Shown: positions 1 to 64,000 of the stretch, one piece after another | Layout of the letters: each line of letters starts with the position of its first letter | Position numbering within the stretch: position 1 is the first letter of the stretch | NCBI RefSeq assembly: GCF_009392895.1 | Contig: NZ_CP045488.1 | Span: 2,604,001 to 2,668,000 of the forward strand | Length of the DNA: 64,000 nucleotides | Direction: 5' to 3' | Origin: Natronorubrum aibiense | Lineage (GTDB): Archaea > Halobacteriota > Halobacteria > Halobacteriales > Natrialbaceae | Made by a program: the position numbers and the translations under genes | Notes under the pieces: model-generated | What the model saw: only the letters and a program-made list of their open reading frames with translations | What the model was told of the DNA's origin: nothing | Databases searched by the model: none

Positions 1-229
1 TCTCGGCGAACACACCGGCGAGTCGGTCCCCGAGGCCGTCCGTGACCGGGTCGATCACGTCGGGCGTGGAACCGACCGTCGAGCCACAGACGACCAGCGC
101 ACGCTCGAAGCCGTGGCGCTCGAGTTCGGCCCCGAGACCGCCGACACAGCCGGCACCGAACCGGATCGTCGCCGGCTCGTACTCGAATCGAAACGCCGCG
201 TCGCGAGCGTTCGTGTGCGTCACTGTCAT
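1..229 (-). CDS. Iron-containing alcohol dehydrogenase-like protein (3' end outside window)
   Basis: Only the first 76 codons are in the window; the gene runs off the left edge. The start is the ATG at 227-229. The N-terminus has the layout of iron-dependent alcohol dehydrogenases and maleylacetate reductases: a strand reading TIRFGAGCVGGLG, then RALVVCGSTVG, which begins the nucleotide-binding fold. Family members reduce aldehydes or ketones with NAD(P)H and an active-site metal. The metal ligands lie in the missing part, so the substrate cannot be judged. Confidence 0.6.
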   Translation of the reverse strand, partial: MTVTHTNARDAAFRFEYEPATIRFGAGCVGGLGAELERHGFERALVVCGSTVGSTPDVIDPVTDGLGDRLAGVFAE

Positions 230-345
230 GGGTCGCTATCGGTCCCGTCTGCTCCTAAAGGTACGACTCCCGGCAGCACCCTCACGTGGGCGTGCCGTCG
301 GGCCGATTTCGGGATTTGATATATCATCTGTTAGTTTATCCCTGC

Positions 346-1326
346 TCAGTTCCCGCTCGAGTCCACGTTCGGGCCGTCGAACGGCGGTAACTGCGCTTCG
401 ATCTGCTCTCGGTCTGCCTCGAGTTCGTCGGGAAGCACCAGACTCGAGCCCAGCTCCTCGCGGGCTTCGTCTGCGGTAAAGCCCGGTCCCGTCGTCGCCA
501 TCTCGAAGAGGATACCGCCGGGTTCGCGCGTGTAGATCGACTGGAAGTATGTCCGGTCGATGACCCTCGAGGGGCGCAGCCCGTGGTCGGCGAATGCCTC
601 GCGCCAGCGTTCTTGCTCCTCGACCGACCGGGCTGTGAACGCCACGTGGTGGACCGTGCCGATGCCCATGTGTCCGCGGCCCGCGTCGGTCTCGATCAGA
701 TCAACGATCGAACCCGGCCCGCCAGTCGTGCTCCGGTACCGATACCGGCCGTCGGCTTCGGCCTCGAGGCGGTAGCCGAGGACGTCGGTCAGAACGGCGG
801 CCGTCGGCTCGACGTCGGCGACGGCCAGCGTGACGCTGTGAAAGCCCCGAAGCTGGTGCTCGATCGGAACCAGGCTCTCGTCCCACGGCGTCGCGACGGC
901 TGTGCCATCGTCGGTCGCCAGTTCGTCGTCGGCCGCGACGAGTTCGAGTTCGATCCCGTCGGGGTCGGCAAATCGGAGGACGGTCTCGCCGAAGCGCTCG
1001 TCTCGCTCGACGTCGACGGCCCTCGACTCGAGTCGATCACGCCAGTAGTCGACCGAGTCGGTCGGGATTCTGTAGGCCGTCGTCTGGGTCTGGCCGGCGC
1101 CGAACGTCCCTTCGTGGCCCGTCTCGGTCCACGGGAAGAACGTGATGTTCGTGCCGGGCGTCCCCGCCCCGTCGCCGAAGTAGAAGTGGTACGTCCCCGG
1201 ATCGTCGTGGTTGACGGTTCGCTTGACGAATCGCAAGCCCAGCATGTCGACGTAGAAGTCGGCGTTTCGTTGCGAGTCGCCCGCGATAGCCGTCACGTGA
1301 TGGAGGCCAGAGGTCTGTGGTGACAT
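346..1326 (-). CDS. VOC-family ring-cleaving dioxygenase
   Basis: A two-module vicinal-oxygen-chelate protein of 326 residues. Each half starts with a typical strand (GLHHVTAIAGD and GFHSVTLAVAD), and metal-ligand-type His and Glu residues recur (HHVTAI, GTVHHVAFTA, GILFEMAT). It matches the MhqO/CatE-like ring-cleaving dioxygenases that open hydroquinone or catechol-like rings with Fe(II) and oxygen. The frame stays open to 1389, but the start at MSPQTSGLHHV fits the family, because the fold begins ten residues later. It is a single gene; substrate unknown. Confidence 0.8.
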   Translation of the reverse strand: MSPQTSGLHHVTAIAGDSQRNADFYVDMLGLRFVKRTVNHDDPGTYHFYFGDGAGTPGTNITFFPWTETGHEGTFGAGQTQTTAYRIPTDSVDYWRDRLESRAVDVERDERFGETVLRFADPDGIELELVAADDELATDDGTAVATPWDESLVPIEHQLRGFHSVTLAVADVEPTAAVLTDVLGYRLEAEADGRYRYRSTTGGPGSIVDLIETDAGRGHMGIGTVHHVAFTARSVEEQERWREAFADHGLRPSRVIDRTYFQSIYTREPGGILFEMATTGPGFTADEAREELGSSLVLPDELEADREQIEAQLPPFDGPNVDSSGN

Positions 1327-1526
1327 CGAGACAGTGTAGGTACCCACGGTAGAGAACTGTTTGCGAACGGTTACGTCATCGGGTGACATTGGCGTTACTG
1401 TCGTTTACTGCCCGTCACTGCAGAGCCACTCGCACGACTTCCCGTGACGACGTGTCTCAGTGGATCGGCCACCAATCACAGTCGGGTCGCAATATAAAAA
1501 GTGAAAGCGTGATACCGATGTGGGCG

Positions 1527-2168
1527 TTAGTCGTCCGCGGCGACGTCGTCTTCGTCGACGTCGACAGCAGTCGCTTCCTCTTCGGCGACTTCGTCGGGGT
1601 GTGCCTCGAGCGTCGTCTTCTGAATCTCGACGCGGCGCAGTGGGTAGATCGTCTTGGCTTCGCCGTAGATTCCCGAGGAGAGTCGGCCCTCGACGACACT
1701 GTCGACGAGTTCCTCGAAGGTGCGCTCGGCGGCGGCCTCTTCGATCATCTCGACCATCGTCTCGCGGATGGCTTTCTCCTGGCTCGCGTCGGCCTTTTTC
1801 GTCGTGAAGGCGACGGGCTGGATCTGGACGCGGTAGTCGTCCGTCGTGAGGACGGTGACGTACGCCTCGATCTTCGAGGCCCCGCGGCGGACCAGCGAGC
1901 GCAGGTAGTCACGGGTCAGGGAGTGTTCCTTGAACTCCGTGTAAGCGCTGTCGCTGCCGACGTCGGTGATCTTGAAGGTCAGCTTCGTGTTGTTCTCGCT
2001 GGCGTTGTTGTTGAGTTCGCCGAGCGTCGTTTCGATGGTTCGGTCGTAGACCTTTTCCGGTTCGTCTGCGGGGGTTTCGCCGAGTTCTTGGCGGTCGAAC
2101 TGCTCCGGTGCCAGAACGGTGTACCACCGCTTTTCCTGTTTTGCGCGTGAAACTGATCGTTCACTCAT
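1527..2168 (-). CDS. rps3ae: 30S ribosomal protein eS1 (S3Ae)
   Basis: A 213-residue protein with the archaeal/eukaryal S3Ae fold: N-terminal KQEKRWYTVLAP, central TRDYLRSLVRRGASKIEAY, and the conserved IYPLRRVEIQK near the end, followed by an acidic haloarchaeal tail. It is a small-subunit ribosomal protein at the mRNA exit platform. The start at MSERSVSRAK overlaps the end of pcc1 by 8 bases, so the genes are probably cotranscribed and translationally coupled. It is the last gene of the leftward block rps15 - DHH protein - pcc1 - rps3ae. Confidence 0.95.
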   Translation of the reverse strand: MSERSVSRAKQEKRWYTVLAPEQFDRQELGETPADEPEKVYDRTIETTLGELNNNASENNTKLTFKITDVGSDSAYTEFKEHSLTRDYLRSLVRRGASKIEAYVTVLTTDDYRVQIQPVAFTTKKADASQEKAIRETMVEMIEEAAAERTFEELVDSVVEGRLSSGIYGEAKTIYPLRRVEIQKTTLEAHPDEVAEEEATAVDVDEDDVAADD

Positions 2169-2460
2169 TGTTTGGTAGTGTCTCTGAGTCGCTGTCGGAC
2201 ACAGCTCCCGTGTCCGTCGGTTGCTCGCGCTGTCCCGCTCGTGTCTGCTCGATGACGTCGACTGCGACCTCGAGATTGACGACGTAGTCGTCGACCGTCG
2301 AGTGAAGTCCGCCGGTCGTCTCGCGTTCGATTTGCGTGACGACAGCGTCGCCGTCGTCTGCGACGACGGTCTGCATCTCGTCGGTGTTGTCCGGGCGGAT
2401 CGCCCGCACAACGAGGTCCGGCTCGTCGTGTGTCGTTCGAATAGTCGCGCGTCGATTCAT
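2161..2460 (-). CDS. pcc1: KEOPS complex subunit Pcc1
   Basis: A 99-residue protein with the Pcc1 signature: an N-terminal strand, acidic loop DNTDEM, a second strand, then the long helix STVDDYVVNLEVAVDVIEQ. Pcc1 is the dimerising subunit of KEOPS, which makes the t6A modification at position 37 of ANN-decoding tRNAs. The ORF overlaps the DHH gene by 4 bases and rps3ae by 8, consistent with one operon. The call is from motif layout and from position, since pcc1 beside rps3ae is common in haloarchaea. Confidence 0.85.
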   Translation of the reverse strand: MNRRATIRTTHDEPDLVVRAIRPDNTDEMQTVVADDGDAVVTQIERETTGGLHSTVDDYVVNLEVAVDVIEQTRAGQREQPTDTGAVSDSDSETLPNNE

Positions 2461-3671
2461 AGCAGCTCCCTCACTGTCTCGATAATCGTCGCGTCGTCTT
2501 CGATCGAATTGTACCGAAGGTAGCCACGTCGGTGGCCGATGTCGTACTCGGCGCTCGCGTCGCCCGTGTCTCCGAGCGCTCGCGCGATCCCCTCGACGGT
2601 CGCACCGAGGACATCGTCGTCGCGGGTCACGAGTGCAGCCTCGCCGATGCCGTCATCGGCTGAGCCCCCACTGATGGCGAGGACGACCGGCTCCAGCGAT
2701 CGAAACGCCGCTACGAGGCGGCCGACCGCAGTAACCGGGCCGCCGTCGATGCGGACGACGAACAGCCCGTTGTACCGGCTCGTCGACGCTCCCTCGAGTG
2801 CTTCGTGAGCACGGCGGCCATACTCGCGCCAGGCCGCAAGCGCCGGTTCGTGGACGTCGTGTCCCATCGCGAGCGCAACGCCCGTACCGGGCTCGACTCG
2901 AGCCGTCGCCTCGAGCACGTCGGCGAAACCGCCGACCGTCTCGAACACGTGGTCGGGCGTCGCGTACGGACGCAGCGCCCGCTGAATCGCGTCCGCTGCC
3001 GTCGCGGTCGCCTCGTCGGCGCCGACGACGTCCAGCGCGACGGCCGAGCCGATCGCCCGGTGATCGTCGTCTGCGAGCGTCTCGGGGGAATCGAGTGCGA
3101 CACCGAGTCCTACGAGGGCCTCGCGTGCCGCATCGACATCGCCCGACCACGGCCCGAGGAGACGCGTCGAGTGGGCGATTCCGTCGACCGGATCCGCGGT
3201 CGGTGCCGCGACACCCGGTCGGCGGGCGACGAGATCGCGGTCTTTCGCGGTCTCGAGCACCCACTCGCTCTCGCCGGCTCCCGGCTCGATCTCGGCGGCG
3301 ACGAGGCCGGCGAGTGCGAGGACGGGGTCCGGCGTCGTTCCAAGATCGCGAACGCACTCGAGTGCCGCGAGCGTGGCCGGCCGATCGGTCGTCTCGAGTC
3401 GCGTCACGCCCGCATCGATCGCGCCGATACCGACCGTGACGTCGTCGCTATCCGACGATCGCTCGCGAACGCGTGCGGTTCGGCTCGCGACGGTCCGGCC
3501 GGTGCTCACCTGGAACGGCGTGTCGCGCTCGGCCAGCGCCCTCGCGAGGAGGCCACTCGCCGCGAGCGCGTCGCCGTCGGCTCGCGCGACGATGTGGACG
3601 AAGCCCGCGCTCTCGAGGTCGCTCGAGAGCGGGGCGGACGTCGAGTCGACGGACCGGCCTTCGGTTGCCAT
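2457..3671 (-). CDS. RecJ-like DHH-superfamily phosphoesterase
   Basis: A 404-residue protein whose N-terminus (HIVARADGDALAASGLLARAL) is the first DHH-family motif in the variant form seen in archaeal RecJ-like proteins. The C-terminus has a DHHA1-like glycine-rich element (AISGGSADDGIGEAALV). Relatives are single-strand nucleases or GINS-associated proteins in replication and repair. The canonical DHH triplet is not visible, so catalytic activity is uncertain. It lies between rps15 and pcc1, overlaps pcc1 by 4 bases, and belongs to a translation/tRNA-modification operon. Confidence 0.75.
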   Translation of the reverse strand: MATEGRSVDSTSAPLSSDLESAGFVHIVARADGDALAASGLLARALAERDTPFQVSTGRTVASRTARVRERSSDSDDVTVGIGAIDAGVTRLETTDRPATLAALECVRDLGTTPDPVLALAGLVAAEIEPGAGESEWVLETAKDRDLVARRPGVAAPTADPVDGIAHSTRLLGPWSGDVDAAREALVGLGVALDSPETLADDDHRAIGSAVALDVVGADEATATAADAIQRALRPYATPDHVFETVGGFADVLEATARVEPGTGVALAMGHDVHEPALAAWREYGRRAHEALEGASTSRYNGLFVVRIDGGPVTAVGRLVAAFRSLEPVVLAISGGSADDGIGEAALVTRDDDVLGATVEGIARALGDTGDASAEYDIGHRRGYLRYNSIEDDATIIETVRELL

Positions 3672-3683
3672 ATCGGGACGGAG

Positions 3684-4151
3684 TTACGATTCGACGAGTT
3701 CCTTCGCGACGTCGTAGGAGTACGTGAAGTCGGGCTCGAGCTCGTCGCCACGGTAGTAGTCGACGAGGCGTCGGACTTTCGACTCCGTGTTCTGCAGGGC
3801 ACGTTTGTTCTGGTAGTCCTGCTGGTTCTGCTGGATGTGCTCGCGCAGACGCACGGCGCGTTCCATCAGGTTGTAGAGGTCCTCGGGAATGTCTGACTTC
3901 GCATCGTTCTCCTCGAGAATCTCGGTGAGCTTCTTGCCGGTCGCCAACTTGACGTCCGGGATCGGCGTGCCCGTGACTCCTTCGTCACGCAGCTTCATGC
4001 CGATCTGACTCGGCTCGTAGCCCTGCTCTGCTAGTTCGACGACTCGGTCTTCGATCTTGTCCGAGTCGACGTCGCTCCACTCCGGCGGTTCGTCTGCCGC
4101 TGGCTTGTCCGATCCGGACGAGCCACGACGGCGGGTGTGCATTCGTGCCAT
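3684..4151 (-). CDS. rps15: 30S ribosomal protein uS15
   Basis: The 155-residue archaeal form of S15. It has an N-terminal extension (MARMHTRRRGSS), the archaeal helix block (EQGYEPSQIGMKLRDEGV), and the conserved C-terminal rRNA-binding part (LREHIQQNQQDYQNKRAL, then RRLVDYYR). It binds the central domain of 16S rRNA. The start at 4151 gives the usual MARMHTRRRG; an alternative ATG lies three codons in, at MHTRRRG. It is the first gene of the leftward operon, so its promoter should lie between 4152 and the tRNA gene. Confidence 0.95.
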   Translation of the reverse strand: MARMHTRRRGSSGSDKPAADEPPEWSDVDSDKIEDRVVELAEQGYEPSQIGMKLRDEGVTGTPIPDVKLATGKKLTEILEENDAKSDIPEDLYNLMERAVRLREHIQQNQQDYQNKRALQNTESKVRRLVDYYRGDELEPDFTYSYDVAKELVES

Positions 4152-4463
4152 TGGTCGAGGATAGGAACCGCACTGACCGCTCCGTACGTAACAGTCGGCT
4201 CGACCGACTGTCGGTGCACTTCCGCAATCCCAAGCCAGCCGAAAGAGTGGCCGGCACAGTCGGATTTGCGGCCGCGCGCTTCCCACCGTCGCTTTCAGTC
4301 GGACGGACTAAAGGGTTTCTAGACCGGGCTCGAGGCGATCCCGATAACTCGAGTCCGAACGGCGAGCCACGTGCGTTCCCTCGCATGTGTGTGATTTTCA
4401 GGGTGGGCTCGAGCGTTTCGAGGGGTTTATCTATTCCCCTGCAAAAGGACTAAATGCGAACGA
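4152..4463. other. Intergenic region between rps15 and tRNA-Ala
   Basis: Between the divergent rps15 operon and tRNA-Ala. It should hold both promoters. The only element I can point to is the TATA-like box for the tRNA near its right end. No gene is supported here. Confidence 0.5.
4426..4433 (+). promoter_or_regulatory. TATA box of tRNA-Ala
   Basis: TTTATCTA lies about 31 bases upstream of the mature tRNA 5' end, inside the AT-rich centre of GGGGTTTATCTATTCCCC. This is the distance expected for an archaeal TBP site. Seen in sequence; not tested. Confidence 0.5.
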
Positions 4464-4535
4464 GGGCTCGTAGATCAGGGGTAGATCACTCCCTTGGCAT
4501 GGGAGAGGCCCCGGGTTCAAATCCCGGCGAGTCCA
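4464..4535 (+). tRNA. tRNA-Ala(GGC)
   Basis: A 72-base cloverleaf. The acceptor stem GGGCTCG pairs with CGAGTCC and includes the G3:U70 wobble pair that identifies tRNA-Ala. The anticodon stem CTCCC/GGGAG encloses loop TTGGCAT, so the anticodon is GGC. The T arm is CCGGG-TTCAAAT-CCCGG. Discriminator base A; no encoded CCA. The 3' end is the integration site of the provirus to its right, and its last 13 bases are part of the attachment repeat, so the gene stays intact after integration. Confidence 0.97.
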
Positions 4536-4545
4536 CTCGAAATTT
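4523..4545. repeat. attL: left copy of 23-bp attachment repeat
   Basis: The repeat begins CCCGGCGAGTCCA (tRNA 3' end) and continues ten bases downstream to AAATTT. It is identical to 28024-28046. The bases flanking each copy differ, so the repeat length is exactly 23. Confidence 0.93.
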
Positions 4546-4649
4546 GGCGTTTCAGACCTTCTACTTGCTGAATTCCGTTCCCTAAGGGTATTCTGACGGC
4601 TATCGATGCCACAGTGCTGACAGCTGCTTGCTTGAGAGTCATGTTCCTG

Positions 4650-5657
4650 TTATAGATCTTCGATGAAGTCGCGTCGCTGTTCCATCTTCTCACGGTCTGT
4701 ACGGCGGTCGTAGTGGCGATCGAGGATTTCAGAGGAAACGTCACACCGGTCGCTGACGATTTTCTCCGGAATGTCCTCGCGGAGCTGGTACGTGATCGCC
4801 CCGCGCCTGATTGTGTGCGGCGAGAGACTGCTCGGACAGTCGTAGTAGTGCCCGTACTCGGTGGCTTCGCAGTCCTTCGGCTCGCGATCGTGGGGACAGC
4901 CCTCGATCATGCAGGGCTGCGTGAGTCGGTACACCTCCGAACGGATCTGCCCGGAACTCAGCCGCCCTCGATCGCTCGTCACGAGCGGCTCGCGTCCGTG
5001 TTTGTCCACGACGTCGTGACGGTGAAACCGGATGTACTCGTCGAGGACGTCGCAGTAGTAGTCGTCAAGCGCGATCGCCCGCTCAGCTGGCTTCTGGTTC
5101 TTGAGCGGTGTCCCAGTGTCCGGACGGTGCCGAAGCCAGAAGCACTGGTCGTTGGGCTCGTAGTCCTCGAGGTCGACCGCTCGAAGACTCCCGAGGCGGA
5201 TCCCCGTATGCCAGAGGATCGCCATGATGACGTGTTCTCGGCTCGCGCGCCTGTACCGCTCGAGGTAGCCGATGATCTTCCAAGCGCGATCGGACTCGAG
5301 CATCTCGTCGCGCGCTTCGTCACCGCGGTCGACGTCCGGCAGCTTCACCCGCTCACGCATCCCTGGCTCGACGGCGTCGATCGACGCGCAGAACTCGAGA
5401 AAGACGCGCAGCGTTGCGAGCTGCCCGCGGAGCGTGACGATGTTCACATCCTGCTGTCGCCACACTCGGTAGCGGTGGAGATCGCGACCGGTGAGGTCGT
5501 TGAGGTTGTCGATCCCGACCTTGGCACACCACTCGACGAAAGCGTTGAGCCGATACTTGTGGTTCTGCAGCGTCTTTGCGCTCACCTCGAGTTCTCGGTG
5601 AGAGACGTAGAGGTCGACTGCTTCTCGTGGTGAGATTGGCTCGAGATCGTCGCTCAT
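4650..5657 (-). CDS. int: Tyrosine recombinase (provirus integrase)
   Basis: A 335-residue site-specific recombinase. The N-terminal SAM-like core-binding domain spans about residues 10-105 (TLQNHKYRLNAFVEWC). The catalytic domain shows Arg I in HTGIRLGSLR, the HxxR box in LSPHTIRRGA, and the nucleophile Tyr in LDRHYDRR. A Cys/His-rich insertion (CMIEGCPHD, then CEATEYGHYYDC) is common in haloarchaeal integrases. It lies directly beside attL with its 3' end toward the tRNA, the standard arrangement for an integrase acting on that site. The start overlaps the stop of the next gene (ATGA). Confidence 0.93.
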   Translation of the reverse strand: MSDDLEPISPREAVDLYVSHRELEVSAKTLQNHKYRLNAFVEWCAKVGIDNLNDLTGRDLHRYRVWRQQDVNIVTLRGQLATLRVFLEFCASIDAVEPGMRERVKLPDVDRGDEARDEMLESDRAWKIIGYLERYRRASREHVIMAILWHTGIRLGSLRAVDLEDYEPNDQCFWLRHRPDTGTPLKNQKPAERAIALDDYYCDVLDEYIRFHRHDVVDKHGREPLVTSDRGRLSSGQIRSEVYRLTQPCMIEGCPHDREPKDCEATEYGHYYDCPSSLSPHTIRRGAITYQLREDIPEKIVSDRCDVSSEILDRHYDRRTDREKMEQRRDFIEDL

Positions 5658-5881
5658 CGGTCACCTCCACAGTCAGTATCTGTCTCTCGTTGCTGGTCGT
5701 TTCCGATAGAGTGCTCGAGTCGATGCCGCTCTGGCCGGTGTGGGACTTCGAAGACAGGATGTGGTTCGTCGTTTTCTTCATCCCACTCGTTGATCTCCTC
5801 TCGAGTAGCTGAACGTTCGGTACCGTCTGTAGACTCACAACTCACCTCTGCACAGGCCTTATCGCGATCGTCGTCGCTCAT
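5654..5881 (-). CDS. Small acidic hypothetical protein of the integrase operon
   Basis: 75 residues, highly charged (Asp, Glu, Arg), with no recognised domain. It overlaps the integrase start and the zinc-ribbon stop by four bases each, so it is translated from the same leftward message. Its position suggests an excision or recombination accessory role, but nothing in its sequence shows this. Confidence 0.55.
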   Translation of the reverse strand: MSDDDRDKACAEVSCESTDGTERSATREEINEWDEENDEPHPVFEVPHRPERHRLEHSIGNDQQRETDTDCGGDR

Positions 5882-6087
5882 GCGCTGATCCTCCGCGTCG
5901 CGAAGTTGCTGAGTCGGCGGAAAACACCGCCCCGGCGGAGTTCTCTGCCGTCTTCAGTGTGAACGATGTGGCCACCAGCGTGGCACTCGGTACAGCGGTA
6001 GCAGGCTGCGTCCGTTCTCCCCCAAGCGGTTCGCCGGGCGGTCTTTCCGCAGGTCGAGCAGGTCACCGTCTTGGGCTCGCTGCTCAT
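5878..6087 (-). CDS. Small zinc-ribbon protein
   Basis: 69 residues with two knuckles, CSTCGK and CYRCTEC, spaced as a single zinc ribbon, then a basic C-terminus (RRGGVFRRLSNFATRR). Such proteins often bind nucleic acid. Four-base overlaps with both neighbours place it in the integrase operon. Function unknown. Confidence 0.6.
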   Translation of the reverse strand: MSSEPKTVTCSTCGKTARRTAWGRTDAACYRCTECHAGGHIVHTEDGRELRRGGVFRRLSNFATRRISA

Positions 6088-6716
6088 GGTTCACCTCGAT
6101 CTTCTGACCCACGGCCACAGTTTGGACAAATGGGGCCGTTCTCGACGTCAGCCGCGAACGACTCTCCGCAGTCACAATCGATGGTCTGCGGCTTGTCGTC
6201 TCCGTCGGCTTCGGATACTTGTAGTCCACAAGCCTCGGCACGACGGTAGACGTTCTCCTCGAGCAGCGCCTTCGATTCGGGCAGCAGCGTATAGCTGTTC
6301 GTCCGACCATCGAGTTCGCTCAGTTCAACGAACCCGTCGTCGATTAGGCAGTTGAGGTTCCGGTACAGCCGGCTGTGAGGAATGTCGTAGTAATACTCCT
6401 CGAGTTCTTCCTCGATCGCGAGCCCGTAGGAAGCTACGCCAGCTGACTGAAGTCGTGCGATGATCTCGATGATATCGCGCTGGAAGCCGGAGAGTTCACC
6501 CCACCCGACACCAACTTGAGGTTGTTCCCCGGACGAGCCCGTGTCGGAACCACCATCAGGGCGAATGGACGCACATAGTCGACAGGACTTTTCTTTTCGT
6601 CGAGCGTCATAGCCGCTCGCTCGAGCGCCGCAGATACAGCGAGCGTCAGACCTTTTGGCTGGCGATTCCTCTTGCCGTGCGTGGGGTGTACGCCCCACGG
6701 GAGTTCCGTAGTTCAT
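6084..6716 (-). CDS. PadR-like winged-helix regulator flanked by zinc knuckles
   Basis: About 210 residues. The N-terminal part has CICGA and CRLCA knuckles. The middle is a PadR winged helix (LSGFQRDIIEIIARL, helix AIEEELEEYYYD, then SRLYRNLNCLIDDGFVE). The C-terminus is a zinc ribbon (CDCGES, then CPNCGRG). PadR-like proteins of this layout recur in haloarchaeal viruses and plasmids as transcription regulators. The frame is open to 6755; I prefer the ATG at 6716. It is first in the leftward operon with the integrase, so it may control integrase expression, and it diverges from the PhiH1-like repressor. Confidence 0.7.
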   Translation of the reverse strand: MNYGTPVGRTPHARQEESPAKRSDARCICGARASGYDARRKEKSCRLCASIRPDGGSDTGSSGEQPQVGVGWGELSGFQRDIIEIIARLQSAGVASYGLAIEEELEEYYYDIPHSRLYRNLNCLIDDGFVELSELDGRTNSYTLLPESKALLEENVYRRAEACGLQVSEADGDDKPQTIDCDCGESFAADVENGPICPNCGRGSEDRGEP

Positions 6717-6896
6717 GTCCTGATCCGCGGAGCTACCTTCTGGGCGGCGCGCCAACGCCGCCCGGTCTCACATACCAACAAGAGTCATCTTCAACCGAGT
6801 TGGTAGCTCCTCACCTGCACAATTAGAGTGGTATTGCATAAATGCACCGGTCGGGCATATCAGACAAATTTTAGTCTAATCAGCAAATTGCGGAGG

Positions 6897-6929
6897 ATTA
6901 CGTTCCTCTATGCCATTTTGGAACGTAAT
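6897..6929. promoter_or_regulatory. Perfect 10-bp inverted repeat at the repressor start (operator candidate)
   Basis: ATTACGTTCC (6897-6906) and its exact complement GGAACGTAAT (6920-6929) are separated by 13 bases. The right arm runs into the likely ATG at 6928, and the site lies in the divergent region between the PadR-like and PhiH1-like regulators. It is the size and position expected for an autoregulatory operator. The binding protein is inferred. Confidence 0.55.
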
Positions 6930-7239
6930 GAGACAATCTGGGACATGGATGACGATCTGGGACGATCGAATTCTCGAGATTATTCGAGATGAAGACGCTG
7001 GTCGAGTTGGAGATCTCACTGAAAGAGATGCAATTCGCATCTCTCCATCTTCCGTATCCCGTAGATGCAAGAAACTTGCAGAACATGGTCTTCTCACTCC
7101 GCTCGGGAACGGTGTCTACACCATCTCCGATCGAGGTGAGGCATATCTCGACGAAGAGTACGACGCTGAAAACGAGGTCTACCTCAACGGGAACGGAGCG
7201 AACAACGGCCCAACCGCAAGCCAAACCTCTGAATCGTAA
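6910..7239 (+). CDS. PhiH1 repressor-like winged-helix protein
   Basis: 109 residues from the first ATG, or 103 from the ATG at 6928 (MRQSGTWMTIWDD), which matches the usual start of this family. It shows the pattern WDDRILEIIRDE, recognition-helix region SPSSVSRRCKKLAEHGLL, and wing LGNGVYTISDRGEAYLDEE. PhiH1 repressor-type proteins keep haloviral genes silent. The next gene is of the same class and overlaps by one base. The inverted repeat at its start suggests autoregulation. Confidence 0.75.
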   Translation: MPFWNVMRQSGTWMTIWDDRILEIIRDEDAGRVGDLTERDAIRISPSSVSRRCKKLAEHGLLTPLGNGVYTISDRGEAYLDEEYDAENEVYLNGNGANNGPTASQTSES

Positions 7240-7532
7240 TGAGCCGAAAACCCGCTCGCTGGATGTGTACTCTCGATGAACGGATTCTTGAGCATCTCTC
7301 TGAGGATCCTTGGTCTACACCGAAGTATATGTCTCGAGCCATCAAACTCACTGCTTCGCGCGGGCGGGTTGAGGAGAGGTGTCTAATGCTTTCTCAGGTT
7401 GGGTTGATCGCTCCGATTTTCAATGATAGCAATATGTATGAGATCACCGGCGAAGGAGAAGAGTATCTTGACGGTGAGTTAGATGCCGAAAATCGGCCGA
7501 GACCGTCTCCTCGAGCACGTCAGGATCGGTAG
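7239..7532 (+). CDS. Second PhiH1 repressor-like winged-helix protein
   Basis: 97 residues with the same architecture as the gene before it: WMCTLDERILEHL, then GRVEERCLMLSQVGLI, then a wing ending EITGEGEEYLDGELDAE. TAATG overlap with its neighbour indicates translational coupling. Two repressors in series may form a heterodimer or control different promoters; that is inference. Codon use is more AT-rich than in the chromosome. Confidence 0.65.
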   Translation: MSRKPARWMCTLDERILEHLSEDPWSTPKYMSRAIKLTASRGRVEERCLMLSQVGLIAPIFNDSNMYEITGEGEEYLDGELDAENRPRPSPRARQDR

Positions 7533-7593
7533 CAAAAACCTCTTGTTCTATAACAAGGTTTATTCGCATCCTATTTTATTACCGTTATATAGA

Positions 7594-8631
7594 ATGTCAG
7601 AGCAGGAGGAACGACCGGATTTCAAATATGATGGGCAACTCATCTTTAATGGGATCCGTGCAACAACTGTTCATTCAGAAAGGCCTGATGAGTTGAAAGA
7701 TGATCTTCTTGGGGGGCTATCTGAGTTCGAGAGAGGTAAGCCAAATAGAGAGAATGAGGGCTTTTCGGATATAGATCTCGCACGGTTAGCAAACGGTCAA
7801 GAGTATCTGCTTGAGAGTGACCTTGCGGAATTAGCAAGCAGGATCATAGATAAGAAATACACTTGGGAGAATTATAAAGGCACAAAGAATCTGGAATTTG
7901 TAGACAATAATGGAAAGCAAACAAGAGCCTGGTTGAGGCAGACAAATGAGGCTTATGTCTACTGGGATTACCCTGATTATATGCTTGTTCAAGGGGCCCA
8001 AGGAAAGGTAGAACAGACTGAGAAAGCGATAAACAGTGAATTAGGAGAGGATGTAACTGTAGACGATCTTGGTTTCCACCCAGACTTTCTTCTTTGGTTC
8101 CTTTATCGCCATGACTATGCTGAAGAGGGAATTCCAGGCCCGATCAAACCGATAAAGTTGGAGTCCTCGGAAGTTTCAGGCGATCTGGAACAGTACGGGC
8201 AAGTAAACCGGGTTGAAGATTCGAAAAACATTGGCGAATCACTACCAATCATCCTTGCTCTTCTCCAAGAGATGGACTTCCAAATGATGGAAGGAATATT
8301 CAAAGTGAATGGTTATGATGTCAATGCCGAAATAAAGAAGGAAGGTAGAATTCATGTTATGGTGAGCGGATCTATTGACCGCGCGGAAACCCATCTTAAA
8401 AGAGCGCTGATAGCGCTATTCTTCGTTTCAGAGTTTGTGAGGCTTTATAGAGAGTGGCAAAGCATGGACAAGAAAGAGAAGTATCCACCATTTACGTTCT
8501 TTGATGACCTCGCAGGAACTGCAGCAGAAAACAACGTTGATTTAGACTTTGATCTTGACAGTCTCATTGAAGACTTTGAAGAGAAGCGCGACGAAAGAGC
8601 AGACCCAGACGACTTTGACTATATTGGATAA
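7594..8631 (+). CDS. Unknown protein, first of an AT-rich three-gene set
   Basis: 345 residues from the ATG at 7594 (MSEQEERPDFKY). The frame opens at 7483 inside the previous gene, but the AT-rich stretch just before 7594 looks like a promoter. No domain is recognised. It looks globular and cytoplasmic, with a helical stretch (HLKRALIALFFVSEFVRLYREW) and an acidic tail. Base composition is clearly more AT-rich than the chromosome, so it was probably acquired. The two following genes have the same strand and composition, suggesting one functional unit. Confidence 0.6.
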   Translation: MSEQEERPDFKYDGQLIFNGIRATTVHSERPDELKDDLLGGLSEFERGKPNRENEGFSDIDLARLANGQEYLLESDLAELASRIIDKKYTWENYKGTKNLEFVDNNGKQTRAWLRQTNEAYVYWDYPDYMLVQGAQGKVEQTEKAINSELGEDVTVDDLGFHPDFLLWFLYRHDYAEEGIPGPIKPIKLESSEVSGDLEQYGQVNRVEDSKNIGESLPIILALLQEMDFQMMEGIFKVNGYDVNAEIKKEGRIHVMVSGSIDRAETHLKRALIALFFVSEFVRLYREWQSMDKKEKYPPFTFFDDLAGTAAENNVDLDFDLDSLIEDFEEKRDERADPDDFDYIG

Positions 8632-8687
8632 AAGAGAATTGGGGAAAAGACGTATGATGTGCCAATACAGATTTCAAACTAGATAGT

Positions 8688-9323
8688 ATGGTGGAAAGCG
8701 TCCGCAGAGCTCGAGTTCAGGACGTGGACAACCCATCGTTAGAACCTTCTGAGGAAATTGATATTACTCTTAATCCAGCAGAGGTCCCTCCCACATTTGA
8801 GGATTTAACTTTATATCCCTTTTCGGACCAGAAAATAGTTCGTGGTACCTATGAGTATGAGTCTTCGCCTCGATTCGGTAGCCCTGAAAAGGCAGAAGGA
8901 GAATTCCAGATTAGATCTGGGTCTGGCTTAATCATTTTACAGACAGATAGCGATCGTCCTCGTCCAGAGAAGATTCTTAAAGCATTAGAAAACAGTATAA
9001 ATAGTGGATTTGAAATAAAGAGCGATTTTGTTCCTAATCAGCGGAAGGCTTGGGACTTCGTAGAGAAATCTGATAAGGTATTAAGTTTGAAATTGTTTAC
9101 TCCTTCTGGTTCTGTCAAGAGAGCTAATGAGATAGATTCTGATTGGGATGAACTGAAGAATCAGAGCCCTATCAAGAATGCATATCTCGAATTTGAGAAT
9201 GCTGATGGAGAACCAATCCAAGTTGAATATCTGAATGATAGATTGATAATTGACTCAGAAGTGCAAAGTGATAGAGATTATATAATTCAGATCTTCGAGT
9301 CAACAGTAGTCTCTAATTCATAG
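8688..9323 (+). CDS. Unknown protein, second of the three-gene set
   Basis: 211 residues, rich in beta-type segments with charged linkers (FQIRSGSGLIILQT, then AYLEFENADGEPIQVEYL, then RLIIDSE). No signal peptide or membrane segment and no recognised domain. It starts 56 bases after the first gene and ends immediately before the ATG of the membrane-protein gene. AT-rich like its neighbours. Confidence 0.55.
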   Translation: MVESVRRARVQDVDNPSLEPSEEIDITLNPAEVPPTFEDLTLYPFSDQKIVRGTYEYESSPRFGSPEKAEGEFQIRSGSGLIILQTDSDRPRPEKILKALENSINSGFEIKSDFVPNQRKAWDFVEKSDKVLSLKLFTPSGSVKRANEIDSDWDELKNQSPIKNAYLEFENADGEPIQVEYLNDRLIIDSEVQSDRDYIIQIFESTVVSNS

Positions 9324-9965
9324 ATGAATGGTGACTCTAAATGGGATAGATATCTCCCCCAAAAAGCCATTATTTTTCTCAAGGCATATACAAGCACACT
9401 CCTGTTCAAGATCAGTCCTCTAATTTCCACTATATTCTGGATATCTTCTGCTATAGTGAACAAATTCTCAAAAGCAATACCCCATGCAGGAATGGCGTAT
9501 TTAAGTCTTGTCACTTTAGCTCTTGGAAGTATAATTCTCCCCAGCTTATGGTTCTACCAGCAAAACCGCCCCTTCCATATCTTCCTAACATGGACCCCTG
9601 CAGAACCAGAAGCGGTTGATCGACGTCTGAAACATAAAGAGTTAGTTCGAATCAGGGATGCAGAAAATGGAGGTGCGAATCCCTGCGCCATAATACACGT
9701 ATATGTTGATAAGAAGGTGGGGGAATATGAATTGAAAATTGATGCGAAGGGTCCTCTCAAAGCAAAACCAAGCTTTGCTCCTGCAGAATCTAAACACGAA
9801 GACGGAAATAAAATAGTGTGTCAGAATGTAGAAACTCATGATTTCTATTTCCCACTTGAAATAGAGGAGGTAACGGGACATGAGGGGGGAGAACTAAACA
9901 GATATGTGCATATCACTGACGAAAGGAGAAATGGCAGAAGGCTGTTAGAACTTGAAATTCTATAG
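9324..9965 (+). CDS. Membrane-anchored unknown protein, third of the three-gene set
   Basis: 213 residues. The N-terminus has two probable membrane segments (LLFKISPLISTIFWISSAIV and YLSLVTLALGSIILPSLWFY), followed by a soluble beta-rich domain of about 120 residues. Its ATG directly follows the stop of the preceding gene. A mini-transposon sits 4 bases after its stop, so any downstream partner would have been separated. Two soluble proteins plus one membrane protein fits a sensor/effector or superinfection-exclusion set, but no motif proves it. Confidence 0.55.
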   Translation: MNGDSKWDRYLPQKAIIFLKAYTSTLLFKISPLISTIFWISSAIVNKFSKAIPHAGMAYLSLVTLALGSIILPSLWFYQQNRPFHIFLTWTPAEPEAVDRRLKHKELVRIRDAENGGANPCAIIHVYVDKKVGEYELKIDAKGPLKAKPSFAPAESKHEDGNKIVCQNVETHDFYFPLEIEEVTGHEGGELNRYVHITDERRNGRRLLELEIL

Positions 9966-9977
9966 TTGAGTATATTT

Positions 9978-10517
9978 GGCTCTGTTGAAACCCTCAATCG
10001 CTGATAGTTTGGCGTGATCGTGCTGAATACAGAGGATAAGTTCAGCACGATAACTTTGTTTGGTACATATCAAAATTACTGAATATTATTCACACTACAC
10101 GTGCGCATATACCGGTAATTTCTTAAAAGCAATCTGCAAACTCAATTACATGACTACTATAATTGTGCCAAAAGAAAACCGGCCCAGTCTTACAAAGTAC
10201 GTCATTCTCACCATAGTTGGGATACTTTTCGTCAGCATATTCATCATATCGATGACGTATAAATACGAACAATTAGCGCTTGGTGGCTATTTTATTACAG
10301 GAATTATTAATATCACTATCATTTTCAAAATGATGGAATCCCTTCTCAAAGAATGGTTTGAAGCTGCGGAGCTCATCGAGGAGTGAACCAGTAGATACGA
10401 AGTGTGGCCCTGACTGAGCAACCACCACCTTCGCAAATCGGGCCAGATCTCGTGCAACATTTGCGCCCTGTATTCAGCACGACAATCCTGTCACGTTCTG
10501 AGGGTTTCAACAGAGCC
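9978..10517. mobile_element. 540-bp non-autonomous transposon with a small membrane-protein gene
   Basis: Perfect 19-bp terminal inverted repeats (GGCTCTGTTGAAACCCTCA at 9978-9996 and its complement at 10499-10517) are flanked by an exact 8-bp target duplication, GTATATTT (9970-9977 and 10518-10525). Subterminal inverted motifs (CGTGCTGAATACAGAG inside the left end, CTGTATTCAGCACG inside the right) lie further in. There is no transposase. The ends resemble those of the IS5-type element at 30557-32708, whose transposase or a relative may mobilise it. It carries one small ORF. Confidence 0.9.
10150..10386 (+). CDS. Small two-segment membrane protein carried by the mini-transposon
   Basis: 78 residues from the ATG at 10150 (MTTIIVPKENRPSL). 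The frame is open to 10060 but the upstream part looks non-coding. Two probable membrane helices: YVILTIVGILFVSIFIISM and LALGGYFITGIINITIIF. It is wholly inside the transposon and so is cargo. Function unknown. Confidence 0.5.
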   Translation: MTTIIVPKENRPSLTKYVILTIVGILFVSIFIISMTYKYEQLALGGYFITGIINITIIFKMMESLLKEWFEAAELIEE

Positions 10518-10528
10518 GTATATTTATA

Positions 10529-11116
10529 TCATATCCAATCAACCTTTCTACGCTCCCGTTGCTGAGCTTCTGGACTAAAACTGCCTCGATAGTGTTCAAG
10601 GAAGGTCTCAAGGTCATTCCATCCACCCCAGTCGCACACCATGAGTGGATCGACATCGGCGGAGGCGAGCGCGGTCGCCCAAGTCCGTCGGAGATCATGG
10701 AAGCCGAGATGGTCCCACCCAGCGTCTCCTGTTTCATCGTACAATTGGTCAGAAGCGGATCGAACCCACCGCCGAAGTGACCGAGTGCTTGAGATCTCGA
10801 CGAGCGGCGAGCTGGCCGATGCCTCGCGCACATCGTCGACCGTCCGGATGGTCGTCGCGAGATCGCGCGGAACGGGGGTCTCGCGGAACTTGTCTCCTTT
10901 CCCATGCCAGACGCGGAGCATCGTCCCGGCGTTGGTGTCAACGATGTCTTCCGGAGCGACGTCGAGAACTTCGTGAGAGCGGAGTCCGCAGCGCGCACCG
11001 AGTGCGAATGCAATTCGTTGCTGGGTTCCATCGGCAACCTCGAGCAACTGTTCTACTTCGTCCTGACTGAGCCAGACCTTCATGTCGTCGCGGTTCTCGT
11101 GCTGTTGGAGATTCAT
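10529..11116 (-). CDS. Second tyrosine recombinase, compact form
   Basis: 195 residues from MNLQQHENRDD (the frame is open to 11182). It is essentially a catalytic domain alone: Arg I in CGLRSHEVL, a Lys in GKGDKFRE, HxxR in FHDLRRTWA, and Tyr in FLEHYRGS. Short recombinases of this kind are known from haloviruses such as SNJ2 and from plasmids. It is not beside an attachment site. Its 3' end lies 3 bases from the mini-transposon target duplication. It may be a remnant of another element or act in resolution or DNA inversion. Confidence 0.75.
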   Translation of the reverse strand: MNLQQHENRDDMKVWLSQDEVEQLLEVADGTQQRIAFALGARCGLRSHEVLDVAPEDIVDTNAGTMLRVWHGKGDKFRETPVPRDLATTIRTVDDVREASASSPLVEISSTRSLRRWVRSASDQLYDETGDAGWDHLGFHDLRRTWATALASADVDPLMVCDWGGWNDLETFLEHYRGSFSPEAQQRERRKVDWI

Positions 11117-11257
11117 GGTGTCCGGTATGCCTGCATCTCGGACAAATATCGCCAGCAATCTAGGTTTTTCGGTGGTTCTCAAGGGGGTGATCGGGCCGAT
11201 TCTGTCCGACTCTACCGCAATTCTCGGACAAGCCAGATGATTTTCTCATCAGATATC

Positions 11258-11725
11258 TTAGGACGGAATCAGAGTTCCACCGATTGCTATACTTGTTCCA
11301 AGAACAGCGATTGCTAATCCAGTGTTACGACATGACCTTTCAATTGACAAGGTTAGCAGTTCTACCAGCGTACGCTGAGCTGGCTTACCTCCGAGAAACT
11401 GTTCTCTACTCCCATCAGAGTATTCTGCTTCAATGTGTGCCGCAACATTCTCTACTTTTGTTGGTAGACGATCTGGGGGGTCATTGATATCATGATCATC
11501 TACATAATCAACAAGTTCTTTACAGACACGTCGGTGTCCAATAGTAAATCTATGGCCCGAATCTCTATTTTTCACCCTTTTTCTGATACGGAAAAGGTCA
11601 CGAGTGAAAGGTGTATTTCTATAAAAATGCCTCCGAATTTGACGGTCTAGATCTGGAACAACACGGATGAATGTTCCTATACCTGTTAAAGTGATCCCAA
11701 TGGCAGATATGATCTGACCTATCAT
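11258..11725 (-). CDS. Small membrane protein of unknown function
   Basis: 155 residues with probable membrane helices at both ends (IISAIGITLTGIGTFI and TGLAIAVLGTSIAIGGTLI) and a basic, polar middle. No recognised family. AT-rich, in the accessory zone of the provirus. Confidence 0.45.
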   Translation of the reverse strand: MIGQIISAIGITLTGIGTFIRVVPDLDRQIRRHFYRNTPFTRDLFRIRKRVKNRDSGHRFTIGHRRVCKELVDYVDDHDINDPPDRLPTKVENVAAHIEAEYSDGSREQFLGGKPAQRTLVELLTLSIERSCRNTGLAIAVLGTSIAIGGTLIPS

Positions 11726-11893
11726 ATATTACTGATGAGTCGAGACAGCAGTTAATATCTCTCATGTCTTTGTATTCATCCGAGACTGTTCGTATTCTCG
11801 GACACCCCTATGGTGTGCCACGAGAAGGTTGTAACCGAGACTCCACATTCCTCCCCCTAGATTCATTATATCTGACTGTTCCTGTATAGATGA

Positions 11894-12322
11894 ATGGGTG
11901 AGTGTGATTTCCGGGATTGCTCTGGGGATGGTAGTATAGCAAACTCTTGCTCTTACTGCGGGTTTAGCTACTGCTCCAATCATCGACTCCCAGAGAAACA
12001 TAACTGTCCAGCATTATCAGATTTGAATACGCTTGGACCAGATTTTAGAGAAGAAATTAATCTCTCGGAATCAGTACCAAATAAGCAGTCTGTAAGTGAG
12101 ACAACCGAGAAGACAGAGTGTAATCGCTGTTCAAACTACACTACGTCTGAGCGCGAATTCTGCCTCGAATGCCGACGGAAAGAACAGACGATCTCCTCAA
12201 GGAGCCCAGACGTGAGTGTGGACGGGTCGGTTGAATCGAAGAACGATAGCGAAAAAGAAGATACAGACTCAAGTAACTCGGAAAGCATCCTATCTAAACT
12301 TAAATCGATCTTAGGACGCTGA
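11894..12322 (+). CDS. AN1-type zinc-finger protein
   Basis: 142 residues. The N-terminal 40 residues form an AN1-like finger: paired Cys in CDFRDC, CSYCGFSYCSNH, then HNCP. A second knuckle, CNRCSNY and CLECRR, lies at about 100-120, followed by a Ser/Asp-rich linker and a short C-terminal helix (ILSKLKSIL). AN1-finger proteins are common in haloarchaea, often on mobile DNA, and their role is unknown. Single gene, AT-rich. Confidence 0.6.
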   Translation: MGECDFRDCSGDGSIANSCSYCGFSYCSNHRLPEKHNCPALSDLNTLGPDFREEINLSESVPNKQSVSETTEKTECNRCSNYTTSEREFCLECRRKEQTISSRSPDVSVDGSVESKNDSEKEDTDSSNSESILSKLKSILGR

Positions 12323-12393
12323 ACAGTACATAGACCAAATCTGCCGCCGAGAACAATTAAGTCAGATATTACTCTACCTTTCCGACGTTCTCC

Positions 12394-13197
12394 TCAGGGT
12401 TTCGGGCTTTTTGGCCATGCAGGAATATCACCCTTCATTGCTCGGTGAGCCTGTTGCTTCAATATCTCTCGGGAATTCATACCAACGAACTCCTGAACTT
12501 CCTCTCGAAGATCTGCCACAATGAGGCCATATAATCGTGTGCTGAGTAGCCGTATGACAGAAAGAAAGATCAGACAGATATGGGTGGAGGGCGAGAGTAG
12601 ACTCTTATTCCAGAAAAATTGCGCAGCAATCCGATGCCAATCCTGATCGTTATCCCGTATATCCCCTGGCTTTTCAGACAACTCTTGATTGAACCTTCTG
12701 ATTAGATCTGAGTTCGTCTTTATTTGATGCACCACTATCTTATATGCGATAATGAAAGTAGTGCCTCCTATGAAAAATAGACTCCCAACAATCTCGGCTA
12801 TCGCGAAAAACATCGTGTTCTTCATCTGGAGGACACCAATCGCAGAGAATCCTCCGCCGAATAGGATAGTCCCAGCAGCTATGTAATAGAACAGTATCTT
12901 AATTCTCGATTCCCATCCTTCAAAAATAGAGGCCAGATTCGATAACTGGTTGTTCTGATCAAAATTTTCAGCCTCGATCTGGGCATCTTGAGCTAAATCG
13001 GACAACTGTGAATTTTCCATCTGAAGTCCCTTAACGACTACACTGCTTTTTGATCCTTCGTAGTACCAACTCAGGAAATCCTGTTTGACTGAATCGTGGA
13101 TAAGCGGGAAATAGCCGAAGTCAAAGAGCATCTCCGAGAAACTCTTCATCAGTATACTATTGGGTTTGCTAATACTTAGATATTGATTGGAACTCAA
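12394..13197 (-). CDS. Multi-pass membrane protein of unknown function
   Basis: 267 residues with about three membrane helices (ILFYYIAAGTILFGGGFSAI, FAIAEIVGSLFFIGGTTFII, and a weaker one at ICLIFLSVIRLLSTRLYGLI) and a long N-terminal soluble part. A later ATG (MKSFSEMLFDFG, residue 17) is a possible start. No family recognised. AT-rich accessory gene. Confidence 0.5.
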   Translation of the reverse strand: MSSNQYLSISKPNSILMKSFSEMLFDFGYFPLIHDSVKQDFLSWYYEGSKSSVVVKGLQMENSQLSDLAQDAQIEAENFDQNNQLSNLASIFEGWESRIKILFYYIAAGTILFGGGFSAIGVLQMKNTMFFAIAEIVGSLFFIGGTTFIIAYKIVVHQIKTNSDLIRRFNQELSEKPGDIRDNDQDWHRIAAQFFWNKSLLSPSTHICLIFLSVIRLLSTRLYGLIVADLREEVQEFVGMNSREILKQQAHRAMKGDIPAWPKSPKP

Positions 13198-13217
13198 AGT
13201 AGACCCGAGATTGGATA

Positions 13218-13340
13218 TCAGACATCCACATTACCAGGATAGGCAATAATGCCGGTAGGATACTTTTCTCGGAGCAGATCAGCGGTAATCTTTTCAGCTC
13301 GCTCTGTGCGTTCTAGTGTCCTCGAAACCCAAATTTGACT
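13218..13340 (-). pseudogene. C-terminal remnant of a lost gene
   Basis: The minus-strand frame opens after a TAG at 13341-13343 and encodes 40 residues ending in a TGA at 13218-13220. It contains SRTLERTERAEKITADLL and ends YPTGIIAYPGNVDV, which reads like a genuine protein C-terminus. There is no start codon, and the palindromic element begins 20 bases upstream of it. I infer a truncated gene. The family is not recognised. Confidence 0.3.
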
Positions 13341-13360
13341 CTACAGAACGTGAAAGACTG

Positions 13361-13440
13361 ATACAGTTTACTGTAGTCAATTACCGCCGATCGCCGGCCC
13401 GTTCTGGCGATCGGCGGTAAATAGTTACAGCAATCCGTAT
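13361..13440. repeat. Dispersed 80-bp palindromic element, copy A
   Basis: Outer arms ATACAGTTTACTGTAGTCAA and TACAGCAATCCGTAT surround the inner palindrome ACCGCCGATCGCC / GGCGATCGGCGGT. It matches the complement of 62506-62585 at 77 of 80 positions by my count. The copy in the provirus is nearly identical to one in the chromosome, so the element either moves or was exchanged recently. Confidence 0.85.
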
Positions 13441-13480
13441 GAGTCGTTCGTTTATATATCAGCCCAGATCCTGCTTGAAG

Positions 13481-13515
13481 TGTCCTCGAGGACGGGATTC
13501 GCGGACACAGTACTC
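13481..13515 (+). repeat. 35-bp direct repeat, copy 1 (left of RHH gene)
   Basis: Begins with the palindrome-like TGTCCTCGAGGACGGG and ends CGGACACAGTACTC. It matches 14242-14276 in the same orientation at 30 of 35 positions. The two copies bracket the RHH/coiled-coil gene. Possible binding site for that protein; inference. Confidence 0.5.
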
Positions 13516-13704
13516 GCGGTAACTTCGCTGTTACTTCTACCAACTTCAGGAGGGTTGGTTGAATTTTACTGATAAAAGACATATGTCAGCCAGAGAATCA
13601 CCGGGATATCGTTCGGTCAAAAAAAACTTCCACCACCATTGCAGTGAAAATCACATCGGTCAAACATTCGACTGACTTTTAAATTGTGTGCGTCTCGAAA
13701 GGAT

Positions 13705-14190
13705 ATGGAATCAGTGAGTATCTCCCTTCGTCCTGAAACCTTGGAAGCGCTTACTTCAGAAGCCGAGATTCAAGACTTCGATAGTCGATCGGAATACATT
13801 AGACATATTCTCCAGAGTCGACATCAGATTGAATCGATCGACCAAACGAAAGTCCAAGTTGTCGAGGAAGTTGCTGAACAACTCAAAGAATCTCACCATG
13901 GAAAAATTTCGGAAATTGAAGATCGACTAAGTGAATATGAACTACAACTCAACGATATCCACAATATATCTAAAAAGGCTAGAGAGCACCACGAATTCAT
14001 CGAACAAACAGAGGACAAAATTAGCGAATTAGCATCACAGGTAGCTTCAAACGAAGAGAAATTAGAAGAACACAGGCGTAGGTCGCATGAGCGTGACAGG
14101 GAGAGACGAAACAACGAAGAAGAAATTCGACAGTTGAAGAGACGCATAGAGGGACTCCAATCCGAACTTCGAGATCTCCGTGAAGATTAA
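13705..14190 (+). CDS. Ribbon-helix-helix DNA-binding protein with long coiled coil
   Basis: 161 residues from MESVSISLRPETLE (an upstream TTG at 13684 is less likely). Residues 1-45 are a ribbon-helix-helix domain: strand ESVSISL, then helices ETLEALTSEAE and SRSEYIRHILQ. The rest, to residue 161, is heptad-patterned and highly charged (EEKLEEHRRRSHERDRERR), forming a long coiled coil. This resembles centromere-binding or structural partition proteins more than a simple repressor, but no ParA-like ATPase is nearby. Flanked by two 35-bp direct repeats. Confidence 0.6.
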   Translation: MESVSISLRPETLEALTSEAEIQDFDSRSEYIRHILQSRHQIESIDQTKVQVVEEVAEQLKESHHGKISEIEDRLSEYELQLNDIHNISKKAREHHEFIEQTEDKISELASQVASNEEKLEEHRRRSHERDRERRNNEEEIRQLKRRIEGLQSELRDLRED

Positions 14191-14562
14191 TTCGGTTTGA
14201 CGACATGGCCATCTGCTGAATAGACCTTCTGTACTTACCGTTGTCCTCGAAGACGGGGTTCTCGGACACGGTATTCATAAAAAGTTCGCGCACAAACCAT
14301 GATCAAATCAGATAAGAACAGCACTTGTTCCATCCAAACCATCTCTCTTGAGAAGCTTTCTTCAAATTAAGGAATTCAGGACTTTCATTCATTACTATTT
14401 TCTTCGGTTCCTGCTGGAAGTAAGTTTCCTGTATTTACCAGTGACCCAAAAAGTCGTCCATGTTCCATCTTCAAACCCTCCCTCTTACTAGTATTTCACC
14501 GAAAGCCTTACCATCTAACCGATGGATAGTTGCCTCAGGAAGCGTTAGCTTGTGATACATGT
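14191..14562. other. Intergenic region with second 35-bp repeat
   Basis: 372 bases without a gene. It contains copy 2 of the direct repeat near the left end, then AT-rich sequence that should include the promoter of the gene at 14563. Nothing else is recognised. Confidence 0.5.
14242..14276 (+). repeat. 35-bp direct repeat, copy 2 (right of RHH gene)
   Basis: Begins TGTCCTCGAAGACGGG and ends CGGACACGGTATTC. Same orientation as copy 1, five mismatches, about 760 bases apart. Confidence 0.5.
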
Positions 14563-15573
14563 ATGACATCACTTTCTGTTGAAGAAGATCAAGCCCTTGC
14601 TCGGGACGCCGTTAGAGGACTTGAAGCAGCTATGGACGAGGAGAGCCTCACTACGGGCGAATTATTCACCGACCCAGAACCCTATGGAAGAGTCCGGTTA
14701 AACAAGCTCATTCATATGGCACTGGCTTGGGGCTATGATGAATCAGACAGGATCCCAATTCAGCATAGCTGGCATCGATATGGAGCAGATTATGGAAATG
14801 CGATTCCCCAAGTCTCGGAACTTCAGCCTACGGAGTTCTGTAATCTTCCTTCCCCTGACCAGCCAAGCATCTCTTCGCAGCACGGTAATCGATATCCGTC
14901 CAAAGAAGAATATTATCACTTCTTTATTAACAAAGTTGATCTTAACCGAATAGCTGGCCTCTCTATCCATGCTTTCTTAAAAGAATTCTATGAAGAATAC
15001 GCTCCTCCGAAGTACCGCAGTCTCTATCTCGCCAATGTGGATCTTCAGCGCATACTGCATAATCACTCTAAGTCGATTAATGTTGACCAATTTGGTGAAG
15101 AAGAGTATCAAGATATAACACGCACAGTAACTCACCTCCATACTGAATTAGTGTCGTGTTCTGATGAGGAGATACCTCAAATCGCTTCGAGAGTCGTTGA
15201 ATTCACAGATCTTCTTGAAGACACCTATATGATGCTGGCCTCACGTTCTGCTGAAGATGTCCCGAGTAGCCCAGAGTTGGTCATTCGAGAAATTAGCCGA
15301 GTATACCATGATACGGCATGGAAGTATGTCTCTGAGATCATCTCCAAATCAACGGCACAGGGAACCAATAGTTCGGAACTAGTCACAGCTGCCAGCGGTG
15401 AGATTGAAAAACTGGATTCCAGGCACAGAGGTGTGCCAGAACAGTTAATGTCCCTTATTGCAGATGCCGACCTTCTTCCCTCGCCTGAAGATTTCGATAT
15501 CACTTCAGATCCCGACTCGGAATCCGGTGAACAGTTCGTTGACCTTTCTGAAGAATACGCGAGTTTGAGCTAG
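14563..15573 (+). CDS. Possible Panacea-like antitoxin paired with a PIN protein
   Basis: 336 residues from MTSLSVEEDQ (the frame is open to 14530). The region RVRLNKLIHMALAWGY, followed by SWHRYGADYGNAIP, resembles the KLQKLLYFA ... YGPV pattern of Panacea (DUF4065/GepA/SocA) domains, which act as hyper-variable antitoxins. The rest is helical with an acidic end. It is followed after 11 bases by a PIN-domain gene, which makes a toxin/antitoxin or nuclease/partner pair likely. The Panacea link is from pattern only and is uncertain. Confidence 0.5.
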   Translation: MTSLSVEEDQALARDAVRGLEAAMDEESLTTGELFTDPEPYGRVRLNKLIHMALAWGYDESDRIPIQHSWHRYGADYGNAIPQVSELQPTEFCNLPSPDQPSISSQHGNRYPSKEEYYHFFINKVDLNRIAGLSIHAFLKEFYEEYAPPKYRSLYLANVDLQRILHNHSKSINVDQFGEEEYQDITRTVTHLHTELVSCSDEEIPQIASRVVEFTDLLEDTYMMLASRSAEDVPSSPELVIREISRVYHDTAWKYVSEIISKSTAQGTNSSELVTAASGEIEKLDSRHRGVPEQLMSLIADADLLPSPEDFDITSDPDSESGEQFVDLSEEYASLS

Positions 15574-15584
15574 GTTATATATTC

Positions 15585-16307
15585 ATGAGTGCCTCAGAGC
15601 CTAACCGGAAGAGAGTTTGTGTTGACACCAGTGTTCTACTAAACTATATCCAAGTTCCATTTGAGACGGACCAGGATAGTAGTGAATTTTTAGAGTCGGA
15701 AGACCTCACTAAGACAGTGGGATCTGTTGTTCGTCAGGAATTAGAGGACCGACGGTTGGTAAGAAAGCAAGCATATCTTGACCTTCTTTGTGTTGCGGAG
15801 AGTTTAGACCTTGATTCGGGTGATATGACTGTCCCTATCTACGAATTTGAACCTCGGGATGTTGATCTGCCTGATGATGTGGACGTGACTGATCATGACT
15901 ATAATCATATTGAGGAACTACAATGGGAGCTAGTCGGGGCAGATGATCAAGAAGAACTTGATAATCGACTCTCCAATCTTCGTAAGAAGATTCGATATAT
16001 GAAATCCCGGAAGAGAAAGGCCGACACGCACACACAGAGGTTCAATAAAGAATTCAGTGATAAGCTTGCGGACGCCATTGATGATGAAATTGATAACCGG
16101 AAGGACGCAGCAGTTCTTGCACAAACTGTTGCTTGGAAATATGACAATCGAGATCTCGACCCTGTGCCAGAAATTATCGTTACACTAGACAAATATGACA
16201 TGATCGAGAAAGAATATGAAATTAACGAGGCGATTAAAGACACGTACTCCATCGGTAGTATGATTACTATCGAAAGCCCAGAATCATTCCTTGAAGCACT
16301 GACTTAA
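15585..16307 (+). CDS. PIN-domain protein (putative ribonuclease toxin)
   Basis: 240 residues. It opens with the PIN motif VCVDTSVLLNY (first acidic residue). Later acidic positions fit the family: VRQELEDRR (Glu), DRKDAA-type DNRKDAAVLAQTV (Asp), and VTLDKYDM (Asp). PIN proteins cut RNA using a Mg-binding acidic cluster. It is longer than a typical VapC (about 130 residues) because of a charged helical insertion at about 95-150. It forms a two-gene unit with the gene before it. Confidence 0.65.
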   Translation: MSASEPNRKRVCVDTSVLLNYIQVPFETDQDSSEFLESEDLTKTVGSVVRQELEDRRLVRKQAYLDLLCVAESLDLDSGDMTVPIYEFEPRDVDLPDDVDVTDHDYNHIEELQWELVGADDQEELDNRLSNLRKKIRYMKSRKRKADTHTQRFNKEFSDKLADAIDDEIDNRKDAAVLAQTVAWKYDNRDLDPVPEIIVTLDKYDMIEKEYEINEAIKDTYSIGSMITIESPESFLEALT

Positions 16308-16384
16308 GGACGATTTCAGAAATCATAATTGACTGTTCTATTGAGAGGTTGACTTGCTGTTGATTGAAATTCCGTCTACTACTT

Positions 16385-17398
16385 CTATAGCCCGTGTAGT
16401 CTCCGATGTTCACGGACGAAGATGGAATGAGGACGATGCTGTGGGTTTTGAGGTAGATGAAGCGAACAACCATCATAGCTGATAAGGTCTTTATATGTCT
16501 CACTGCCAGATTCATTACGTACAATAACCTCGAGATCGTCGCTAATCGAAATCCAACCAGTATCGAAGGTCCAGTGATGGAACTTACAAAGTGCGAGTCC
16601 GTTTCGGACATCGTCACTGCCATCCTCACTCTTCGGATAGATGTGAGCTGCCTCAACCTCGGGATTGCCAGCGGGTGATTTCCGTTGTGCTCCGCAGACA
16701 GCGCACGTCTCATCGTACGCATCTAAAACTGCACGTCGAAATGCCGAAGAACGGACGCGGCGTTCTGTCTCCGTGTATTCTGTCGTAGATTCAGTCAGTT
16801 CCGGTGGATCCTGTTCTGCAAGGAGGTTCTCGATTTCTTCGCTGATCTCCTCCGGTGCTTTCCCTATCTCGTTCTTAGCATGCTGTCGAAGGGCTTCGGT
16901 GAGGCTGCCGTACTTATTCACCAGCCGTCCTTTTCGATCTTCAGTGAGGCGAGTAAAGCTCTGAGGATAGAACGTCTTCCAACCGATATCGTCGTGTAGA
17001 GCCTCTGAATGGATGTCGACGCGTTTGACATCAGTGAGATAGAAGATATACGGCCATCCTTCGTCCAAATCCTCGACACGCCGTCCTTCATCGTATGACG
17101 TCCACAGTTTCTCAGCGAGTGTATCGTTCTCTTGCTTCGACAGAATCGTTGCAGCGTGAGTGTAGCTCTTCCTCTTCGTATAGAATAGGGCCCGATCGCC
17201 AGGTTCCATCTTTTCCCAGTGTGACTGATTGCCACTCACAACCCCCCAGACAGAGACCTTATCTAAATCGAGATCTGGGATTTCAGTGTATTCAGATGGG
17301 TCAACACCATCCAAGATCGTCTCCTGAAAATGCCGATACGTACCTGTCTTCTGCTCTCTGCTACAGGGAGCGAGGAAGATATTGTCGATATCAGTCAT
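16385..17398 (-). CDS. EVE-like/HNH endonuclease, likely modification-dependent restriction
   Basis: 337 residues. The N-terminal part (1-155) has the EVE/PUA-like pattern: WGVVSGNQSHWEKMEPGDRA, a strand block, then WPYIFYLTDVKRVDI. The C-terminal part (about 220-300) is an HNH nuclease with CAVCGAQ, EAAHIYPKSEDG, NGLALCKFHHWTFD. EVE-type domains read modified bases, and EVE-HNH fusions are predicted to cut modified foreign DNA. It is a single gene opposing its neighbours. In a provirus it would act against competing viruses; that is inference. Confidence 0.75.
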   Translation of the reverse strand: MTDIDNIFLAPCSREQKTGTYRHFQETILDGVDPSEYTEIPDLDLDKVSVWGVVSGNQSHWEKMEPGDRALFYTKRKSYTHAATILSKQENDTLAEKLWTSYDEGRRVEDLDEGWPYIFYLTDVKRVDIHSEALHDDIGWKTFYPQSFTRLTEDRKGRLVNKYGSLTEALRQHAKNEIGKAPEEISEEIENLLAEQDPPELTESTTEYTETERRVRSSAFRRAVLDAYDETCAVCGAQRKSPAGNPEVEAAHIYPKSEDGSDDVRNGLALCKFHHWTFDTGWISISDDLEVIVRNESGSETYKDLISYDGCSLHLPQNPQHRPHSIFVREHRRLHGL

Positions 17399-17491
17399 AC
17401 TTAACAGTCTACTTCTCTCATGATAATTATCTCTCGATATCGAGAGACCTCTTGGAGATAACAGTTTGCCCTGGTAACGAAAAAGAGGATC

Positions 17492-17719
17492 TTACGCGGT
17501 GGAATTCACACTTTCTGCCTCTGCGTCTGGGAAGTCGTTTGGATCGATCAACGATACCTCCCATGTAGCATCGTCTGTCTGAGTTATTCGCACGGGGTGG
17601 CTCTTCACGTTACCATCCTCGCCAACACAACCGAGTGCCCGAAGCTCGCTCTTCGGAAGCACGACACCGCCCGACGTTCTACCAACTTGAACCAACTGAT
17701 GGATGGGCATAGCGCTCAT
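17492..17719 (-). CDS. Small AbrB-like regulator candidate
   Basis: 75 residues, beginning with a strand-rich segment (IHQLVQVGRTSGGVVLPKSELRAL) resembling a swapped-hairpin AbrB/SpoVT DNA-binding domain, then a second strand pair. It is divergent from the virion operon starting at 17818, so it is placed to control late gene expression. The family call is tentative. Confidence 0.5.
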   Translation of the reverse strand: MSAMPIHQLVQVGRTSGGVVLPKSELRALGCVGEDGNVKSHPVRITQTDDATWEVSLIDPNDFPDAEAESVNSTA

Positions 17720-17817
17720 TTCGTGAGTGGTTCTGAATCTGTTTAAACATTAGTCTCACCAGTACAAGACTATGATATTCCCGACCGCTATCACTCGTTC
17801 ACGAGTCCCATCTGAGC

Positions 17818-18141
17818 ATGGGTGCAGACAACCCACCACCGACGGATGAAAAGGACATCAACGACGTCTACCACGACCGGAATCTCCTCGCGATCGCCTT
17901 CGCGAGGGCGATGAGACTTACCTGGGGACCGGAGACCGCAGGCTGGTACCGACATGATGGCTGGCCAGTTGTCTGGGTCGACACTCCAGCAGGCCAGAAG
18001 TCGTGGCACGTCACCCCCGACCTCGAGGACGTCCTCGAGCGCTCACCACTTGACAATAGTGAGCCGATCGGCGGCTACGACGGTCACTCGAGGACGCTGA
18101 AGAACTGCCGACTCGCCCGCTACATTACTCGATCCTACTGA
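17818..18141 (+). CDS. First gene of the virion operon, unknown function
   Basis: 107 residues; polar with a Trp-rich middle (ETAGWYRHDGWPVVWVDTP). No recognised domain. Its stop overlaps the next ATG by one base (TGATG), beginning a chain of coupled genes on to the capsid block. Confidence 0.55.
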   Translation: MGADNPPPTDEKDINDVYHDRNLLAIAFARAMRLTWGPETAGWYRHDGWPVVWVDTPAGQKSWHVTPDLEDVLERSPLDNSEPIGGYDGHSRTLKNCRLARYITRSY

Positions 18142-18800
18142 TGACAGGCTACTTCTGCCCCGTCGAGGGGTGCGACAAACACACCGACGAATGGGACGAC
18201 GACCAACCGCCCTTTGCCTCGAGGGAGGCGGTCAGGAGCCACATCAACGCGAAAAGTGGCGATGACCACCAGCGAGCAAGGGACGAAGGGGTCTGGAAGG
18301 AGGCCCCGAGCAGCAGCAAAGGCACAGACGGCGACGGGGTCGAAAGCAGCGACGACCAGCAGCCGGAAGCAGCCGAAAGCAGCACCGAGCAGCCAGACGA
18401 GCAGGCAGCAAGCAGCAACGAAGGGGGTGAAAGCAGCCCCTCGAGCAGCGACACGATCGACGAGAGCAACAACGACCAGGGAGGCGAGCAAGTGAAACCT
18501 GCAGACAGCACCGACCCGTGGGAGACAGACGAGCAGGCAAACGACCAGCAAAAAGGGGCCACTAAAGGGGGCCAAAGCAATGGCTCTCCCACCTCAAGCA
18601 GCCCCTCGAGTGGTGGTCTGAATCTCCGGGCGACTGCGATCCTCATCGGGGCAGCGGTTGCCCTCTCCGTACTGATCCTCTTATGGCGCCGCCGTCGGTC
18701 GAAGACGATCGATGTCGATTCAGCCGACCCGGTGCCTGACGAGGAGGAGTCGACCGGCAACGGTATCGATCGCGAGGCCGGGGGTGGTCTCGTTGACTGA
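18141..18800 (+). CDS. Virion-operon membrane protein with N-terminal zinc finger
   Basis: 219 residues. A Cys/His finger at the N-terminus (YFCPVEGCDKHTDEW, then a His pair further on) is followed by about 120 residues of low-complexity Ser/Gln/Glu sequence. A single membrane helix (ATAILIGAAVALSVLILLW) and a basic RRRRS stop-transfer precede a short acidic tail. It is probably anchored in the internal lipid membrane that viruses of this group carry; role inferred. Confidence 0.6.
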   Translation: MTGYFCPVEGCDKHTDEWDDDQPPFASREAVRSHINAKSGDDHQRARDEGVWKEAPSSSKGTDGDGVESSDDQQPEAAESSTEQPDEQAASSNEGGESSPSSSDTIDESNNDQGGEQVKPADSTDPWETDEQANDQQKGATKGGQSNGSPTSSSPSSGGLNLRATAILIGAAVALSVLILLWRRRRSKTIDVDSADPVPDEEESTGNGIDREAGGGLVD

Positions 18801-19308
18801 CGACCACAGCCAGGACAGTCCCGATCCCGAAGACACCCTCGAGGAAGAGGCGTACGCAGAGATCGACCCCGAGATCGCCGAACAGGTAGCAGCAGCCGAC
18901 ACCGAGGAAGATACCGACGGCGAAAATGTCGACGTTGACGACCCAGCGGACAAACCAGACGAGACCAGCGAAAGCACCAGCACTGGCGATCGAAAGACAG
19001 TTGGTCACGTCTACTGCCGGGCACTCGGGGCTGGCGCTGCCATCAGCCAGGATCGGATGGGCTCGGGTGTCGACGACCGCTCGGCGGTGATCGACGAGTA
19101 CGCCGACCTTGCGAAGGAACTCGACCTCGACGAGTACATGGATCAGTGGTACCGGGAGAACCTAAGCGGCAGCTCGGAACTCGGTCCTGGTCAGGGGCTC
19201 GTCGCGATGACCTCGTTGTTTGCAGTGATGGTGCTCGTCGAAGACACGGAGATGCTCGACGGTGCGATCGACTCGATTGGGGGAGCCACCGCGGAGGTGG
19301 ATGCATGA
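18793..19308 (+). CDS. Acidic virion-operon protein with TTG or GTG start
   Basis: About 171 residues. The frame contains no ATG at the right place. A TTG at 18793 (LTDDHSQDS) overlaps the previous stop region, and a GTG lies at 18784; I chose the TTG for the 8-base overlap. The N-terminal half is extremely acidic, and the C-terminal half has a hydrophobic segment (GLVAMTSLFAVMVLVED). Coupled to its neighbours. Unknown function. Confidence 0.5.
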   Translation: MTDDHSQDSPDPEDTLEEEAYAEIDPEIAEQVAAADTEEDTDGENVDVDDPADKPDETSESTSTGDRKTVGHVYCRALGAGAAISQDRMGSGVDDRSAVIDEYADLAKELDLDEYMDQWYRENLSGSSELGPGQGLVAMTSLFAVMVLVEDTEMLDGAIDSIGGATAEVDA

Positions 19309-19889
19309 ATCTCCGCGATCTCGCGACCGGCGGCGACCCACGGAAAGCCCTCGCAACGAAGTTCTTCCAGAGCAAGCAGGCCGAAGCGTTCCTCTCGATC
19401 GTCGCCCACCGTGAGCGGAGAATCATGGAAGCTGTCGCTGACCTCCAGGAGGCGGTTGACGCCGATATCGAACAACTTGAGGGACTCCCGTCGGTTGACG
19501 ACCGCGTTGAGCAGATCCGTTCGATGGCCCTCGCGATGATCGATGAGTCGCTCCCCTCGTGGTATGTCCAAGAGGCGATGGACCTCGAGAACGCCGAGGA
19601 AGCCGCCCAGTATGCTGACCTCACGGCCGAAGAGTGGGAGACGACCAAAGAGACGTGGGCTGACCGCTACCGTGAGCAAGGCATCGAAGGCAGTGTCGAC
19701 GAACTGGCGACAGCTCACATCCGGGCTCGCTTCGACGTCGACGACCTCGAGACATTCCGCCAGGCGGTCATCGAGTGGCCTGACGATCGACAGCGCGCCG
19801 TCCTCGAAGAAGCCCTCGCCGGTGGTCTCGAGATGGCCGAACAGGGGATCCGTGACGTAACCGATGCGGTCGACTCGGAGGACCGATGA
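19305..19889 (+). CDS. Helical virion-operon protein preceding the packaging ATPase
   Basis: 194 residues from the ATG at 19305, overlapping the previous stop (ATGA). It is almost entirely helical and charged (FLSIVAHRERRIMEAVADLQ), with no membrane segment. No family recognised. It ends four bases inside the ATPase gene, so the two are translated together. Confidence 0.6.
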   Translation: MNLRDLATGGDPRKALATKFFQSKQAEAFLSIVAHRERRIMEAVADLQEAVDADIEQLEGLPSVDDRVEQIRSMALAMIDESLPSWYVQEAMDLENAEEAAQYADLTAEEWETTKETWADRYREQGIEGSVDELATAHIRARFDVDDLETFRQAVIEWPDDRQRAVLEEALAGGLEMAEQGIRDVTDAVDSEDR

Positions 19890-20671
19890 ACCTCGCGTTC
19901 GGGGCTCGCACGAACTGGGGGAAGAGCTACGGCCTGCAGGCGTACACCGAGCGAAATGCGCCGGAGTACGATCGGACGGTGCTCGTCGACTACAAGGACG
20001 AGTACACTGGACTGGTTGAATCGGGCCTGCTACAGCGGCTTCCGCTCCGACCAGGCACTGAAAACCTGTCTCGCGCTCAGTGGCGGCAAATCTTCGAAGA
20101 CAACGGTAGCTTGCAACTTGCCCGCGACGGGATGACTGACGACGCCTGGCGTGAGGCGATCGCGACCGCGATCGCGGCGCTGTCCCAACTCGAGGAACGG
20201 ACGTTCTTGGGTTTGGACGAAGCTCACCGTCTCGCACCGCAACGCGACGGCTATCCCGACGAGTTCGACACGCTGGCAACGACATGGCACGGCGATGGAA
20301 TGGGCGTCGCGTGGGTCACACAGCGGTTCGCAAAACTCGACGAGGACATCTGCTCGCAGTCCCAGGCGTCGATGCTCGGCGGCTTCGGCAGTGGGAACGA
20401 CCTCGACAAGGTCCGCGGGATCGTCGAATATCCAGCTGACGTCCACAAGGCTGACGCCGAAACGTGTCCCCGAACACTCCCCGACGAGCTTCTTGTCGAC
20501 GGTGAGCCACTCACTCTTCGGCGCTACACCGACGACGGTGACAACACGATCGGTTCTGAGTGGATCTACTCCGACGATACTACCCTCAGACGCATTGATT
20601 CACGCGAATGGACGCTCGAGAGCACGCACTACGGCAGTGACCGCGTCCGGATCAAACACCCCTTCGACTAA
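19886..20671 (+). CDS. Genome-packaging ATPase (FtsK/HerA superfamily, PRD1-adenovirus lineage)
   Basis: 261 residues. Walker A is GARTNWGKSYG near the N-terminus. Walker B is RTFLGLDEAH at about residues 107-116. A sensor-like Gln occurs in VAWVTQRF. The small size and gene position match packaging ATPases of membrane-containing double-beta-barrel and sphaerolipo-type viruses, which pump DNA into preformed capsids. It follows the helical protein with a 4-base overlap and precedes a small RHH protein and the capsid genes. Confidence 0.85.
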   Translation: MNLAFGARTNWGKSYGLQAYTERNAPEYDRTVLVDYKDEYTGLVESGLLQRLPLRPGTENLSRAQWRQIFEDNGSLQLARDGMTDDAWREAIATAIAALSQLEERTFLGLDEAHRLAPQRDGYPDEFDTLATTWHGDGMGVAWVTQRFAKLDEDICSQSQASMLGGFGSGNDLDKVRGIVEYPADVHKADAETCPRTLPDELLVDGEPLTLRRYTDDGDNTIGSEWIYSDDTTLRRIDSREWTLESTHYGSDRVRIKHPFD

Positions 20672-20677
20672 CACACG

Positions 20678-20851
20678 ATGCGCATCGATGTCTCACTCCG
20701 CGGGAGCAAGGCCGATCAGTTCGAACGGATTCAACAGCACCTCGAGGATCGTCGTGGCCACGACCTGACCCGGGCAGATGTCGCTGCGCATCTCATGGCC
20801 GAGTTCGAACAGTGCCTCGAGGACGACCGGCGTTCGCGATCGCGACGGTAA
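20678..20851 (+). CDS. 57-residue ribbon-helix-helix-like protein
   Basis: A short gene between the ATPase and the capsid block. It encodes 57 residues starting MRIDVSLRGSKADQFERI: one strand, then two helices (ADQFERIQQHLE and TRADVAAHLMAEFE), ending in a basic tail. The pattern fits a ribbon-helix-helix DNA-binding protein. It may regulate the strong capsid promoter just downstream; inference. Confidence 0.5.
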   Translation: MRIDVSLRGSKADQFERIQQHLEDRRGHDLTRADVAAHLMAEFEQCLEDDRRSRSRR

Positions 20852-20921
20852 CAAGAGACCGCGTCGGTCCGACGCAATCTGTGTTTTCTCGAGTCTCGTA
20901 ACGTCGCTTCTAACGCGCTCT

Positions 20922-20927
20922 TATATC
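20922..20927 (+). promoter_or_regulatory. TATA box of the capsid transcript
   Basis: TTATAT lies 27 bases upstream of the ATG at 20954, in a 100-base gap that breaks the chain of overlapping genes. The spacing predicts a leaderless or nearly leaderless capsid message, typical of haloarchaea. Confidence 0.5.
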
Positions 20928-20953
20928 CAAATTCGGCCGGTAGGCCGGATCGC

Positions 20954-21229
20954 ATGGCAATGCAATTTGATGAGGCCACTGCGGTCCTCACTGACAGTGA
21001 TGTGTGGATGGATGTCGGCATGGTCGCGGGTGGTTACCTCGCACCGTACCTCGTCGACACGGCAACTGGCACAATGCTCCCGTCGGAAGTCTTCGGGCTC
21101 GGCGGAATGGCGCTGGGTGAAATGGTCGTCAGCAACCGAGCATTCACTCTCGGATCGGGGGCTTTCGTCGTTCGAGAGGCTGCTGAGCGCTTCAACGCCC
21201 AGGGCATGATCAACGAGGTGCTGGCGTAA
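20954..21229 (+). CDS. VP12-like small virion protein
   Basis: 91 residues with hydrophobic, glycine-rich segments (MVAGGYLAPYLVDTATG and LGGMALGEMVVSNRAF), likely membrane-associated. It directly precedes the two capsid genes, the place held by the VP12 gene in SH1-type viruses. The name rests on synteny and size, not on a motif. Its stop abuts the next ATG. Confidence 0.6.
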   Translation: MAMQFDEATAVLTDSDVWMDVGMVAGGYLAPYLVDTATGTMLPSEVFGLGGMALGEMVVSNRAFTLGSGAFVVREAAERFNAQGMINEVLA

Positions 21230-21721
21230 ATGAGCCTCTCGCTGTACGCCGCGCTCGGCGGCTCGAGCAAGTACATTTCGACGGAGATGAACATTCCCGA
21301 CCAACTCACCCCAGTCCTTTCGATCAATCCGAAGGACGGTGTGGGAGTTCTCATCCGCAACGCGGTCGAGATGGGTAACAAGGCTGGTGTCCCGATCTAC
21401 GGGAAATTCCGCGATGCAGACGGTAACCCGCTCCCGGCGGACACTCGCGTCGCGATCGGCTACCAAGCACCGACTGACGAGAGCATCCAGGTCGTCTCTG
21501 ACCCCAAGAGCACGATCGCGAGCTACATCAAGAACAGCGTCTCTGACCAGCAGGACGACCGCAAGGTCGATGCGGTCAAACACCAGCTCAAGGGCAGCAA
21601 GCTCGAGGTGCGAGACATCGACGAAGCGTACATCCTCGTTGATTCGTCCGCGCAGATCGATCACACCCAGAGCGAGATCTACTTCGAGGAAGCCGCACTC
21701 GCGGAGGTGGATCTCGAGTAA
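21230..21721 (+). CDS. Small major capsid protein (VP7-like)
   Basis: 163 residues starting MSLSLYAALGGSSKYIS. A beta-rich single-barrel layout: strands at QLTPVLSIN, GVGVLIRNAV, VPIYGKFRDADG, TRVAIGYQAP, and the final HTQSEIYFEEAALAEV. In sphaerolipo- and simuloviruses two single beta-barrel capsid proteins, VP7 (small) and VP4 (large), are encoded in this order. The gene is overlapped by one base by the larger capsid gene (TAATG). Confidence 0.8.
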   Translation: MSLSLYAALGGSSKYISTEMNIPDQLTPVLSINPKDGVGVLIRNAVEMGNKAGVPIYGKFRDADGNPLPADTRVAIGYQAPTDESIQVVSDPKSTIASYIKNSVSDQQDDRKVDAVKHQLKGSKLEVRDIDEAYILVDSSAQIDHTQSEIYFEEAALAEVDLE

Positions 21722-22458
21722 TGGCGATTCAGAACCAGCTCAAGAACGCGAACTGGATTCCTGGTAGCGTCACGCTTCGTGAGTTCACGACTCAGGAAAG
21801 CACTCCTGACGAAGCGAGTGTCGTCGCCGAAATTCAGGTTGGGCGGCCGCTGCAGCTCCGAGACGACCCGGACAGCGAATTACGGCTTGCGCTCCCGGCG
21901 TACGAACACTTCACGACCGATGGCACGGCCGACGAAACTGAGACGTTCGAACTCGGCAACAACCTCGTCAAGAGCCCAACGACCGAAGATCTCCTGGTCT
22001 GGGAGGACGGTGCAGTCGTTCAGCCTGATAGCGTCGACTACGACAGCAACGCCTTCGACTACACTTCGAGCGGGACGGAGACGGACCTCGACGTCTTCTA
22101 TATCGCCCGCAATCCTGCAAGCGTCGAGATTCGGAAGACGGCTCCCGGTGCGGGCGGCAAGGTCAACCAGACGCTCAAGGAGGCACAGACGGCAATTCTG
22201 CACACTCGCGACCAAGCCCAGCAGGAGGTTCGGTTCGGCTTCGAGCGGACGCCGCTGCAGCCGTACCTGCCGCGCAAGTTCCGACTGCAGGTGGTCGTCG
22301 ACGCGCCGTACACCGTCGCGTTCGAGGCTCCCGAGCGAGCGAACGGAACGCCTCGAGCCCGCAATGCCCTGCTGTCACTGCCACGCTACCAGACTGAATC
22401 CCGAATCGAGGGACTGGGAACGGCAGTCAAGCAGGACATGATCGGAGTTCGAGGGTGA
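21721..22458 (+). CDS. Large major capsid protein (VP4-like)
   Basis: 245 residues, beta-rich, starting MAIQNQLKNANWIPGSVTLR. A mid-protein barrel extends through RPLQLRDDPDSELRLALPAY and the C-terminal RKFRLQVVVDAPYTVAFEAP. Size, order after the smaller capsid gene, and sequence character match the VP4-type vertical single-barrel capsid protein of SH1/SNJ1-type viruses. Together with VP7-like subunits it should form the capsomers of a tailless icosahedral virion. Confidence 0.8.
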   Translation: MAIQNQLKNANWIPGSVTLREFTTQESTPDEASVVAEIQVGRPLQLRDDPDSELRLALPAYEHFTTDGTADETETFELGNNLVKSPTTEDLLVWEDGAVVQPDSVDYDSNAFDYTSSGTETDLDVFYIARNPASVEIRKTAPGAGGKVNQTLKEAQTAILHTRDQAQQEVRFGFERTPLQPYLPRKFRLQVVVDAPYTVAFEAPERANGTPRARNALLSLPRYQTESRIEGLGTAVKQDMIGVRG

Positions 22459-22464
22459 TTCTCC

Positions 22465-22677
22465 GTGCAGGGTGGTCTCTCCGACGGTATCGGCCCGGGC
22501 GAGGTGGCGGCCACCACGACAACTACGACCTCGAGCCCGGCAGACAATGCTCAGCAGCCCCCAGCGAGTCCGACAGAGCGGCTCGTCTACGGGACGGCGT
22601 GGACGCAGGACGACATCATGATCGCCCTGCTCACGTTGCAGGTGGTGCTGCTGATCTTCGTCACGATTCGAGCATGA
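22465..22677 (+). CDS. VP13-like single-pass membrane protein
   Basis: 70 residues from a GTG start at 22465. A Thr/Ser/Pro-rich N-terminus is followed by one membrane helix (IMIALLTLQVVLLIFVTI). It lies just after the capsid genes, as VP13 does in SH1. The stop overlaps the start of a tiny following frame. Confidence 0.55.
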   Translation: MQGGLSDGIGPGEVAATTTTTTSSPADNAQQPPASPTERLVYGTAWTQDDIMIALLTLQVVLLIFVTIRA

Positions 22678-22754
22678 TCGGACACACGAATGGGCTCGCC
22701 GGCACGATCGTCGCGACGAGCCTCATGGATAGTACCGGAACGGAGGTGAATTGA
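22674..22754 (+). CDS. 26-residue ORF coupled to the VP13-like gene
   Basis: ATGA overlap with the preceding stop, then 26 codons (MIGHTNGLAGTIVATSLMD...) ending just before the VP2-like gene. It may only serve to carry ribosomes across the gap. Too short for a function call. Confidence 0.3.
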   Translation: MIGHTNGLAGTIVATSLMDSTGTEVN

Positions 22755-22758
22755 ATCG

Positions 22759-23550
22759 ATGCCAGGACCTGCAGCCGCTCTCGCGGCCGGTGAGGCGGCC
22801 GATAAAGCTGGTGACGTCGCAGAGCCTGCGGCCGAAGCCGTCGGCAAGGTTTCCGACAACATGACTGAAGCGGCGACGGAGAGCGATGGCTTCAACATCG
22901 CGATGGTGATTGCGGCTCTCGTTCTCGCGTACGTCGTCTACGAGTTTACTGGTCTCTTCGACGGAGCCGGTGAGGCGGCAGACGGAATCGGTGATGCGAT
23001 CGGTGACGTCTGGGGCGGCTCAACTGACGCGGCCGCTGGAACCGGCGGTGCAGTCGGCGATATCTGGGACGGCTCGACCGATGCAGCTGCTGGGGCCGGC
23101 AACGCAGTGGGTGACGTCTGGGACGGTTCGACCGACGCGGCCGGCGGTATCGGCGGTGCAGTTGGCGGTGTGTGGAGCGGCACAACCGATGCAATCGGCG
23201 ATGTCTGGGGCGGTTCGACAGACGCAGCCGGCGGCATCGGCGGTGCGATCGGCGACGTCTGGGGCGGTGCAACCGATGCTGCAGACGGTGCTGGTGATCT
23301 CTTCGGCGATATCGTCGGAGGCGCGGCCGACACCGGTGGAGATGCTGTCGACGGAGCAGTTGACACTGGTGGTGACCTCTTCGGAGGGGTCATCGACACC
23401 GGTGGAGACGCCGTCGACAGTGCGACTGATACTGGTGGTGACATCGTCGACGGTGCGGCCGATACCGGCGGCGATGTGATCGACGGAGCAACCGATTTCG
23501 GCGGAGACGTCGTTGAAGGCGGTTCGAATCTTGTCGGAGGGCTGATCTAA
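22759..23550 (+). CDS. VP2-like repeat protein with one membrane helix
   Basis: 263 residues. One helix (FNIAMVIAALVLAYVVYEFTG, about residues 51-71) is followed by about 190 residues of Gly/Asp/Ala repeats. The first block has units of about 18 residues built on GDVWGGSTDAA, and the second has 11-residue units built on DTGGDxVDG. VP2 of SH1 is also a long repeat protein of the virion. The repeat part has no Cys and few basic residues. The stop lies two bases before the next ATG. Confidence 0.65.
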   Translation: MPGPAAALAAGEAADKAGDVAEPAAEAVGKVSDNMTEAATESDGFNIAMVIAALVLAYVVYEFTGLFDGAGEAADGIGDAIGDVWGGSTDAAAGTGGAVGDIWDGSTDAAAGAGNAVGDVWDGSTDAAGGIGGAVGGVWSGTTDAIGDVWGGSTDAAGGIGGAIGDVWGGATDAADGAGDLFGDIVGGAADTGGDAVDGAVDTGGDLFGGVIDTGGDAVDSATDTGGDIVDGAADTGGDVIDGATDFGGDVVEGGSNLVGGLI

Positions 23551-23551
23551 T

Positions 23552-23767
23552 ATGGAGCCGACTGCTCTTCTGAATCAGTTCGGCTTCCCGACCGTCGCGT
23601 TCCTACTCATGTACCGACTCTACCGAGAGGAACGCGGCGAGCGGCGCGAAGAGCGGAGTAAGTGGCTCGAGGCGATCCAGCAGCACACGGCGACGCTGAA
23701 AGACCTCCGTCGAGACGTCCGGACGGTCGCGACCGACGGTGGCACCGAGCAGGAGGAGGATACGTGA
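23552..23767 (+). CDS. Small membrane-anchored coiled-coil protein, holin-like candidate
   Basis: 71 residues: a short hydrophobic N-terminus (FGFPTVAFLLMYRLY) followed by a highly charged helix (REERGERREERSKWLEAI). The layout recalls BhlA/UviB-type holin-like proteins but also suits a minor virion membrane protein, since SH1-type viruses encode small VP5/VP10 proteins here. TGATG overlap with the next gene. Confidence 0.5.
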   Translation: MEPTALLNQFGFPTVAFLLMYRLYREERGERREERSKWLEAIQQHTATLKDLRRDVRTVATDGGTEQEEDT

Positions 23768-24243
23768 TGGTCGGTGGATCGACGATCGGGCCAAACAGCC
23801 AGGTCGAGCGCATCCTCTCGAAGTACGGCCTCGAGGCGACGTCGTGGCCCGACGATATTCTCGAGGATGACACCAATCGGCTGCTGCTCGCGTTACTCCT
23901 CGAGCAGCGAGGCGAGAACGCCCTCGAGGCGATCAATCCGGAATCGGATGACAGCCAGGAGGCGGCGTACTTCGTGACAGAGGAGCCGCTTCCGGTAACG
24001 ACGACGGACGAAAACCGTCTGAAGTGGGAATTTCCGGCGACGTCGGTCACCATCTGGGGATTCGACGAGCCGATCTATGTCGCGTTCCGTTCAGAGGGCG
24101 ACTATCGGAAAATCCCGCTGTCTCCTGCTGACTCTCCCTATCACGCCGGACCAGAAGGCGGTCTCGGAGCGTCAGCCGCCTGGATTCGAAAACAGAGTAG
24201 CGACACGGCAGACACGACTGTAAAAGTCAAAGCATACAAATAA
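23767..24243 (+). CDS. Virion-operon protein, possible VP9/VP10 counterpart
   Basis: 158 residues from the ATG at 23767. A helical N-terminus (VERILSKYGLEA, NRLLLALLLEQRGE) is followed by a beta-rich C-terminal domain (VTIWGFDEPIYVAFRSEGDY). No recognised family. Position between the VP2-like gene and the spike candidates is the only clue. Confidence 0.55.
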   Translation: MVGGSTIGPNSQVERILSKYGLEATSWPDDILEDDTNRLLLALLLEQRGENALEAINPESDDSQEAAYFVTEEPLPVTTTDENRLKWEFPATSVTIWGFDEPIYVAFRSEGDYRKIPLSPADSPYHAGPEGGLGASAAWIRKQSSDTADTTVKVKAYK

Positions 24244-24245
24244 CA

Positions 24246-25061
24246 ATGGCATTCGACGGCCCCTTCAACACGACTTACGGCGAAGCACTCGCACAGATTC
24301 GAGACAAAATCAGTAGTCTATCGAACTGGTCAATCAAAGACGAGTCATACAGTAACGACAGTACAGCCTTCACAGACAACGACTACGTGGTTTTCACCAC
24401 GCCTGAAGGAACCGACGTGAAATTAGAGACAACCCATGAAGCCCACGTCTCCCTCCAACACGGCCCGAACTGGGACAGCGAAAACACGCAGTGGGGAGAT
24501 CAATACTCAAACTCGTGGGAGGCCATGCCCCAAGATGGAGATAACTACTCCGACGGCAACCTGAGCGACCAGGTACGCTGGTGGCTCGAGTATGTGGACG
24601 GCAAGGGCTTCGCGTTCTACATGAGCCGAGAGGAGGGCGATGGCAAAGACAGAGGCATGGCGATGGGGTTCGCAGAACTCTCCCGACTTTGGGACTACTC
24701 CACCGCACAAGTCCGTGAATCGAAGTACACGGCTCTGGTTGTCGGATACCGGGAAAGTGAGTACGGCGACCAGACCGACGTGATCAACGGCACGTTCGAA
24801 GGCGGCGAGTCGAGCGGGACTCACCACGGCAAAGGTGAGGTGAACGCTGACGGGAACAACGACAACTATCCGATGGTCGAGACGACGCTACAGGCCAGTA
24901 GTAAGTACGAGGATGCTCTCATCGGCGAACACGATCTCTGGATCAAAGACCACTCAGGAGACCGCTCGGCTCATCTGGACACCGTGACGGACGGCGGTGC
25001 CGACCAGTACACGATCTTCAAGGAGGGACTCCCTACGCCGGTCGGGATCCGCATGGACTAA
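24246..25061 (+). CDS. Spike candidate, VP3-like by position
   Basis: 271 residues, acidic and rich in Trp, Tyr, Gly and Ser, with beta-type segments (WWLEYVDGKGFAFYMSREEG, SKYTALVVGYRESEYG). No signal peptide or membrane helix. It is second from the end of the virion operon, where SH1-type viruses place VP3, one of the two horn-spike proteins that contact the host. Spikes are the least conserved part, so the assignment rests on position. Confidence 0.5.
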   Translation: MAFDGPFNTTYGEALAQIRDKISSLSNWSIKDESYSNDSTAFTDNDYVVFTTPEGTDVKLETTHEAHVSLQHGPNWDSENTQWGDQYSNSWEAMPQDGDNYSDGNLSDQVRWWLEYVDGKGFAFYMSREEGDGKDRGMAMGFAELSRLWDYSTAQVRESKYTALVVGYRESEYGDQTDVINGTFEGGESSGTHHGKGEVNADGNNDNYPMVETTLQASSKYEDALIGEHDLWIKDHSGDRSAHLDTVTDGGADQYTIFKEGLPTPVGIRMD

Positions 25062-25067
25062 CCAGCT

Positions 25068-25697
25068 ATGGCCACCTTCGAGCAACGCACCACGACGACG
25101 ATCGCGACCACGGCAAGCACCGGTACCGCCGCCCGAACAGCCTCACTCTCGAGCACGACTGCGACAAATGCTGGTCGACCCTCAGCAGTTCGATCGGGGA
25201 GTACTGTCGGACATCCGGCAACGGCGAACGCCGAGCGGCCCTCGGCAGTTCGATCCGGTGATCTCATGCACACGTCTGACGTGACCGTGGCCGATGCCAA
25301 GAAACCGAAATTCACTCGTTCAAGCGATGGAGCCGACGATCCGACGGTTAGTAATGCCGTGCTCGTGCCTGGCGACTTTCGAGGCGTGACGGTCGTCGTC
25401 GTTGACGAGAGCGGGGAGCGGCTGACTGATCTCGAGCAACTGTTAGTCCTCAACCCGTTTCCGTCATCGACGGAAATCAACGACGAGGGCGTCGGACAGC
25501 TCCCGATGCTGTCAACCACGTATACGGAGTTCCGGGGGCTCGCACCGCGAGATGACAATGTTGGCTATATGTGGTTTGAGGGAATCAAGAACGTCGTCGG
25601 TTCACAGGATGACGAGGCGGTGATCGTGCTGGATCCCACTGAAATTCAGGGGATGTACGCGGCAAACGGCGTCGACATGGGTGGGCCGCTCCGGTGA
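25068..25697 (+). CDS. Spike candidate, VP6-like by position
   Basis: 209 residues. The N-terminal 65 residues are Thr/Ala/Ser-rich and contain a direct repeat of RPSAVRSG. The C-terminal domain is beta-rich (GVTVVVVDESGERLTDLEQL, and a Tyr/Met-containing end). It is the last gene of the rightward operon, the place of VP6 in SH1. The repeat part may be a flexible stalk; inference. Confidence 0.5.
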   Translation: MATFEQRTTTTIATTASTGTAARTASLSSTTATNAGRPSAVRSGSTVGHPATANAERPSAVRSGDLMHTSDVTVADAKKPKFTRSSDGADDPTVSNAVLVPGDFRGVTVVVVDESGERLTDLEQLLVLNPFPSSTEINDEGVGQLPMLSTTYTEFRGLAPRDDNVGYMWFEGIKNVVGSQDDEAVIVLDPTEIQGMYAANGVDMGGPLR

Positions 25698-25816
25698 GGG
25701 TAGCCGCCCCATCACAGTAGATAGTAGCACGCTTTCTTCATTCAGAATTGTGCTTGGAACTGAATAGGCTGATGACTACGTATGCATACTGCATGCGCTC
25801 CGGTAGTAGTCTCTTC

Positions 25817-26620
25817 TCAGGCCTGATCAAGTAGTTCTTCAAGAACTTCCACGTGCCAAACCATATTCAAGTCTAAATTCGGATCGTATTCCTCAGTCCC
25901 ATCGCGAGGGAGTGGTGCATATTCCGGTCCACTATGAATGCCAAGAAGATAAGCAGGTGTGCCGCTCATCATACTAATACCACTTTGAGTACGCTGAAGG
26001 GGAGACGGTTGTGTGAGAACTGGGCTTCCGCTCGTCCCTCCATGCATTTTAGCATCCATCAAAAATACTGGTAAATTCTTATAATCTACATGAGGCGGCG
26101 TAGCAATGAGACCATCTCTTATTACGGGAAAATATGTATCTGAATCATAGAGCCCTTTTGGATAGCCGATTGCCATTGCTGAATCTCCTCCAAGAATTTC
26201 AACATCACTGGGGACAAAATTCGATTTCGAATATGGTTTACTGTGAGTGACGCTCAGATCAACCCGAAGTGGGATTGCAATTACATCAACGTCTGAATTG
26301 GGGTGTTCTATCCATAGTGGATCCCCGTTTGAGTCGAAAAGATCAACCTTCTCTCTTGATACGTTTGTTGGGTTTAGCGGATCATATCGGATATATACGA
26401 ACAATTCATCTGGATATTCTGGGTTAAGTTGATGCAAGTCATCTAATGAACTTATATCCTCATTATCAGTTATTTCTAACACATGACGGTTCGTGACAAC
26501 GTAGTAATGGCCATTGTGTTCATAGAAAAAACCAGATGCGAAATCCGTTTCTCCACTATCTCTGTCGATCGTGAGCGAAAGAAGCGTTGATTGCGCAAAG
26601 AAACCTTGGATCGGTGGCAT
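25817..26620 (-). CDS. Trypsin-like serine protease, cytoplasmic
   Basis: 267 residues from MPPIQGFFAQS (the frame is open to 26800, but the added 60 residues are not protein-like). The catalytic triad is visible: His in VTNRHVLE, Asp in DVDVIAIPL, Ser in GGTSGSPV. There is no signal peptide, so it acts in the cell, unlike secreted haloarchaeal proteases. It is AT-rich and lies between the spike genes and the right-end regulators, like a late acquisition. It could be a defence effector or a virion maturation protease. Confidence 0.75.
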   Translation of the reverse strand: MPPIQGFFAQSTLLSLTIDRDSGETDFASGFFYEHNGHYYVVTNRHVLEITDNEDISSLDDLHQLNPEYPDELFVYIRYDPLNPTNVSREKVDLFDSNGDPLWIEHPNSDVDVIAIPLRVDLSVTHSKPYSKSNFVPSDVEILGGDSAMAIGYPKGLYDSDTYFPVIRDGLIATPPHVDYKNLPVFLMDAKMHGGTSGSPVLTQPSPLQRTQSGISMMSGTPAYLLGIHSGPEYAPLPRDGTEEYDPNLDLNMVWHVEVLEELLDQA

Positions 26621-26833
26621 ATTCGTCAGTTGGTTGCTGCCATAAAAAATATACTCATAACAGAGTGTTTCTCGGATATTAAGTGGAGGGATTACGTTAA
26701 CAATGATTAGACGGAGTAGATGCAGACGCCGTCGATATAGGGCGTGCCAGAATTGGTGTGATCGGTATGTGTGTTGTACTATTCCAAAATTTTCGGACAA
26801 CTCTCCAAATAAAGAAAACGAAGGACAAGTCGG

Positions 26834-27295
26834 TTATGCGACTGCTTTTTCTCCCGCTTCGACGAGATCTTCACTATCCGTGTAGCGCATCGGCGGGACA
26901 ACAATCCACACGTTCTGATGTCCTGCCTCCACCGAGACGTAGCCCAGACTCTCGAGGGGCTTGATGATCTTACCGAGAACTGCGCTTTTGGGAGTGTTGT
27001 TGTCGTACAGCTTGTTTTTGGCAGTCTTGAGTTTGACTCGACGCTTGCTCTTGTGGGGAGCAGAGACTCGTTCGTGGAGCAGTCGGTAGGCCTCGGCGAG
27101 TCGTTCGTCGTCGGGAAGAACTGGCTGGGGTTCGTCGAGATCGCCTTTCGCCTCGACTTCCTTCTGGACCAGTTCGCGGAGCTTCTCGCTTCGGTTCTTG
27201 TCCTCGCGCTCGGCGATCTCGTCGAGCGTCTCGAGAAGTTCGTCGGGACAGCCGAACGAGACGCGACTCGAGGGGTTGTGATCCATCCGGGCCAT
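26834..27295 (-). CDS. Ribbon-helix-helix regulator with C-terminal winged-helix-like part
   Basis: 153 residues from MARMDHNPSSRV. The N-terminal ribbon-helix-helix domain is SSRVSFGCPDELLETLDEIAE with RSEKLRELVQKEVE. The second half is basic with helix-turn features (RLLHERVSAPHKSKRRVKLK, then SAVLGKIIKPLESLGYV). Similar proteins occur in haloarchaeal plasmids and proviruses. A second ATG at 27286 is possible. Likely a regulator of the element. Confidence 0.6.
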   Translation of the reverse strand: MARMDHNPSSRVSFGCPDELLETLDEIAEREDKNRSEKLRELVQKEVEAKGDLDEPQPVLPDDERLAEAYRLLHERVSAPHKSKRRVKLKTAKNKLYDNNTPKSAVLGKIIKPLESLGYVSVEAGHQNVWIVVPPMRYTDSEDLVEAGEKAVA

Positions 27296-27416
27296 CAGTG
27301 GGTCACCCGGATTTGCATATGGCGTGAATACGCAGACGGCGTCGAGGTTCGGAGTTCGTATGCAAGGGGGGTATGGTCCTGTGCGAAGGAGGCTATCGCG
27401 CGGGTGTGCGCGCGCG

Positions 27417-27848
27417 TCATGCCCGGCCCTCCATCTCCCGCTCGTGGTGTTGTGTCTGCTCGATCGCCGTGTCGTGTAGCTCACCCTCGAGTGCCTCGCC
27501 GGTCGCGTGGTGCATTTCGTGTTCGTCGTCAGGGCTGCCATCGGTCGCCTCGACGTCGATCAAGTCGAGGAAGTCGGCTTTCCGGAGCGTGCAGAGATGA
27601 GCGCATGGGCCGTCGTGATACTGCCAGCCCTTACAGTCACACCGACCAATGTACTCGTCGTCCTCGAGGCCAAGCGCACAGTAGTGGACGTCCTCGCCGT
27701 CTCTGAGCGTGACCTTGTAGCCGAAGCGGCCGAACGATTCGATCAGCGCCTGGCGAGGATCCGCTCGAGCCCAGGACTCAGTCTCGTCGTCACGTTGCTC
27801 GAGGAAGTCGACGGGTTCGCCGTCTGTGGGTTCTGGGAAGGCGCTCAT
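27417..27848 (-). CDS. SWIM zinc-finger protein
   Basis: 143 residues. The central CDCKGWQYHDGPCAHLC segment is a CxCx(n)CxH SWIM finger, which binds DNA or protein. N- and C-terminal parts are acidic. SWIM proteins are frequent in haloarchaeal mobile elements. Its start overlaps the stop of a 40-residue zinc-ribbon gene upstream (ATGA), so the two are coupled. Confidence 0.65.
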   Translation of the reverse strand: MSAFPEPTDGEPVDFLEQRDDETESWARADPRQALIESFGRFGYKVTLRDGEDVHYCALGLEDDEYIGRCDCKGWQYHDGPCAHLCTLRKADFLDLIDVEATDGSPDDEHEMHHATGEALEGELHDTAIEQTQHHEREMEGRA

Positions 27849-27967
27849 GGACCGCGAAACACCTCCGTGACGGCGTGTGGGCCGTTTTCACAGACGCGAC
27901 GGGGGAGGCCGCCGGCCGAGGTCTCGGTCACCATCCGGCCACCGCAGTGCGGGCAGTAGCGGGTCAT
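27845..27967 (-). CDS. 40-residue zinc-ribbon protein
   Basis: A short gene ahead of the SWIM gene with ATGA overlap. It starts MTRYCPHCGGRM and has a CPHC pair plus one later Cys (RVCENG), so it may be a half-ribbon that dimerises. It is the last gene before attR. Confidence 0.45.
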   Translation of the reverse strand: MTRYCPHCGGRMVTETSAGGLPRRVCENGPHAVTEVFRGP

Positions 27968-28023
27968 GCTCTGACCCCTCCGCTGTACTGCGATTGACCA
28001 TGGCCGAGGATTCCAGTTGCCCG

Positions 28024-28046
28024 CCCGGCGAGTCCACTCGAAATTT
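28024..28046. repeat. attR: right copy of 23-bp attachment repeat
   Basis: Identical to 4523-4545. Only the last 13 bases of the tRNA are present here, with no cloverleaf, so this is the attachment copy and not a second tRNA. Confidence 0.93.
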
Positions 28047-28190
28047 TCCGCCGTAATCAGGGTTCTACACCGCAAGGTACGGACCTTGAACCGGCCGGAT
28101 TCGCCACTTTTGGGCTACGAACTACTCCCTCACAGAAAAGAGTTCAACAAAACCGAGCGAAGCCCGACGGCTGTTGGTAGATCTCCACTC

Positions 28191-28214
28191 AAACGAGATC
28201 GTATGCTCTCGTTT
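28191..28214. terminator. Hairpin downstream of the 28270 gene
   Basis: AAACGAGA and TCTCGTTT form an 8-bp stem around an 8-base loop, about 55 bases beyond the stop of the leftward gene. It could end that transcript. Weak evidence, since archaeal termination relies more on T-runs. Confidence 0.25.
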
Positions 28215-28269
28215 CTGTCGACATGCGGCTCCGATCGCCCGAGTAACGCCACGAAGATACCGAATCCAC

Positions 28270-28662
28270 TCACTCCTCGTCTCGAGCCGCGGCTGCCCGT
28301 TCTCGAGCCTCCTCGATCTGCGACTCCAGTTTCTTCACGACGGTGTATTTGAACGCGTCGGGCATCTGGCCGTACTCGACGTCGACGGTGAGCATCGCAT
28401 CGCAGTCGTCGACGATCTCGGGAGCCCACTTGCCGCGGGCGAGTTTCGACTCCTCCGTGACGATCGCCTCGCCGTCCTCGAGGTCGATAAAGGCAGTGAC
28501 GGTGTTCCAGATGTTGGGGTCGCTCGTGGTCGCCTCGTCGAACAGCTCCTCGAGTCGCGACTCCTTGATCGGCTGCGCTGTGACTTCGTCGCGAAGATCC
28601 TCGAGAGCGTCGGCGAGCGCCTCGTACTCGGCTTCGGTCCCGTCCGAATCGTCGAGGATCAT
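28270..28662 (-). CDS. Haloarchaeal hypothetical protein
   Basis: About 130 residues; a GTG three codons upstream (28671) is an alternative start. Helical N-terminus (EYEALADALEDLRDEVTA), a central strand set (NTVTAFIDLEDGEAIVTEES), and a helical Arg/Glu-rich C-terminus. No family is named with confidence. It is the first chromosomal gene right of the provirus and has normal chromosomal composition. Confidence 0.6.
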   Translation of the reverse strand: MILDDSDGTEAEYEALADALEDLRDEVTAQPIKESRLEELFDEATTSDPNIWNTVTAFIDLEDGEAIVTEESKLARGKWAPEIVDDCDAMLTVDVEYGQMPDAFKYTVVKKLESQIEEARERAAAARDEE

Positions 28663-28671
28663 CGACGCCAC

Positions 28672-29246
28672 CCCGCGTCGTCAGTGTTGGTACGCATCTG
28701 TACGGAACAGTAGTGACTGGATGCCTAAGACTCCCGCCTTTCGGCCGGCAACTGCGGTCGAGTGCCCGAGAAATGGGGACCGATGCTCGAGGGCGTGGCT
28801 CGTTGCGTCGACATCCAGCCCTGTCTCGAGATACTGCGTCCCTAGCGCAGGGAAAGCAGGGCCACACAGCCCAGCAAAGATACCATACGTGGACTATTCG
28901 GACGGGTACTCGAGCGTAGCGCCTCCCTAGTTAAGAGTCGGCAGGGAGAGGGGGTGGGTGTGACGAGACGTAAGCAGTCCTGTGGTGGGATGTGGGGTGC
29001 CCGTCGGGCCGAACGCGACACGCGACGCGCCACACGCGATCGAGAAGACGGGAAACCACTGATCGGTCGCTCGCCAGCAACACACTCGGTAGGGGAAGGG
29101 ACGTGTGGATCCAGTTCCGACCCACGAGAGAGCCTCGAGCGCGAGTGTGCGACGGTTCGAGCCGATGGCACAGTCGATCGCTACGGGAGTACGACGCGGA
29201 CAGAACGCACAGCGCGGTTCGATCACACGACTACCGACAGTTCACG
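28672..29246. other. Non-coding region between hypothetical and HalOD1 genes
   Basis: 575 bases; every long frame across it lacks protein-like character. It holds nested complementary segments (see the ncRNA candidate) and must contain the promoters of the two divergent genes. The part from about 28925 to 29246 shows nothing I recognise. Confidence 0.5.
28717..28866 (+). ncRNA. Structured RNA candidate, H/ACA-like 3' hairpin
   Basis: Complementary CTGGATG (28717-28723) and CATCCAG (28812-28818) close a first domain. A second hairpin has lower stem GCCCTG/CAGGGC (28818-28823, 28857-28862), an internal loop, and upper stem CTGCG/CGCAG (28834-28838, 28846-28850). ACA at 28864-28866 follows, 13 bases after the upper stem. 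This is close to the 14-16 base rule for H/ACA guides. No target was identified, and the strand is a guess from the ACA. Speculative. Confidence 0.25.
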
Positions 29247-29570
29247 ATGAAACCGGATCACTCGAGACCGACTCGAACGATGGCTGTACAGCACCGACAG
29301 GATCGCTTGCTCGTCGACGTGATCGAGGCGTTGGCCGAGGCCGACCGGCTCGATCTCGACGAGGTCGAATACACCCTATACGACTATATCAACCCGGAAA
29401 TTCTGATGCTGTTGGCCAACGACGCGGGCAACACGTGGGAGTTTACGTTCGCGGTCGCCAACCACGAGGTGACGATTACGAGCGACGGGCGACTGTTCGT
29501 CGACGGCGTGCTCTGTCGAACGGATCTGACGCTCCAGCAGCCATCACCGACGCGTGCCCGCAGTTACTGA
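29247..29570 (+). CDS. HalOD1 output-domain protein
   Basis: 107 residues. It carries the halobacterial output domain pattern: LLVDVIEALAEADRLDLDEVEY, then LYDYINPEILMLL, then a strand set ending VTITSDGRLFVDGV. HalOD1 proteins are found alone or attached to response-regulator receivers in haloarchaeal signalling; biochemical role unknown. A second ATG at 29280 is possible. Single gene. Confidence 0.7.
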   Translation: MKPDHSRPTRTMAVQHRQDRLLVDVIEALAEADRLDLDEVEYTLYDYINPEILMLLANDAGNTWEFTFAVANHEVTITSDGRLFVDGVLCRTDLTLQQPSPTRARSY

Positions 29571-29695
29571 TCGGTGCGATTGACACCGAAATCGCACTCG
29601 AACGGTCGGTACTGCCCGTTCCAGCGTGAGATGTACGCGAGTCTAATCGGGCGGCGACAGCGATGCCAACGTGCTCGTTCAGCAAGCCGCTCGCC

Positions 29696-29842
29696 TCACA
29701 GCAGTAGCGACACGACCGCGAGGACGAGAAAGAGCACGACCAGCCACTTCGCGATTGCCATCGAGAACCCTGCGACGCCGGTTGCGCCGAACGCGCCGGC
29801 GACGAGTGCGATCACGAAAAACAGCAGCGCGAGTTCGAGCAT
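29696..29842 (-). CDS. DUF1328-type small membrane protein
   Basis: 48 residues: MLELALLFFVIALVAGAFG, a short turn (ATGVAGF), then IAKWLVVLFLVLAVVSLLL. Two membrane helices with Gly/Ala-rich first helix and the typical AGF turn match the DUF1328/YtjA family, which is widespread in bacteria and haloarchaea and has no known function. Confidence 0.75.
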   Translation of the reverse strand: MLELALLFFVIALVAGAFGATGVAGFSMAIAKWLVVLFLVLAVVSLLL

Positions 29843-30112
29843 GTCCCAACCAAGTGCCGTCTAGCGGAAATCGATTCGGCCTGCCTGTGCCGAACCGGCC
29901 GTCACACCGGGCAGTTGTGGTTCTCGTTCTCGGTCCATAACCCGTTGTGTCGTCGGACGGCCTCGAGTGGACGCCGACCGTGACGGGGCGGTCGCCGTGG
30001 GTTGAATCGTGGTGTTCCCCGAGTGTATCCCTGTCGACGGGCACAGCGGCCAATCGGAACACGAGAGCGGTCGAACAGGGTACCTGACCGACAGCGAATA
30101 GTATCCGACCCG

Positions 30113-30499
30113 CTACTCGTTTAGATGTGAGCGGTATCCTTTGGGCTCGAAGCCGCGCCGGCAGATCACTTGCTTGCGGCCGACGGTGATCGCACTGACC
30201 TGACCGTCGTCTTCCATCCGATCGATGACGTCGGCCAGGTGGTCGTCCGACCAGCCGGTTTCTTCGCGAACGGTCGCTCGGTCGACACGGCCCCCGCGTT
30301 TGACCAGTAGCCTGAGAATCTTGTCTTCGTCGGGCAGTTCCCGTTCGTCGACCCCGTACTCGATCTCCTCCGCATAACTCAGCGTTTCGTCGTCGGTATC
30401 GTCCTCTGCCGTGCTCGTGGATCCGTCATCAGCGGTCTCATCCGTCGAATCCGTCGACCAGAGAGACGACAGTCGGGCCCAGAGTGTGTTGAATACCAT
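30113..30499 (-). CDS. Winged-helix protein with acidic linker
   Basis: 128 residues. The N-terminal 50 residues are acidic and Thr-rich. The C-terminal part is a winged helix: DKILRLLVKRGGRVDRATVREETGWSDDHLADVIDRMEDD, then a wing (GQVSAITVGRKQVICRRG). It resembles haloarchaeal IclR/MarR-like membrane-proximal regulators, but no membrane helix is present. An IS element lies 57 bases upstream of its start and could affect its promoter. Confidence 0.6.
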   Translation of the reverse strand: MVFNTLWARLSSLWSTDSTDETADDGSTSTAEDDTDDETLSYAEEIEYGVDERELPDEDKILRLLVKRGGRVDRATVREETGWSDDHLADVIDRMEDDGQVSAITVGRKQVICRRGFEPKGYRSHLNE

Positions 30500-30613
30500 T
30501 GTTACTCACTTTCCATGGAACCTGTCGCTCGTCGAACGCGCATCTCCGATGTTATTGGCTTTGTTGAAACCGTTCAGGTCTGACACGTTAAACGCCCAAA
30601 CGGCGCTGGTGGA

Positions 30614-30958
30614 TTACGGCCAGTCGGTCGGGAGTTCTTCTTGGTGGTCGTCAATCAATGTGAGAAGCGGCTCAATTTCACCGAAGCGGGGCCCGCGGGT
30701 AATTGTCCCAGTCTGGGAGTCCCAGTTGATGAACCCCGCGTCCGCCAGAGCGGGCAAATGAGCGTGGTGGAGTTCAATTTTGAGCGTGTCGTGATTGCCC
30801 TCCCCTCCGGCGAATTCTTCGGCCTCGAATTCAGCCGCAGTCCGTGGATTGTGATCGACCAGTTCCAAGAGAATCCGTTGCCGGGAACCGTGGGTGAGCA
30901 CATCGAAGACCTCGCTTAGTGATGTCTTGTCCGTCGAGGCCGGATCGTCGTTTGCCAT
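30614..30958 (-). CDS. IS passenger: small winged-helix regulator
   Basis: 114 residues from MANDDPASTDKTS. The N-terminal winged helix is LSEVFDVLTHGSRQRILLEL, followed by a helix with DTLKIELHHAHLPALADAGF and wing INWDSQTGTITRG. This is the haloarchaeal DUF7344-like layout, often found with HalX/Bat signalling genes. It lies within the target-duplication-bounded IS, next to the Bat-like gene, and probably works with it. Its stop lies about 55 bases from the left end of the element. Confidence 0.65.
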   Translation of the reverse strand: MANDDPASTDKTSLSEVFDVLTHGSRQRILLELVDHNPRTAAEFEAEEFAGGEGNHDTLKIELHHAHLPALADAGFINWDSQTGTITRGPRFGEIEPLLTLIDDHQEELPTDWP

Positions 30959-31032
30959 GCAGGTTTCAGTCCGGAGCAACTACGAGTAAGGGTGTTCACT
31001 GACGAGTCAAGCCCTTTTATTTCCCGTGGGAG

Positions 31033-31722
31033 TTAATCACCACCACGCTCCGCAACTGCCGAGGAGAGCAACGTCGTTTCGAGAACTTTCTCGTTGGCAC
31101 GCCGAATGCGGGCCGAGACCGCCTGTTTTGTAATACCGAGTTCGTCCGCTAACTCGTCGAGACTCACTTTGCTCGGCGTCGCAAAGTAGCCTCGCTGAAC
31201 TGCGAGCACTAACGCTTCCCGTTGTTCGAACGAAAGATCGAACTGTCGTCGGTGATCGGTCTCCTCGGCGAACGTGTAGATACGGTCGATATGGATTCTG
31301 ACCTCGTGATCAGCCAAGGTGTTTTGAAACAACGCCAACTTATCGTGATCCACAAACCGAACGCTGAACTCCCATCGCGTTCCCTGCTCGGAGCGTGCTT
31401 GGAGGATAGTCGCGTCTGAGGTAATGATCGCATCGAGGAGATCCTCTGTAGGATCTGTCCACGAGATTCGGTAGAATATTCCGTTTTTTATCTTATCGAG
31501 AGCCAGAATTTTCTTGACATACTGACTGTCGAGGAGTTGCGTTTCAAACGTTTCCACCACCTCGTCGAGGTCTTCTTCTGTGGTAGCCCACAGGAACGGG
31601 AGAGCAAGGTCTCCTGTTGGGACACACCGTTCAAGTTCAAAGGTGATACCCGGTACGCCCGAGAGGGTGTTACCGAGTTGAAACTGGTCTGCATCGACAG
31701 TGAATTCGGCGACGACACTCAT
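31033..31722 (-). CDS. IS passenger: Bat-like regulator with HTH_10 domain
   Basis: 229 residues. The N-terminal 150 are a sensory module as in bacterioopsin-activator-type proteins (MSVVAEFTVDADQFQLG, then EWDD-like pairs). The C-terminal 60 are HTH_10: LSFEQREALVLAVQRGYFATP, KVSLDELADELGITKQAVSARIRRA. Such proteins control haloarchaeal genes, bop being the classic case. It lies between the transposase and the small winged-helix gene, all on the minus strand inside the IS. Confidence 0.75.
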   Translation of the reverse strand: MSVVAEFTVDADQFQLGNTLSGVPGITFELERCVPTGDLALPFLWATTEEDLDEVVETFETQLLDSQYVKKILALDKIKNGIFYRISWTDPTEDLLDAIITSDATILQARSEQGTRWEFSVRFVDHDKLALFQNTLADHEVRIHIDRIYTFAEETDHRRQFDLSFEQREALVLAVQRGYFATPSKVSLDELADELGITKQAVSARIRRANEKVLETTLLSSAVAERGGD

Positions 31723-31828
31723 AGTGTCGGTATGCGCCCAGCGGCATAGACCTCACCGGTGAACTCATCACTGGTTTGATTGCAGATGACCGCTGGGTCA
31801 CTGTCTCGTAACGCTCTCTGTGAGCCGA

Positions 31829-32656
31829 TTAGTTGGAGAGATCGATCTCAATATTGTAGACAACGCACCTGATGACGAGTTCACGGAACTGTTTCCACCA
31901 GTACCGTGACCGTACGAAGGCACCGTACTTCCGTTTGAGAGCGGAATTAACCGTTTCACTTTGACTGCGGTGCCCGTAGAGATCAGTGTCCATCCGCGCA
32001 TTCCACGCGTAGTGGAGTGAGGTGAATTCCCGATGCTTGATGAGTGGACGTATCTCATATTCCCGTGCGAGCGATCGGATTGTCTGGTCGTCGTATCCCT
32101 TGTCTCCGAGCAGGATACGGATGCTGTTGCGATTGCGCCTGATGAGTGATGGAGCGATCTGTGAATCGTGTTTTCGGGTCGTTGTGACGTGAATATCAAG
32201 GATAGCGTTCGCTTTGGTATCGATCAAGAGTGTGACTTTCAACTGCTTGATAGTGAGTTTCGCTCGTTTCGTATAATGCTTGGATGCATAGCTTCGATCG
32301 AAGCCTGACGCGTCAATGCTGACAACACCATTGGTTGGGAGCAACGCGACCGAGAGATTGAGAAGCACACGCCACACAGCCATCTCAAGGCGATGGAACG
32401 CTTTACACAGTGTTGACGGCGATGGAATTTCAGCGAGACCAATTTCGTTTCTAATACGTGGCATCTCGATGAGTTCGTCAAGAAGTGTACGGTATGACGT
32501 GTTCTTGCGGATTTTCAGACAGAGCAGAACGATGTGTTGGTGGAGCGTGTAGCGTTGCTTCGAGAACTTGGAGGAGTATCGGGCCGTAGCTCGTTGAGCT
32601 AAGTGAAATGCCTTCTCTACGAATTGAAGCAACCTTGATTTTGGGAGAGTCTGCAT
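31829..32656 (-). CDS. IS5-family DDE transposase
   Basis: 275 residues and apparently complete. DDE residues: Asp in VVSIDASGFDR, Asp in LLGDKGYDDQ, and the Y/R-x3-E-x6-K signature in HRSQSETVNSALKRKYG. N-terminal helix-rich DNA-binding part. It starts about 52 bases inside the right inverted end and reads toward the passenger genes. The intact frame means the element may still be active. Confidence 0.9.
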   Translation of the reverse strand: MQTLPKSRLLQFVEKAFHLAQRATARYSSKFSKQRYTLHQHIVLLCLKIRKNTSYRTLLDELIEMPRIRNEIGLAEIPSPSTLCKAFHRLEMAVWRVLLNLSVALLPTNGVVSIDASGFDRSYASKHYTKRAKLTIKQLKVTLLIDTKANAILDIHVTTTRKHDSQIAPSLIRRNRNSIRILLGDKGYDDQTIRSLAREYEIRPLIKHREFTSLHYAWNARMDTDLYGHRSQSETVNSALKRKYGAFVRSRYWWKQFRELVIRCVVYNIEIDLSN

Positions 32657-32857
32657 TCGGTCAACCCACTACTCGAAGCTGTAACTCTCCGAGGATTTCA
32701 ACAGGGCCATGTTATTGTATTTCATTCGATATCCCTGTCGCTGATTAGTTCGGTGTAGGTTTGCTAACGATTCCGCTGGCGAATAGCGGCGGCCTTGCGA
32801 CCCGCAAGTCAGTTATCACGTCATCGAATCGACAGGCGAGCCGAGCACCCGTCGCGC

Positions 32858-33088
32858 TCACAGTCGATCACGCACCTGTCGCACGATTTCGTCGACGTCG
32901 TATGCTGCGTCGCTTTTTTCGAAGACGACCTCGTCGTCGACGCGAACGGCGAAGACACCGTTCTCGCCGGTCACGAGCGCTACTGCCTCGAGTCGGTCGC
33001 CGAATGTCGACAGGAGGGCGTGCTGGAGGGCCTCGGCACGCTCGAGGAACCCACACGGCACGCAGTACTCGATTTCAACGCTCGTCAT
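32858..33088 (-). CDS. Rdx/SelW-like thioredoxin-fold protein
   Basis: 76 residues: first strand VEIEYCVPCGF with the CxxC redox motif, helix LERAEALQHALLSTFG, and the ending FEKSDAAYDVDEIVRQV typical of Rdx-family (SelT/SelW/SelH) proteins. These are probably small redox proteins. Single gene beside surE, with opposite spacing and no overlap. Confidence 0.75.
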   Translation of the reverse strand: MTSVEIEYCVPCGFLERAEALQHALLSTFGDRLEAVALVTGENGVFAVRVDDEVVFEKSDAAYDVDEIVRQVRDRL

Positions 33089-33184
33089 ACTCGAGGATTC
33101 ACCATCCCGCTACAAATCAGTTCGGTCGTACGACGGTCGACTCGGAGCAACGATCACGGATATTCCTGATCGACAGGCGCTGAC

Positions 33185-33991
33185 TCACGGGGATGGCCGA
33201 TCGATCGTGTCAGGGTACGTCTCCGCGAGCGCGGTGAGTGCCTCGTGGTGGTTCGTCGAGTGGGGGGCTATCAGCGGGGAGACGCTGATGCGTCCTTCGA
33301 CAACAGCCCGGCGATCTGTTCCCTTGGGATCAGGCAGCGTTTCGGGGTCCATTCGCTCCCAGACGCGATCTTTGAGGTGGACGCGGTTCCCGTCTCGTTC
33401 GGCATCCATCTCGTATCGCTTCGAGGGGTGCGTGACCTCGAAGGGTGCGGGGTCGCCCTCGGCAAGGGGGACGTTGACGTTGAGGTACGCGGCGTGATCG
33501 AAGACACCGGCCCCGAGGGCGTGCTCGACGAGATAGCTCGTCACGCGGGTCGCTTCGGCGTAATCGTCGACGTCGAGGTCGATTTCGCTGAGTGACGACC
33601 CCGAGGCAGGGACGTACATCGAGGTTGCGATGGCGGGGACGTCGAAGAAGGCGGCTTCGACGGCGGCGCTGATCGTTCCCGAGCGGCCGAGGACGTACTC
33701 GCCCAGATTCGCCCCCTTGTTACAGCCCGCAACGACGATGTCTGGGAACGGCCCGAGTTCGGCAAGCCCGGCGACGACGCAGTCGGCGGGTGTTCCGTGG
33801 ACGGCGTACCCCAGCTCGTGGTCGCTGACGTCGACCTCGTGTGACAGTGCTCGCCCGCAGGCGCTGTGATCGTTTGCGGGAGCGACGACGGTCACGTTTC
33901 CGTGTTCGGAGAGCGCATCGTGGAGTGCCCGAATGCCGGTGCTGTCGATCCCGTCGTCGTTCGTCAGCAGGATCTCGAGGGGGTCGCTCAT
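33185..33991 (-). CDS. surE: 5'/3'-nucleotidase SurE
   Basis: 268 residues from MSDPLEILLTNDDGIDS. Active-site features: TNDDG (metal ligands), the Ser in VAPANDHSACGRA, and AGCNKGANLG. SurE dephosphorylates nucleoside monophosphates and short polyphosphates in stationary phase. The frame is open to 34045, but MSDPLEIL is the natural start. It lies immediately after the Rsm22-like gene on the same strand, 54 bases apart. Confidence 0.92.
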   Translation of the reverse strand: MSDPLEILLTNDDGIDSTGIRALHDALSEHGNVTVVAPANDHSACGRALSHEVDVSDHELGYAVHGTPADCVVAGLAELGPFPDIVVAGCNKGANLGEYVLGRSGTISAAVEAAFFDVPAIATSMYVPASGSSLSEIDLDVDDYAEATRVTSYLVEHALGAGVFDHAAYLNVNVPLAEGDPAPFEVTHPSKRYEMDAERDGNRVHLKDRVWERMDPETLPDPKGTDRRAVVEGRISVSPLIAPHSTNHHEALTALAETYPDTIDRPSP

Positions 33992-34045
33992 ACCACTCGA
34001 GTCGAAGGCTGGGGCGAAAAGACCACCGCTTTTTCGAACCCGCAA

Positions 34046-35596
34046 TCAGTGAAGGCGGTCGACGATCGTGTTCTCGTCGACGACCAGATTGTAGGCTTCT
34101 TCGTCGTCGTTCCAGAGCGCGAGGACCTGCTCGAACGAACAGAGGTCGCCGTAGTCGGTCTCGAGCAACGGCCGGTTGAGTTCGGTTTCGTTCGTGAGGA
34201 CGGCGTAGTGGTCGATCGACTCGCTGCCGTCGCTGATCTTGAACAGCGGGTTCGGCCGGTCGCCTCGACCGCGGCCGTCGTCCCCGTCGGACTCGCTCAA
34301 CGAGCGACTGAGCTTCGCGGCGACGAGGTCGATTCGGTTGGTTACGTGGGCGTCCATGTCGGCCATCTTCGCCCAATCGCGGGTCTCGAGGGCCAGCTCG
34401 TGGCGTCGTCGACCGTCGAGGCGCAGTTGCGAGTAGGAAAACTGGACGTCGACGTTGACGAACTCGCCGGGGGCGTGCTCGTCGTCGTCGGCCGGGGTCG
34501 CCGCGTCGAGTTTGCGCTGGAATTGGGGCACCTCGAGGTCGGGGCGGACATCGAACGACCAGCCGCGGTCGGTAGGTCGCTCGCCGGACCAGAGCCGAAC
34601 GGTGGGGCCGTAGACGGTCACGCGACCGTGTCGGCCGTCGGTGTCGTCCTCGTCGGCGAGCCCCAGTTCGTCGCGCTCCCAGAGGCGTTCGTCCTCGAGG
34701 TCGCGTTCGATCTGGCGAAGCCCGACGCTGGTGTTCTTGTCGGCGGGAGCCATCGCGAGCGCCGTCCCGGTCGGTGCGAGCAGTTCGAGCGCCGAGCGGA
34801 GCACGGCCGTCGGATCGTCGACCTCGCTCAACACGTTACAGGCGAGCACGAGGTCGAAGCCGTCGTCGGGGGCCGTCGGATCGAACCCGTCGCCGTCGGC
34901 GATAGCGGCTGCCGGATCGAACGCCTCTGCAGTCGTCCGGTGAATCGTGGTGTGGACGTTTCGACCCGTTTCCGCGAGCAGGTCCTCGAGGACGTCCGCG
35001 GCCGCGCTGGGTTCGACGGCATGGTACTCGAGCAGTGAGTCGTCGGGCACGTAGTCACAGAGCCCGAGTGCTGGCCCGCCGACACCGGCACCGAGGTCGA
35101 GCACACGCATCGTCCGGTCCAGCAGGCCGCGCTCGGCGAGATCGTCCAGCGCGTACTGGACGGCGGCGTAGTACCCCGGCAGGTGGTAGATCGCGTAGCC
35201 GGCGGCGACGTCGTCGTCGTACTCGACCGGCCGGCCCTCGAGGTAGTGAGCTTTGAACCGGCGAATCGTCGAGCGCAGGAGGTCGCCGGTCGCGTCCTCG
35301 TGCCAGTTGACGCCGTAGCGATCGGCCAGCAGGTCGTCGAGGCGGCGTTCGTACGCCGCAGGGAACCGCTCGACGGGGCCGCGCCGTGGCGACACCGGCT
35401 CTTCGGCGACGGGGACGAACGTTCCGTCCTCGCGCTCGAGTAAGCCGAGGTCGACCGCCAGCTCCCGGAGGTGCTGGCGGACGACCGCTGGGTGGGGCGA
35501 GCCCTCGATGTAGTCACAGATCTCCTCGGGATCGATCGGCCTGACGTTGCGGAGATACGCGGCGTTCGATCGGACGGCGTCTCGCTGGTCACTCAT
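34046..35596 (-). CDS. Rsm22-like SAM-dependent methyltransferase
   Basis: 516 residues. The SAM-binding motif is MRVLDLGAGVGGPALGL at about 170, with a later motif (DGFDLVLACNVLSEV). The long C-terminal extension has a substrate-like domain (VNVDVQFSYSQLRL, then NPLFKISDGSES). The layout matches archaeal Rsm22-like proteins, putative rRNA methyltransferases of the small subunit. The frame is open to 35707; MSDQRDAVRSN is the sensible start. It overlaps tyrA by 4 bases. Confidence 0.7.
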   Translation of the reverse strand: MSDQRDAVRSNAAYLRNVRPIDPEEICDYIEGSPHPAVVRQHLRELAVDLGLLEREDGTFVPVAEEPVSPRRGPVERFPAAYERRLDDLLADRYGVNWHEDATGDLLRSTIRRFKAHYLEGRPVEYDDDVAAGYAIYHLPGYYAAVQYALDDLAERGLLDRTMRVLDLGAGVGGPALGLCDYVPDDSLLEYHAVEPSAAADVLEDLLAETGRNVHTTIHRTTAEAFDPAAAIADGDGFDPTAPDDGFDLVLACNVLSEVDDPTAVLRSALELLAPTGTALAMAPADKNTSVGLRQIERDLEDERLWERDELGLADEDDTDGRHGRVTVYGPTVRLWSGERPTDRGWSFDVRPDLEVPQFQRKLDAATPADDDEHAPGEFVNVDVQFSYSQLRLDGRRRHELALETRDWAKMADMDAHVTNRIDLVAAKLSRSLSESDGDDGRGRGDRPNPLFKISDGSESIDHYAVLTNETELNRPLLETDYGDLCSFEQVLALWNDDEEAYNLVVDENTIVDRLH

Positions 35597-36438
35597 TCTG
35601 TAGATCCTCCATCGGTCTCGTCGGGTACGTCGGCCGCATCGATCGCGTCGGTTTCGGTCGTCGACCGCTCGCCAGCCGCGCCGTCGGCTGCGTCCTCGCC
35701 GTGCCACTGTGTGGCCGCCTCGCGGTACAGCGACTCGAGTGTCGCCGGGTCGGCCTCGGCGATCTTTGTGGCGGCGTCGGCGACTTTCTCGGCACCGGCA
35801 AAGGTCTGTTGAATATCGGCGTAGACACGCGGCGTGCCTTCGGTCACCTGCTCGGCGAGTTCTCGGAGGCCGTCGTAAATCGGCGTCTCGAACCCGTCGG
35901 GAACCGACTCGGCGGCGAGGGCAAACGAGAGCACGGCGGCGTGGGTCGCCGCCTGCACCGTCTCCATCGCCTCGTCGTGTTCGGCTGCGGTCGTTTCGAG
36001 CGGGTCATTGCCGCGGTCGACCAGGTTCTCGAGCAGCGCGTCGATCGTCGGGCCGGGGTTGTCGCTCGCGACGGCGATCGAGCCGGGGGCCCGCTCGGGA
36101 GCGAACAGCGGGTGGAAGCTCGCTCGCTCGAGGTCGGGTGCGTGCGTGGCCATCGCCTCGAGCGGGGGTCCCATCACGCCCGAGACGTCGACGATCGCGC
36201 GGTCGGCCCGGCCGGCGTGGTCGGCGATCGCGGCGACGACGTGGCCCATCGGGACGGCGAGACAGACCACGTCGTAGCTGTCCGTGCCCTCGAGCGCGGT
36301 GGTCTCGGCGTCGTCACCGACTGCATCGGCGGCTGCGGCGGCGGCGTCTTCGTCCACGTCGGCGAACGTGACGGTGGCGTCCGTGGCCCGGCCGAACCAC
36401 GTCCCCATCGCGCCCGCACCGACGATCAGTACGTCCAT
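35593..36438 (-). CDS. tyrA: Prephenate dehydrogenase
   Basis: 281 residues from MDVLIVGAGAMGTWFG, a Rossmann GxGxxG. It also has CLAVPMGHVVAAI and the substrate segment FHPLFAPERAPG with its conserved His. TyrA turns prephenate into 4-hydroxyphenylpyruvate with NAD(P)+, on the tyrosine branch. The acidic tail (about 40 residues) is haloarchaeal. aroA and aroC are on the same window but not in one operon. Confidence 0.85.
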   Translation of the reverse strand: MDVLIVGAGAMGTWFGRATDATVTFADVDEDAAAAAADAVGDDAETTALEGTDSYDVVCLAVPMGHVVAAIADHAGRADRAIVDVSGVMGPPLEAMATHAPDLERASFHPLFAPERAPGSIAVASDNPGPTIDALLENLVDRGNDPLETTAAEHDEAMETVQAATHAAVLSFALAAESVPDGFETPIYDGLRELAEQVTEGTPRVYADIQQTFAGAEKVADAATKIAEADPATLESLYREAATQWHGEDAADGAAGERSTTETDAIDAADVPDETDGGSTE

Positions 36439-36612
36439 CGCCGCCATCTACCCCCCGACGTTGCAAAAGGCGTTCGATCGATCGTCTCACGGGACCGTCC
36501 GCTCGATCGACGTATCGTCCGTTCGACTCGAGTTTCGTCCTCGCTCGGCCGTCACGATTGGTGGATGATAACATCACCCAAGATCTAAATCATCGGTCTG
36601 CGTACGTGCCCT

Positions 36613-37344
36613 ATGGGAGCGACCGAACGGCCAACGTTTACATCGGACGCCAAGCGGCGTCTCTACGAATACGTCGAGCGCAACGGGACCGTCAAGCGAC
36701 ACAAGCTGTTAGACGTCGTGTCGCTCTCGGCCGAGGAGTTCCAGTCGAACCTCGAGGCGCTGAAAACCGACGGCTATCTCCAAGAGGAGGGTGGGACACT
36801 CCGGATCGCCCTCGAGTTCGGCGCGGTGACCGAACACGAGCGAGACGGGATCGAGTTCGTCATCCGGCCGGGTCGCCAATCCGACTTCGACGGGCTCATC
36901 GACACGATCCGGGACGTCACCTCGGAGGAGACGTACGTCGTCGCCGAAACCATCGCCGAGGAACTGCTGTACGACGACACCGTCACCAGACACAACACCG
37001 TCAGGTCCCGGATGTTCTTCGTCGCGACGGTCGACGGCGAGGTCGTCGGCTGGACGCATCTCGATCTCCCGCAGATCGAACAGATGCAGGGCACCGCCCA
37101 GCAGACCGTCGGCGTCCGCGAGGACTACCGCGGCCACGGCATCGGCAGCAAACTCCTCGAGCGCGGCCTCGAGTGGGCCGAAGCCAACGGCTACCGAAAG
37201 CTGTACAACAGCGTGCCGATCACCAACGATCGCGCCCTCGAGTTCCTGACGAACCACGGCTGGGATACCGAGGCGATCCGCCGGGACCACTACGCGATCG
37301 ATGGCGACCTCGTCGACGAGGTGATGATGGCCCGCGAACTGTAG
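36613..37344 (+). CDS. GNAT acetyltransferase with N-terminal winged helix
   Basis: 243 residues. Residues 1-70 form a winged helix (AKRRLYEYVERNGTVKRHKLL, then EEFQSNLEALKTDGYL). Residues 85-240 are a GNAT domain with the acetyl-CoA loop VREDYRGHGIGSKLLERGL and the helix WAEANGYRKLY. It acetylates an unknown amine. The N-terminal fusion suggests ligand- or DNA-linked regulation; it is recurrent in haloarchaea. Single gene. Confidence 0.8.
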   Translation: MGATERPTFTSDAKRRLYEYVERNGTVKRHKLLDVVSLSAEEFQSNLEALKTDGYLQEEGGTLRIALEFGAVTEHERDGIEFVIRPGRQSDFDGLIDTIRDVTSEETYVVAETIAEELLYDDTVTRHNTVRSRMFFVATVDGEVVGWTHLDLPQIEQMQGTAQQTVGVREDYRGHGIGSKLLERGLEWAEANGYRKLYNSVPITNDRALEFLTNHGWDTEAIRRDHYAIDGDLVDEVMMAREL

Positions 37345-37446
37345 CGGCTGTCGCGCCATCGTCCCGCGCTTCGCTGCTCGCGTGAACACCGGCACGTGAC
37401 ACTGGTTGGCTCGGCCTATTTCCGTGCGCACCTCGGAGGATCAGCT

Positions 37447-38484
37447 ATGACACGGATCGGTATCGTCGGCGCTGGTGTCGCCGCCGCAGCCGCGGCCTCT
37501 CGGATCGAAACTGCGCGCGAGGACGTCTCGGTGACAGTCCTCGAGAAATCCCGCGGACTCTGTGGCCGGGCCGCGACCCGACGCCGTGACGAGGTAACAT
37601 ACGATTACGGCGCGAACTACGTCAAAGCCGACGACGAGCGCGTGGTCGAGCTGCTCACGGACACGCTCGAGACCGACGGCCTCGTCGACATCACGGAGCC
37701 GATCTGGACGTTCGACACCGATGGCGAGGTGTCAGAAGGCCGTGACGCCGACGAGCACAAGTGGACGTACCGCGAGGGGCTGACTCAACTCGCCAAACGC
37801 CTCTTTGCTCGCACCGACGCGACGATCCACCGTGAGACGCGCGTCGAAACGCTTCGGCGGGATGGTGAGACGTGGCATCTCGAGGACATTGATGGCACGG
37901 TATGGGGCCCCTTCGACGTCGTTCTCCTGAACCCTCCAGCACCACAGACGGCCGAGTTGGTACGGACGGCCGAGTGGGACAGCGACCGGCGCAAATCGGT
38001 GCTCGAGGCCGTCGACGCCGTCCCCTACCGAACGATCTGGACCGGGGTCTTGCACTACCCGTTCGACCTCGAGGTGCCCTACTACGCGCTGGTCAACACG
38101 GACAAAGCCCACGAGATCGGCTGGATTTCCCGCGAGGAGTGCAAGCCGGGCCACGTCCCCGACGGCGAGTCGCTGTTGATCGTCCAAGCGAACCACGAGT
38201 GGTCCGTCGACCACTACGACGCCGATCCCGATGCGAACCTCGAGGCGCTCGCGGAACTGAGTGCGGACGTACTGGACGACCAGCGCCTGCTCGAGGCCGA
38301 CTGGACCGACCATCAGGGCTGGCGCTACGCCCAGCCCGAGGCCGCGGTCGACCAGGAGCCGCTCCGGCGAGCCGAAGGCGAGGGGCTGTACTGTCTGGGC
38401 GACTGGGTCGCCGGCGAGGCGCGGGTGCACGCTGCGTTACGGAACGGACTCGAGGTCGGCGATCGCGTTGTGAGTGAGGAGTAG
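37447..38484 (+). CDS. FAD-dependent oxidoreductase (amine oxidase/renalase-like)
   Basis: 345 residues from MTRIGIVGAGVAAAAAASRI, a dinucleotide-binding GxGxxx. It continues with TVLEKSRGLCGRAATRR and DYGANYVKA, as in renalase-like amine oxidases. The C-terminal FAD-contact segment reads GLYCLGDWVAGEARVHAAL. The substrate is unknown. An upstream in-frame ATG (37396) gives an unlikely extension. Confidence 0.8.
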   Translation: MTRIGIVGAGVAAAAAASRIETAREDVSVTVLEKSRGLCGRAATRRRDEVTYDYGANYVKADDERVVELLTDTLETDGLVDITEPIWTFDTDGEVSEGRDADEHKWTYREGLTQLAKRLFARTDATIHRETRVETLRRDGETWHLEDIDGTVWGPFDVVLLNPPAPQTAELVRTAEWDSDRRKSVLEAVDAVPYRTIWTGVLHYPFDLEVPYYALVNTDKAHEIGWISREECKPGHVPDGESLLIVQANHEWSVDHYDADPDANLEALAELSADVLDDQRLLEADWTDHQGWRYAQPEAAVDQEPLRRAEGEGLYCLGDWVAGEARVHAALRNGLEVGDRVVSEE

Positions 38485-38710
38485 GACGTGGACTGTCGCG
38501 TTTGGTGACGACGAGCCATTGGTCCGCTCACACTGGCACCACTGATTACCACGTCCTCCCCAGCCGATTCGCTCGCTCCGCTGTCGCTCGCTCATCCCTC
38601 GCGCAGTATCGGACCACGATTCGCTCGTCGCTCATCGTGGTCCAGCGCGCGCCACCGCAGCAGTCGACGTCGAATCCGCTTCGTACTCGGCAGTTGGTTC
38701 GAAGCTCGTG

Positions 38711-39898
38711 CTACTCGGCAGTCGGTTCGAGGCCCACGCGGTAGTCGGTCAGGTTCTCGTAGCCGTCCTCGGTGACGACGATCAGATCCTCGATCCGAAC
38801 GCCGCCGACGTCGGGGTCGTAGAGACCGGGTTCGATCGAGATAACGTGGCCGGTCTCGAGCTCGCCGCCGGAGGGCGAGACGCTCGGAGCCTCGTGGATG
38901 TCGAGGCCAACGCCGTGGCCCGTGCTGTGGATGAAGCCGGTCTCGGTGTTCGGATCGCTTCGCAGGGTCTCGTAGCCGGCCGTCTCGAGCACGTCACAGG
39001 CCGCGTCGTGGACGTCCGCGCCAGTGACGCCCGCTTCGACGGCCTCGAGGGCGGCCTCGTACGCCTCTCTGGTCACCTCGTACCGCTGCCGGGCCTCCTC
39101 GCTCGGCTCGCCGCGAGCGAAGGTGCGAGTCATATCCGCGAAGTAGCCCGTCTCCTTGTCCCGCGGGAAGATGTCGATCACGATCAGTTCGTCGGCCTCG
39201 AGCGGCCCACTCCCCCGATCGTGCGGGTCTGCGCCGTCGGCCCCGCAGGCGACGATAGTGTCGTCGAGCCCGCAGCCGTGTCGCAGGAGGGTAATTTCGA
39301 TTTCGGTCTTGACACGCTCGCTGGTGAGCGGTTCGCCGTCGGAGATGAGCACGCCGTCTTCGATGTCGGCGGTCGCGAGCAGCGACTCGGCGGTTGCCAT
39401 CGCGGCCTCGTTGGCGCGCTGGCTCGCTCGGATCTGGTCTATTTCCCAGTCGGTTTTCGTCGCCCGAATGTCGCCGACGATGCCCTCGGGTTCGACCGTG
39501 ACCTCGAGGCCCCGGGCTCGCAGCCCGTCCGCGGTTCCCGTCGGGAAGCTCCGCGGAACGGCGATCGAGCCGACGCTGTGGTCGTCGAGAAATGCCGCGA
39601 GCAGGCGGTGTTTGGCCTCGTGGGGTCCGTGTTCGGCGACGAGTTCCTGATAGTCGTACGCGGCTCGGCGCGTCACCGAGTCGGCGCTCGACTCCGCCTT
39701 CGCGCGGCCGTACTCGAGGCCGGAGACGAGCAGGTGGACGCCGTCGGCCGTCACGAGCGTCTGGTAGGGGTCCGGTGCGGTGAAGCCGGAGACGTACCGT
39801 TGGTCGGCGTCCGACGCGTCGGCGTCGATACAGTACCCGTCGATGCTTTCGACCTCGAGATACTCGTGCAGTGGCGACAGATCGACGTCTACGTTCAT
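38711..39898 (-). CDS. M24-family metallopeptidase (Xaa-Pro aminopeptidase-like)
   Basis: 395 residues from MNVDVDLSPLHEYL. The creatinase-type N-terminal domain spans about 1-145. The catalytic pita-bread domain has metal ligands: Asp pair in VIDIFPRDKETGYFADMTR, His in STGHGVGLDIHEAP, and Glu residues in ISIEPGLYD and VRIEDLIVV. Such enzymes remove N-terminal residues before proline. Single gene on the minus strand. Confidence 0.85.
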   Translation of the reverse strand: MNVDVDLSPLHEYLEVESIDGYCIDADASDADQRYVSGFTAPDPYQTLVTADGVHLLVSGLEYGRAKAESSADSVTRRAAYDYQELVAEHGPHEAKHRLLAAFLDDHSVGSIAVPRSFPTGTADGLRARGLEVTVEPEGIVGDIRATKTDWEIDQIRASQRANEAAMATAESLLATADIEDGVLISDGEPLTSERVKTEIEITLLRHGCGLDDTIVACGADGADPHDRGSGPLEADELIVIDIFPRDKETGYFADMTRTFARGEPSEEARQRYEVTREAYEAALEAVEAGVTGADVHDAACDVLETAGYETLRSDPNTETGFIHSTGHGVGLDIHEAPSVSPSGGELETGHVISIEPGLYDPDVGGVRIEDLIVVTEDGYENLTDYRVGLEPTAE

Positions 39899-40024
39899 GG
39901 CCGGGTGTCTAACGGGCGGCCACATATACCGTTCGCTGCCAGCAGCGTGCGCCGGCATATCTCATGATCGATCGGATAGATTCGAACACGCACACTTATC
40001 AATAAAGCATCCAATCTGACGTGT

Positions 40025-41173
40025 ATGAACCGTCGACGGCTTCTGGCAACGGGGGCAGTAGCCGCACTCGCCGGCTGTGTGACCTACACTGCCGACGAAG
40101 AGGAGGAGTCGCCCACCGCCGAGGGTCTCGTCCGGGATGCGATCGAGACGCGCCGCGGGATGACCGACCTCACGGCCCGCCGAACGATGACGGTCGAAAC
40201 CGACACCGGCACCCGCGAGCGAACCGAAGCCGTCGCTCGACGCCCGCCGGCTAAGCAGCGCATCGAGGTGCTCGAGTCGACCGACCCGAGCGTCCCGGTC
40301 GGCTCGGTCACGGTGACGAACCGCGCGATCACGTGGGAGTACAACCCCCAGACGGAGATCGTCGACAAGCAGTACCACCCGAACAAGGTCGACGCCGATC
40401 GGACGCGACGCGTGTTAGAGAACGTACTCGAAGACTACCGACTGGGCTACGAGGGAACGACGACCGTCGACGGCCGAGAGGTCCACATCATCGAGACGAA
40501 ACCGCCGGTCGACGATATCGGGCCGACGATCGACCTCGTCGTGGGGGACACGACGTTCGTCGTCCCGCTGCGAGCGACGGGCGATCTCGAGGAACTGGAC
40601 GTCTCCCGAACCGTCTGGATCGACGACGAGTACCGGTATCCGATCAAGGAGGAAAACGCGATCAGCGACGACGGCGAGACGCGCCACCGCGTCGCCGTCA
40701 CGTACGAGGACTTAGCGATCGATACGGGGCTCGAGCCGGAGACGTTCACCTACGAACCGCTGGCGGACGCGACGGTCGTCACCGACGGCCCCGAACCCGA
40801 GGGCGTCTTCGAGACCCGCGCAGCCGCCGAAAAAATCCTCCCCTATCGCCTGCCGGAGCCCGCCGTTCCGGAGACGTACGTCCTCGATCGCGTTACCGTC
40901 GTCGACAAAGGCGAGGAGTTCGGGACGACAACGATGCTGTGGTACAACGACCCGACCGTGATCGCCCGCGAACTGTTCGTCGCCGTTCGCGAGGTCCAGC
41001 GGTTCAATCCCGATGTCCTCGAGGAAATTACGATCGACGGCCGGACGGCCTACCGTCGCGACGGGCGGATTCAGAGCGTCTTCTGGGCCTGCGAGGACCT
41101 GAACTACGAGGTCTCGAGTCTGACCGACGACACACCGTTGCTCGAGATCGCGGCCTCGATCGGCTGTCCGTAA
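40025..41173 (+). CDS. LolA-like lipoprotein
   Basis: 382 residues. A lipobox signal ([19 protein letters not shown]) gives a lipid-anchored Cys at about 18. The body resembles the haloarchaeal LolA/DUF2092-like fold ([12 protein letters not shown], then [14 protein letters not shown], then [13 protein letters not shown]). The C-terminal domain ends with a conserved [10 protein letters not shown] and GCP. The broken gene at 57102-58294 has the same two-part architecture. It acts outside the membrane; the ligand is unknown. Confidence 0.7.
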
Positions 41174-41241
41174 GCACTCTATCGGCCCGAACGAGTGTGC
41201 GGATCGGTACCGGTAAGGCAGGCCCATCCCACAGACAGAGC

Positions 41242-42534
41242 ATGAACGTCACGATCACGCCCTCGAGGCTACAGGGTACGGCACAGGCACCGCCATCGAA
41301 GAGCTACACCCACCGGGCGATCCTCGCTGCAGGCTACGCGGGCCAGACGACGGTCCGCGACGCGCTCTGGAGTGCCGACACGCAGGCCACCGCGCGGGCC
41401 GTCGATCTCTTCGGTGGGTCCGTTTCGCGGGCCGACGATGGCATACTCGAGATCGCTGGCTTCGACGGCCGACCCGACGTCCCCGCGGACGTCATCAATT
41501 GTGACAACAGCGGGACGACGATGCGGCTGGTCACGGCCGCGGCCGCCCTCGCCGACGGCACCACCGTCCTCACGGGCGACGAGTCGCTGCGCTCCCGACC
41601 GCAGGGCCCGCTGCTCGAGGCGATCGCCGACCTCGCTGGGGAGGCGTTTAGTACGCGCGGAAACGGCCAGGCACCGCTGGTCGTCACCGGCCCCATCGCC
41701 GGCGGCGAGGTCGCGATTCCGGGCGACGTCTCCTCGCAGTACATCACCGCCCTGTTGATGGCCGGCGCCGTCACCGACGAGGGGATCGACGTCGTCCTCG
41801 AGACCGAACTCAAGTCCGCACCGTACGTCGATATCACGCTCGAGGTGCTCGAGGACTTTGGCGTCGAGGCGCGCCAGACGGCCGACGGGTTCTCGGTCGA
41901 GGGCGGCCAGTCATACGATCCCATCGGTGGCGAGTACGCCGTCCCCGGTGACTTCTCGTCGATCTCGTACCCGCTCGCCGCGGGGGCGATCGCCAGCGAG
42001 GACGGTATCCGTATCGAGGGTGCCAATCCGAGCGCGCAGGGTGACACGGCCATCGTCGACATCGTCGACCGGATGGGAGCCGACGTCGACTGGGACCGCG
42101 AGGCGGGAACCATCGACGTCTCGAGTGCCCCGCTGTCGGGAATCGAAGTTTCGGTGGAGGACACGCCGGACCTGCTGCCGACGATCGCAACCCTCGGAGC
42201 CGTCGCCGATGGAGACACCCACATCACGAACGCTGAGCACGTCCGCTACAAGGAGACTGACCGCGTGAGCGCGATGGCCGAGGAGTTGGGCACAATGGGC
42301 GTCGAGACGACCGAAGAACACGACTCGCTGACGATCCACGGTAGCGACTCGACCCTCGAGGGCGCGACCGTCTCCGGTCGGGCCGACCACCGGATCATCA
42401 TGGCGCTCGCGCTCGCAGGGCTGGTCGCCGACGGCGAGACGACCGTCGAAGGGGCCGACCACGTCGACGTCTCGTTCCCCGGCTTCTTCGGCCTGCTCGA
42501 GGAACTCGGCTGTTCGCTCGAGCGCCAGTCCTGA
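41242..42534 (+). CDS. aroA: 3-phosphoshikimate 1-carboxyvinyltransferase (EPSP synthase)
   Basis: 430 residues starting [21 protein letters not shown]. Signatures: [27 protein letters not shown], and [16 protein letters not shown]. It joins shikimate-3-phosphate and PEP, step six of the shikimate pathway. A longer open frame from 40333 is an overlap artefact of the preceding lipoprotein gene. It is not in an operon with the lipoprotein (68-base gap). Confidence 0.95.
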
Positions 42535-43026
42535 CACTTCCGTTCGCTCGAATCGCAACTCGTTTTTTGCGATGGAAACAGCGAGTCCTCACAGTAGATA
42601 TAGTAGCCACTGAACGTCAGTGCACACCGCATCGCACGACGGGAGCGCGAGTCGGAGCGTGTGCGGGTCGGAGCGAACGGTGTGAGCGAGACCCGCGGGA
42701 ACGCGAACGGGGAGGAACGATCCGTGAGCGAACGGCGTGAGCGAGGGCTCGAGCGAGACCCGCGGACAGTGCGATGTGTGTGTAAATCGTTTCAGTTGTT
42801 ATCACAGTAGCACGGTTTTTGTATTCAGCTCGAAGTATGAAACTGCACCCGTGATTCGGTAACTACGTCTGCGAACTTGGCACCGATATTTCTGGCATCT
42901 ACTAGAGATGTTTACAGGCGCGTGCTGAATAGACAGCGCGTATGGTTCACGCATGGTATCCAATCGTAGCGGCGTGGTGATCGCTCAATCCAAGTTCGGA
43001 CGAAGGGAACGATACGTGAAGCGGGG
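42535..43026. other. Intergenic region with a repeat-rich element
   Basis: 492 bases without a gene. The left two-thirds (about 42591-42810) are an inverted-repeat unit listed separately. The rest is moderately AT-rich and contains a CGTGCTGAATA motif at about 42922 that recalls the mini-transposon subterminal motif. Confidence 0.5.
42591..42810. repeat. Inverted-repeat element with internal direct repeats
   Basis: The left part (TAGTAGCCACTGAACG, then CACACCGCATCGCAC) and the right part (GTGCGATGTGTGTG, then CGTTTCAGTTGTTATCAC) are imperfect inverted copies. CACAGTAG occurs at both outer edges. The inside holds two direct copies of a unit built on GAGCGAACGGTGTGAGCGAG and ACCCGCGG. It looks like a MITE or REP-type element; no coding sequence. 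Confidence 0.55.
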
Positions 43027-45462
43027 TCACCCATCCTGATTCTGTACTGCAGGAAGCGTAAACGAGAACGTCGACCCCTCGCCAGGTTCGGAGTCGATCC
43101 AGATCTCGCCGCCGTGGCGCTCGATGATCCGCCGGGACAGCGCGAGGCCAATGCCCGTCCCCGAGTGTTCCTCGTAGGTATGCAGTCGTTGGAACACCTC
43201 GAAGATACGTTTCTGTTCATCAAAATCGATCCCAATACCGTTATCCTGCACTGAAATGATCCATCGTTCGTCATCACGCGTGGCGGAAATGTCGACCTGC
43301 GGTGGCTCGTCGCTGCTGTACTCGATCGCATTACTCAACAGATTCTGGAAGACTTGGCGCAACTGGCTGGCGTCGCCATCTACACATGGGAGGTCGTCGG
43401 TTGTGATCTCGGCGTTACTTTCGTCGATCCGCATTTGGAGATCCTCGCGAACGTCATCAAGGACATCGTCGAGGTCGACCGGTTCGAACGGATCGCCACG
43501 CGTTTCGATGCGCGAGTACTCGAGCAGCCCGTCGATCATCTGGCGCATCCGCTCGGCGCCGTCGACGGCGAACTCGATGAACTCTTCGCCGTCTTCGTCG
43601 AGCTCATCGCCGTATCGATCCTCGATTAATTGGAGGTAGCTCGTAACCATTCGGAGCGGCTCTTGGAGGTCGTGGGAGGCGGCGGAGGCGAACTGCTCTA
43701 ACCGTTCGTTCGACTCCTCGAGTTTGCGCTGGTACTCCCGTCGTTCGGTAACGTCTTGGACGACGAGCATCCCCGCAAACACCGCTCCGTCGTCGTTTCT
43801 GAGGGGCAAGGTGTAGGCGAACAGATTTTGATCGTTGTACTCGACCTCGAACGAATTCGCCTCGCCCTCTAGCGCAGCCTCGAAGTGCGGTTCGACCTCA
43901 TCGACGATATCGTCCGAATAGATGTCGTAGACACTGTTTCCGATCCGATCCTCCGGAGAGACACCGGTCGCGTCCAGCAACTCCCCACCGACGGCCGTGT
44001 ACTGCAGGTCATCGTCGAACAGGCCAACCGCACCGTTTGGGAAGTTTTTGACGAGTGTCCGGTAGCGCCGTTCGGACTCCTCGAGCGCACGTTCGCGCTC
44101 CTTTCGTTCGGTGATATCAGTGTAATGCTCAATGCGGCCGCCGGCGTAGAACCCAGACTCGATGGGCTGGCTCCAGTGGTTTACCCAGCGTTCCTCGAGG
44201 CTCCCCTCCCCGAGGACGTGGCTCTCGAACTCCTCGGTGTAGGTGTTGTCATCGTAGGTGGCGGTCACGCGGTTGGCGAACCGTTCGGGCTCCTCGAAGA
44301 TACCCGCGATCTCCGCCTCGATGAGCGCTCGTTTGTCCCGACCGACGATCGCTTCGCGATCGAGTCCGAAGAACTCCTCGATCGCCTCGTTGATCCAGAC
44401 GACCTCGAAGTCGGAATTCAGGATGAACGTTCCCACGTCTGATGTGTCGAGGACGTCATTCGTCAGCGACCGATAGCGCGCCTCGCTCTCCCTGAGTGCC
44501 TGTTCGCGCTCCTTGCGCTCGGTGATGTTTTCGATGGCGAACACAGCACTCTCGATCTCTCCGTGGTCGTCGTAGACCGGCGCTCCGTTGATAGAGATCC
44601 AGACTCGTTCTCCATCCGGACTATATATTCCACTGACATGATCGAACACGGGTTCTCCGGACTCCATAATTTGCGGGAAAGGCTTCTCCTCATCCGGGAG
44701 TGGTTCGCCGTCAACGTCGACTTCGGTCCACTCGGGATCGTCAAAGCTGAGGTCGTTGATCTGGTCTTTGCTCCGACCGTAGATCTCCTCAGCGCGGTCG
44801 TTGGCGAACTGCATTTCGCCGTCACTGTCAACGATTGTGATGCCGATTGGACTCGTTTCGACGATCGTTTCGTAGCGGGTCAGTTCTTGTTCACGTCGCT
44901 TCTGTTCGGTGATGCCGCGGGAGTAGACCGACAGGCCCGATTCAGAGGGATAGATGGCGTTCAGAAACCACTTGTCCCACGGAGGATAGTAGTCTTCGAA
45001 GACTACGGCCTTTTGTGTTTCAAGAGCCTCATACAGTGCGTTCTCGTACGTTTCCGTGAGATTCTCGTTACGAATGTCCGAACCAATTGCGTCCTCATCC
45101 AGTCCAAAAAGGTCTGCTGCGGTGTCGTTCAGATAGCGGAAGCGGAGTTCTTCGTCGAGGGCGTAGAAACTGTCCGAGATTCGATCGAAGACCTTGCCGA
45201 GGTCGCTGTCTACCGCATCCCTTTCCCGCACCTTTGTGAACGCTTGTCCGTTCGTGGATGGCTGCCACCACACGCGTCCGTTTCCCCCGACTTTCTTTGT
45301 TTCGAGTCGATCGTGATCGACGAGTCGTTCTAAGCGCTCGTAGGTGCTCCGGCGGCCGAGGTCGAGTTGTTCGGCCACCTCGGTTGTCGTCATGGGTGCC
45401 CCTCCCGCTTCGAAGAGGGCGAGGGTCTCTCGAAGTGTATTTGTCAATTGTGAATCGGTCAC
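43027..45462 (-). CDS. Multi-PAS sensor histidine kinase with N-terminal helix-turn-helix
   Basis: 811 residues. Residues 1-70 are a winged helix (TTTEVAEQLDLGRRSTYERL). At least four PAS/PAC units follow, at about 80-195, 195-320, 325-450 and 455-580. The dimerisation domain has the phosphorylated His in SAASHDLQEPLRM. The ATPase domain has N box FQNLLSNAIEYS, DNGIGIDFD and GTGIGLALS. No membrane helix, so it is a cytoplasmic sensor. No response regulator is adjacent; the N-terminal helix-turn-helix may give a direct DNA output. Confidence 0.9.
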   Translation of the reverse strand: MTDSQLTNTLRETLALFEAGGAPMTTTEVAEQLDLGRRSTYERLERLVDHDRLETKKVGGNGRVWWQPSTNGQAFTKVRERDAVDSDLGKVFDRISDSFYALDEELRFRYLNDTAADLFGLDEDAIGSDIRNENLTETYENALYEALETQKAVVFEDYYPPWDKWFLNAIYPSESGLSVYSRGITEQKRREQELTRYETIVETSPIGITIVDSDGEMQFANDRAEEIYGRSKDQINDLSFDDPEWTEVDVDGEPLPDEEKPFPQIMESGEPVFDHVSGIYSPDGERVWISINGAPVYDDHGEIESAVFAIENITERKEREQALRESEARYRSLTNDVLDTSDVGTFILNSDFEVVWINEAIEEFFGLDREAIVGRDKRALIEAEIAGIFEEPERFANRVTATYDDNTYTEEFESHVLGEGSLEERWVNHWSQPIESGFYAGGRIEHYTDITERKERERALEESERRYRTLVKNFPNGAVGLFDDDLQYTAVGGELLDATGVSPEDRIGNSVYDIYSDDIVDEVEPHFEAALEGEANSFEVEYNDQNLFAYTLPLRNDDGAVFAGMLVVQDVTERREYQRKLEESNERLEQFASAASHDLQEPLRMVTSYLQLIEDRYGDELDEDGEEFIEFAVDGAERMRQMIDGLLEYSRIETRGDPFEPVDLDDVLDDVREDLQMRIDESNAEITTDDLPCVDGDASQLRQVFQNLLSNAIEYSSDEPPQVDISATRDDERWIISVQDNGIGIDFDEQKRIFEVFQRLHTYEEHSGTGIGLALSRRIIERHGGEIWIDSEPGEGSTFSFTLPAVQNQDG

Positions 45463-45692
45463 TGCTTCAGTTGCTTACGACACAGATGGATAAACCCTCC
45501 CCGGTTGGAGGCTGTATTATAAGACGAGGAGAATTATAAATGCTCTTCGCGCAAGATACCCGCTCTATATTCAGCAGGTCGTTTCTGACGCCTATCCGAG
45601 AGGTAGGTAGCTGCTCCAGTAACACCTTCACCTGTACTGACTGCGGGTTTCACCATTTATTCTGAGTAAAGAAACCGTATTACTAACGGCTG

Positions 45693-46244
45693 CTAACAGT
45701 GATCCGACTCGGATTCGGTCGTCGACTCGAGGCCGTCCGCGACGACGAACAGCTCCGTCGCCGGGCAGGGATCGTCGAACGAGTCGGCCTCGATATCGGG
45801 TGCGTCGACGGATTCGTCGTCGACGGTGACAGTCACGTCGAAGTCGTGTCGCCCGTGGAGAAAGACGGCGATGTGGGCTTCGGGATCGAGGTCGTAAGAG
45901 CCACTCGAGGAGATCGAGCCGTCAGTAGATTCGATCTCGAGGCTGACGGCGTGGCGCTCGTCGTCGAGGTTCCAGAGTCGGACGCGGTGGGGTGGGTCGT
46001 CGCTCGACTGCGAGCCGATGACCGATCGCCCGACTGGGTCGTCCGGGTCCGACGGGGGTTCGACGGTCGCTTCGTCGTCAGTGTTCCCGGACTCCTGCTC
46101 GTTCTCGGTGTGGTCGTCATCCGCCCCGTCGGCAGCGCTCTCGGTGTTTTGGTCGTCCGACGACTCGTTGAGGGAGAGACAGCCGGCGAACCCGGCGGCG
46201 ACACTCGAGAAACCGACGCCAGCGAGCAACGATCGACGATTCAT
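45693..46244 (-). CDS. Secreted lipoprotein, acidic, unknown function
   Basis: 183 residues from MNRRSLLAGVGFSSVAAGFAGC, which has a twin-arginine-type lipobox with Cys at about 22. An Asp/Glu-rich linker follows, then a beta-rich domain (HRVRLWNLDDERHAVSLEIE, AHIAVFLHGRHDFDVTVTVD). A frame open to 46412 is not the start. No family recognised. Confidence 0.65.
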   Translation of the reverse strand: MNRRSLLAGVGFSSVAAGFAGCLSLNESSDDQNTESAADGADDDHTENEQESGNTDDEATVEPPSDPDDPVGRSVIGSQSSDDPPHRVRLWNLDDERHAVSLEIESTDGSISSSGSYDLDPEAHIAVFLHGRHDFDVTVTVDDESVDAPDIEADSFDDPCPATELFVVADGLESTTESESDHC

Positions 46245-46448
46245 TGTGTAGCCCGTCAGACATGGGATGAGATAAAGGGCATTGGGCAGGCCAGTGCCGG
46301 CGACGGAAATACCCGGTGGAGTGTTCGCCGACCCTGTTCGGCGAGCCGCGAGCGAGTCGGCCGAAGACGGTAGCCGAAGACAGCAGCCCAAATTCGGGCA
46401 TTGGCGAACCATGCACCGCTAAGTGTCCCCATCACTGAGTGGGTCGTA

Positions 46449-47600
46449 ATGAACGGCAACCGCTTCGGTCGCCTCTTTCAGGTGACCACGTTCGGCGAGA
46501 GCCACGGGGAGGCGATGGGCTGTACCATCTCGGGCTGTCCCGCCGGCCTCGAACTCTCCGCAGAGGACATTCAGAAGGACCTAGACCGGCGCAAGCCGGG
46601 CCAGTCGATGATCACGACCAGCCGCGGCGAACCCGACGCCGTCTCGATCAAATCCGGCATTCAGGACGGCTACACCACGGGGACACCGATCGGACTGGTC
46701 ATCCAGAACAAAGACGCCCGCTCGGGAAAGTACGAACCCTTCATCACCGCGCCGCGGCCGAGCCACGGCGACTTCACCTACTCGGCGAAGTTCGGCACGC
46801 GCAACTGGGGCGGCGGCGGCCGCTCCTCTGCACGTGAGACGGTCAACTGGGTCGCCGCGGGCGCGATCGCGAAGAAACTCCTCGAGCGAGAGGGGATCGA
46901 ACTCAAGGCCCACGTCAACCAGATCGGCGATGTCGAGGCTCCCGAAGTGAGCTTCGAGGAGATGCTTGAGCACTCGGAAGAAAACGACGTCCGGTGTGCC
47001 CACCCCGAAACCGCCGACGAGATGCAGGACCTGATCGCGGAGTATCAGGAGGAAGGCGACTCCATCGGTGGCAGCATCTACTTCGAGGCGCAGGGCGTCC
47101 CTGTCGGGCTCGGCGCGCCACGATTCGACTCCCTCTCCGCGCGACTCGGGCAGGCCATGATGGCCGTCCCAGCGGCGACAGCTTTCGAATTCGGCCTCGG
47201 CACCGAAGCCGCCGAGTGGACCGGGAAGGAACGAAACGACGATTGGGAGTTCGACGACGAGGGCACTCCCGTCCCGGTCGAGAACGACCACGGCGGCATT
47301 CAGGGCGGCATCTCGAGCGGTGAACCCATCTACGGCGAGGTTACGCTGCACGCGCCGACGTCGATCCCAAAGACTCAGCAGACGGCCGACTGGGAGACGG
47401 GCGAACTCAAAGAAGAGAAAGTCATCGGCCGTCACGACCCCGTGCTCCCGCCCCGTGGCGTTCCCGTCGTCGAAGCTATGCTCGCGCTCACCCTCGTCGA
47501 TTTCATGCTCCTGTCGGGTCGGCTCAATCCCGACCGCGTCGACAACCAGCCCGGGAAGTACGACACGGATTACCATCCAAGCAACCCGCGAAACGAGTAG
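46449..47600 (+). CDS. aroC: Chorismate synthase
   Basis: 383 residues from MNGNRFGRLFQVTTFGESHG. Conserved: GESHGEAMGCTI, the flavin-contact block FGTRNWGGGGRSSARET, and the C-terminal end RHDPVLPPRGVPVVEAM. It converts EPSP to chorismate with reduced FMN. It is placed alone, with a lipoprotein gene divergent upstream. Confidence 0.95.
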   Translation: MNGNRFGRLFQVTTFGESHGEAMGCTISGCPAGLELSAEDIQKDLDRRKPGQSMITTSRGEPDAVSIKSGIQDGYTTGTPIGLVIQNKDARSGKYEPFITAPRPSHGDFTYSAKFGTRNWGGGGRSSARETVNWVAAGAIAKKLLEREGIELKAHVNQIGDVEAPEVSFEEMLEHSEENDVRCAHPETADEMQDLIAEYQEEGDSIGGSIYFEAQGVPVGLGAPRFDSLSARLGQAMMAVPAATAFEFGLGTEAAEWTGKERNDDWEFDDEGTPVPVENDHGGIQGGISSGEPIYGEVTLHAPTSIPKTQQTADWETGELKEEKVIGRHDPVLPPRGVPVVEAMLALTLVDFMLLSGRLNPDRVDNQPGKYDTDYHPSNPRNE

Positions 47601-47774
47601 CGACCGCACCATCACGATCGTCGATAGTCGTTACGGGTTGCTGGGCTGACAGTTGTCGTCTCGTGCCCGTGTCACGTCTCTACCAGGCGTTTTGAGCGAC
47701 TACGTGCTTCAGTTTTGTTCCTTCGATAGCTCATTTTCACAAGGAACGATCCGAACAGAGACACAATCCCGTTG

Positions 47775-47789
47775 TACCATCGTGTGGTA
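47775..47789. promoter_or_regulatory. Inverted repeat upstream of the E1 alpha promoter
   Basis: TACCA and TGGTA, five bases apart, lie 11 bases upstream of the TATA-like box. A possible regulator site for the dehydrogenase operon. Short, so weak evidence. Confidence 0.3.
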
Positions 47790-47799
47790 ATTGGTAGCA

Positions 47800-47808
47800 T
47801 TTATATTA
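47800..47808 (+). promoter_or_regulatory. TATA box of the dehydrogenase operon
   Basis: TTTATATTA lies 27-35 bases upstream of the ATG at 47835, predicting a nearly leaderless transcript. Confidence 0.5.
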
Positions 47809-47834
47809 GGCGTTGTGGTACGGTATTATGCACC

Positions 47835-48878
47835 ATGGCTGATTTCGATCTAGCAAGTCAAGAGGGCCGACTCGAGGCATTGCGCCGGATGGTAACGATC
47901 CGGGCATTCGACGAGGAGGCGGGGGATAGATTCGCAGACGGTGAGATACCGGGGTTCGTTCACCTGTATATTGGCGAGGAGGCGGTCGGGGTCGGCACCT
48001 GCGCCGCGCTGGACCCGGACGACTACATCGCGAGCACCCACCGCGGGCACGGCCACTGTATCGCAAAGGGGCTGGATCCGAAGTACATGATGGCCGAACT
48101 CTACGGCAAGGCCGACGGCTACTGTAACGGGAAGGGGGGCTCGATGCACATCGCGGACGTCGACGCCGGGATGCTCGGCGCGAACGGTATCGTCGGTGCG
48201 GGGCCGCCGATGGCGACCGGCGCGGCGCTGTCGATCGACTATCAAGACCGCGACCAGATCGCGGTCGGCTTCCTCGGCGACGGGGCCGTGGCCCAGGGAC
48301 AGGTCCACGAGGCGATCAACATCGCGGCGACGTGGGACCTGCCCGCCGTCTTCGTCATCGAGAACAACCACTACGGCGAGGGGACGCCGGTCGAAAACCA
48401 GCACAACCTCGACAACCTGAGCGACACGGCACAGGCCTACGACATCCCCGGCCTGACCATCGACGGGATGGATATTACTGCGGTTGCAGAAGCCGTTGCG
48501 GAGGCTCGAGACCGTGCCAGAGCCGGCGACGGGCCGACGCTCATCGAGGCCGAGACCTACCGCTACCGCGGCCACTACGAGGGCGACGAGGAACCGTACC
48601 GCGACGACGCGGAGATCGAACGCTGGCAGGAGCGCGACCCGATCGCGTCGTTCAAAGAGCGACTGATCGACCGCGGCGAACTCACCGCCGAGGAGTTCGA
48701 CGAGCTGCAGGCCGACATCGAGGCCGAAATCGATGCGGCGGTCGAGTACGCACAGGACGCCCCAGCACCGGACGCCCACGAGGCCTACGAAGACATGTTC
48801 GCGGAGATGCCACCGGAGATCGAACGCTTCGCCAGCGCCGCTCGCACCGATGGCGGCCGCCCGGGAGGTGACCGATAA
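47835..48878 (+). CDS. 2-oxoacid/acetoin dehydrogenase E1 component, alpha subunit
   Basis: 347 residues from MADFDLASQEGRLEAL. The thiamine-diphosphate motif is GDGAVAQGQVHEAINIA ... VIENNHYGEGTP, and the E1 alpha segment RGHGHCIAKGLDPKYMMAEL is present. It decarboxylates the substrate and passes the acyl or acetyl unit to E2 lipoate. AcoX-like and E2 genes nearby make acetoin a plausible substrate; pyruvate or branched 2-oxoacids remain possible. The stop overlaps the beta-subunit ATG (TAATG). Confidence 0.88.
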   Translation: MADFDLASQEGRLEALRRMVTIRAFDEEAGDRFADGEIPGFVHLYIGEEAVGVGTCAALDPDDYIASTHRGHGHCIAKGLDPKYMMAELYGKADGYCNGKGGSMHIADVDAGMLGANGIVGAGPPMATGAALSIDYQDRDQIAVGFLGDGAVAQGQVHEAINIAATWDLPAVFVIENNHYGEGTPVENQHNLDNLSDTAQAYDIPGLTIDGMDITAVAEAVAEARDRARAGDGPTLIEAETYRYRGHYEGDEEPYRDDAEIERWQERDPIASFKERLIDRGELTAEEFDELQADIEAEIDAAVEYAQDAPAPDAHEAYEDMFAEMPPEIERFASAARTDGGRPGGDR

Positions 48879-49885
48879 TGACTGCACAGGTAGAATCCGA
48901 ACTCGAGACCGAAACCGAGGAACTGACCGTCAGAGAAGCGATCCGACAGGCGATGCGCGAGGAACTCGAGCGCGACGAGGACGTCTTCCTCATCGGCGAG
49001 GACATCGGCGTCTTCGGCGGCGTCCTCGAGGTAACGGGCGATCTCTACGAGGACTTCGGCTCGGAGCGGATCAAGGACACGCCGATCAGCGAAGCCGGGT
49101 TCATGGGCGCAGCGACGGGTGCCGCAGCGACCGGCACGCGGCCGGTCGTCGAACTCATGTTCTCCGATTTCACCGGCGTCGCGATGGAACAGATCATGAA
49201 CCAGATGGCGAAGATGCGCTACATGTTCGGCGGCAAGGCGGAGATGCCGGTCACCGTCCGAACCACTGAAGGTGGCGGCATGGGTGCGGCGAGCCAGCAC
49301 TCGGGGACGATCCACTCGTGGATCTCCCACTTCCCCGGGCTGAAAGCCGTCGCCCCCGGCACCGCAGCGTCGGCGAAGGGGCTGACAAAAGCGGCTATCC
49401 GCTCGAACGATCCCGTCTTCGTCTTCGAGAACAAGATGATATACGAGCAACGAGGCGCGGTGCCGACCGACGAGGACTTCACCGTCCCGCTCGGCGAGGC
49501 TGCCATCGAACGCGAGGGCGAGGACGTCACCGTCGTCGCGACCCAACGGCTCGTCGGCGAGTCGCTCGAGACCGCCGAAAACATGGCCAACGACACGAGC
49601 GTCGAAGTGATCGACCCGCGGTCGCTGTACCCGCTCGACATCGACACCATCGTCGAGAGCGTCAAGAAGACCGGCCGGCTCATCGTCGCCGACGAGAGCC
49701 CGCTGTCCTACGGCACCCACGCCGAAATCGTCGCTCGCGTTCAGGAAGAGGCCTTCTTCAGCCTCGACGCGCCGATTCAGCGCGTCGGCACGCCCGACAC
49801 GCACATCCCATTCAGTCCGCCACTCGAGCAGGAAGTCCTGCCAACCGGCGACGACGTCCGTGAAGCGATCCAGCGGGTGACATAG
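48878..49885 (+). CDS. 2-oxoacid/acetoin dehydrogenase E1 component, beta subunit
   Basis: 335 residues. The beta-subunit pattern includes FLIGEDIGVFGGVL, TPISEAGFMGAATGAAATG, SQHSGTIHSWISHFPGLK, and the C-terminal transketolase-like IDPRSLYPLDIDTI. It forms the alpha2beta2 E1 with the preceding gene, to which it is coupled by a one-base overlap. Confidence 0.9.
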   Translation: MTAQVESELETETEELTVREAIRQAMREELERDEDVFLIGEDIGVFGGVLEVTGDLYEDFGSERIKDTPISEAGFMGAATGAAATGTRPVVELMFSDFTGVAMEQIMNQMAKMRYMFGGKAEMPVTVRTTEGGGMGAASQHSGTIHSWISHFPGLKAVAPGTAASAKGLTKAAIRSNDPVFVFENKMIYEQRGAVPTDEDFTVPLGEAAIEREGEDVTVVATQRLVGESLETAENMANDTSVEVIDPRSLYPLDIDTIVESVKKTGRLIVADESPLSYGTHAEIVARVQEEAFFSLDAPIQRVGTPDTHIPFSPPLEQEVLPTGDDVREAIQRVT

Positions 49886-49890
49886 CCATC

Positions 49891-50916
49891 GTGAGCCGCG
49901 TCGGACTGATCGTCAACCCCGCTGCGGGCCGCGATATCCGGCGGCTCACGGGTGGCGCAAGCGTCGTCGACAACTACGCGAAGCGTCGAGTCGCGACCTG
50001 CGTCTTAGACGGGCTGACGGCGGTTTCCGAGCCCCCGAACGTGGCAGTCATGCCCGACAGACGGGGCATCTCCGACCACGTCCTCGAGGAAGCTCCCGAC
50101 GGGCTCGCGGTCGACCCCCTCGAGATGACGGTCGAGAGCACCGCGGCCGACACGCGCCGGGCGGCGAGCCGGTTTCGCGAGGACGATGTCGACGTCGTCG
50201 TCGCCCTCGGGGGTGACGGGACGACCCGCGACGTCGCCTGCGAGATCGGTGACGTGCCCGTGGTCGCCGTCTCGACCGGGACGAACAACGTCGTGCCGAC
50301 GGCCGTCGACGGCACCGTCGCGGGCGTCGCTGCGGCGCTCCTCGCGACGGGTGCGGTTCCGGCGGCCGACGCGACCACGCGCCACGGGATGATCGAAGCC
50401 CGCGCGGAGACCGCAGGCGGCACACAACGGCTCTCGGCGCTCGCGGCCGCCGAGGTTTCCGCGCAGTCGTTCATCGGGACGCGGGCGCTGCTCGATCCCA
50501 GTGATCTCCGCGGCGGCGTCGTCTCGCGGGCCCACCCGGGCGATATCGGGCTCGCCGCCATCGCGGGGGCCGTCGAGTGTCTCGAGCCGACCGAACCGGG
50601 CGGCGTCGCCGTTCGGTTGACCGAGCCCGACGACGCTGTGCGGACCGTCCGTGCGGTACTCGCTCCGGGCGTCACCGCGACCGTCGGGATCGAGTCACTC
50701 GAGCGCCTCGAGTGGAACGAACCCGCCAAATTCGACGTGCCCGACGGCGTCGTCGGGGCCGACGGCGAGCGCGAACTCGAGCTCACAGAAACGACGGTCG
50801 AGCTCACGCCCGTCCCCGACGGTCCGCGACTCGTCGACGTCGACGCGACGCTGTCGGCCGCCGTCGACGTCGGCGCGCTCGAGCACGCCGGGCGGCTACA
50901 GCCGACCGAGGACTGA
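49891..50916 (+). CDS. AcoX-like ATP-NAD-kinase-fold protein
   Basis: 341 residues from a GTG. NAD-kinase-type motifs: VGLIVNPAAGRDIRR, the GGDGT box VVALGGDGTTRDVA, and VVAVSTGTNNVVP. Proteins of this kind (AcoX) lie in acetoin dehydrogenase operons; their reaction is unknown. Five bases separate it from the E1 beta gene, so it is in the same operon. This supports an acetoin-type complex here. Confidence 0.75.
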   Translation: MSRVGLIVNPAAGRDIRRLTGGASVVDNYAKRRVATCVLDGLTAVSEPPNVAVMPDRRGISDHVLEEAPDGLAVDPLEMTVESTAADTRRAASRFREDDVDVVVALGGDGTTRDVACEIGDVPVVAVSTGTNNVVPTAVDGTVAGVAAALLATGAVPAADATTRHGMIEARAETAGGTQRLSALAAAEVSAQSFIGTRALLDPSDLRGGVVSRAHPGDIGLAAIAGAVECLEPTEPGGVAVRLTEPDDAVRTVRAVLAPGVTATVGIESLERLEWNEPAKFDVPDGVVGADGERELELTETTVELTPVPDGPRLVDVDATLSAAVDVGALEHAGRLQPTED

Positions 50917-50986
50917 TCGCTGAGCGAACGGTTCACTCGCTCGAGAGTACAATAAACACTATTTTGACCGGTGTGGACAGGCCACT

Positions 50987-51496
50987 ATGGTTGGAAATAC
51001 CATACCAGAGTTGGACGTCGAGATCCCGGAGCTCTCACAGGTCGCGTTCGTCGTCGAAGACTTAGAGGACGGCATGGACCGCTTCGAGGGGCTGCTCGGG
51101 GTCGGCCCGTGGCAAGTGTATCGGTTCGAGCCGCCGGCGCTGACTGACCGCACCTTCCGCGGGGAGTCCCACGAGTACTCGATGCGGTTGGCGCTGGCCC
51201 AACTCGGCGAGACGATGTTCGAGTTGATCGAACCGCTCGAGGGACCGAGCATCTACACCGAACACTTAGAAGAACACGGCGAAGGGCTACACCACGTCGC
51301 CTGTTTCGCCTTCGACGATCCACACGCCGTCGTCGAGACGTTCGAGGAGGCCGGGATGCCCGTGATCCAGAGCGGGAACTTCGACGGCGTCGAGTACTGG
51401 TACTTCGACACTGCCGACGAACTAAACGGGACGATCTTCGAGACGGCGGCGAACGTCGACTCGATTCCCGAACCGGAGATGACCTACCCCGAGTAG
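50987..51496 (+). CDS. VOC-family protein (glyoxalase/epimerase-like)
   Basis: 169 residues. Two VOC half-domains: LSQVAFVVEDLEDGMDRFE and GLHHVACFAFDDPHAVVETF, with a His at GLHHV and Glu at MFELIEPL as possible metal ligands. It resembles methylmalonyl-CoA epimerase/glyoxalase-4 proteins. It is probably part of the dehydrogenase operon (70-base gap) and ends 26 bases before the convergent E2 gene. Confidence 0.7.
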   Translation: MVGNTIPELDVEIPELSQVAFVVEDLEDGMDRFEGLLGVGPWQVYRFEPPALTDRTFRGESHEYSMRLALAQLGETMFELIEPLEGPSIYTEHLEEHGEGLHHVACFAFDDPHAVVETFEEAGMPVIQSGNFDGVEYWYFDTADELNGTIFETAANVDSIPEPEMTYPE

Positions 51497-51522
51497 GCGA
51501 GCGGACGATTCTGCCGCCGGCG

Positions 51523-53325
51523 TCAGACTCGCTCCCAGCTGATCTCGAGATCGAGATCGTCTCGAACCAGCTGCGAGACGTGACAACCCCGTTCGCCGAG
51601 GGTAACGAGCCGATCAAGGGTGTCGTCGTCGGCATTGGATTCGAGTTTGACCGTCGCCTCGAGGACTTCGACCGAGCCGTGTTCGGGCTCGGCCGTCGTC
51701 GTGACGTCGATCCCAGCAACCGGCGTGTCGCGCTTGCCGGCCTGGAACCGGATACTCAGTGACAGACAGGCGGCGAGCGAGCCGAGGAAGACGTCGACCG
51801 GCGTCGGCCCTGTTTCGGTGCCGCCGGCCTCCTCGGGCTCGTCGTAGTCCCACTCGAACGAGCCGGCTTCGATCGTGCCGGCCATGCCGTCGGGGTTGTG
51901 TGCCGTGACCGTGCGCTCGGGCATTTCCGTCGGCGCGCCCGCTCCCGCGCCTGCTCCGGCGCTGATTTCATCGGGCAGCAGCGACCACGGCTCCTCGAGG
52001 TGTTCGACGAGTGTCTCGAGGAAGCGAGCGGCGTCGGCCCCGTCGACGATGCGGTGGTCGAAGGAGAGATCGAGCGGGAGCTGTCGTCGCCACTCAACGT
52101 CGTCGTTCGGGCCGCGTGTGGGGGCCTCCGAAATCGCGTTGACGCCGAGAATGGCGACCTGCGGCGGGTTGATGACCGGGTCGAACGACTCCACGCCGAG
52201 GACGCCGAGATTCGTCACCGTAAACGTCCCGCCCTGCAGGTCGTCCATCGTGTACTCGCCCTCGAGGGCCGATCCGACGAGGTCGCGCCGTTCGTCGGCG
52301 ATCGTCTCGAGCGACTTGTTCCCGACGTCGTGTAACACGGGGGCGATCAGCCCGTGTTCGACGTCGACGGCGAGGCCGACGTTGTGTTCCGCCCAGAGTG
52401 TGTGGACCTCGTCCTCGAACGTCGCGTTGAATTCGGGATGGTCCTCGAGGGTCGCCGAAATGGCGAGTACGAGCAGGTCCTGAATCGAGACGTCGGTCTC
52501 GAGGGCGTCGTCCGCGGCGTCGGTAGCCTCGAACAGTGCTTCGGCGTCGGCCTCACGGTGGACCGTCACGTGAACGGCTTCCCGATAGCTTTCGCCGAGG
52601 CGGCTGGCGATGGTTTGGCGCATCCCGCTGAACGGCCGCGTCTCGACTGGCGTTCGCCCGCCGCTGCCGGCCGCATCTTCCACGTCGTCTTCGGTGATCG
52701 AGCCCTGATAGCCCGTCCCCTCAACGGTTGTGAGGTCCACACCGAGCTCTTCGGCGCGCTTGCGTGCGCGTGGGGATGCGTTGATGTCCGCTTCGGCGGC
52801 CCCGCCCGATTCGGCGGCCGCTTCGACGTCGTCTTCGGTGATCGAGCCCTGATAGCCCGTCCCCTCGACGGTCGAGAGGTCGACTTCGAGGTCGGCGGCA
52901 CGTTCGCGGGCCCGTGGCGAGGCTCTGACCTCGTCGTCGGCCGTCGCGGCTGCCGTGTCGCTCGTCGCACCGCTGTCGGCGCTTGCGGCCGCCGACTCCT
53001 CGGCTGCTGGCTCCTCGGCCGCCGTCTCGCCCGTCGCCTCCTCGATGTCGGCCGACGCCTCTGCCTCGAGATCGGCGATGTCGGCGTCGTCAGGCGCGAC
53101 GATTCCGATCGGCGTGCCGGGGGGGACCGTCCCGCCCTCCTCGAGATACGTCTCCCTCAGGACACCGTTCTCCCGTGCTTCGACCTCGGCGATGCTCTTT
53201 TCGGATTCGACTTCCGCGATCACCTCGCCCTCCTCGACGGTCGCACCCGCGTCGATCCGCCACTCGAGCAGTTCGCCGCGTTCCATTTCCAGACCCAGCT
53301 TCGGCATCCTGACGATATAACCCAT
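51523..53325 (-). CDS. Dihydrolipoamide acyltransferase (E2) fused to an OsmC domain
   Basis: 600 residues. Lipoyl domain 1-76, with Lys in EVESEKSIAEVEA. Two E3/E1-binding domains, about 133-165 and 181-213, are nearly identical (SPRARERAADLEV and SPRARKRAEELGV). The catalytic domain is about 225-445, with DHRIVDGADAARFLETL. A Gly/Ala hinge is followed by an OsmC/Ohr-like domain, about 465-600, with SLAACLSLSIRFQAGK and GERGCHVSQLV, both with peroxidatic-type Cys. OsmC at the C-terminus of an E2 is unusual. Convergent with the E1 operon; E3 is not in the window. Confidence 0.9.
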   Translation of the reverse strand: MGYIVRMPKLGLEMERGELLEWRIDAGATVEEGEVIAEVESEKSIAEVEARENGVLRETYLEEGGTVPPGTPIGIVAPDDADIADLEAEASADIEEATGETAAEEPAAEESAAASADSGATSDTAAATADDEVRASPRARERAADLEVDLSTVEGTGYQGSITEDDVEAAAESGGAAEADINASPRARKRAEELGVDLTTVEGTGYQGSITEDDVEDAAGSGGRTPVETRPFSGMRQTIASRLGESYREAVHVTVHREADAEALFEATDAADDALETDVSIQDLLVLAISATLEDHPEFNATFEDEVHTLWAEHNVGLAVDVEHGLIAPVLHDVGNKSLETIADERRDLVGSALEGEYTMDDLQGGTFTVTNLGVLGVESFDPVINPPQVAILGVNAISEAPTRGPNDDVEWRRQLPLDLSFDHRIVDGADAARFLETLVEHLEEPWSLLPDEISAGAGAGAGAPTEMPERTVTAHNPDGMAGTIEAGSFEWDYDEPEEAGGTETGPTPVDVFLGSLAACLSLSIRFQAGKRDTPVAGIDVTTTAEPEHGSVEVLEATVKLESNADDDTLDRLVTLGERGCHVSQLVRDDLDLEISWERV

Positions 53326-53667
53326 GAGACATCATAGCATAACAACCACATAAAGTGTGCTGGTGGCTTTGCGCTCGTGAAGTATGGTTATCTCACTGAT
53401 ACGACGGAGTGGCGACGGACCGCCGAAACCACTTGCGCGGTGAGACGAACCGTCAACGGAGTGGGTAGAGACGGGCTGCGAGCGAGGACGAGAGATGGTG
53501 AATTGTGAATTGTTATTCGTTATCAATACCCAGTATCGGCATCGAGGACATCATATTTGGATGGTTGTTCATTCTTCACGATAGATGTATGGCAATGTAT
53601 AGCAAAGGCTTTAGGTTCAGTAGGGCAAAATTCCGGTACGGTTGGCCCACAGGCCACTGATTTACCT
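53326..53667. other. Divergent promoter region between E2-OsmC and korA
   Basis: 342 bases without a gene. It contains the E2 TATA-like box at its left and AT-rich sequence before korA at its right. No operator-like repeat is obvious. Confidence 0.45.
53349..53355 (-). promoter_or_regulatory. TATA-like box of the E2-OsmC gene
   Basis: On the minus strand CTTTATG lies 24-30 bases ahead of the ATG at 53325, as expected for a leaderless transcript. Sequence match only. Confidence 0.4.
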
Positions 53668-55572
53668 ATGAGCGACGACGAACTCATCTGGCGAATCGCA
53701 GGCGGTTCCGGCGACGGAATCGACTCGACGAGCCAGAACTTCGCGAAAGCGCTGATGCGCTCGGGGCTCGACATCTTTACCCACCGCCACTATCCGTCAC
53801 GGATCCGCGGCGGCCACACCTACGTCGAGATTCGGGCCGCAGACCACGAGGTACAGTCACGCGGGGACGGCTACAACTTCCTGCTCTCGCTGGGCGACTC
53901 CTTCGCCCGCAACCCGCAGGAAGAGGCCTTCTACGGCAACGAAGAGATCAAACCACTCTCGGAGAACCTGGACGAACTCCGAGAAGGTGGGATCATCGTC
54001 TACGACGAGGGCCTCATCAGTGAGGAAGACGTCGAGGCGATCAACCTCGAGGAGCGTGCCGAGGAGAACAACTGGCACGTCTTCCCGATCGACCTTCGAA
54101 GCCTCGCCAAGGAACACGGCCGTGAAGTCATGCGAAACACCGCTGGGGTCGGTGTCACGGCCGCACTGCTCGACATGGAACTCGAGCACATCGAGAACCT
54201 GATGTCGGACGCGATGAGCGACGACATCCTCGAGGCGAATCTCGAGATCCTCCACGAGGCCTACGAGATGACCATCGAGGAGTACGACTTCGAGCACGAT
54301 CTGCGTGCCCCAGAAGGCACCCACGAGACCGAGCAGGCGCTGCTGTCGGGCTCGAACGCGATCGCCTACGGCGCGATCGACGGTGGCTGTCGGTTCATCT
54401 CCGGCTACCCGATGACGCCGTGGACGGACGTCTTCACCATCCTCAGTCAGAACTTCCCCGACATGGGCGGGATCTCCGAGCAGGTCGAAGACGAGATCGC
54501 GGCCGCCGCACTGGCCGTCGGTGCCAGCCACGCTGGTGTCAAGGCCATGTCCGGCTCCTCCGGTGGCGGCTTCGCGCTGATGTCCGAGCCGCTCGGCCTC
54601 GCCGAGATGACCGAGACGCCGCTCGTGCTCGTCGAATCGATGCGTGCCGGTCCATCGACGGGGATGCCGACCAAACCCGAACAGGGAGACCTCGAGTTCG
54701 TGCTCTATACGAGTCAGGGCGACTCCTCGCGCGTCGTCTTCGCGCCGGGCACCATCGAGGAGGCCTACGAGCAGACGCGACTCGCCTTCGACATCGCCTG
54801 GGAGTACCAGATCCCGACGATCATCATCTACGACCAGAAGCTCTCCGGCGAGAACACGAACGTCGACGTCGAGTTCTTCGACCGCGAGCCCGAACCCGGA
54901 CTGGGCACGACGCTGACCGAGGAGGAACTCCTCGAGGCCGCCCACGACGCCTCCGGCAAGTTCGAACGCTTCGGCTACGACGACAACGAGAAGAACGTGA
55001 GCAAACGGTCGCTGCCCGGCCAGAAAGGCGGGCGCTACCTCGCGACCGGGAACGAACACTCGCCCGTCGGCCACATCAGCGAAGATCCGGACAACCGGGT
55101 CTACCAGATGACCCGCCGTATCGAGAAACTCGACTCCATCCGCGAGGAACTCGACGAGGAACACCCCTCGAACCAGACCTACTACGGCGACGAGACGGCC
55201 GACTACGGGATCATCACGTGGGGCTCGAGCCACGGGGCCGTCGCCGAAGCCGTCGAGCGTCTGAACGACGACGGCCACTCGGTCAAAGGCATCACCGTCT
55301 CCGACATGATGCCGTTCCCCGAGAAGGAGATGACCGAGTTCTTGGAGAGCGTCGACGAGGCGATGGTCGTCGAGATGAACGCCACGGCCCAGTTCCGCGG
55401 CCTCATCCAGAAGGAACTCGGTCGCTTCGGCGAGAAACTGACAAGCCTCCTCAAGTACAACGGCAACCCGTTCGAACCCGCCGAGGTCGTCGAGGGCTAC
55501 GAGGTCAACGTCGCCGAGGAGGAGCGTGAACCGACTGCACAGGTCCGAATCGAACCCGCAGCAGGTGACTAA
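53668..55572 (+). CDS. korA: 2-oxoacid:ferredoxin oxidoreductase, alpha subunit (gamma-alpha fusion)
   Basis: 634 residues from MSDDELIWRIAGGSGDGID. The N-terminal gamma-type domain (to about 200) includes HYPSRIRGGHTYVEIR. The alpha domain has FISGYPMTPWTDVF and MSGSSGGGFALMSE, then the C-terminal part with the MMPFPEKEM segment. With KorB it oxidatively decarboxylates pyruvate or 2-oxoglutarate, reducing ferredoxin; haloarchaea use these enzymes in the central pathway. The upstream open frame from 53557 is not used. Two bases before korB. Confidence 0.9.
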   Translation: MSDDELIWRIAGGSGDGIDSTSQNFAKALMRSGLDIFTHRHYPSRIRGGHTYVEIRAADHEVQSRGDGYNFLLSLGDSFARNPQEEAFYGNEEIKPLSENLDELREGGIIVYDEGLISEEDVEAINLEERAEENNWHVFPIDLRSLAKEHGREVMRNTAGVGVTAALLDMELEHIENLMSDAMSDDILEANLEILHEAYEMTIEEYDFEHDLRAPEGTHETEQALLSGSNAIAYGAIDGGCRFISGYPMTPWTDVFTILSQNFPDMGGISEQVEDEIAAAALAVGASHAGVKAMSGSSGGGFALMSEPLGLAEMTETPLVLVESMRAGPSTGMPTKPEQGDLEFVLYTSQGDSSRVVFAPGTIEEAYEQTRLAFDIAWEYQIPTIIIYDQKLSGENTNVDVEFFDREPEPGLGTTLTEEELLEAAHDASGKFERFGYDDNEKNVSKRSLPGQKGGRYLATGNEHSPVGHISEDPDNRVYQMTRRIEKLDSIREELDEEHPSNQTYYGDETADYGIITWGSSHGAVAEAVERLNDDGHSVKGITVSDMMPFPEKEMTEFLESVDEAMVVEMNATAQFRGLIQKELGRFGEKLTSLLKYNGNPFEPAEVVEGYEVNVAEEEREPTAQVRIEPAAGD

Positions 55573-55574
55573 CC

Positions 55575-56510
55575 ATGAGTGCATTCAACGCAATCGGAGA
55601 GGAGCGAGAGATCGACCGGGACGAGTTCACCCCCGGTGTCGAACCACAGCCGACCTGGTGTCCGGGCTGTGGTGACTTCGGCGTCCTGAAGTCGCTGAAG
55701 CAGGCCCTCCCGGAAGTCGGCAAGACGCCAGAGGAAGTACTGACGGTGACCGGGATCGGCTGTTCGGGCAAGCTGAACAGCTACCTCGACACGTACGGCT
55801 TCCACACGATCCACGGTCGATCGCTGCCCGTGGCCCGTGCCGCCAAACTCGCCAACCCCGAACTTGAAGTCATCGCCGCTGGCGGTGACGGTGACGGGTA
55901 CGGCATCGGTGGCAACCACTGGATCCACACGGCCCGGGAGAACCACGACATCACCTACATCGTCTTCAACAACGAGATCTTCGGCCTGACGAAAGGCCAG
56001 ACCTCGCCGACGAGTCCCAAAGGCCACAAATCGAAGACCCAGCCATCCGGCAGCGCGAAGATGCCGCTGCGTCCGCTGTCGATGTCGCTGAACGCCGGTG
56101 CGAGCTACGTCGCCCGCACCGCTGCGGTCAATCCGAATCAGGCCAAAGAGATCATCAAGGAAGCCATCGAACACGACGGCTTCGCCCACGTCGACTTCCT
56201 GACCCAGTGTCCAACCTGGAACAAGGACGCCCGACAGTACGTCCCCTACATCGACGTCCAGGAGTCCGACGACTACGACTTCGACGTCACGGACCGTCGT
56301 GAGGCCGCCGAGATGATGCACGAGACCGAGGACGTCCTCAACGAGGGCACCGTCCTGACCGGTCGCTACTACGTCGACGAGGATCGTCCGTCCTACACCG
56401 AGGAGAAGAAGGCCGTCGGCGAACTGCCCGACGAGCCGCTGGCCGAGCGCTACTTCGACGACGACGCCGAGTGGGAGCGCAGCTACGACCTGCTCGACCG
56501 TCACAAGTAA
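55575..56510 (+). CDS. korB: 2-oxoacid:ferredoxin oxidoreductase, beta subunit
   Basis: 311 residues. Thiamine and Fe-S features: PTWCPGCGDFGVLKSL, GIGCSGKLNSYL, the GDG motif AAGGDGDGYGIGGNHW, and FNNEIFGLTKGQTSPT. It pairs with KorA, 2 bases upstream. The Cys residues in CPGCG and GIGC and in DFLTQCPTW are the expected cluster ligands. Substrate choice (pyruvate or 2-oxoglutarate) cannot be read from sequence alone. Confidence 0.93.
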   Translation: MSAFNAIGEEREIDRDEFTPGVEPQPTWCPGCGDFGVLKSLKQALPEVGKTPEEVLTVTGIGCSGKLNSYLDTYGFHTIHGRSLPVARAAKLANPELEVIAAGGDGDGYGIGGNHWIHTARENHDITYIVFNNEIFGLTKGQTSPTSPKGHKSKTQPSGSAKMPLRPLSMSLNAGASYVARTAAVNPNQAKEIIKEAIEHDGFAHVDFLTQCPTWNKDARQYVPYIDVQESDDYDFDVTDRREAAEMMHETEDVLNEGTVLTGRYYVDEDRPSYTEEKKAVGELPDEPLAERYFDDDAEWERSYDLLDRHK

Positions 56511-56604
56511 GCGCCGACGATCGCCGCACCGGACGGTATCATTTTTCGCGATGTGGATTGCTCGAGCGAGTATGGAGTCACAACTGCGCCGGAGAGTTGT
56601 CTGA

Positions 56605-56853
56605 GTGGAATCTGCTCGTTACGCGGTAAGTACAGGTGACACAGTTTCCATTGTCTCAGTGAACGAAGTCCGCAGTCTGATTGCGAACATTGTGTCCGAG
56701 AATTATTCGATTGTGGTGTCAGATCTCTCGTTTTTGACAAGAGATACTGGACGGCTGTCCCCCATGTTGAATAAACTCGATGTAGACGATAGCGTATGGA
56801 AGACGAGCCTAAAACTCGCATTGACAACCCGGAACAACTCTGCGATACAATAG
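56605..56853 (+). CDS. Doubtful 82-residue ORF
   Basis: GTG start. The sequence mixes hydrophobic and polar residues (VNEVRSLIANIVSENYSIVVS). No motif. It overlaps the better small ORF at its end, so at most one or both in coupling can be real. Confidence 0.25.
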   Translation: MESARYAVSTGDTVSIVSVNEVRSLIANIVSENYSIVVSDLSFLTRDTGRLSPMLNKLDVDDSVWKTSLKLALTTRNNSAIQ

Positions 56854-56957
56854 TTGAAATTGTAGACGTGCTTGAAGAGAGTAAGGCGATTGGAGAAGAG
56901 CAAGCATCTGAATTACGATCCAAAATATATCGCTCAATCGATACTAATAAAGAATAG
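56796..56957 (+). CDS. 53-residue acidic helical protein
   Basis: Starts MEDEPKTRIDNPEQL and runs as one amphipathic, acidic helix (EQLCDTIVEIVDVLEESKAI, then EQASELRSKIYRSID). Typical of small haloarchaeal proteins. No function evident; short and unconserved as far as I can tell. Confidence 0.4.
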   Translation: MEDEPKTRIDNPEQLCDTIVEIVDVLEESKAIGEEQASELRSKIYRSIDTNKE

Positions 56958-57101
56958 GTCGAATAAATGGGTCACTCCAGTACTGACACGTATAGTCAGA
57001 CATCTGTCCTCGATATAGTGTACCACTCAGTTCGCAGCTGTCGTGAGTGTAGCCGAACAGGTATATTGTGTACGTCCCGACCGCACGGCAATCGAGAGAA
57101 C

Positions 57102-58294
57102 TCAACACTCGAGGCCGAGCGATTCACCAACTGCAACCGCACCCTCCGCGTCGCCGACGGTGTCGCTAACGAACACCGAGTAGTACAGCTCGTCACACGT
57201 CCACTGCAGTTCCGTGCCCTGCTCAGTTGTCTCGAGCGTGCCTGTCGCGTCGCCGACCGTGACCAAGTCACCGTCGGTCGCGAACGCTCGAGGCCCATCG
57301 CTCGTCGTAACGGAGACCGACTCGCCAGCCTCGTTGCGATAGAACAGTGACACCTGTCTGCGGTCCTCGTCGTGGAACTCGTAGCTGCTCGCGCCGTCGA
57401 AGGAAACGGCGTCCGGCAGCGCGTCGGCTGACGGCTCGCCGACCGCGAACGACGCTGCCGCCTCGGCGTCGGCGACCATGTCGTACTGGTCGATCGTAGG
57501 GAAGACGAACTCGGTTTCGTCGGTTTCGTCATCATCGGCGACCGTCGGTGGCTCGAACAGGTCGTCTGCGAGTCCCCCGCTCGTATCGACCGTTAGTGGT
57601 CGGTGTCTCGGCTTGCGAGGATCGTCCGCTCGAGGAACACGATGAGAGACAAACGCACAATCATCATTGGACTTGTGGCAGTGGTCGTCGTCAGCTCGAT
57701 GCCATCGCCGGCGATGGTGTGTTTGACGGGAAATAGGGTTTCTCGATCGAGCCAGAGTTCGACCCGGTCGGCGCTTCGCTCGTCGGGGCCGGCCTCGGCG
57801 ATCTCGAGCGGGAAGACGTACTCCGTCTGGCCGACCTGAACGCCAACCGAACGCTCGATCGTCTCGTTCGCCGGCGGTTCGAACGCGACGTGGTAGACGT
57901 CCCGACCGTCGAACCGTGTCTCCTCGAGCGCAGTCACGTCGTAGGCGTCGACGTACCGCTCGGGCTGGGCGTAAAGCCCCTCGAGCAACGATCTCGCGTC
58001 CGAATCGCGTTCGTAGCTGCGGATGGTATCGCGCTCGAGGTCATGGACGTATCGGTCGGTGCCGTCGCTGACGATGACCTGCTCGCTGCCGTTTGCGGTG
58101 GTTTCGATCCGACTAGTGCCGTCCGAACGGAGCCAGACGGTCTCGGTGCGCTGGGTTGTCTCCCCGTCGATCGTTTCGCTGATCTCGACGGTTGCCGTCA
58201 TTTCGTCCGGTGGCTCGGTGTCGGCGAGTTGGTCCTCGAGGTGGGCCTGTGAGGGGCCGTCGGTCGGTACGGCGACGCAGCCGGCGAGCAACAC
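57102..58294 (-). pseudogene. Disrupted LolA-like lipoprotein gene
   Basis: The N-terminal frame (57593-58294) has a lipobox-like LLAGC and the LolA-like body (TATVEISETIDGETTQ, VEPPANET-type segments), then ends abruptly in an unrelated tail. The C-terminal domain continues in another frame (57102-57479 and back to about 57600), with LQWTCDELYYSV as in the paralogue at 40025. The hydrophobic signal segment upstream (VSVRLVAVLVVTVLLAGC) is in frame but has no ATG, GTG or TTG start. I infer one gene broken by a frameshift and perhaps at its start. Confidence 0.6.
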
Positions 58295-58425
58295 GGTGAC
58301 GACGAGGACAGCGACGAGACGGACGGAGACGTGATTGACAGGGGGAACGTGAATGTCAAAGATAATGAAAGTGAATGCATATCACCTTACTCACTTGCTG
58401 TCGACGGTTCTGACGTGTGGGAGAA

Positions 58426-58767
58426 TCAACCGTCGTACTCGCCGCGGTAGCCGACGCCGCGGGCGAACAGTTTCGTCAGGTAGCTCAAGACGAGCAGCGC
58501 GACGAGTAGGCCACCGAGGGCGTAGGGCTGGAAGCCGTAGATCAGTTCGCGAATCGCGTAGGCAACGACGAGCAGGCCCATAAACAGAGCGGTGCCGCCG
58601 GTCCACCGGGAGACATACGCCGGATCGACCGACTCGTCGTAGTCCGCGTGCAGGTCGGCTCGCCCGCGGACGGCGATCACGTAGCCGAGATAGAGGATCG
58701 CGAGGCCACAAAGCAACCAGACGGTCCCGCTGATGACGTTCGCATCGACCATGTCGTGTCCCGACAT
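58426..58767 (-). CDS. Small three-helix membrane protein
   Basis: 113 residues. Membrane segments: ISGTVWLLCGLAILYLGYVIA, GTALFMGLLVVAYAIRELIY, and LGGLLVALLVLSYLTKLFA. A cytoplasmic-type acidic loop lies between. Resembles DUF3784-type proteins of unknown function. Divergent from the Lrp gene. Confidence 0.6.
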   Translation of the reverse strand: MSGHDMVDANVISGTVWLLCGLAILYLGYVIAVRGRADLHADYDESVDPAYVSRWTGGTALFMGLLVVAYAIRELIYGFQPYALGGLLVALLVLSYLTKLFARGVGYRGEYDG

Positions 58768-58923
58768 TGGGATCAGTGTGCGAATAAGTCCGCCGGTCGC
58801 ACGGTCGCCGTCTCGAGCCGACGCGTAGACGGCTCGCGCCCCGGCAATCCCGCCGCTTCCATCGGGTTATCGGTCGTTTTCGTATACAAAAGATATTTTT
58901 CCGTCCGAGCAAAACAGAGTAGC

Positions 58924-59352
58924 ATGAGCACACAGGCGACGGAAGATCGCATCCTCGAGGTTCTCGAGGAGGATGCCCAGGCGTCCTACGCCGAGATCGC
59001 CGATCGGGCGGACGTCTCGAAACCGACGGTTCGAAAGTATATTAACCAGCTCGAAGAGGAGGGCGTGATCGTAGGCTACTCGGCGGATATCGACCCGAAG
59101 AAGCTCTCGAGCAAGACGATCGCGCTGGTCGGCTTCGACGTCGCGAGCGAACGCTACGTCGAGGCGACGAAAACGCTGAAGGAACTCGACGAGGTCGAAG
59201 CGCTGTACAGCTCCAGCGGCGACCACATGCTGATGGCCGAAGTGCGTGCCGAAGACGGCGACGAACTGGGCGAGATCATCTCGGAGAGACTACTCGAGAT
59301 CGACGGCGTCACCGCGGCCCATCCGTCGTTCCTGCAGGAGCGACTGAAGTAA
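58924..59352 (+). CDS. Lrp/AsnC-family transcription regulator
   Basis: 142 residues. The helix-turn-helix is EDRILEVLEEDAQASYAEIADRADVSKPTVRKYINQL, then the RAM/AsnC ligand domain (TIALVGFDVASERYVEAT, SSSGDHMLMAEVR). It regulates amino-acid or central metabolism genes in response to small ligands. The 818-bp mini-transposon has landed on its stop codon, and its target duplication includes the TAA. The frame is intact. Confidence 0.88.
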   Translation: MSTQATEDRILEVLEEDAQASYAEIADRADVSKPTVRKYINQLEEEGVIVGYSADIDPKKLSSKTIALVGFDVASERYVEATKTLKELDEVEALYSSSGDHMLMAEVRAEDGDELGEIISERLLEIDGVTAAHPSFLQERLK

Positions 59353-59354
59353 TC

Positions 59355-60172
59355 GGCTCTATTGGAATACTCAGTAGTGGATACAAAGGGCGTGCTGAAT
59401 ACCGAGGATTAGTGCAGCACAACGACTCCGTTTGTTTCACCCCGAAAGCGATGATCCATCCGCTCACTACACGTGCGGACTGAACAGTCGGTTCCCGAAA
59501 ACACTTATAGAACGTGTAAATTGAACCCAATATGAAAAGACGCATGTTCCTTACTACAGCGATCGTCACTACCGCTACAATTGCAGGCTGTAGTACAAGT
59601 AACGAAGGAACATCAGAGCCGCCTCAAAACGACTCAGCAGAAGACAAGGATTCGGAGCAAGATGCGGAACCAGAGGAGGACGAGAGAACGATACCGAACG
59701 AGATGATGAAAACGTTCTCAGTGGAGAATGAGTTAGATGAGAAAATAAATGTGACAATCGTGATTACAGACATTAATGGCAATGTCACTGAAGATACCTC
59801 ATTTAGTATAGGCGCAAATGAACGGTATGACGATCACGTCTATATCGCTGATGTGAAAGGCAGCTATACAGCAGAAGTCACGGTTGAGGGTCGCGGAACT
59901 GTAACAAGTCGTTTCGATTATGGCAGTCCAGTCGGTGAACCTCTTCTGAGAATTGCTCCTGCACGCCTTGGCCCTAACGAAGATGATCCATTTTCCGTAG
60001 CAATAGATATGGCACCCAATGTCTGATTCGCTACTGAACGGAGTGATATGTGAACCACCTGCACTGATCGATTATCCTTTACGCAAATCGATCCAGATCG
60101 CGTGCCATATTCGCGCTGCGTATTCAGCACGACCACCGAAACCGATCACCGATTGAGAGATTCGACAGGGAC
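59355..60172. mobile_element. 818-bp decayed relative of the mini-transposon, with a lipoprotein gene
   Basis: The left end GGCTCTATTGGAAT and right end GATTCGACAGGGAC are decayed forms of the 19-bp ends at 9978-10517. Subterminal blocks are clearly shared: GCGTGCTGAATACCGAGGAT at the left and GCGTATTCAGCACGAC at the right. Flanks AAGTAATC (59347-59354) and ACGTAACC (60173-60180) match at 6 of 8, an eroded target duplication. No transposase. Its only gene is a lipoprotein. Confidence 0.75.
59532..60026 (+). CDS. Cargo lipoprotein in the mini-transposon relative
   Basis: 164 residues. The signal peptide is MKRRMFLTTAIVTTATIAGC, with lipid Cys at 20. A Glu/Asp-rich linker follows, then a domain with NVTIVITDINGNVTEDTSFS, KGSYTAEVTVEGRG. 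It is an Ig-like beta-sandwich by appearance. It is AT-rich relative to the neighbours, as expected for cargo. Intact frame, so it may be expressed. Confidence 0.7.
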   Translation: MKRRMFLTTAIVTTATIAGCSTSNEGTSEPPQNDSAEDKDSEQDAEPEEDERTIPNEMMKTFSVENELDEKINVTIVITDINGNVTEDTSFSIGANERYDDHVYIADVKGSYTAEVTVEGRGTVTSRFDYGSPVGEPLLRIAPARLGPNEDDPFSVAIDMAPNV

Positions 60173-60266
60173 ACGTAACCCTCTCTGCGACTGGTCGGTC
60201 AGGCAGTCTCTCCGAAACCCTCGTATGGCTGTCCCGTTTTGACGCCGGCTCCCGTAGAGACAGTCG

Positions 60267-60764
60267 ATGCCATCGTACGACCGCCGAACGACGATCGATG
60301 CACCACTCGAGGACGTTTGGCAGTTCCACTCGAGAGTCAGCGGGCTCGAGGCGGTGACGCCCGACTGGATGGGGCTACGGGTCGAGCGCGTGATCGGTCC
60401 CGACGGCGAACCGGACCCGGACGTCCTCGAGTCGGGTTCGGAAATCGCGCTTTCGATGCGCCCGTTCGGCGTGGGGCCACGCCAGCACTGGACCTCGCTG
60501 ATCACGGACCGCGACCGAAGCGACGGGAGCGCGTACTTTCGCGACGAGATGGTCCACGGCCCGTTCGATCGCTGGGAGCACACGCACTCGTTTTACGCTG
60601 ACGGCGATCGCACGGTCGTCCACGATCACGTCGACTACACGCTACCCTGTGGCGGCCTCGAGGACGTCGCCGGCCTCGGAACGGGGATTACGGCCGCCTC
60701 ACAGGTCGGCTTCGACACCATGTTCCGGACGCGCCATCGGTTGACGAAAGCGCACCTCGAGTGA
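60267..60764 (+). CDS. SRPBCC/START-like family protein
   Basis: 165 residues from MPSYDRRTTIDAPLEDVW, the typical start of a polyketide-cyclase/SRPBCC fold. It continues with a hydrophobic-pocket pattern (SEIALSMRPFGVGPRQHWTS) and RTVVHDHVDYTLPCGG. It binds a small hydrophobic ligand; identity unknown. A palindromic element begins four bases after its stop. Confidence 0.75.
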   Translation: MPSYDRRTTIDAPLEDVWQFHSRVSGLEAVTPDWMGLRVERVIGPDGEPDPDVLESGSEIALSMRPFGVGPRQHWTSLITDRDRSDGSAYFRDEMVHGPFDRWEHTHSFYADGDRTVVHDHVDYTLPCGGLEDVAGLGTGITAASQVGFDTMFRTRHRLTKAHLE

Positions 60765-60767
60765 GTG

Positions 60768-60849
60768 ATACGGACTGCTGTCGTCACGTACCGCCGATCA
60801 CCAGCGACGGAGTCGACGATCGGCGGTAAATCGCTACAGCAGACCGTCT
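60768..60849. repeat. Dispersed palindromic element, diverged copy B
   Basis: Outer arms ATACGGACTGCTGT and TACAGCAGACCGTCT, with inner CCGCCGATCACC / GACGATCGGCGG. It is the least conserved of the three copies and lies between the SRPBCC and NosL genes. Confidence 0.7.
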
Positions 60850-60890
60850 GAACCATGCCCGTTTTGCCCCTCGGGCCAGTACGAACGGCT

Positions 60891-61484
60891 ATGACCGAAC
60901 GCGGCGCACAGCCGATCGGACGGCGGAGACTGCTCGGCTTGCTCGGAGCCGGCACGGCGGTCGGCCTCGCGGGCTGTCTGGGTGGGAGCGGTCCCAGCGG
61001 AGACGGCGGTGACTCCGCTGGCATCTCGTACGATCCGAACGTCGACGAGCATCCGGGTGACGACCCGATCGAGTTTGCGGACACGCAGGCCTGTGCCGTC
61101 TGCAATATGACGCCGACGGACTACCCCCAGTGGCAGAGCCAGCTCGCCCACGAGGACGGGACGGGGGCCGTCTTCGATACTCCGGGTTGTCTGTTCGCGT
61201 ACCTCGTCGCCACGTCCTCGGAGTCGCCGGTCGCCGGCGCGTGGACGACGGAGTACGGGACGACCTCGCTCGTCGACGCCACCGAGGCACACTTCGTGCT
61301 CGTCACCGACGCGACCGCGGCCGACGACCCGATGGATATCAACCCGCGCGTGTTCGGCGACCACGACGACGCCGTCGCCTACCTCGAGGAGTGGGACACA
61401 GAGGAACTCACCGAGGACGACATTGTCGGCCTCGAGGACGTCGATTTCGACATCGCTGCGATCTATCGCGGCAACCGACTCTGA
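60891..61484 (+). CDS. NosL-family lipoprotein
   Basis: 197 residues from MTERGAQPIGRRRLLGLLG, a twin-Arg lipobox with Cys in AGCLGGSGP. The NosL metal-binding segment is ACAVCNMTP (Cys/Met), followed by GAVFDTPGCLFAYL. NosL proteins deliver copper, notably for nitrous-oxide reductase, but also occur alone in haloarchaea. No nos genes are nearby. Alternative upstream ATG (60855) is less likely. Confidence 0.8.
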   Translation: MTERGAQPIGRRRLLGLLGAGTAVGLAGCLGGSGPSGDGGDSAGISYDPNVDEHPGDDPIEFADTQACAVCNMTPTDYPQWQSQLAHEDGTGAVFDTPGCLFAYLVATSSESPVAGAWTTEYGTTSLVDATEAHFVLVTDATAADDPMDINPRVFGDHDDAVAYLEEWDTEELTEDDIVGLEDVDFDIAAIYRGNRL

Positions 61485-61600
61485 AACGGCGGCTGCCGGT
61501 CCCCCCTCGAGTGGAGCCGGATCAGACGGATGCACCTCGAGTGCGACCGGCAACCGCCGTTTCGCAAGGCGTTTGGCTCACTACGTGATTGCTCTCGGAC

Positions 61601-62506
61601 GTGAACACGTCCGACCTCGAGGTGACGCCGGCTGTTGCTCTCGCGTTCGCGGTGTTCGCGGCGAGTACTAGTGCCATCCTCGTTCGCTGGAGCACGGCCC
61701 CGAGTTCGGTCGCAGCCTTCTATCGAGTGCTGTTTACCACGGCGCTCGTCGCGCCCGTCGCGGTGGTGCGCCATCGCGAGGCGTTTGCCCGTCTCTCGAG
61801 GCGTGATCTCACTCTCGCAGCCGTCGCCGGCATCGCGCTCGCGGTCCACTTCGCGGCGTGGTTCGAGAGTTTGAACTACACGAGCGTCGCGGCAAGTGTC
61901 ACTATCGTCCAGTCCCAGCCGGTTTTCGTCGCCCTCGGTGCCGCACTCGTCCTCGGCGAACGGATCACTCGAAAGACCACACTGGGGATCGCCGTCGCGA
62001 TCGGCGGCGCAGCCGCGATGTCGCTGGGTGATGCCGGGCGGGCACCGTTCGCCGACGCAACGCTGCACGGCAACTCGCTGGCGCTGCTCGGGGCGATCAC
62101 CGTCGCGGGTTACGTGCTCGCCGGCCGCTCGATCCGCCAGCGCGTGTCGCTGTTTCCCTACGTCACCGTCGTCTACACCTCCTGTGCGATAACGTTGTTC
62201 GCCCTCGTCGGCACACAGGGCCACGACTTCGTCGCCTATCCGGCCCGCGAGTGGCTGCTCTTTCTCGCCATGGCCGTCGGGCCCGGCATCTTCGGCCACA
62301 CCGTCGTCAACTGGGCTTTGAAACACCTCGAGTCGGTCGTGGTCAGCGTCACCTGGCTGGGTGAACCCGTCGGTGCGACGCTGCTCGCGCTCGTCTTGCT
62401 CGCGGAGGTACCCGACGCGGTGACGGTGGTCGGCGGACTGGTCGTTCTTGCGGGGATTTACGTCACGACGATCGAGCGAGAACGGCGGCACAGCTCGACA
62501 GACTGA
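61601..62506 (+). CDS. EamA/RhaT-type drug/metabolite transporter
   Basis: 301 residues, about ten membrane helices in two EamA repeats: FAVFAASTSAILVRWS ... TIVQSQPVFVALGAALVLGE, and YVTVVYTSCAITLFALVG ... WLGEPVGATLLALVLL. It probably exports or imports small metabolites. The frame begins with TTG (61589), but the GTG at 61601 is the likely start. The stop is overlapped by the palindromic element. Confidence 0.8.
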   Translation: MNTSDLEVTPAVALAFAVFAASTSAILVRWSTAPSSVAAFYRVLFTTALVAPVAVVRHREAFARLSRRDLTLAAVAGIALAVHFAAWFESLNYTSVAASVTIVQSQPVFVALGAALVLGERITRKTTLGIAVAIGGAAAMSLGDAGRAPFADATLHGNSLALLGAITVAGYVLAGRSIRQRVSLFPYVTVVYTSCAITLFALVGTQGHDFVAYPAREWLLFLAMAVGPGIFGHTVVNWALKHLESVVVSVTWLGEPVGATLLALVLLAEVPDAVTVVGGLVVLAGIYVTTIERERRHSSTD

Positions 62507-62585
62507 TACGGATTGCTGTAACTATTTCCCGCCGATCGCCAGAACGGGTCGGCGATCGGCGGTAATTGACTACAGTAAACCGTAT
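62506..62585. repeat. Dispersed palindromic element, copy C
   Basis: Reads ATACGGATTGCTGTAACTAT at one end and GACTACAGTAAACCGTAT at the other, with inner CCGCCGATCGCC / GGCGATCGGCGG. Complement matches copy A at 77 of 80 positions. Begins on the last base of the EamA stop codon, so it may also act as a transcript end. Confidence 0.85.
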
Positions 62586-62607
62586 GAGACAAAACTCGGA
62601 GAACCAG

Positions 62608-62856
62608 CTACTCCGTGAGCGTCGAGAGATAGTCTCTGCCGGTCTCAGTGATGGTATACACACCGCCCGAAACTTGTCGAACGTGGCCAGCCGACTGGAG
62701 TTCGTGGCACTTCGTTCGCACCGTCATCGGGTGTACATCGAGCGCCGCCGCGAGCGACGTCGCTTCGACCGGCCCACGCTCGTCGAGGAGAGACAGGAGT
62801 CCCCGGCTCGAGCAGCGGGTCATCGTGATGGCATTCACCACGACAATTTGTGACAT
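62608..62856 (-). CDS. Small winged-helix regulator
   Basis: 82 residues from MSQIVVVNAITM (a start at MTRCSSRGLL, 62823, is equally possible). Winged helix: SSRGLLSLLDERGPVEATSLAAALDVHPMTVRTKCHELQ, then wing HVRQVSGGVYTITETGRDY. DNA-binding; target unknown. Convergent with the EamA gene. Confidence 0.6.
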   Translation of the reverse strand: MSQIVVVNAITMTRCSSRGLLSLLDERGPVEATSLAAALDVHPMTVRTKCHELQSAGHVRQVSGGVYTITETGRDYLSTLTE

Positions 62857-62975
62857 AGTCTTTTCGGTGGTTCGCACGACGGATTCGAGTCGGCCGCGTC
62901 ACACCGCTGACCGATGCCGTGTCGCAGCCGTTGCCAGGCCATCGATTCTTTACGCTGTCGGGCGAACGGGTTCGT

Positions 62976-63065
62976 ATGGATACGTGTGAGTTGACGCTGA
63001 ACCAGCCGCTGTGCTATCTGCTCCCAACGATCACTGGATGTGACCGATGCGCGAGGGTGCGATGA
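62976..63065 (+). CDS. 29-residue ORF coupled to the next lipoprotein
   Basis: ATG at 62976; 29 codons with one CxxC (CDRCARV) and further Cys (MDTCELTLNQPLCYL). The stop overlaps the ATG at 63062 (ATGA). Could be a leader peptide or a chance frame. Confidence 0.25.
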   Translation: MDTCELTLNQPLCYLLPTITGCDRCARVR

Positions 63066-63640
63066 ACCGGCGGACATTGCTCGCTGCGACGACGGCAGCG
63101 ACGACGATGACGATGGCTGGCTGTCTCGACGACGGAGGAGGAACAGAGGATGAGACGGGGTCGAACGAAGAACTTACCACGCCTGTCGATAGGTCGCCCC
63201 CGTTTGACATCCGAACCGTCGACGCGCCAGGGAGCGAAGCGGGAACGGTACGGATTCCACAGCAGGGACGGGTCATGCTCATCAACTTTACCCGCATGTT
63301 CTGCCCGACCAGTCAGGGGTTTCTCGCCGACGTCGGCGACGCGGTCGTGCGCCTTCGACGGCGAGACATCGGCATTCTCTCCGTCATCGACCGGAGCGTC
63401 GGCCCACAGCCGTCGCCGGAAGAACTGGCCGACTGGTGGCGCGAACACGACGGCAACTGGACGATCGGGATGGACAAACACGGGTTACTCAACGACCACT
63501 ACGAGATCAGCGGCTTTCCGGTCGCCATCGCGATCGACGGCACCGGCGAGACACACTGGCGCACCGACGGCCCGACGACGGCGAACAACATCGCTTCGGG
63601 CGTCGAGGCGGCTCTCGAGGCACAGTCGCGGGCCGAGTGA
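63062..63640 (+). CDS. Thioredoxin-fold lipoprotein with a single active-site Cys
   Basis: 192 residues from MNRRTLLAATTAATTMTMAGC, a lipobox with Cys at 21. The fold follows TlpA/Sco-type redoxins: GRVMLINFTRMFCPTSQGFLADVG, SGFPVAIAIDGTGE. The active-site motif is FCPTS, so the second Cys of the usual CxxC is a Ser. It could reduce or bind metal as a monothiol. It lies outside the membrane near the NosL gene, suggesting a copper or thiol role; inference. Confidence 0.7.
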   Translation: MNRRTLLAATTAATTMTMAGCLDDGGGTEDETGSNEELTTPVDRSPPFDIRTVDAPGSEAGTVRIPQQGRVMLINFTRMFCPTSQGFLADVGDAVVRLRRRDIGILSVIDRSVGPQPSPEELADWWREHDGNWTIGMDKHGLLNDHYEISGFPVAIAIDGTGETHWRTDGPTTANNIASGVEAALEAQSRAE

Positions 63641-63654
63641 GCCACAGCAGCGGC

Positions 63655-64000
63655 CTACTCCTGCGATGGCGGTCGCTTCCGAGCCGTCAGCTTTGGGTAC
63701 GACTGCGTGCCGCCACTCGAGTTGCGCGCGACGAGCGTCGCCACCGCGGCGACGCCGCCCGCGACCGGCCGACGGCGTTCCTCGTAGGAGAGGATCGTCA
63801 GGTCGAGACACGCCCGCAGGAGGTCGTTCGATCGGTACCGATGGCGCTCGTTCGAGGGACCGATCTCGAGGGGATCGCTCGAGCGGAGGTGGTGTTCGTA
63901 GATGAGCACACCATCCGGCGCGAGCGCCTCCTTGATCGCGGGCAGGTGCTCGAGGGCGGCGAAAAAGCTCACGGTAATCACGTCGTACTCGCCGACGGAC
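63655..64000 (-). CDS. SAM-dependent methyltransferase (N-terminus outside window)
   Basis: The C-terminal 114 residues of a protein whose start lies beyond the right edge. The visible part reads VGEYDVITVSFFAALEHLPAI, then APDGVLIYEHHLRSSDP, and a strand-rich end. This matches the later motifs of class I methyltransferases (tellurite/thiopurine-like). The SAM motif itself is outside the window. Confidence 0.65.
   Translation of the reverse strand, partial: SVGEYDVITVSFFAALEHLPAIKEALAPDGVLIYEHHLRSSDPLEIGPSNERHRYRSNDLLRACLDLTILSYEERRRPVAGGVAAVATLVARNSSGGTQSYPKLTARKRPPSQE

What the first reader, a model, noticed from the sequence alone, without database searches (positions are those of the whole stretch)
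51523..53325. E2 acyltransferase fused to a C-terminal OsmC/Ohr domain
One 600-residue frame joins lipoyl, two binding domains, the intact E2 catalytic domain and an OsmC domain with two Cys. Ohr-type peroxidases are known to take electrons from lipoylated proteins, so the fusion would couple the complex's own lipoate to peroxide removal.
Basis: partly seen in the sequence, partly recalled or inferred. Interest (0 to 1): 0.75.

Follow-up and report, generated by a model that had tools for sequence, protein, structure and literature searches.

The report
Dehydrogenase core protein fused to OsmC
A salt-loving archaeon carries one gene that joins the core (E2) subunit of a keto-acid- or acetoin-type dehydrogenase complex to a two-cysteine OsmC domain; the fusion is real and old in haloarchaea, but the OsmC domain lacks two active-site residues of the peroxidase it was compared with and often outlives the rest of the complex, so the proposed lipoate-to-peroxide circuit is not shown.

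Summary
The fusion is real. On the minus strand (51523-53325) a 600-aa frame joins lipoyl, two E3-binding, intact E2 catalytic and OsmC domains. About 50 of 391 haloarchaeal genomes carry a fusion-length frame; one bacterial MAG has the same architecture. The lipoyl Lys is kept in 49 and the E2 DHR motif in all 50 non-redundant fusions examined; both OsmC Cys in all 65 OsmC-bearing proteins.

The 'Ohr-type' label fails: the Ohr/OsmC catalytic Glu is never present (0/41), the Arg column is mostly Met/Leu, and the NCBIfam Ohr model scores 20.7 bits against a cut-off of 88.85. By these signatures the domain belongs with the YhfA-like, Arg/Glu-less class, whose activity is unknown.

Cis-lipoate coupling is not obligatory. 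In 11 reduced relatives (at least 4 independent origins in Natrialbaceae alone) the E2 core, neighbouring E1 and the lipoylatable Lys are gone while both Cys stay. Haloterrigena keeps OsmC as a separate gene; other relatives of the complex have no OsmC.

Best reading: the E2 of a haloarchaeal acetoin-like complex (E1alpha, E1beta, AcoX alongside) carrying a detachable dithiol redox domain. Noticed in passing: relatives with a catalytically dead E2 always carry an alpha/beta hydrolase gene nearby.

The parts
51523..53325 (-). E2-OsmC fusion gene, 600 aa, ATG start
   Evidence: same architecture in 50 non-redundant relatives
53104..53313 (-). lipoyl domain (residues 5-74), lipoyl-Lys motif ESEKS, K43
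   Evidence: Pfam; K43 invariant in alignment of 25 fusions
52810..52935 (-). first E3/E1-binding (PSBD) domain, about residues 131-172
   Evidence: (two stretches)
52678..52785 (-). second E3/E1-binding (PSBD) domain, residues 181-216
   Evidence: Pfam
51976..52647 (-). E2 acyltransferase catalytic domain (residues 227-450) with FDHRIVDG
   Evidence: Pfam; D423 H424 R425 invariant; Foldseek hits to E2 cores
51526..51924 (-). OsmC domain (residues 468-600), YhfA-like (Arg/Glu-less), C520 and C581
   Evidence: Pfam; AlphaFold pLDDT 95.7; residue test; fold matches
47832..48878 (+). E1 alpha of the complex
   Evidence: Pfam E1_dh 308 bits
48878..49885 (+). E1 beta of the complex
   Evidence: Pfam Transket_pyr and Transketolase_C
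49891..50916 (+). AcoX-like protein (NAD-kinase/DAGK-type domain); naming as AcoX is by analogy with acetoin clusters
   Evidence: Pfam NAD_kinase, DAGK_cat; kept in 42 of 50 fusion loci
50987..51496 (+). glyoxalase/VOC protein (methylmalonyl-CoA-epimerase-like), convergent with the fusion gene
   Evidence: Pfam Glyoxalase_4; kept in many fusion loci
53557..56510 (+). korA and korB, 2-oxoacid:ferredoxin oxidoreductase, divergent neighbour (synteny seen only in Natrialbaceae); named from my reading of the sequence, not scanned against Pfam
   Evidence: ORFs; conserved beside the fusion in Natrialbaceae loci

Best explanation
The protein is the E2 (lipoyl/acyltransferase) core subunit of a haloarchaeal E1alpha-E1beta-AcoX complex (acetoin-dehydrogenase-like or 2-oxoacid-dehydrogenase-like; substrate unknown) that carries, through a flexible linker, a C-terminal OsmC-superfamily domain of the YhfA-like (Arg/Glu-less) class. 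Shown: domain order, intact lipoyl Lys and E2 active-site motif, two invariant Cys, absence of the Ohr catalytic Glu and usually the Arg, repeated survival of the OsmC domain without E2, neighbouring E1 or the lipoyl Lys, and absence of OsmC from some otherwise intact relatives of the complex. Inferred: the E2 part does ordinary E1-to-CoA acyl transfer; the OsmC part is a separable dithiol/disulfide redox enzyme or sensor (peroxide, another electrophile or a protein disulfide as substrate) that the fusion holds close to the complex. In intact fusions its disulfide could be re-reduced by dihydrolipoyl arms of the complex, but this is optional, because the domain is maintained without them.
For: Domains and motifs. 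Conservation across about 50 genomes. Single clade of haloarchaeal fused E2s (97/99). OsmC fold with the second Cys (C117 in domain numbering) at the break in the second helix, as in the kinked alpha2 of Ohr/OsmC; matches to Ta0195 2onf, YhfA 1ml8 (TM 0.83, Z 15.3) and Ohr 6mjn. Glu/Arg columns. NCBIfam Ohr 20.7 bits against 88.85. Reduced forms: 11 proteins, 0 with lipoyl Lys, 0 with E1 or AcoX in the locus, 11 with both Cys; at least 4 (parsimony 6) independent origins on the KorA tree; in eight of nine reduced-form genomes searched no E1alpha above 41% identity exists. OsmC stays constrained (pN/pS 0.25-0.36) while the lipoyl remnant relaxes (0.39-0.71, against 0.02-0.34 in fusions). OsmC-less relatives of the same E1-AcoX complex nested among fusion carriers.
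Against: No biochemistry. The pN/pS values rest on a few pairs, short regions and partly saturated synonymous sites. The fusion is still commoner than the split or reduced forms, which suggests that proximity to the complex is useful. YhfA-like classification is by two residues and fold, not by a resolved tree. The acetoin assignment rests on gene neighbours only.
Confidence: 0.6

Rival explanations
1. One reading: the OsmC domain is a lipoyl-dependent peroxidase (Ohr-like) that draws electrons from the complex's own dihydrolipoyl arms and destroys peroxides formed by the E1/E2/E3 chemistry.
For: Fusion to a lipoyl protein; both Cys invariant; Ohr/OsmC are reduced by lipoylated proteins (PMC8945050); OsmC with an incomplete glycine decarboxylase complex reported in Trichomonas (title cited in PMC10332631); Ohr-dihydrolipoamide structures are among the fold matches (6ebd, 6ebg).
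Against: Catalytic Glu absent in 41/41, Arg column not conserved; Ohr model far below cut-off; domain kept when lipoyl Lys, E2 and E1 are lost and lost when they are kept.
Confidence: 0.25
2. Convenience fusion: the OsmC domain has a cell-wide job unrelated to the complex and is merely co-expressed and co-translated with E2.
For: OsmC persists as a reduced protein in several lineages and as a solo gene in Haloterrigena; the complex persists without OsmC.
Against: Fusion conserved across several haloarchaeal families; in Haloterrigena the solo gene still lies inside the same gene cluster; the same domain order is found in a bacterial MAG.
Confidence: 0.2
3. The OsmC domain handles the acyl-lipoyl thioester itself (Cys-based thioesterase or acyl-transfer helper), by analogy with the alpha/beta hydrolases that accompany dead E2s in relatives of this complex.
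For: PDB 9wo1 (400 aa, OsmC stretch 275-389) is among the best sequence matches, and its N-terminal part is, from memory, an alpha/beta hydrolase; pseudo-E2 clusters always have an alpha/beta hydrolase gene.
Against: All OsmC-fused E2s have an intact DHRxx[DN]G catalytic motif, so no acyl-handling gap needs filling; two Cys in the disulfide-type positions argue for redox chemistry.
Confidence: 0.05
4. Artefact: sequencing or assembly error joining two genes.
For: None found.
Against: Same frame in 50 non-redundant loci from independent assemblies.
Confidence: 0.005

Closest known systems
Haloferax volcanii OADHC3 (oadhAB3, HVO_0669/HVO_0668) and bacterial acetoin dehydrogenase (AcoA/AcoB with AcoX)
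   Same: E1alpha/E1beta of 2-oxoacid-dehydrogenase type similar to AcoA/AcoB (54%/47% to B. subtilis for oadhAB3, PMC8305020); an AcoX-like gene follows E1beta in the window.
   Different: No paper found mentions an OsmC domain on the E2; identity of the window cluster with OADHC3 is my inference, not tested with the H. volcanii sequence. Substrate of oadhAB3 unknown; pyruvate and 2-oxoglutarate excluded.
Ohr (organic hydroperoxide resistance protein)
   Same: Fold, two Cys, known electron supply from lipoylated proteins.
   Different: Ohr Glu absent in 41/41, Arg not conserved, Ohr family model not met.
YhfA-like OsmC proteins (E. coli YhfA, PDB 1ml8)
   Same: Two Cys without the Ohr/OsmC Arg and Glu; P-[TS]-P-x-[DE] before the first Cys; fold match Z 15.3, rmsd 2.0 over 126 residues.
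   Different: Low sequence identity (17%); YhfA is not fused to E2.
Ordinary E2 of the same genome (C1:1552118, next to E3)
   Same: Lipoyl, PSBD and 2-oxoacid_dh domains.
   Different: No OsmC domain; an E3 gene is adjacent, which the window cluster lacks.
OsmC-containing PDB entry 9wo1 (400 aa, 'Osmotically inducible protein C')
   Same: A related OsmC domain at the C-terminus of a larger protein (43.5 bits, residues 275-389).
   Different: Different partner domain; not an E2.

Membership tests
2-oxoacid dehydrogenase E2 | lipoyl domain with lipoyl-Lys, PSBD, catalytic domain | tested here: met
   K43 and DHR motif invariant
2-oxoacid dehydrogenase E2 of a named substrate class | NCBIfam equivalog cut-off | tested here: not met
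   best TIGR01349 281 bits against 445: the E2 cannot be named by substrate
OsmC superfamily (PF02566) | Pfam score above cut-off and OsmC fold | tested here: met
   52.7 bits against 27.5; Z about 15 to OsmC-fold structures
Ohr | catalytic Arg and Glu beside the peroxidatic Cys | tested here: not met
   Glu column V37/I3/P1; Arg column R in 3 of 41
Ohr | NCBIfam Ohr model (TIGR03561) | tested here: not met
   20.7 bits against 88.85
Ohr | two conserved Cys | tested here: met
   65 of 65 (three motif variants read by eye)
Ohr | lipoyl-dependent organic peroxidase activity | not testable with these tools
   needs an assay
YhfA-like class | two Cys, no Arg, no Glu (definition in PMC8945050) | tested here: met
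YhfA-like class | common ancestry with YhfA to the exclusion of Ohr/OsmC | tested here: inconclusive
   fold matches to 2onf, 1ml8 and 6mjn differ by less than 1 in Z; no resolved tree with YhfA was built
Acetoin dehydrogenase complex | AcoA/AcoB-like E1 with AcoX | tested here: inconclusive
   AcoX-like neighbour; E1 linked to oadhAB3/AcoAB only through literature
Acetoin dehydrogenase complex | acetoin as substrate | not testable with these tools
   needs an assay

The most novel reading that the evidence does not exclude
A haloarchaeal dehydrogenase complex whose E2 core carries its own thiol-redox domain of a functionally uncharacterised (YhfA-like) class, which oxidises, protects or gates the dihydrolipoyl arms of the complex. 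Around one E1-AcoX pair nature swaps E2 outfits: E2-OsmC fusion, plain E2, or dead E2 plus alpha/beta hydrolase, with OsmC repeatedly freed as a stand-alone protein.
Probability: 0.25. Interest if true: 0.75.

Novelty: new variant of a known kind. Interest (0 to 1): 0.55.

Why it matters
YhfA-like OsmC proteins have no known substrate. A natural, widely conserved fusion to a lipoylated enzyme core gives a testable partner, and the natural loss series (fusion, fusion without lipoyl Lys, reduced protein, solo OsmC) gives ready-made constructs to ask whether the OsmC domain needs lipoate at all. It also exposes variants of haloarchaeal 2-oxoacid/acetoin-type complexes whose substrates have been an open question.

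Tried and rejected
Sequencing-error reading: rejected. Ohr membership: rejected on residues and family model. 'Lipoyl-OsmC two-domain proteins prove lipoate-OsmC coupling' was my first idea on seeing the 244-339 aa relatives; rejected because the lipoyl Lys is gone in all of them. Bacterial MAG fusion as an independent, convergent origin: undecided; the E2 quick tree puts it with ordinary E2s (AU p 0.06 for one clade), the careful tree puts it next to the haloarchaeal fusions with weak support 84/15. Fusions elsewhere in the phylum: none recognised outside Halobacteria in the genomes searched (the one long frame there, 553 aa, was checked as L169 and is not an E2). Plasmid records: E2 matches only, none covering 80% of the query. 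Literature: no paper in the held open-access library was found to mention an E2-OsmC fusion; subscription papers on haloarchaeal OADHC (Jolley 2000, van Ooyen 2007) and the H. volcanii OADHC3 E2 sequence could not be read. Fold search with the full-length model returned E2 cores only, as expected.

Full report
Observation. The described protein is encoded on the minus strand of 51523-53325 (the + strand has stops there; the minus-strand ORF is 600 aa with ATG). Pfam finds one lipoyl domain, two E3-binding stretches, a full 2-oxoacid_dh catalytic domain and an OsmC domain, all above the curated cut-offs. The lipoyl Lys (ESEKS), the E2 FDHRIVDG motif and two OsmC Cys (C520, C581) are present.

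Surroundings. On the + strand lie E1alpha (47832-48878), E1beta (48878-49885), an AcoX-like NAD-kinase/DAGK-type protein (49891-50916) and a glyoxalase-type protein (50987-51496), convergent with the fusion gene. On the other side a korA/korB pair (53557-56510) is divergent. The genome has a second, ordinary E2 without OsmC beside an E3 gene (C1:1552118 and C1:1552940); the window cluster itself has no E3. So the protein is the E2 of a separate complex. It resembles the acetoin-like OADHC3 of Haloferax volcanii, whose substrate is unknown (PMC8305020); that equivalence is inference.

Is the fusion real and conserved? A class-wide search with the OsmC domain gave 72 of 391 haloarchaeal genomes with a match, 50 of them inside a frame of at least 490 aa (my count). 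I read the architecture in 40 fetched regions and 35 named loci. After removing duplicates there are 50 fusions: 49 with the lipoyl Lys motif, 50 with the DHR motif, all with both Cys (three Cys-motif variants checked by eye). The haloarchaeal fused E2s form one clade (97/99). One bacterial MAG (L111/L167) has E1alpha, E1beta and an E2-OsmC fusion; whether it shares the haloarchaeal origin is undecided. No fusion was recognised in other classes of the phylum among the genomes searched.

What kind of OsmC? AlphaFold models the domain at pLDDT 95.7 with the second Cys at the break between two helices, as in the OsmC/Ohr fold. Structure matches to 2onf (Ta0195), 1ml8 (YhfA) and 6mjn (Ohr) are close to tied. 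At residue level the domain departs from Ohr and OsmC: the catalytic Glu column is V37/I3/P1 among 41 members and the Arg column has Arg in 3 of 41, while both Cys are invariant; E. coli YhfA shows the same lack of Glu (also the HMMER alignment to 6mjn). The NCBIfam Ohr model gives 20.7 bits against a cut-off of 88.85. YhfA proteins are described in the literature as having the two Cys but lacking this Arg and Glu, with activity still to be investigated (PMC8945050; PMC4069020). So 'Ohr-type' is not supported; 'YhfA-like' fits by signature, not by a resolved tree.

Does OsmC depend on the complex? Eleven relatives are reduced to 210-339 aa: a lipoyl-like remnant plus OsmC. None keeps the lipoyl Lys, none has E1 or AcoX in its locus, all keep both Cys. 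In eight of nine reduced-form genomes searched, E1alpha matches are 41% identical or less, so the orthologous E1alpha is absent; Natrinema gelatinilyticum has an orthologue (75%) on a megaplasmid. L046 is a second copy in a genome (G317) that also has an intact fusion cluster (L045). On a tree of the neighbouring KorA the reduced form needs 6 changes, at least 4 of them forced by well-supported branches; L046, L054 and L055 lie outside that tree and add more. Between close pairs, pN/pS in OsmC is 0.25-0.36 in reduced forms (0.14-0.27 in fusions), while the lipoyl remnant rises to 0.39-0.71 (fusions 0.02-0.34) (few pairs, short regions). Haloterrigena carries OsmC as a separate 192-aa gene in the cluster, beside an E2 whose catalytic motif is degenerate. 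L056 keeps E2 and OsmC but has lost the lipoyl Lys and has no E1 in its locus. The complex in turn exists without OsmC: of 20 fetched OsmC-less E1alpha loci, 8 have a plain, motif-intact E2, and on the E1 tree these are nested among fusion carriers. So each half is kept without the other; the fusion is an optional pairing, and cis lipoate is not what keeps the OsmC domain in the reduced forms. Lipoate supplied in trans by other lipoylated proteins is not excluded.

Mechanism. Shown: anatomy, conservation, residue losses, evolutionary separability. Inferred: E2 performs E1-to-CoA acyl transfer; OsmC performs two-Cys redox chemistry near the complex, possibly re-reduced by dihydrolipoyl arms in intact fusions.

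Pseudo-E2 side finding. In 15 further loci (L166, L206-L216, L218, L226, L227) and in Haloterrigena the E2 keeps the lipoyl Lys and PSBDs but has lost DHRxxDG (typically LTYDTRA), and each of these clusters has an alpha/beta hydrolase gene (Abhydrolase_3 in the one scanned, L226; the rest by similarity to it), found in none of the motif-intact fusion loci or plain-E2 loci. Bacterial AcoC is, from memory, a lipoyl plus alpha/beta-hydrolase protein, so this looks like a split arrangement of that kind. It was not pursued further.

Verdict. Real, old and widespread fusion; first interpretation only partly right; new variant of a known kind.

Noticed in passing
L206-L216, L218, L226 (Halocatena marina plasmid), L227 (Haladaptatus halobius plasmid), L166 (Natrinema gelatinilyticum), Haloterrigena L063/L066-L068/L085: The same E1alpha-E1beta-AcoX complex occurs with an E2 whose catalytic DHRxxDG motif is lost (lipoyl Lys and PSBDs kept), always with an alpha/beta hydrolase gene in the cluster; the hydrolase is absent from clusters with a motif-intact E2.
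   Followed up: partly
L111 / L167 (bacterial MAG; in L167 E1alpha 10963-12021, E1beta 9459-10430, fusion 7796-9469): E2-OsmC fusion beside E1alpha/E1beta in a bacterial MAG labelled Proteobacteria; the only bacterial case found, origin relative to the haloarchaeal fusion undecided.
   Followed up: partly
L056 9795-11225: Fusion protein with intact E2 motif and OsmC Cys but a decayed lipoyl domain without the Lys, and no E1 in the locus: an intermediate between fusion and reduced forms.
   Followed up: partly
L076 and L110 (Natrarchaeobius): Divergent E2-OsmC genes on the same strand as E1alpha and E1beta with an E3 gene in the neighbourhood, unlike the convergent arrangement in the window.
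   Followed up: no
window 50987-51496: Glyoxalase/VOC protein (weakly methylmalonyl-CoA-epimerase-like, 41.9 bits against 114.95) that travels with many of the E1-AcoX-E2 clusters; role unknown.
   Followed up: no
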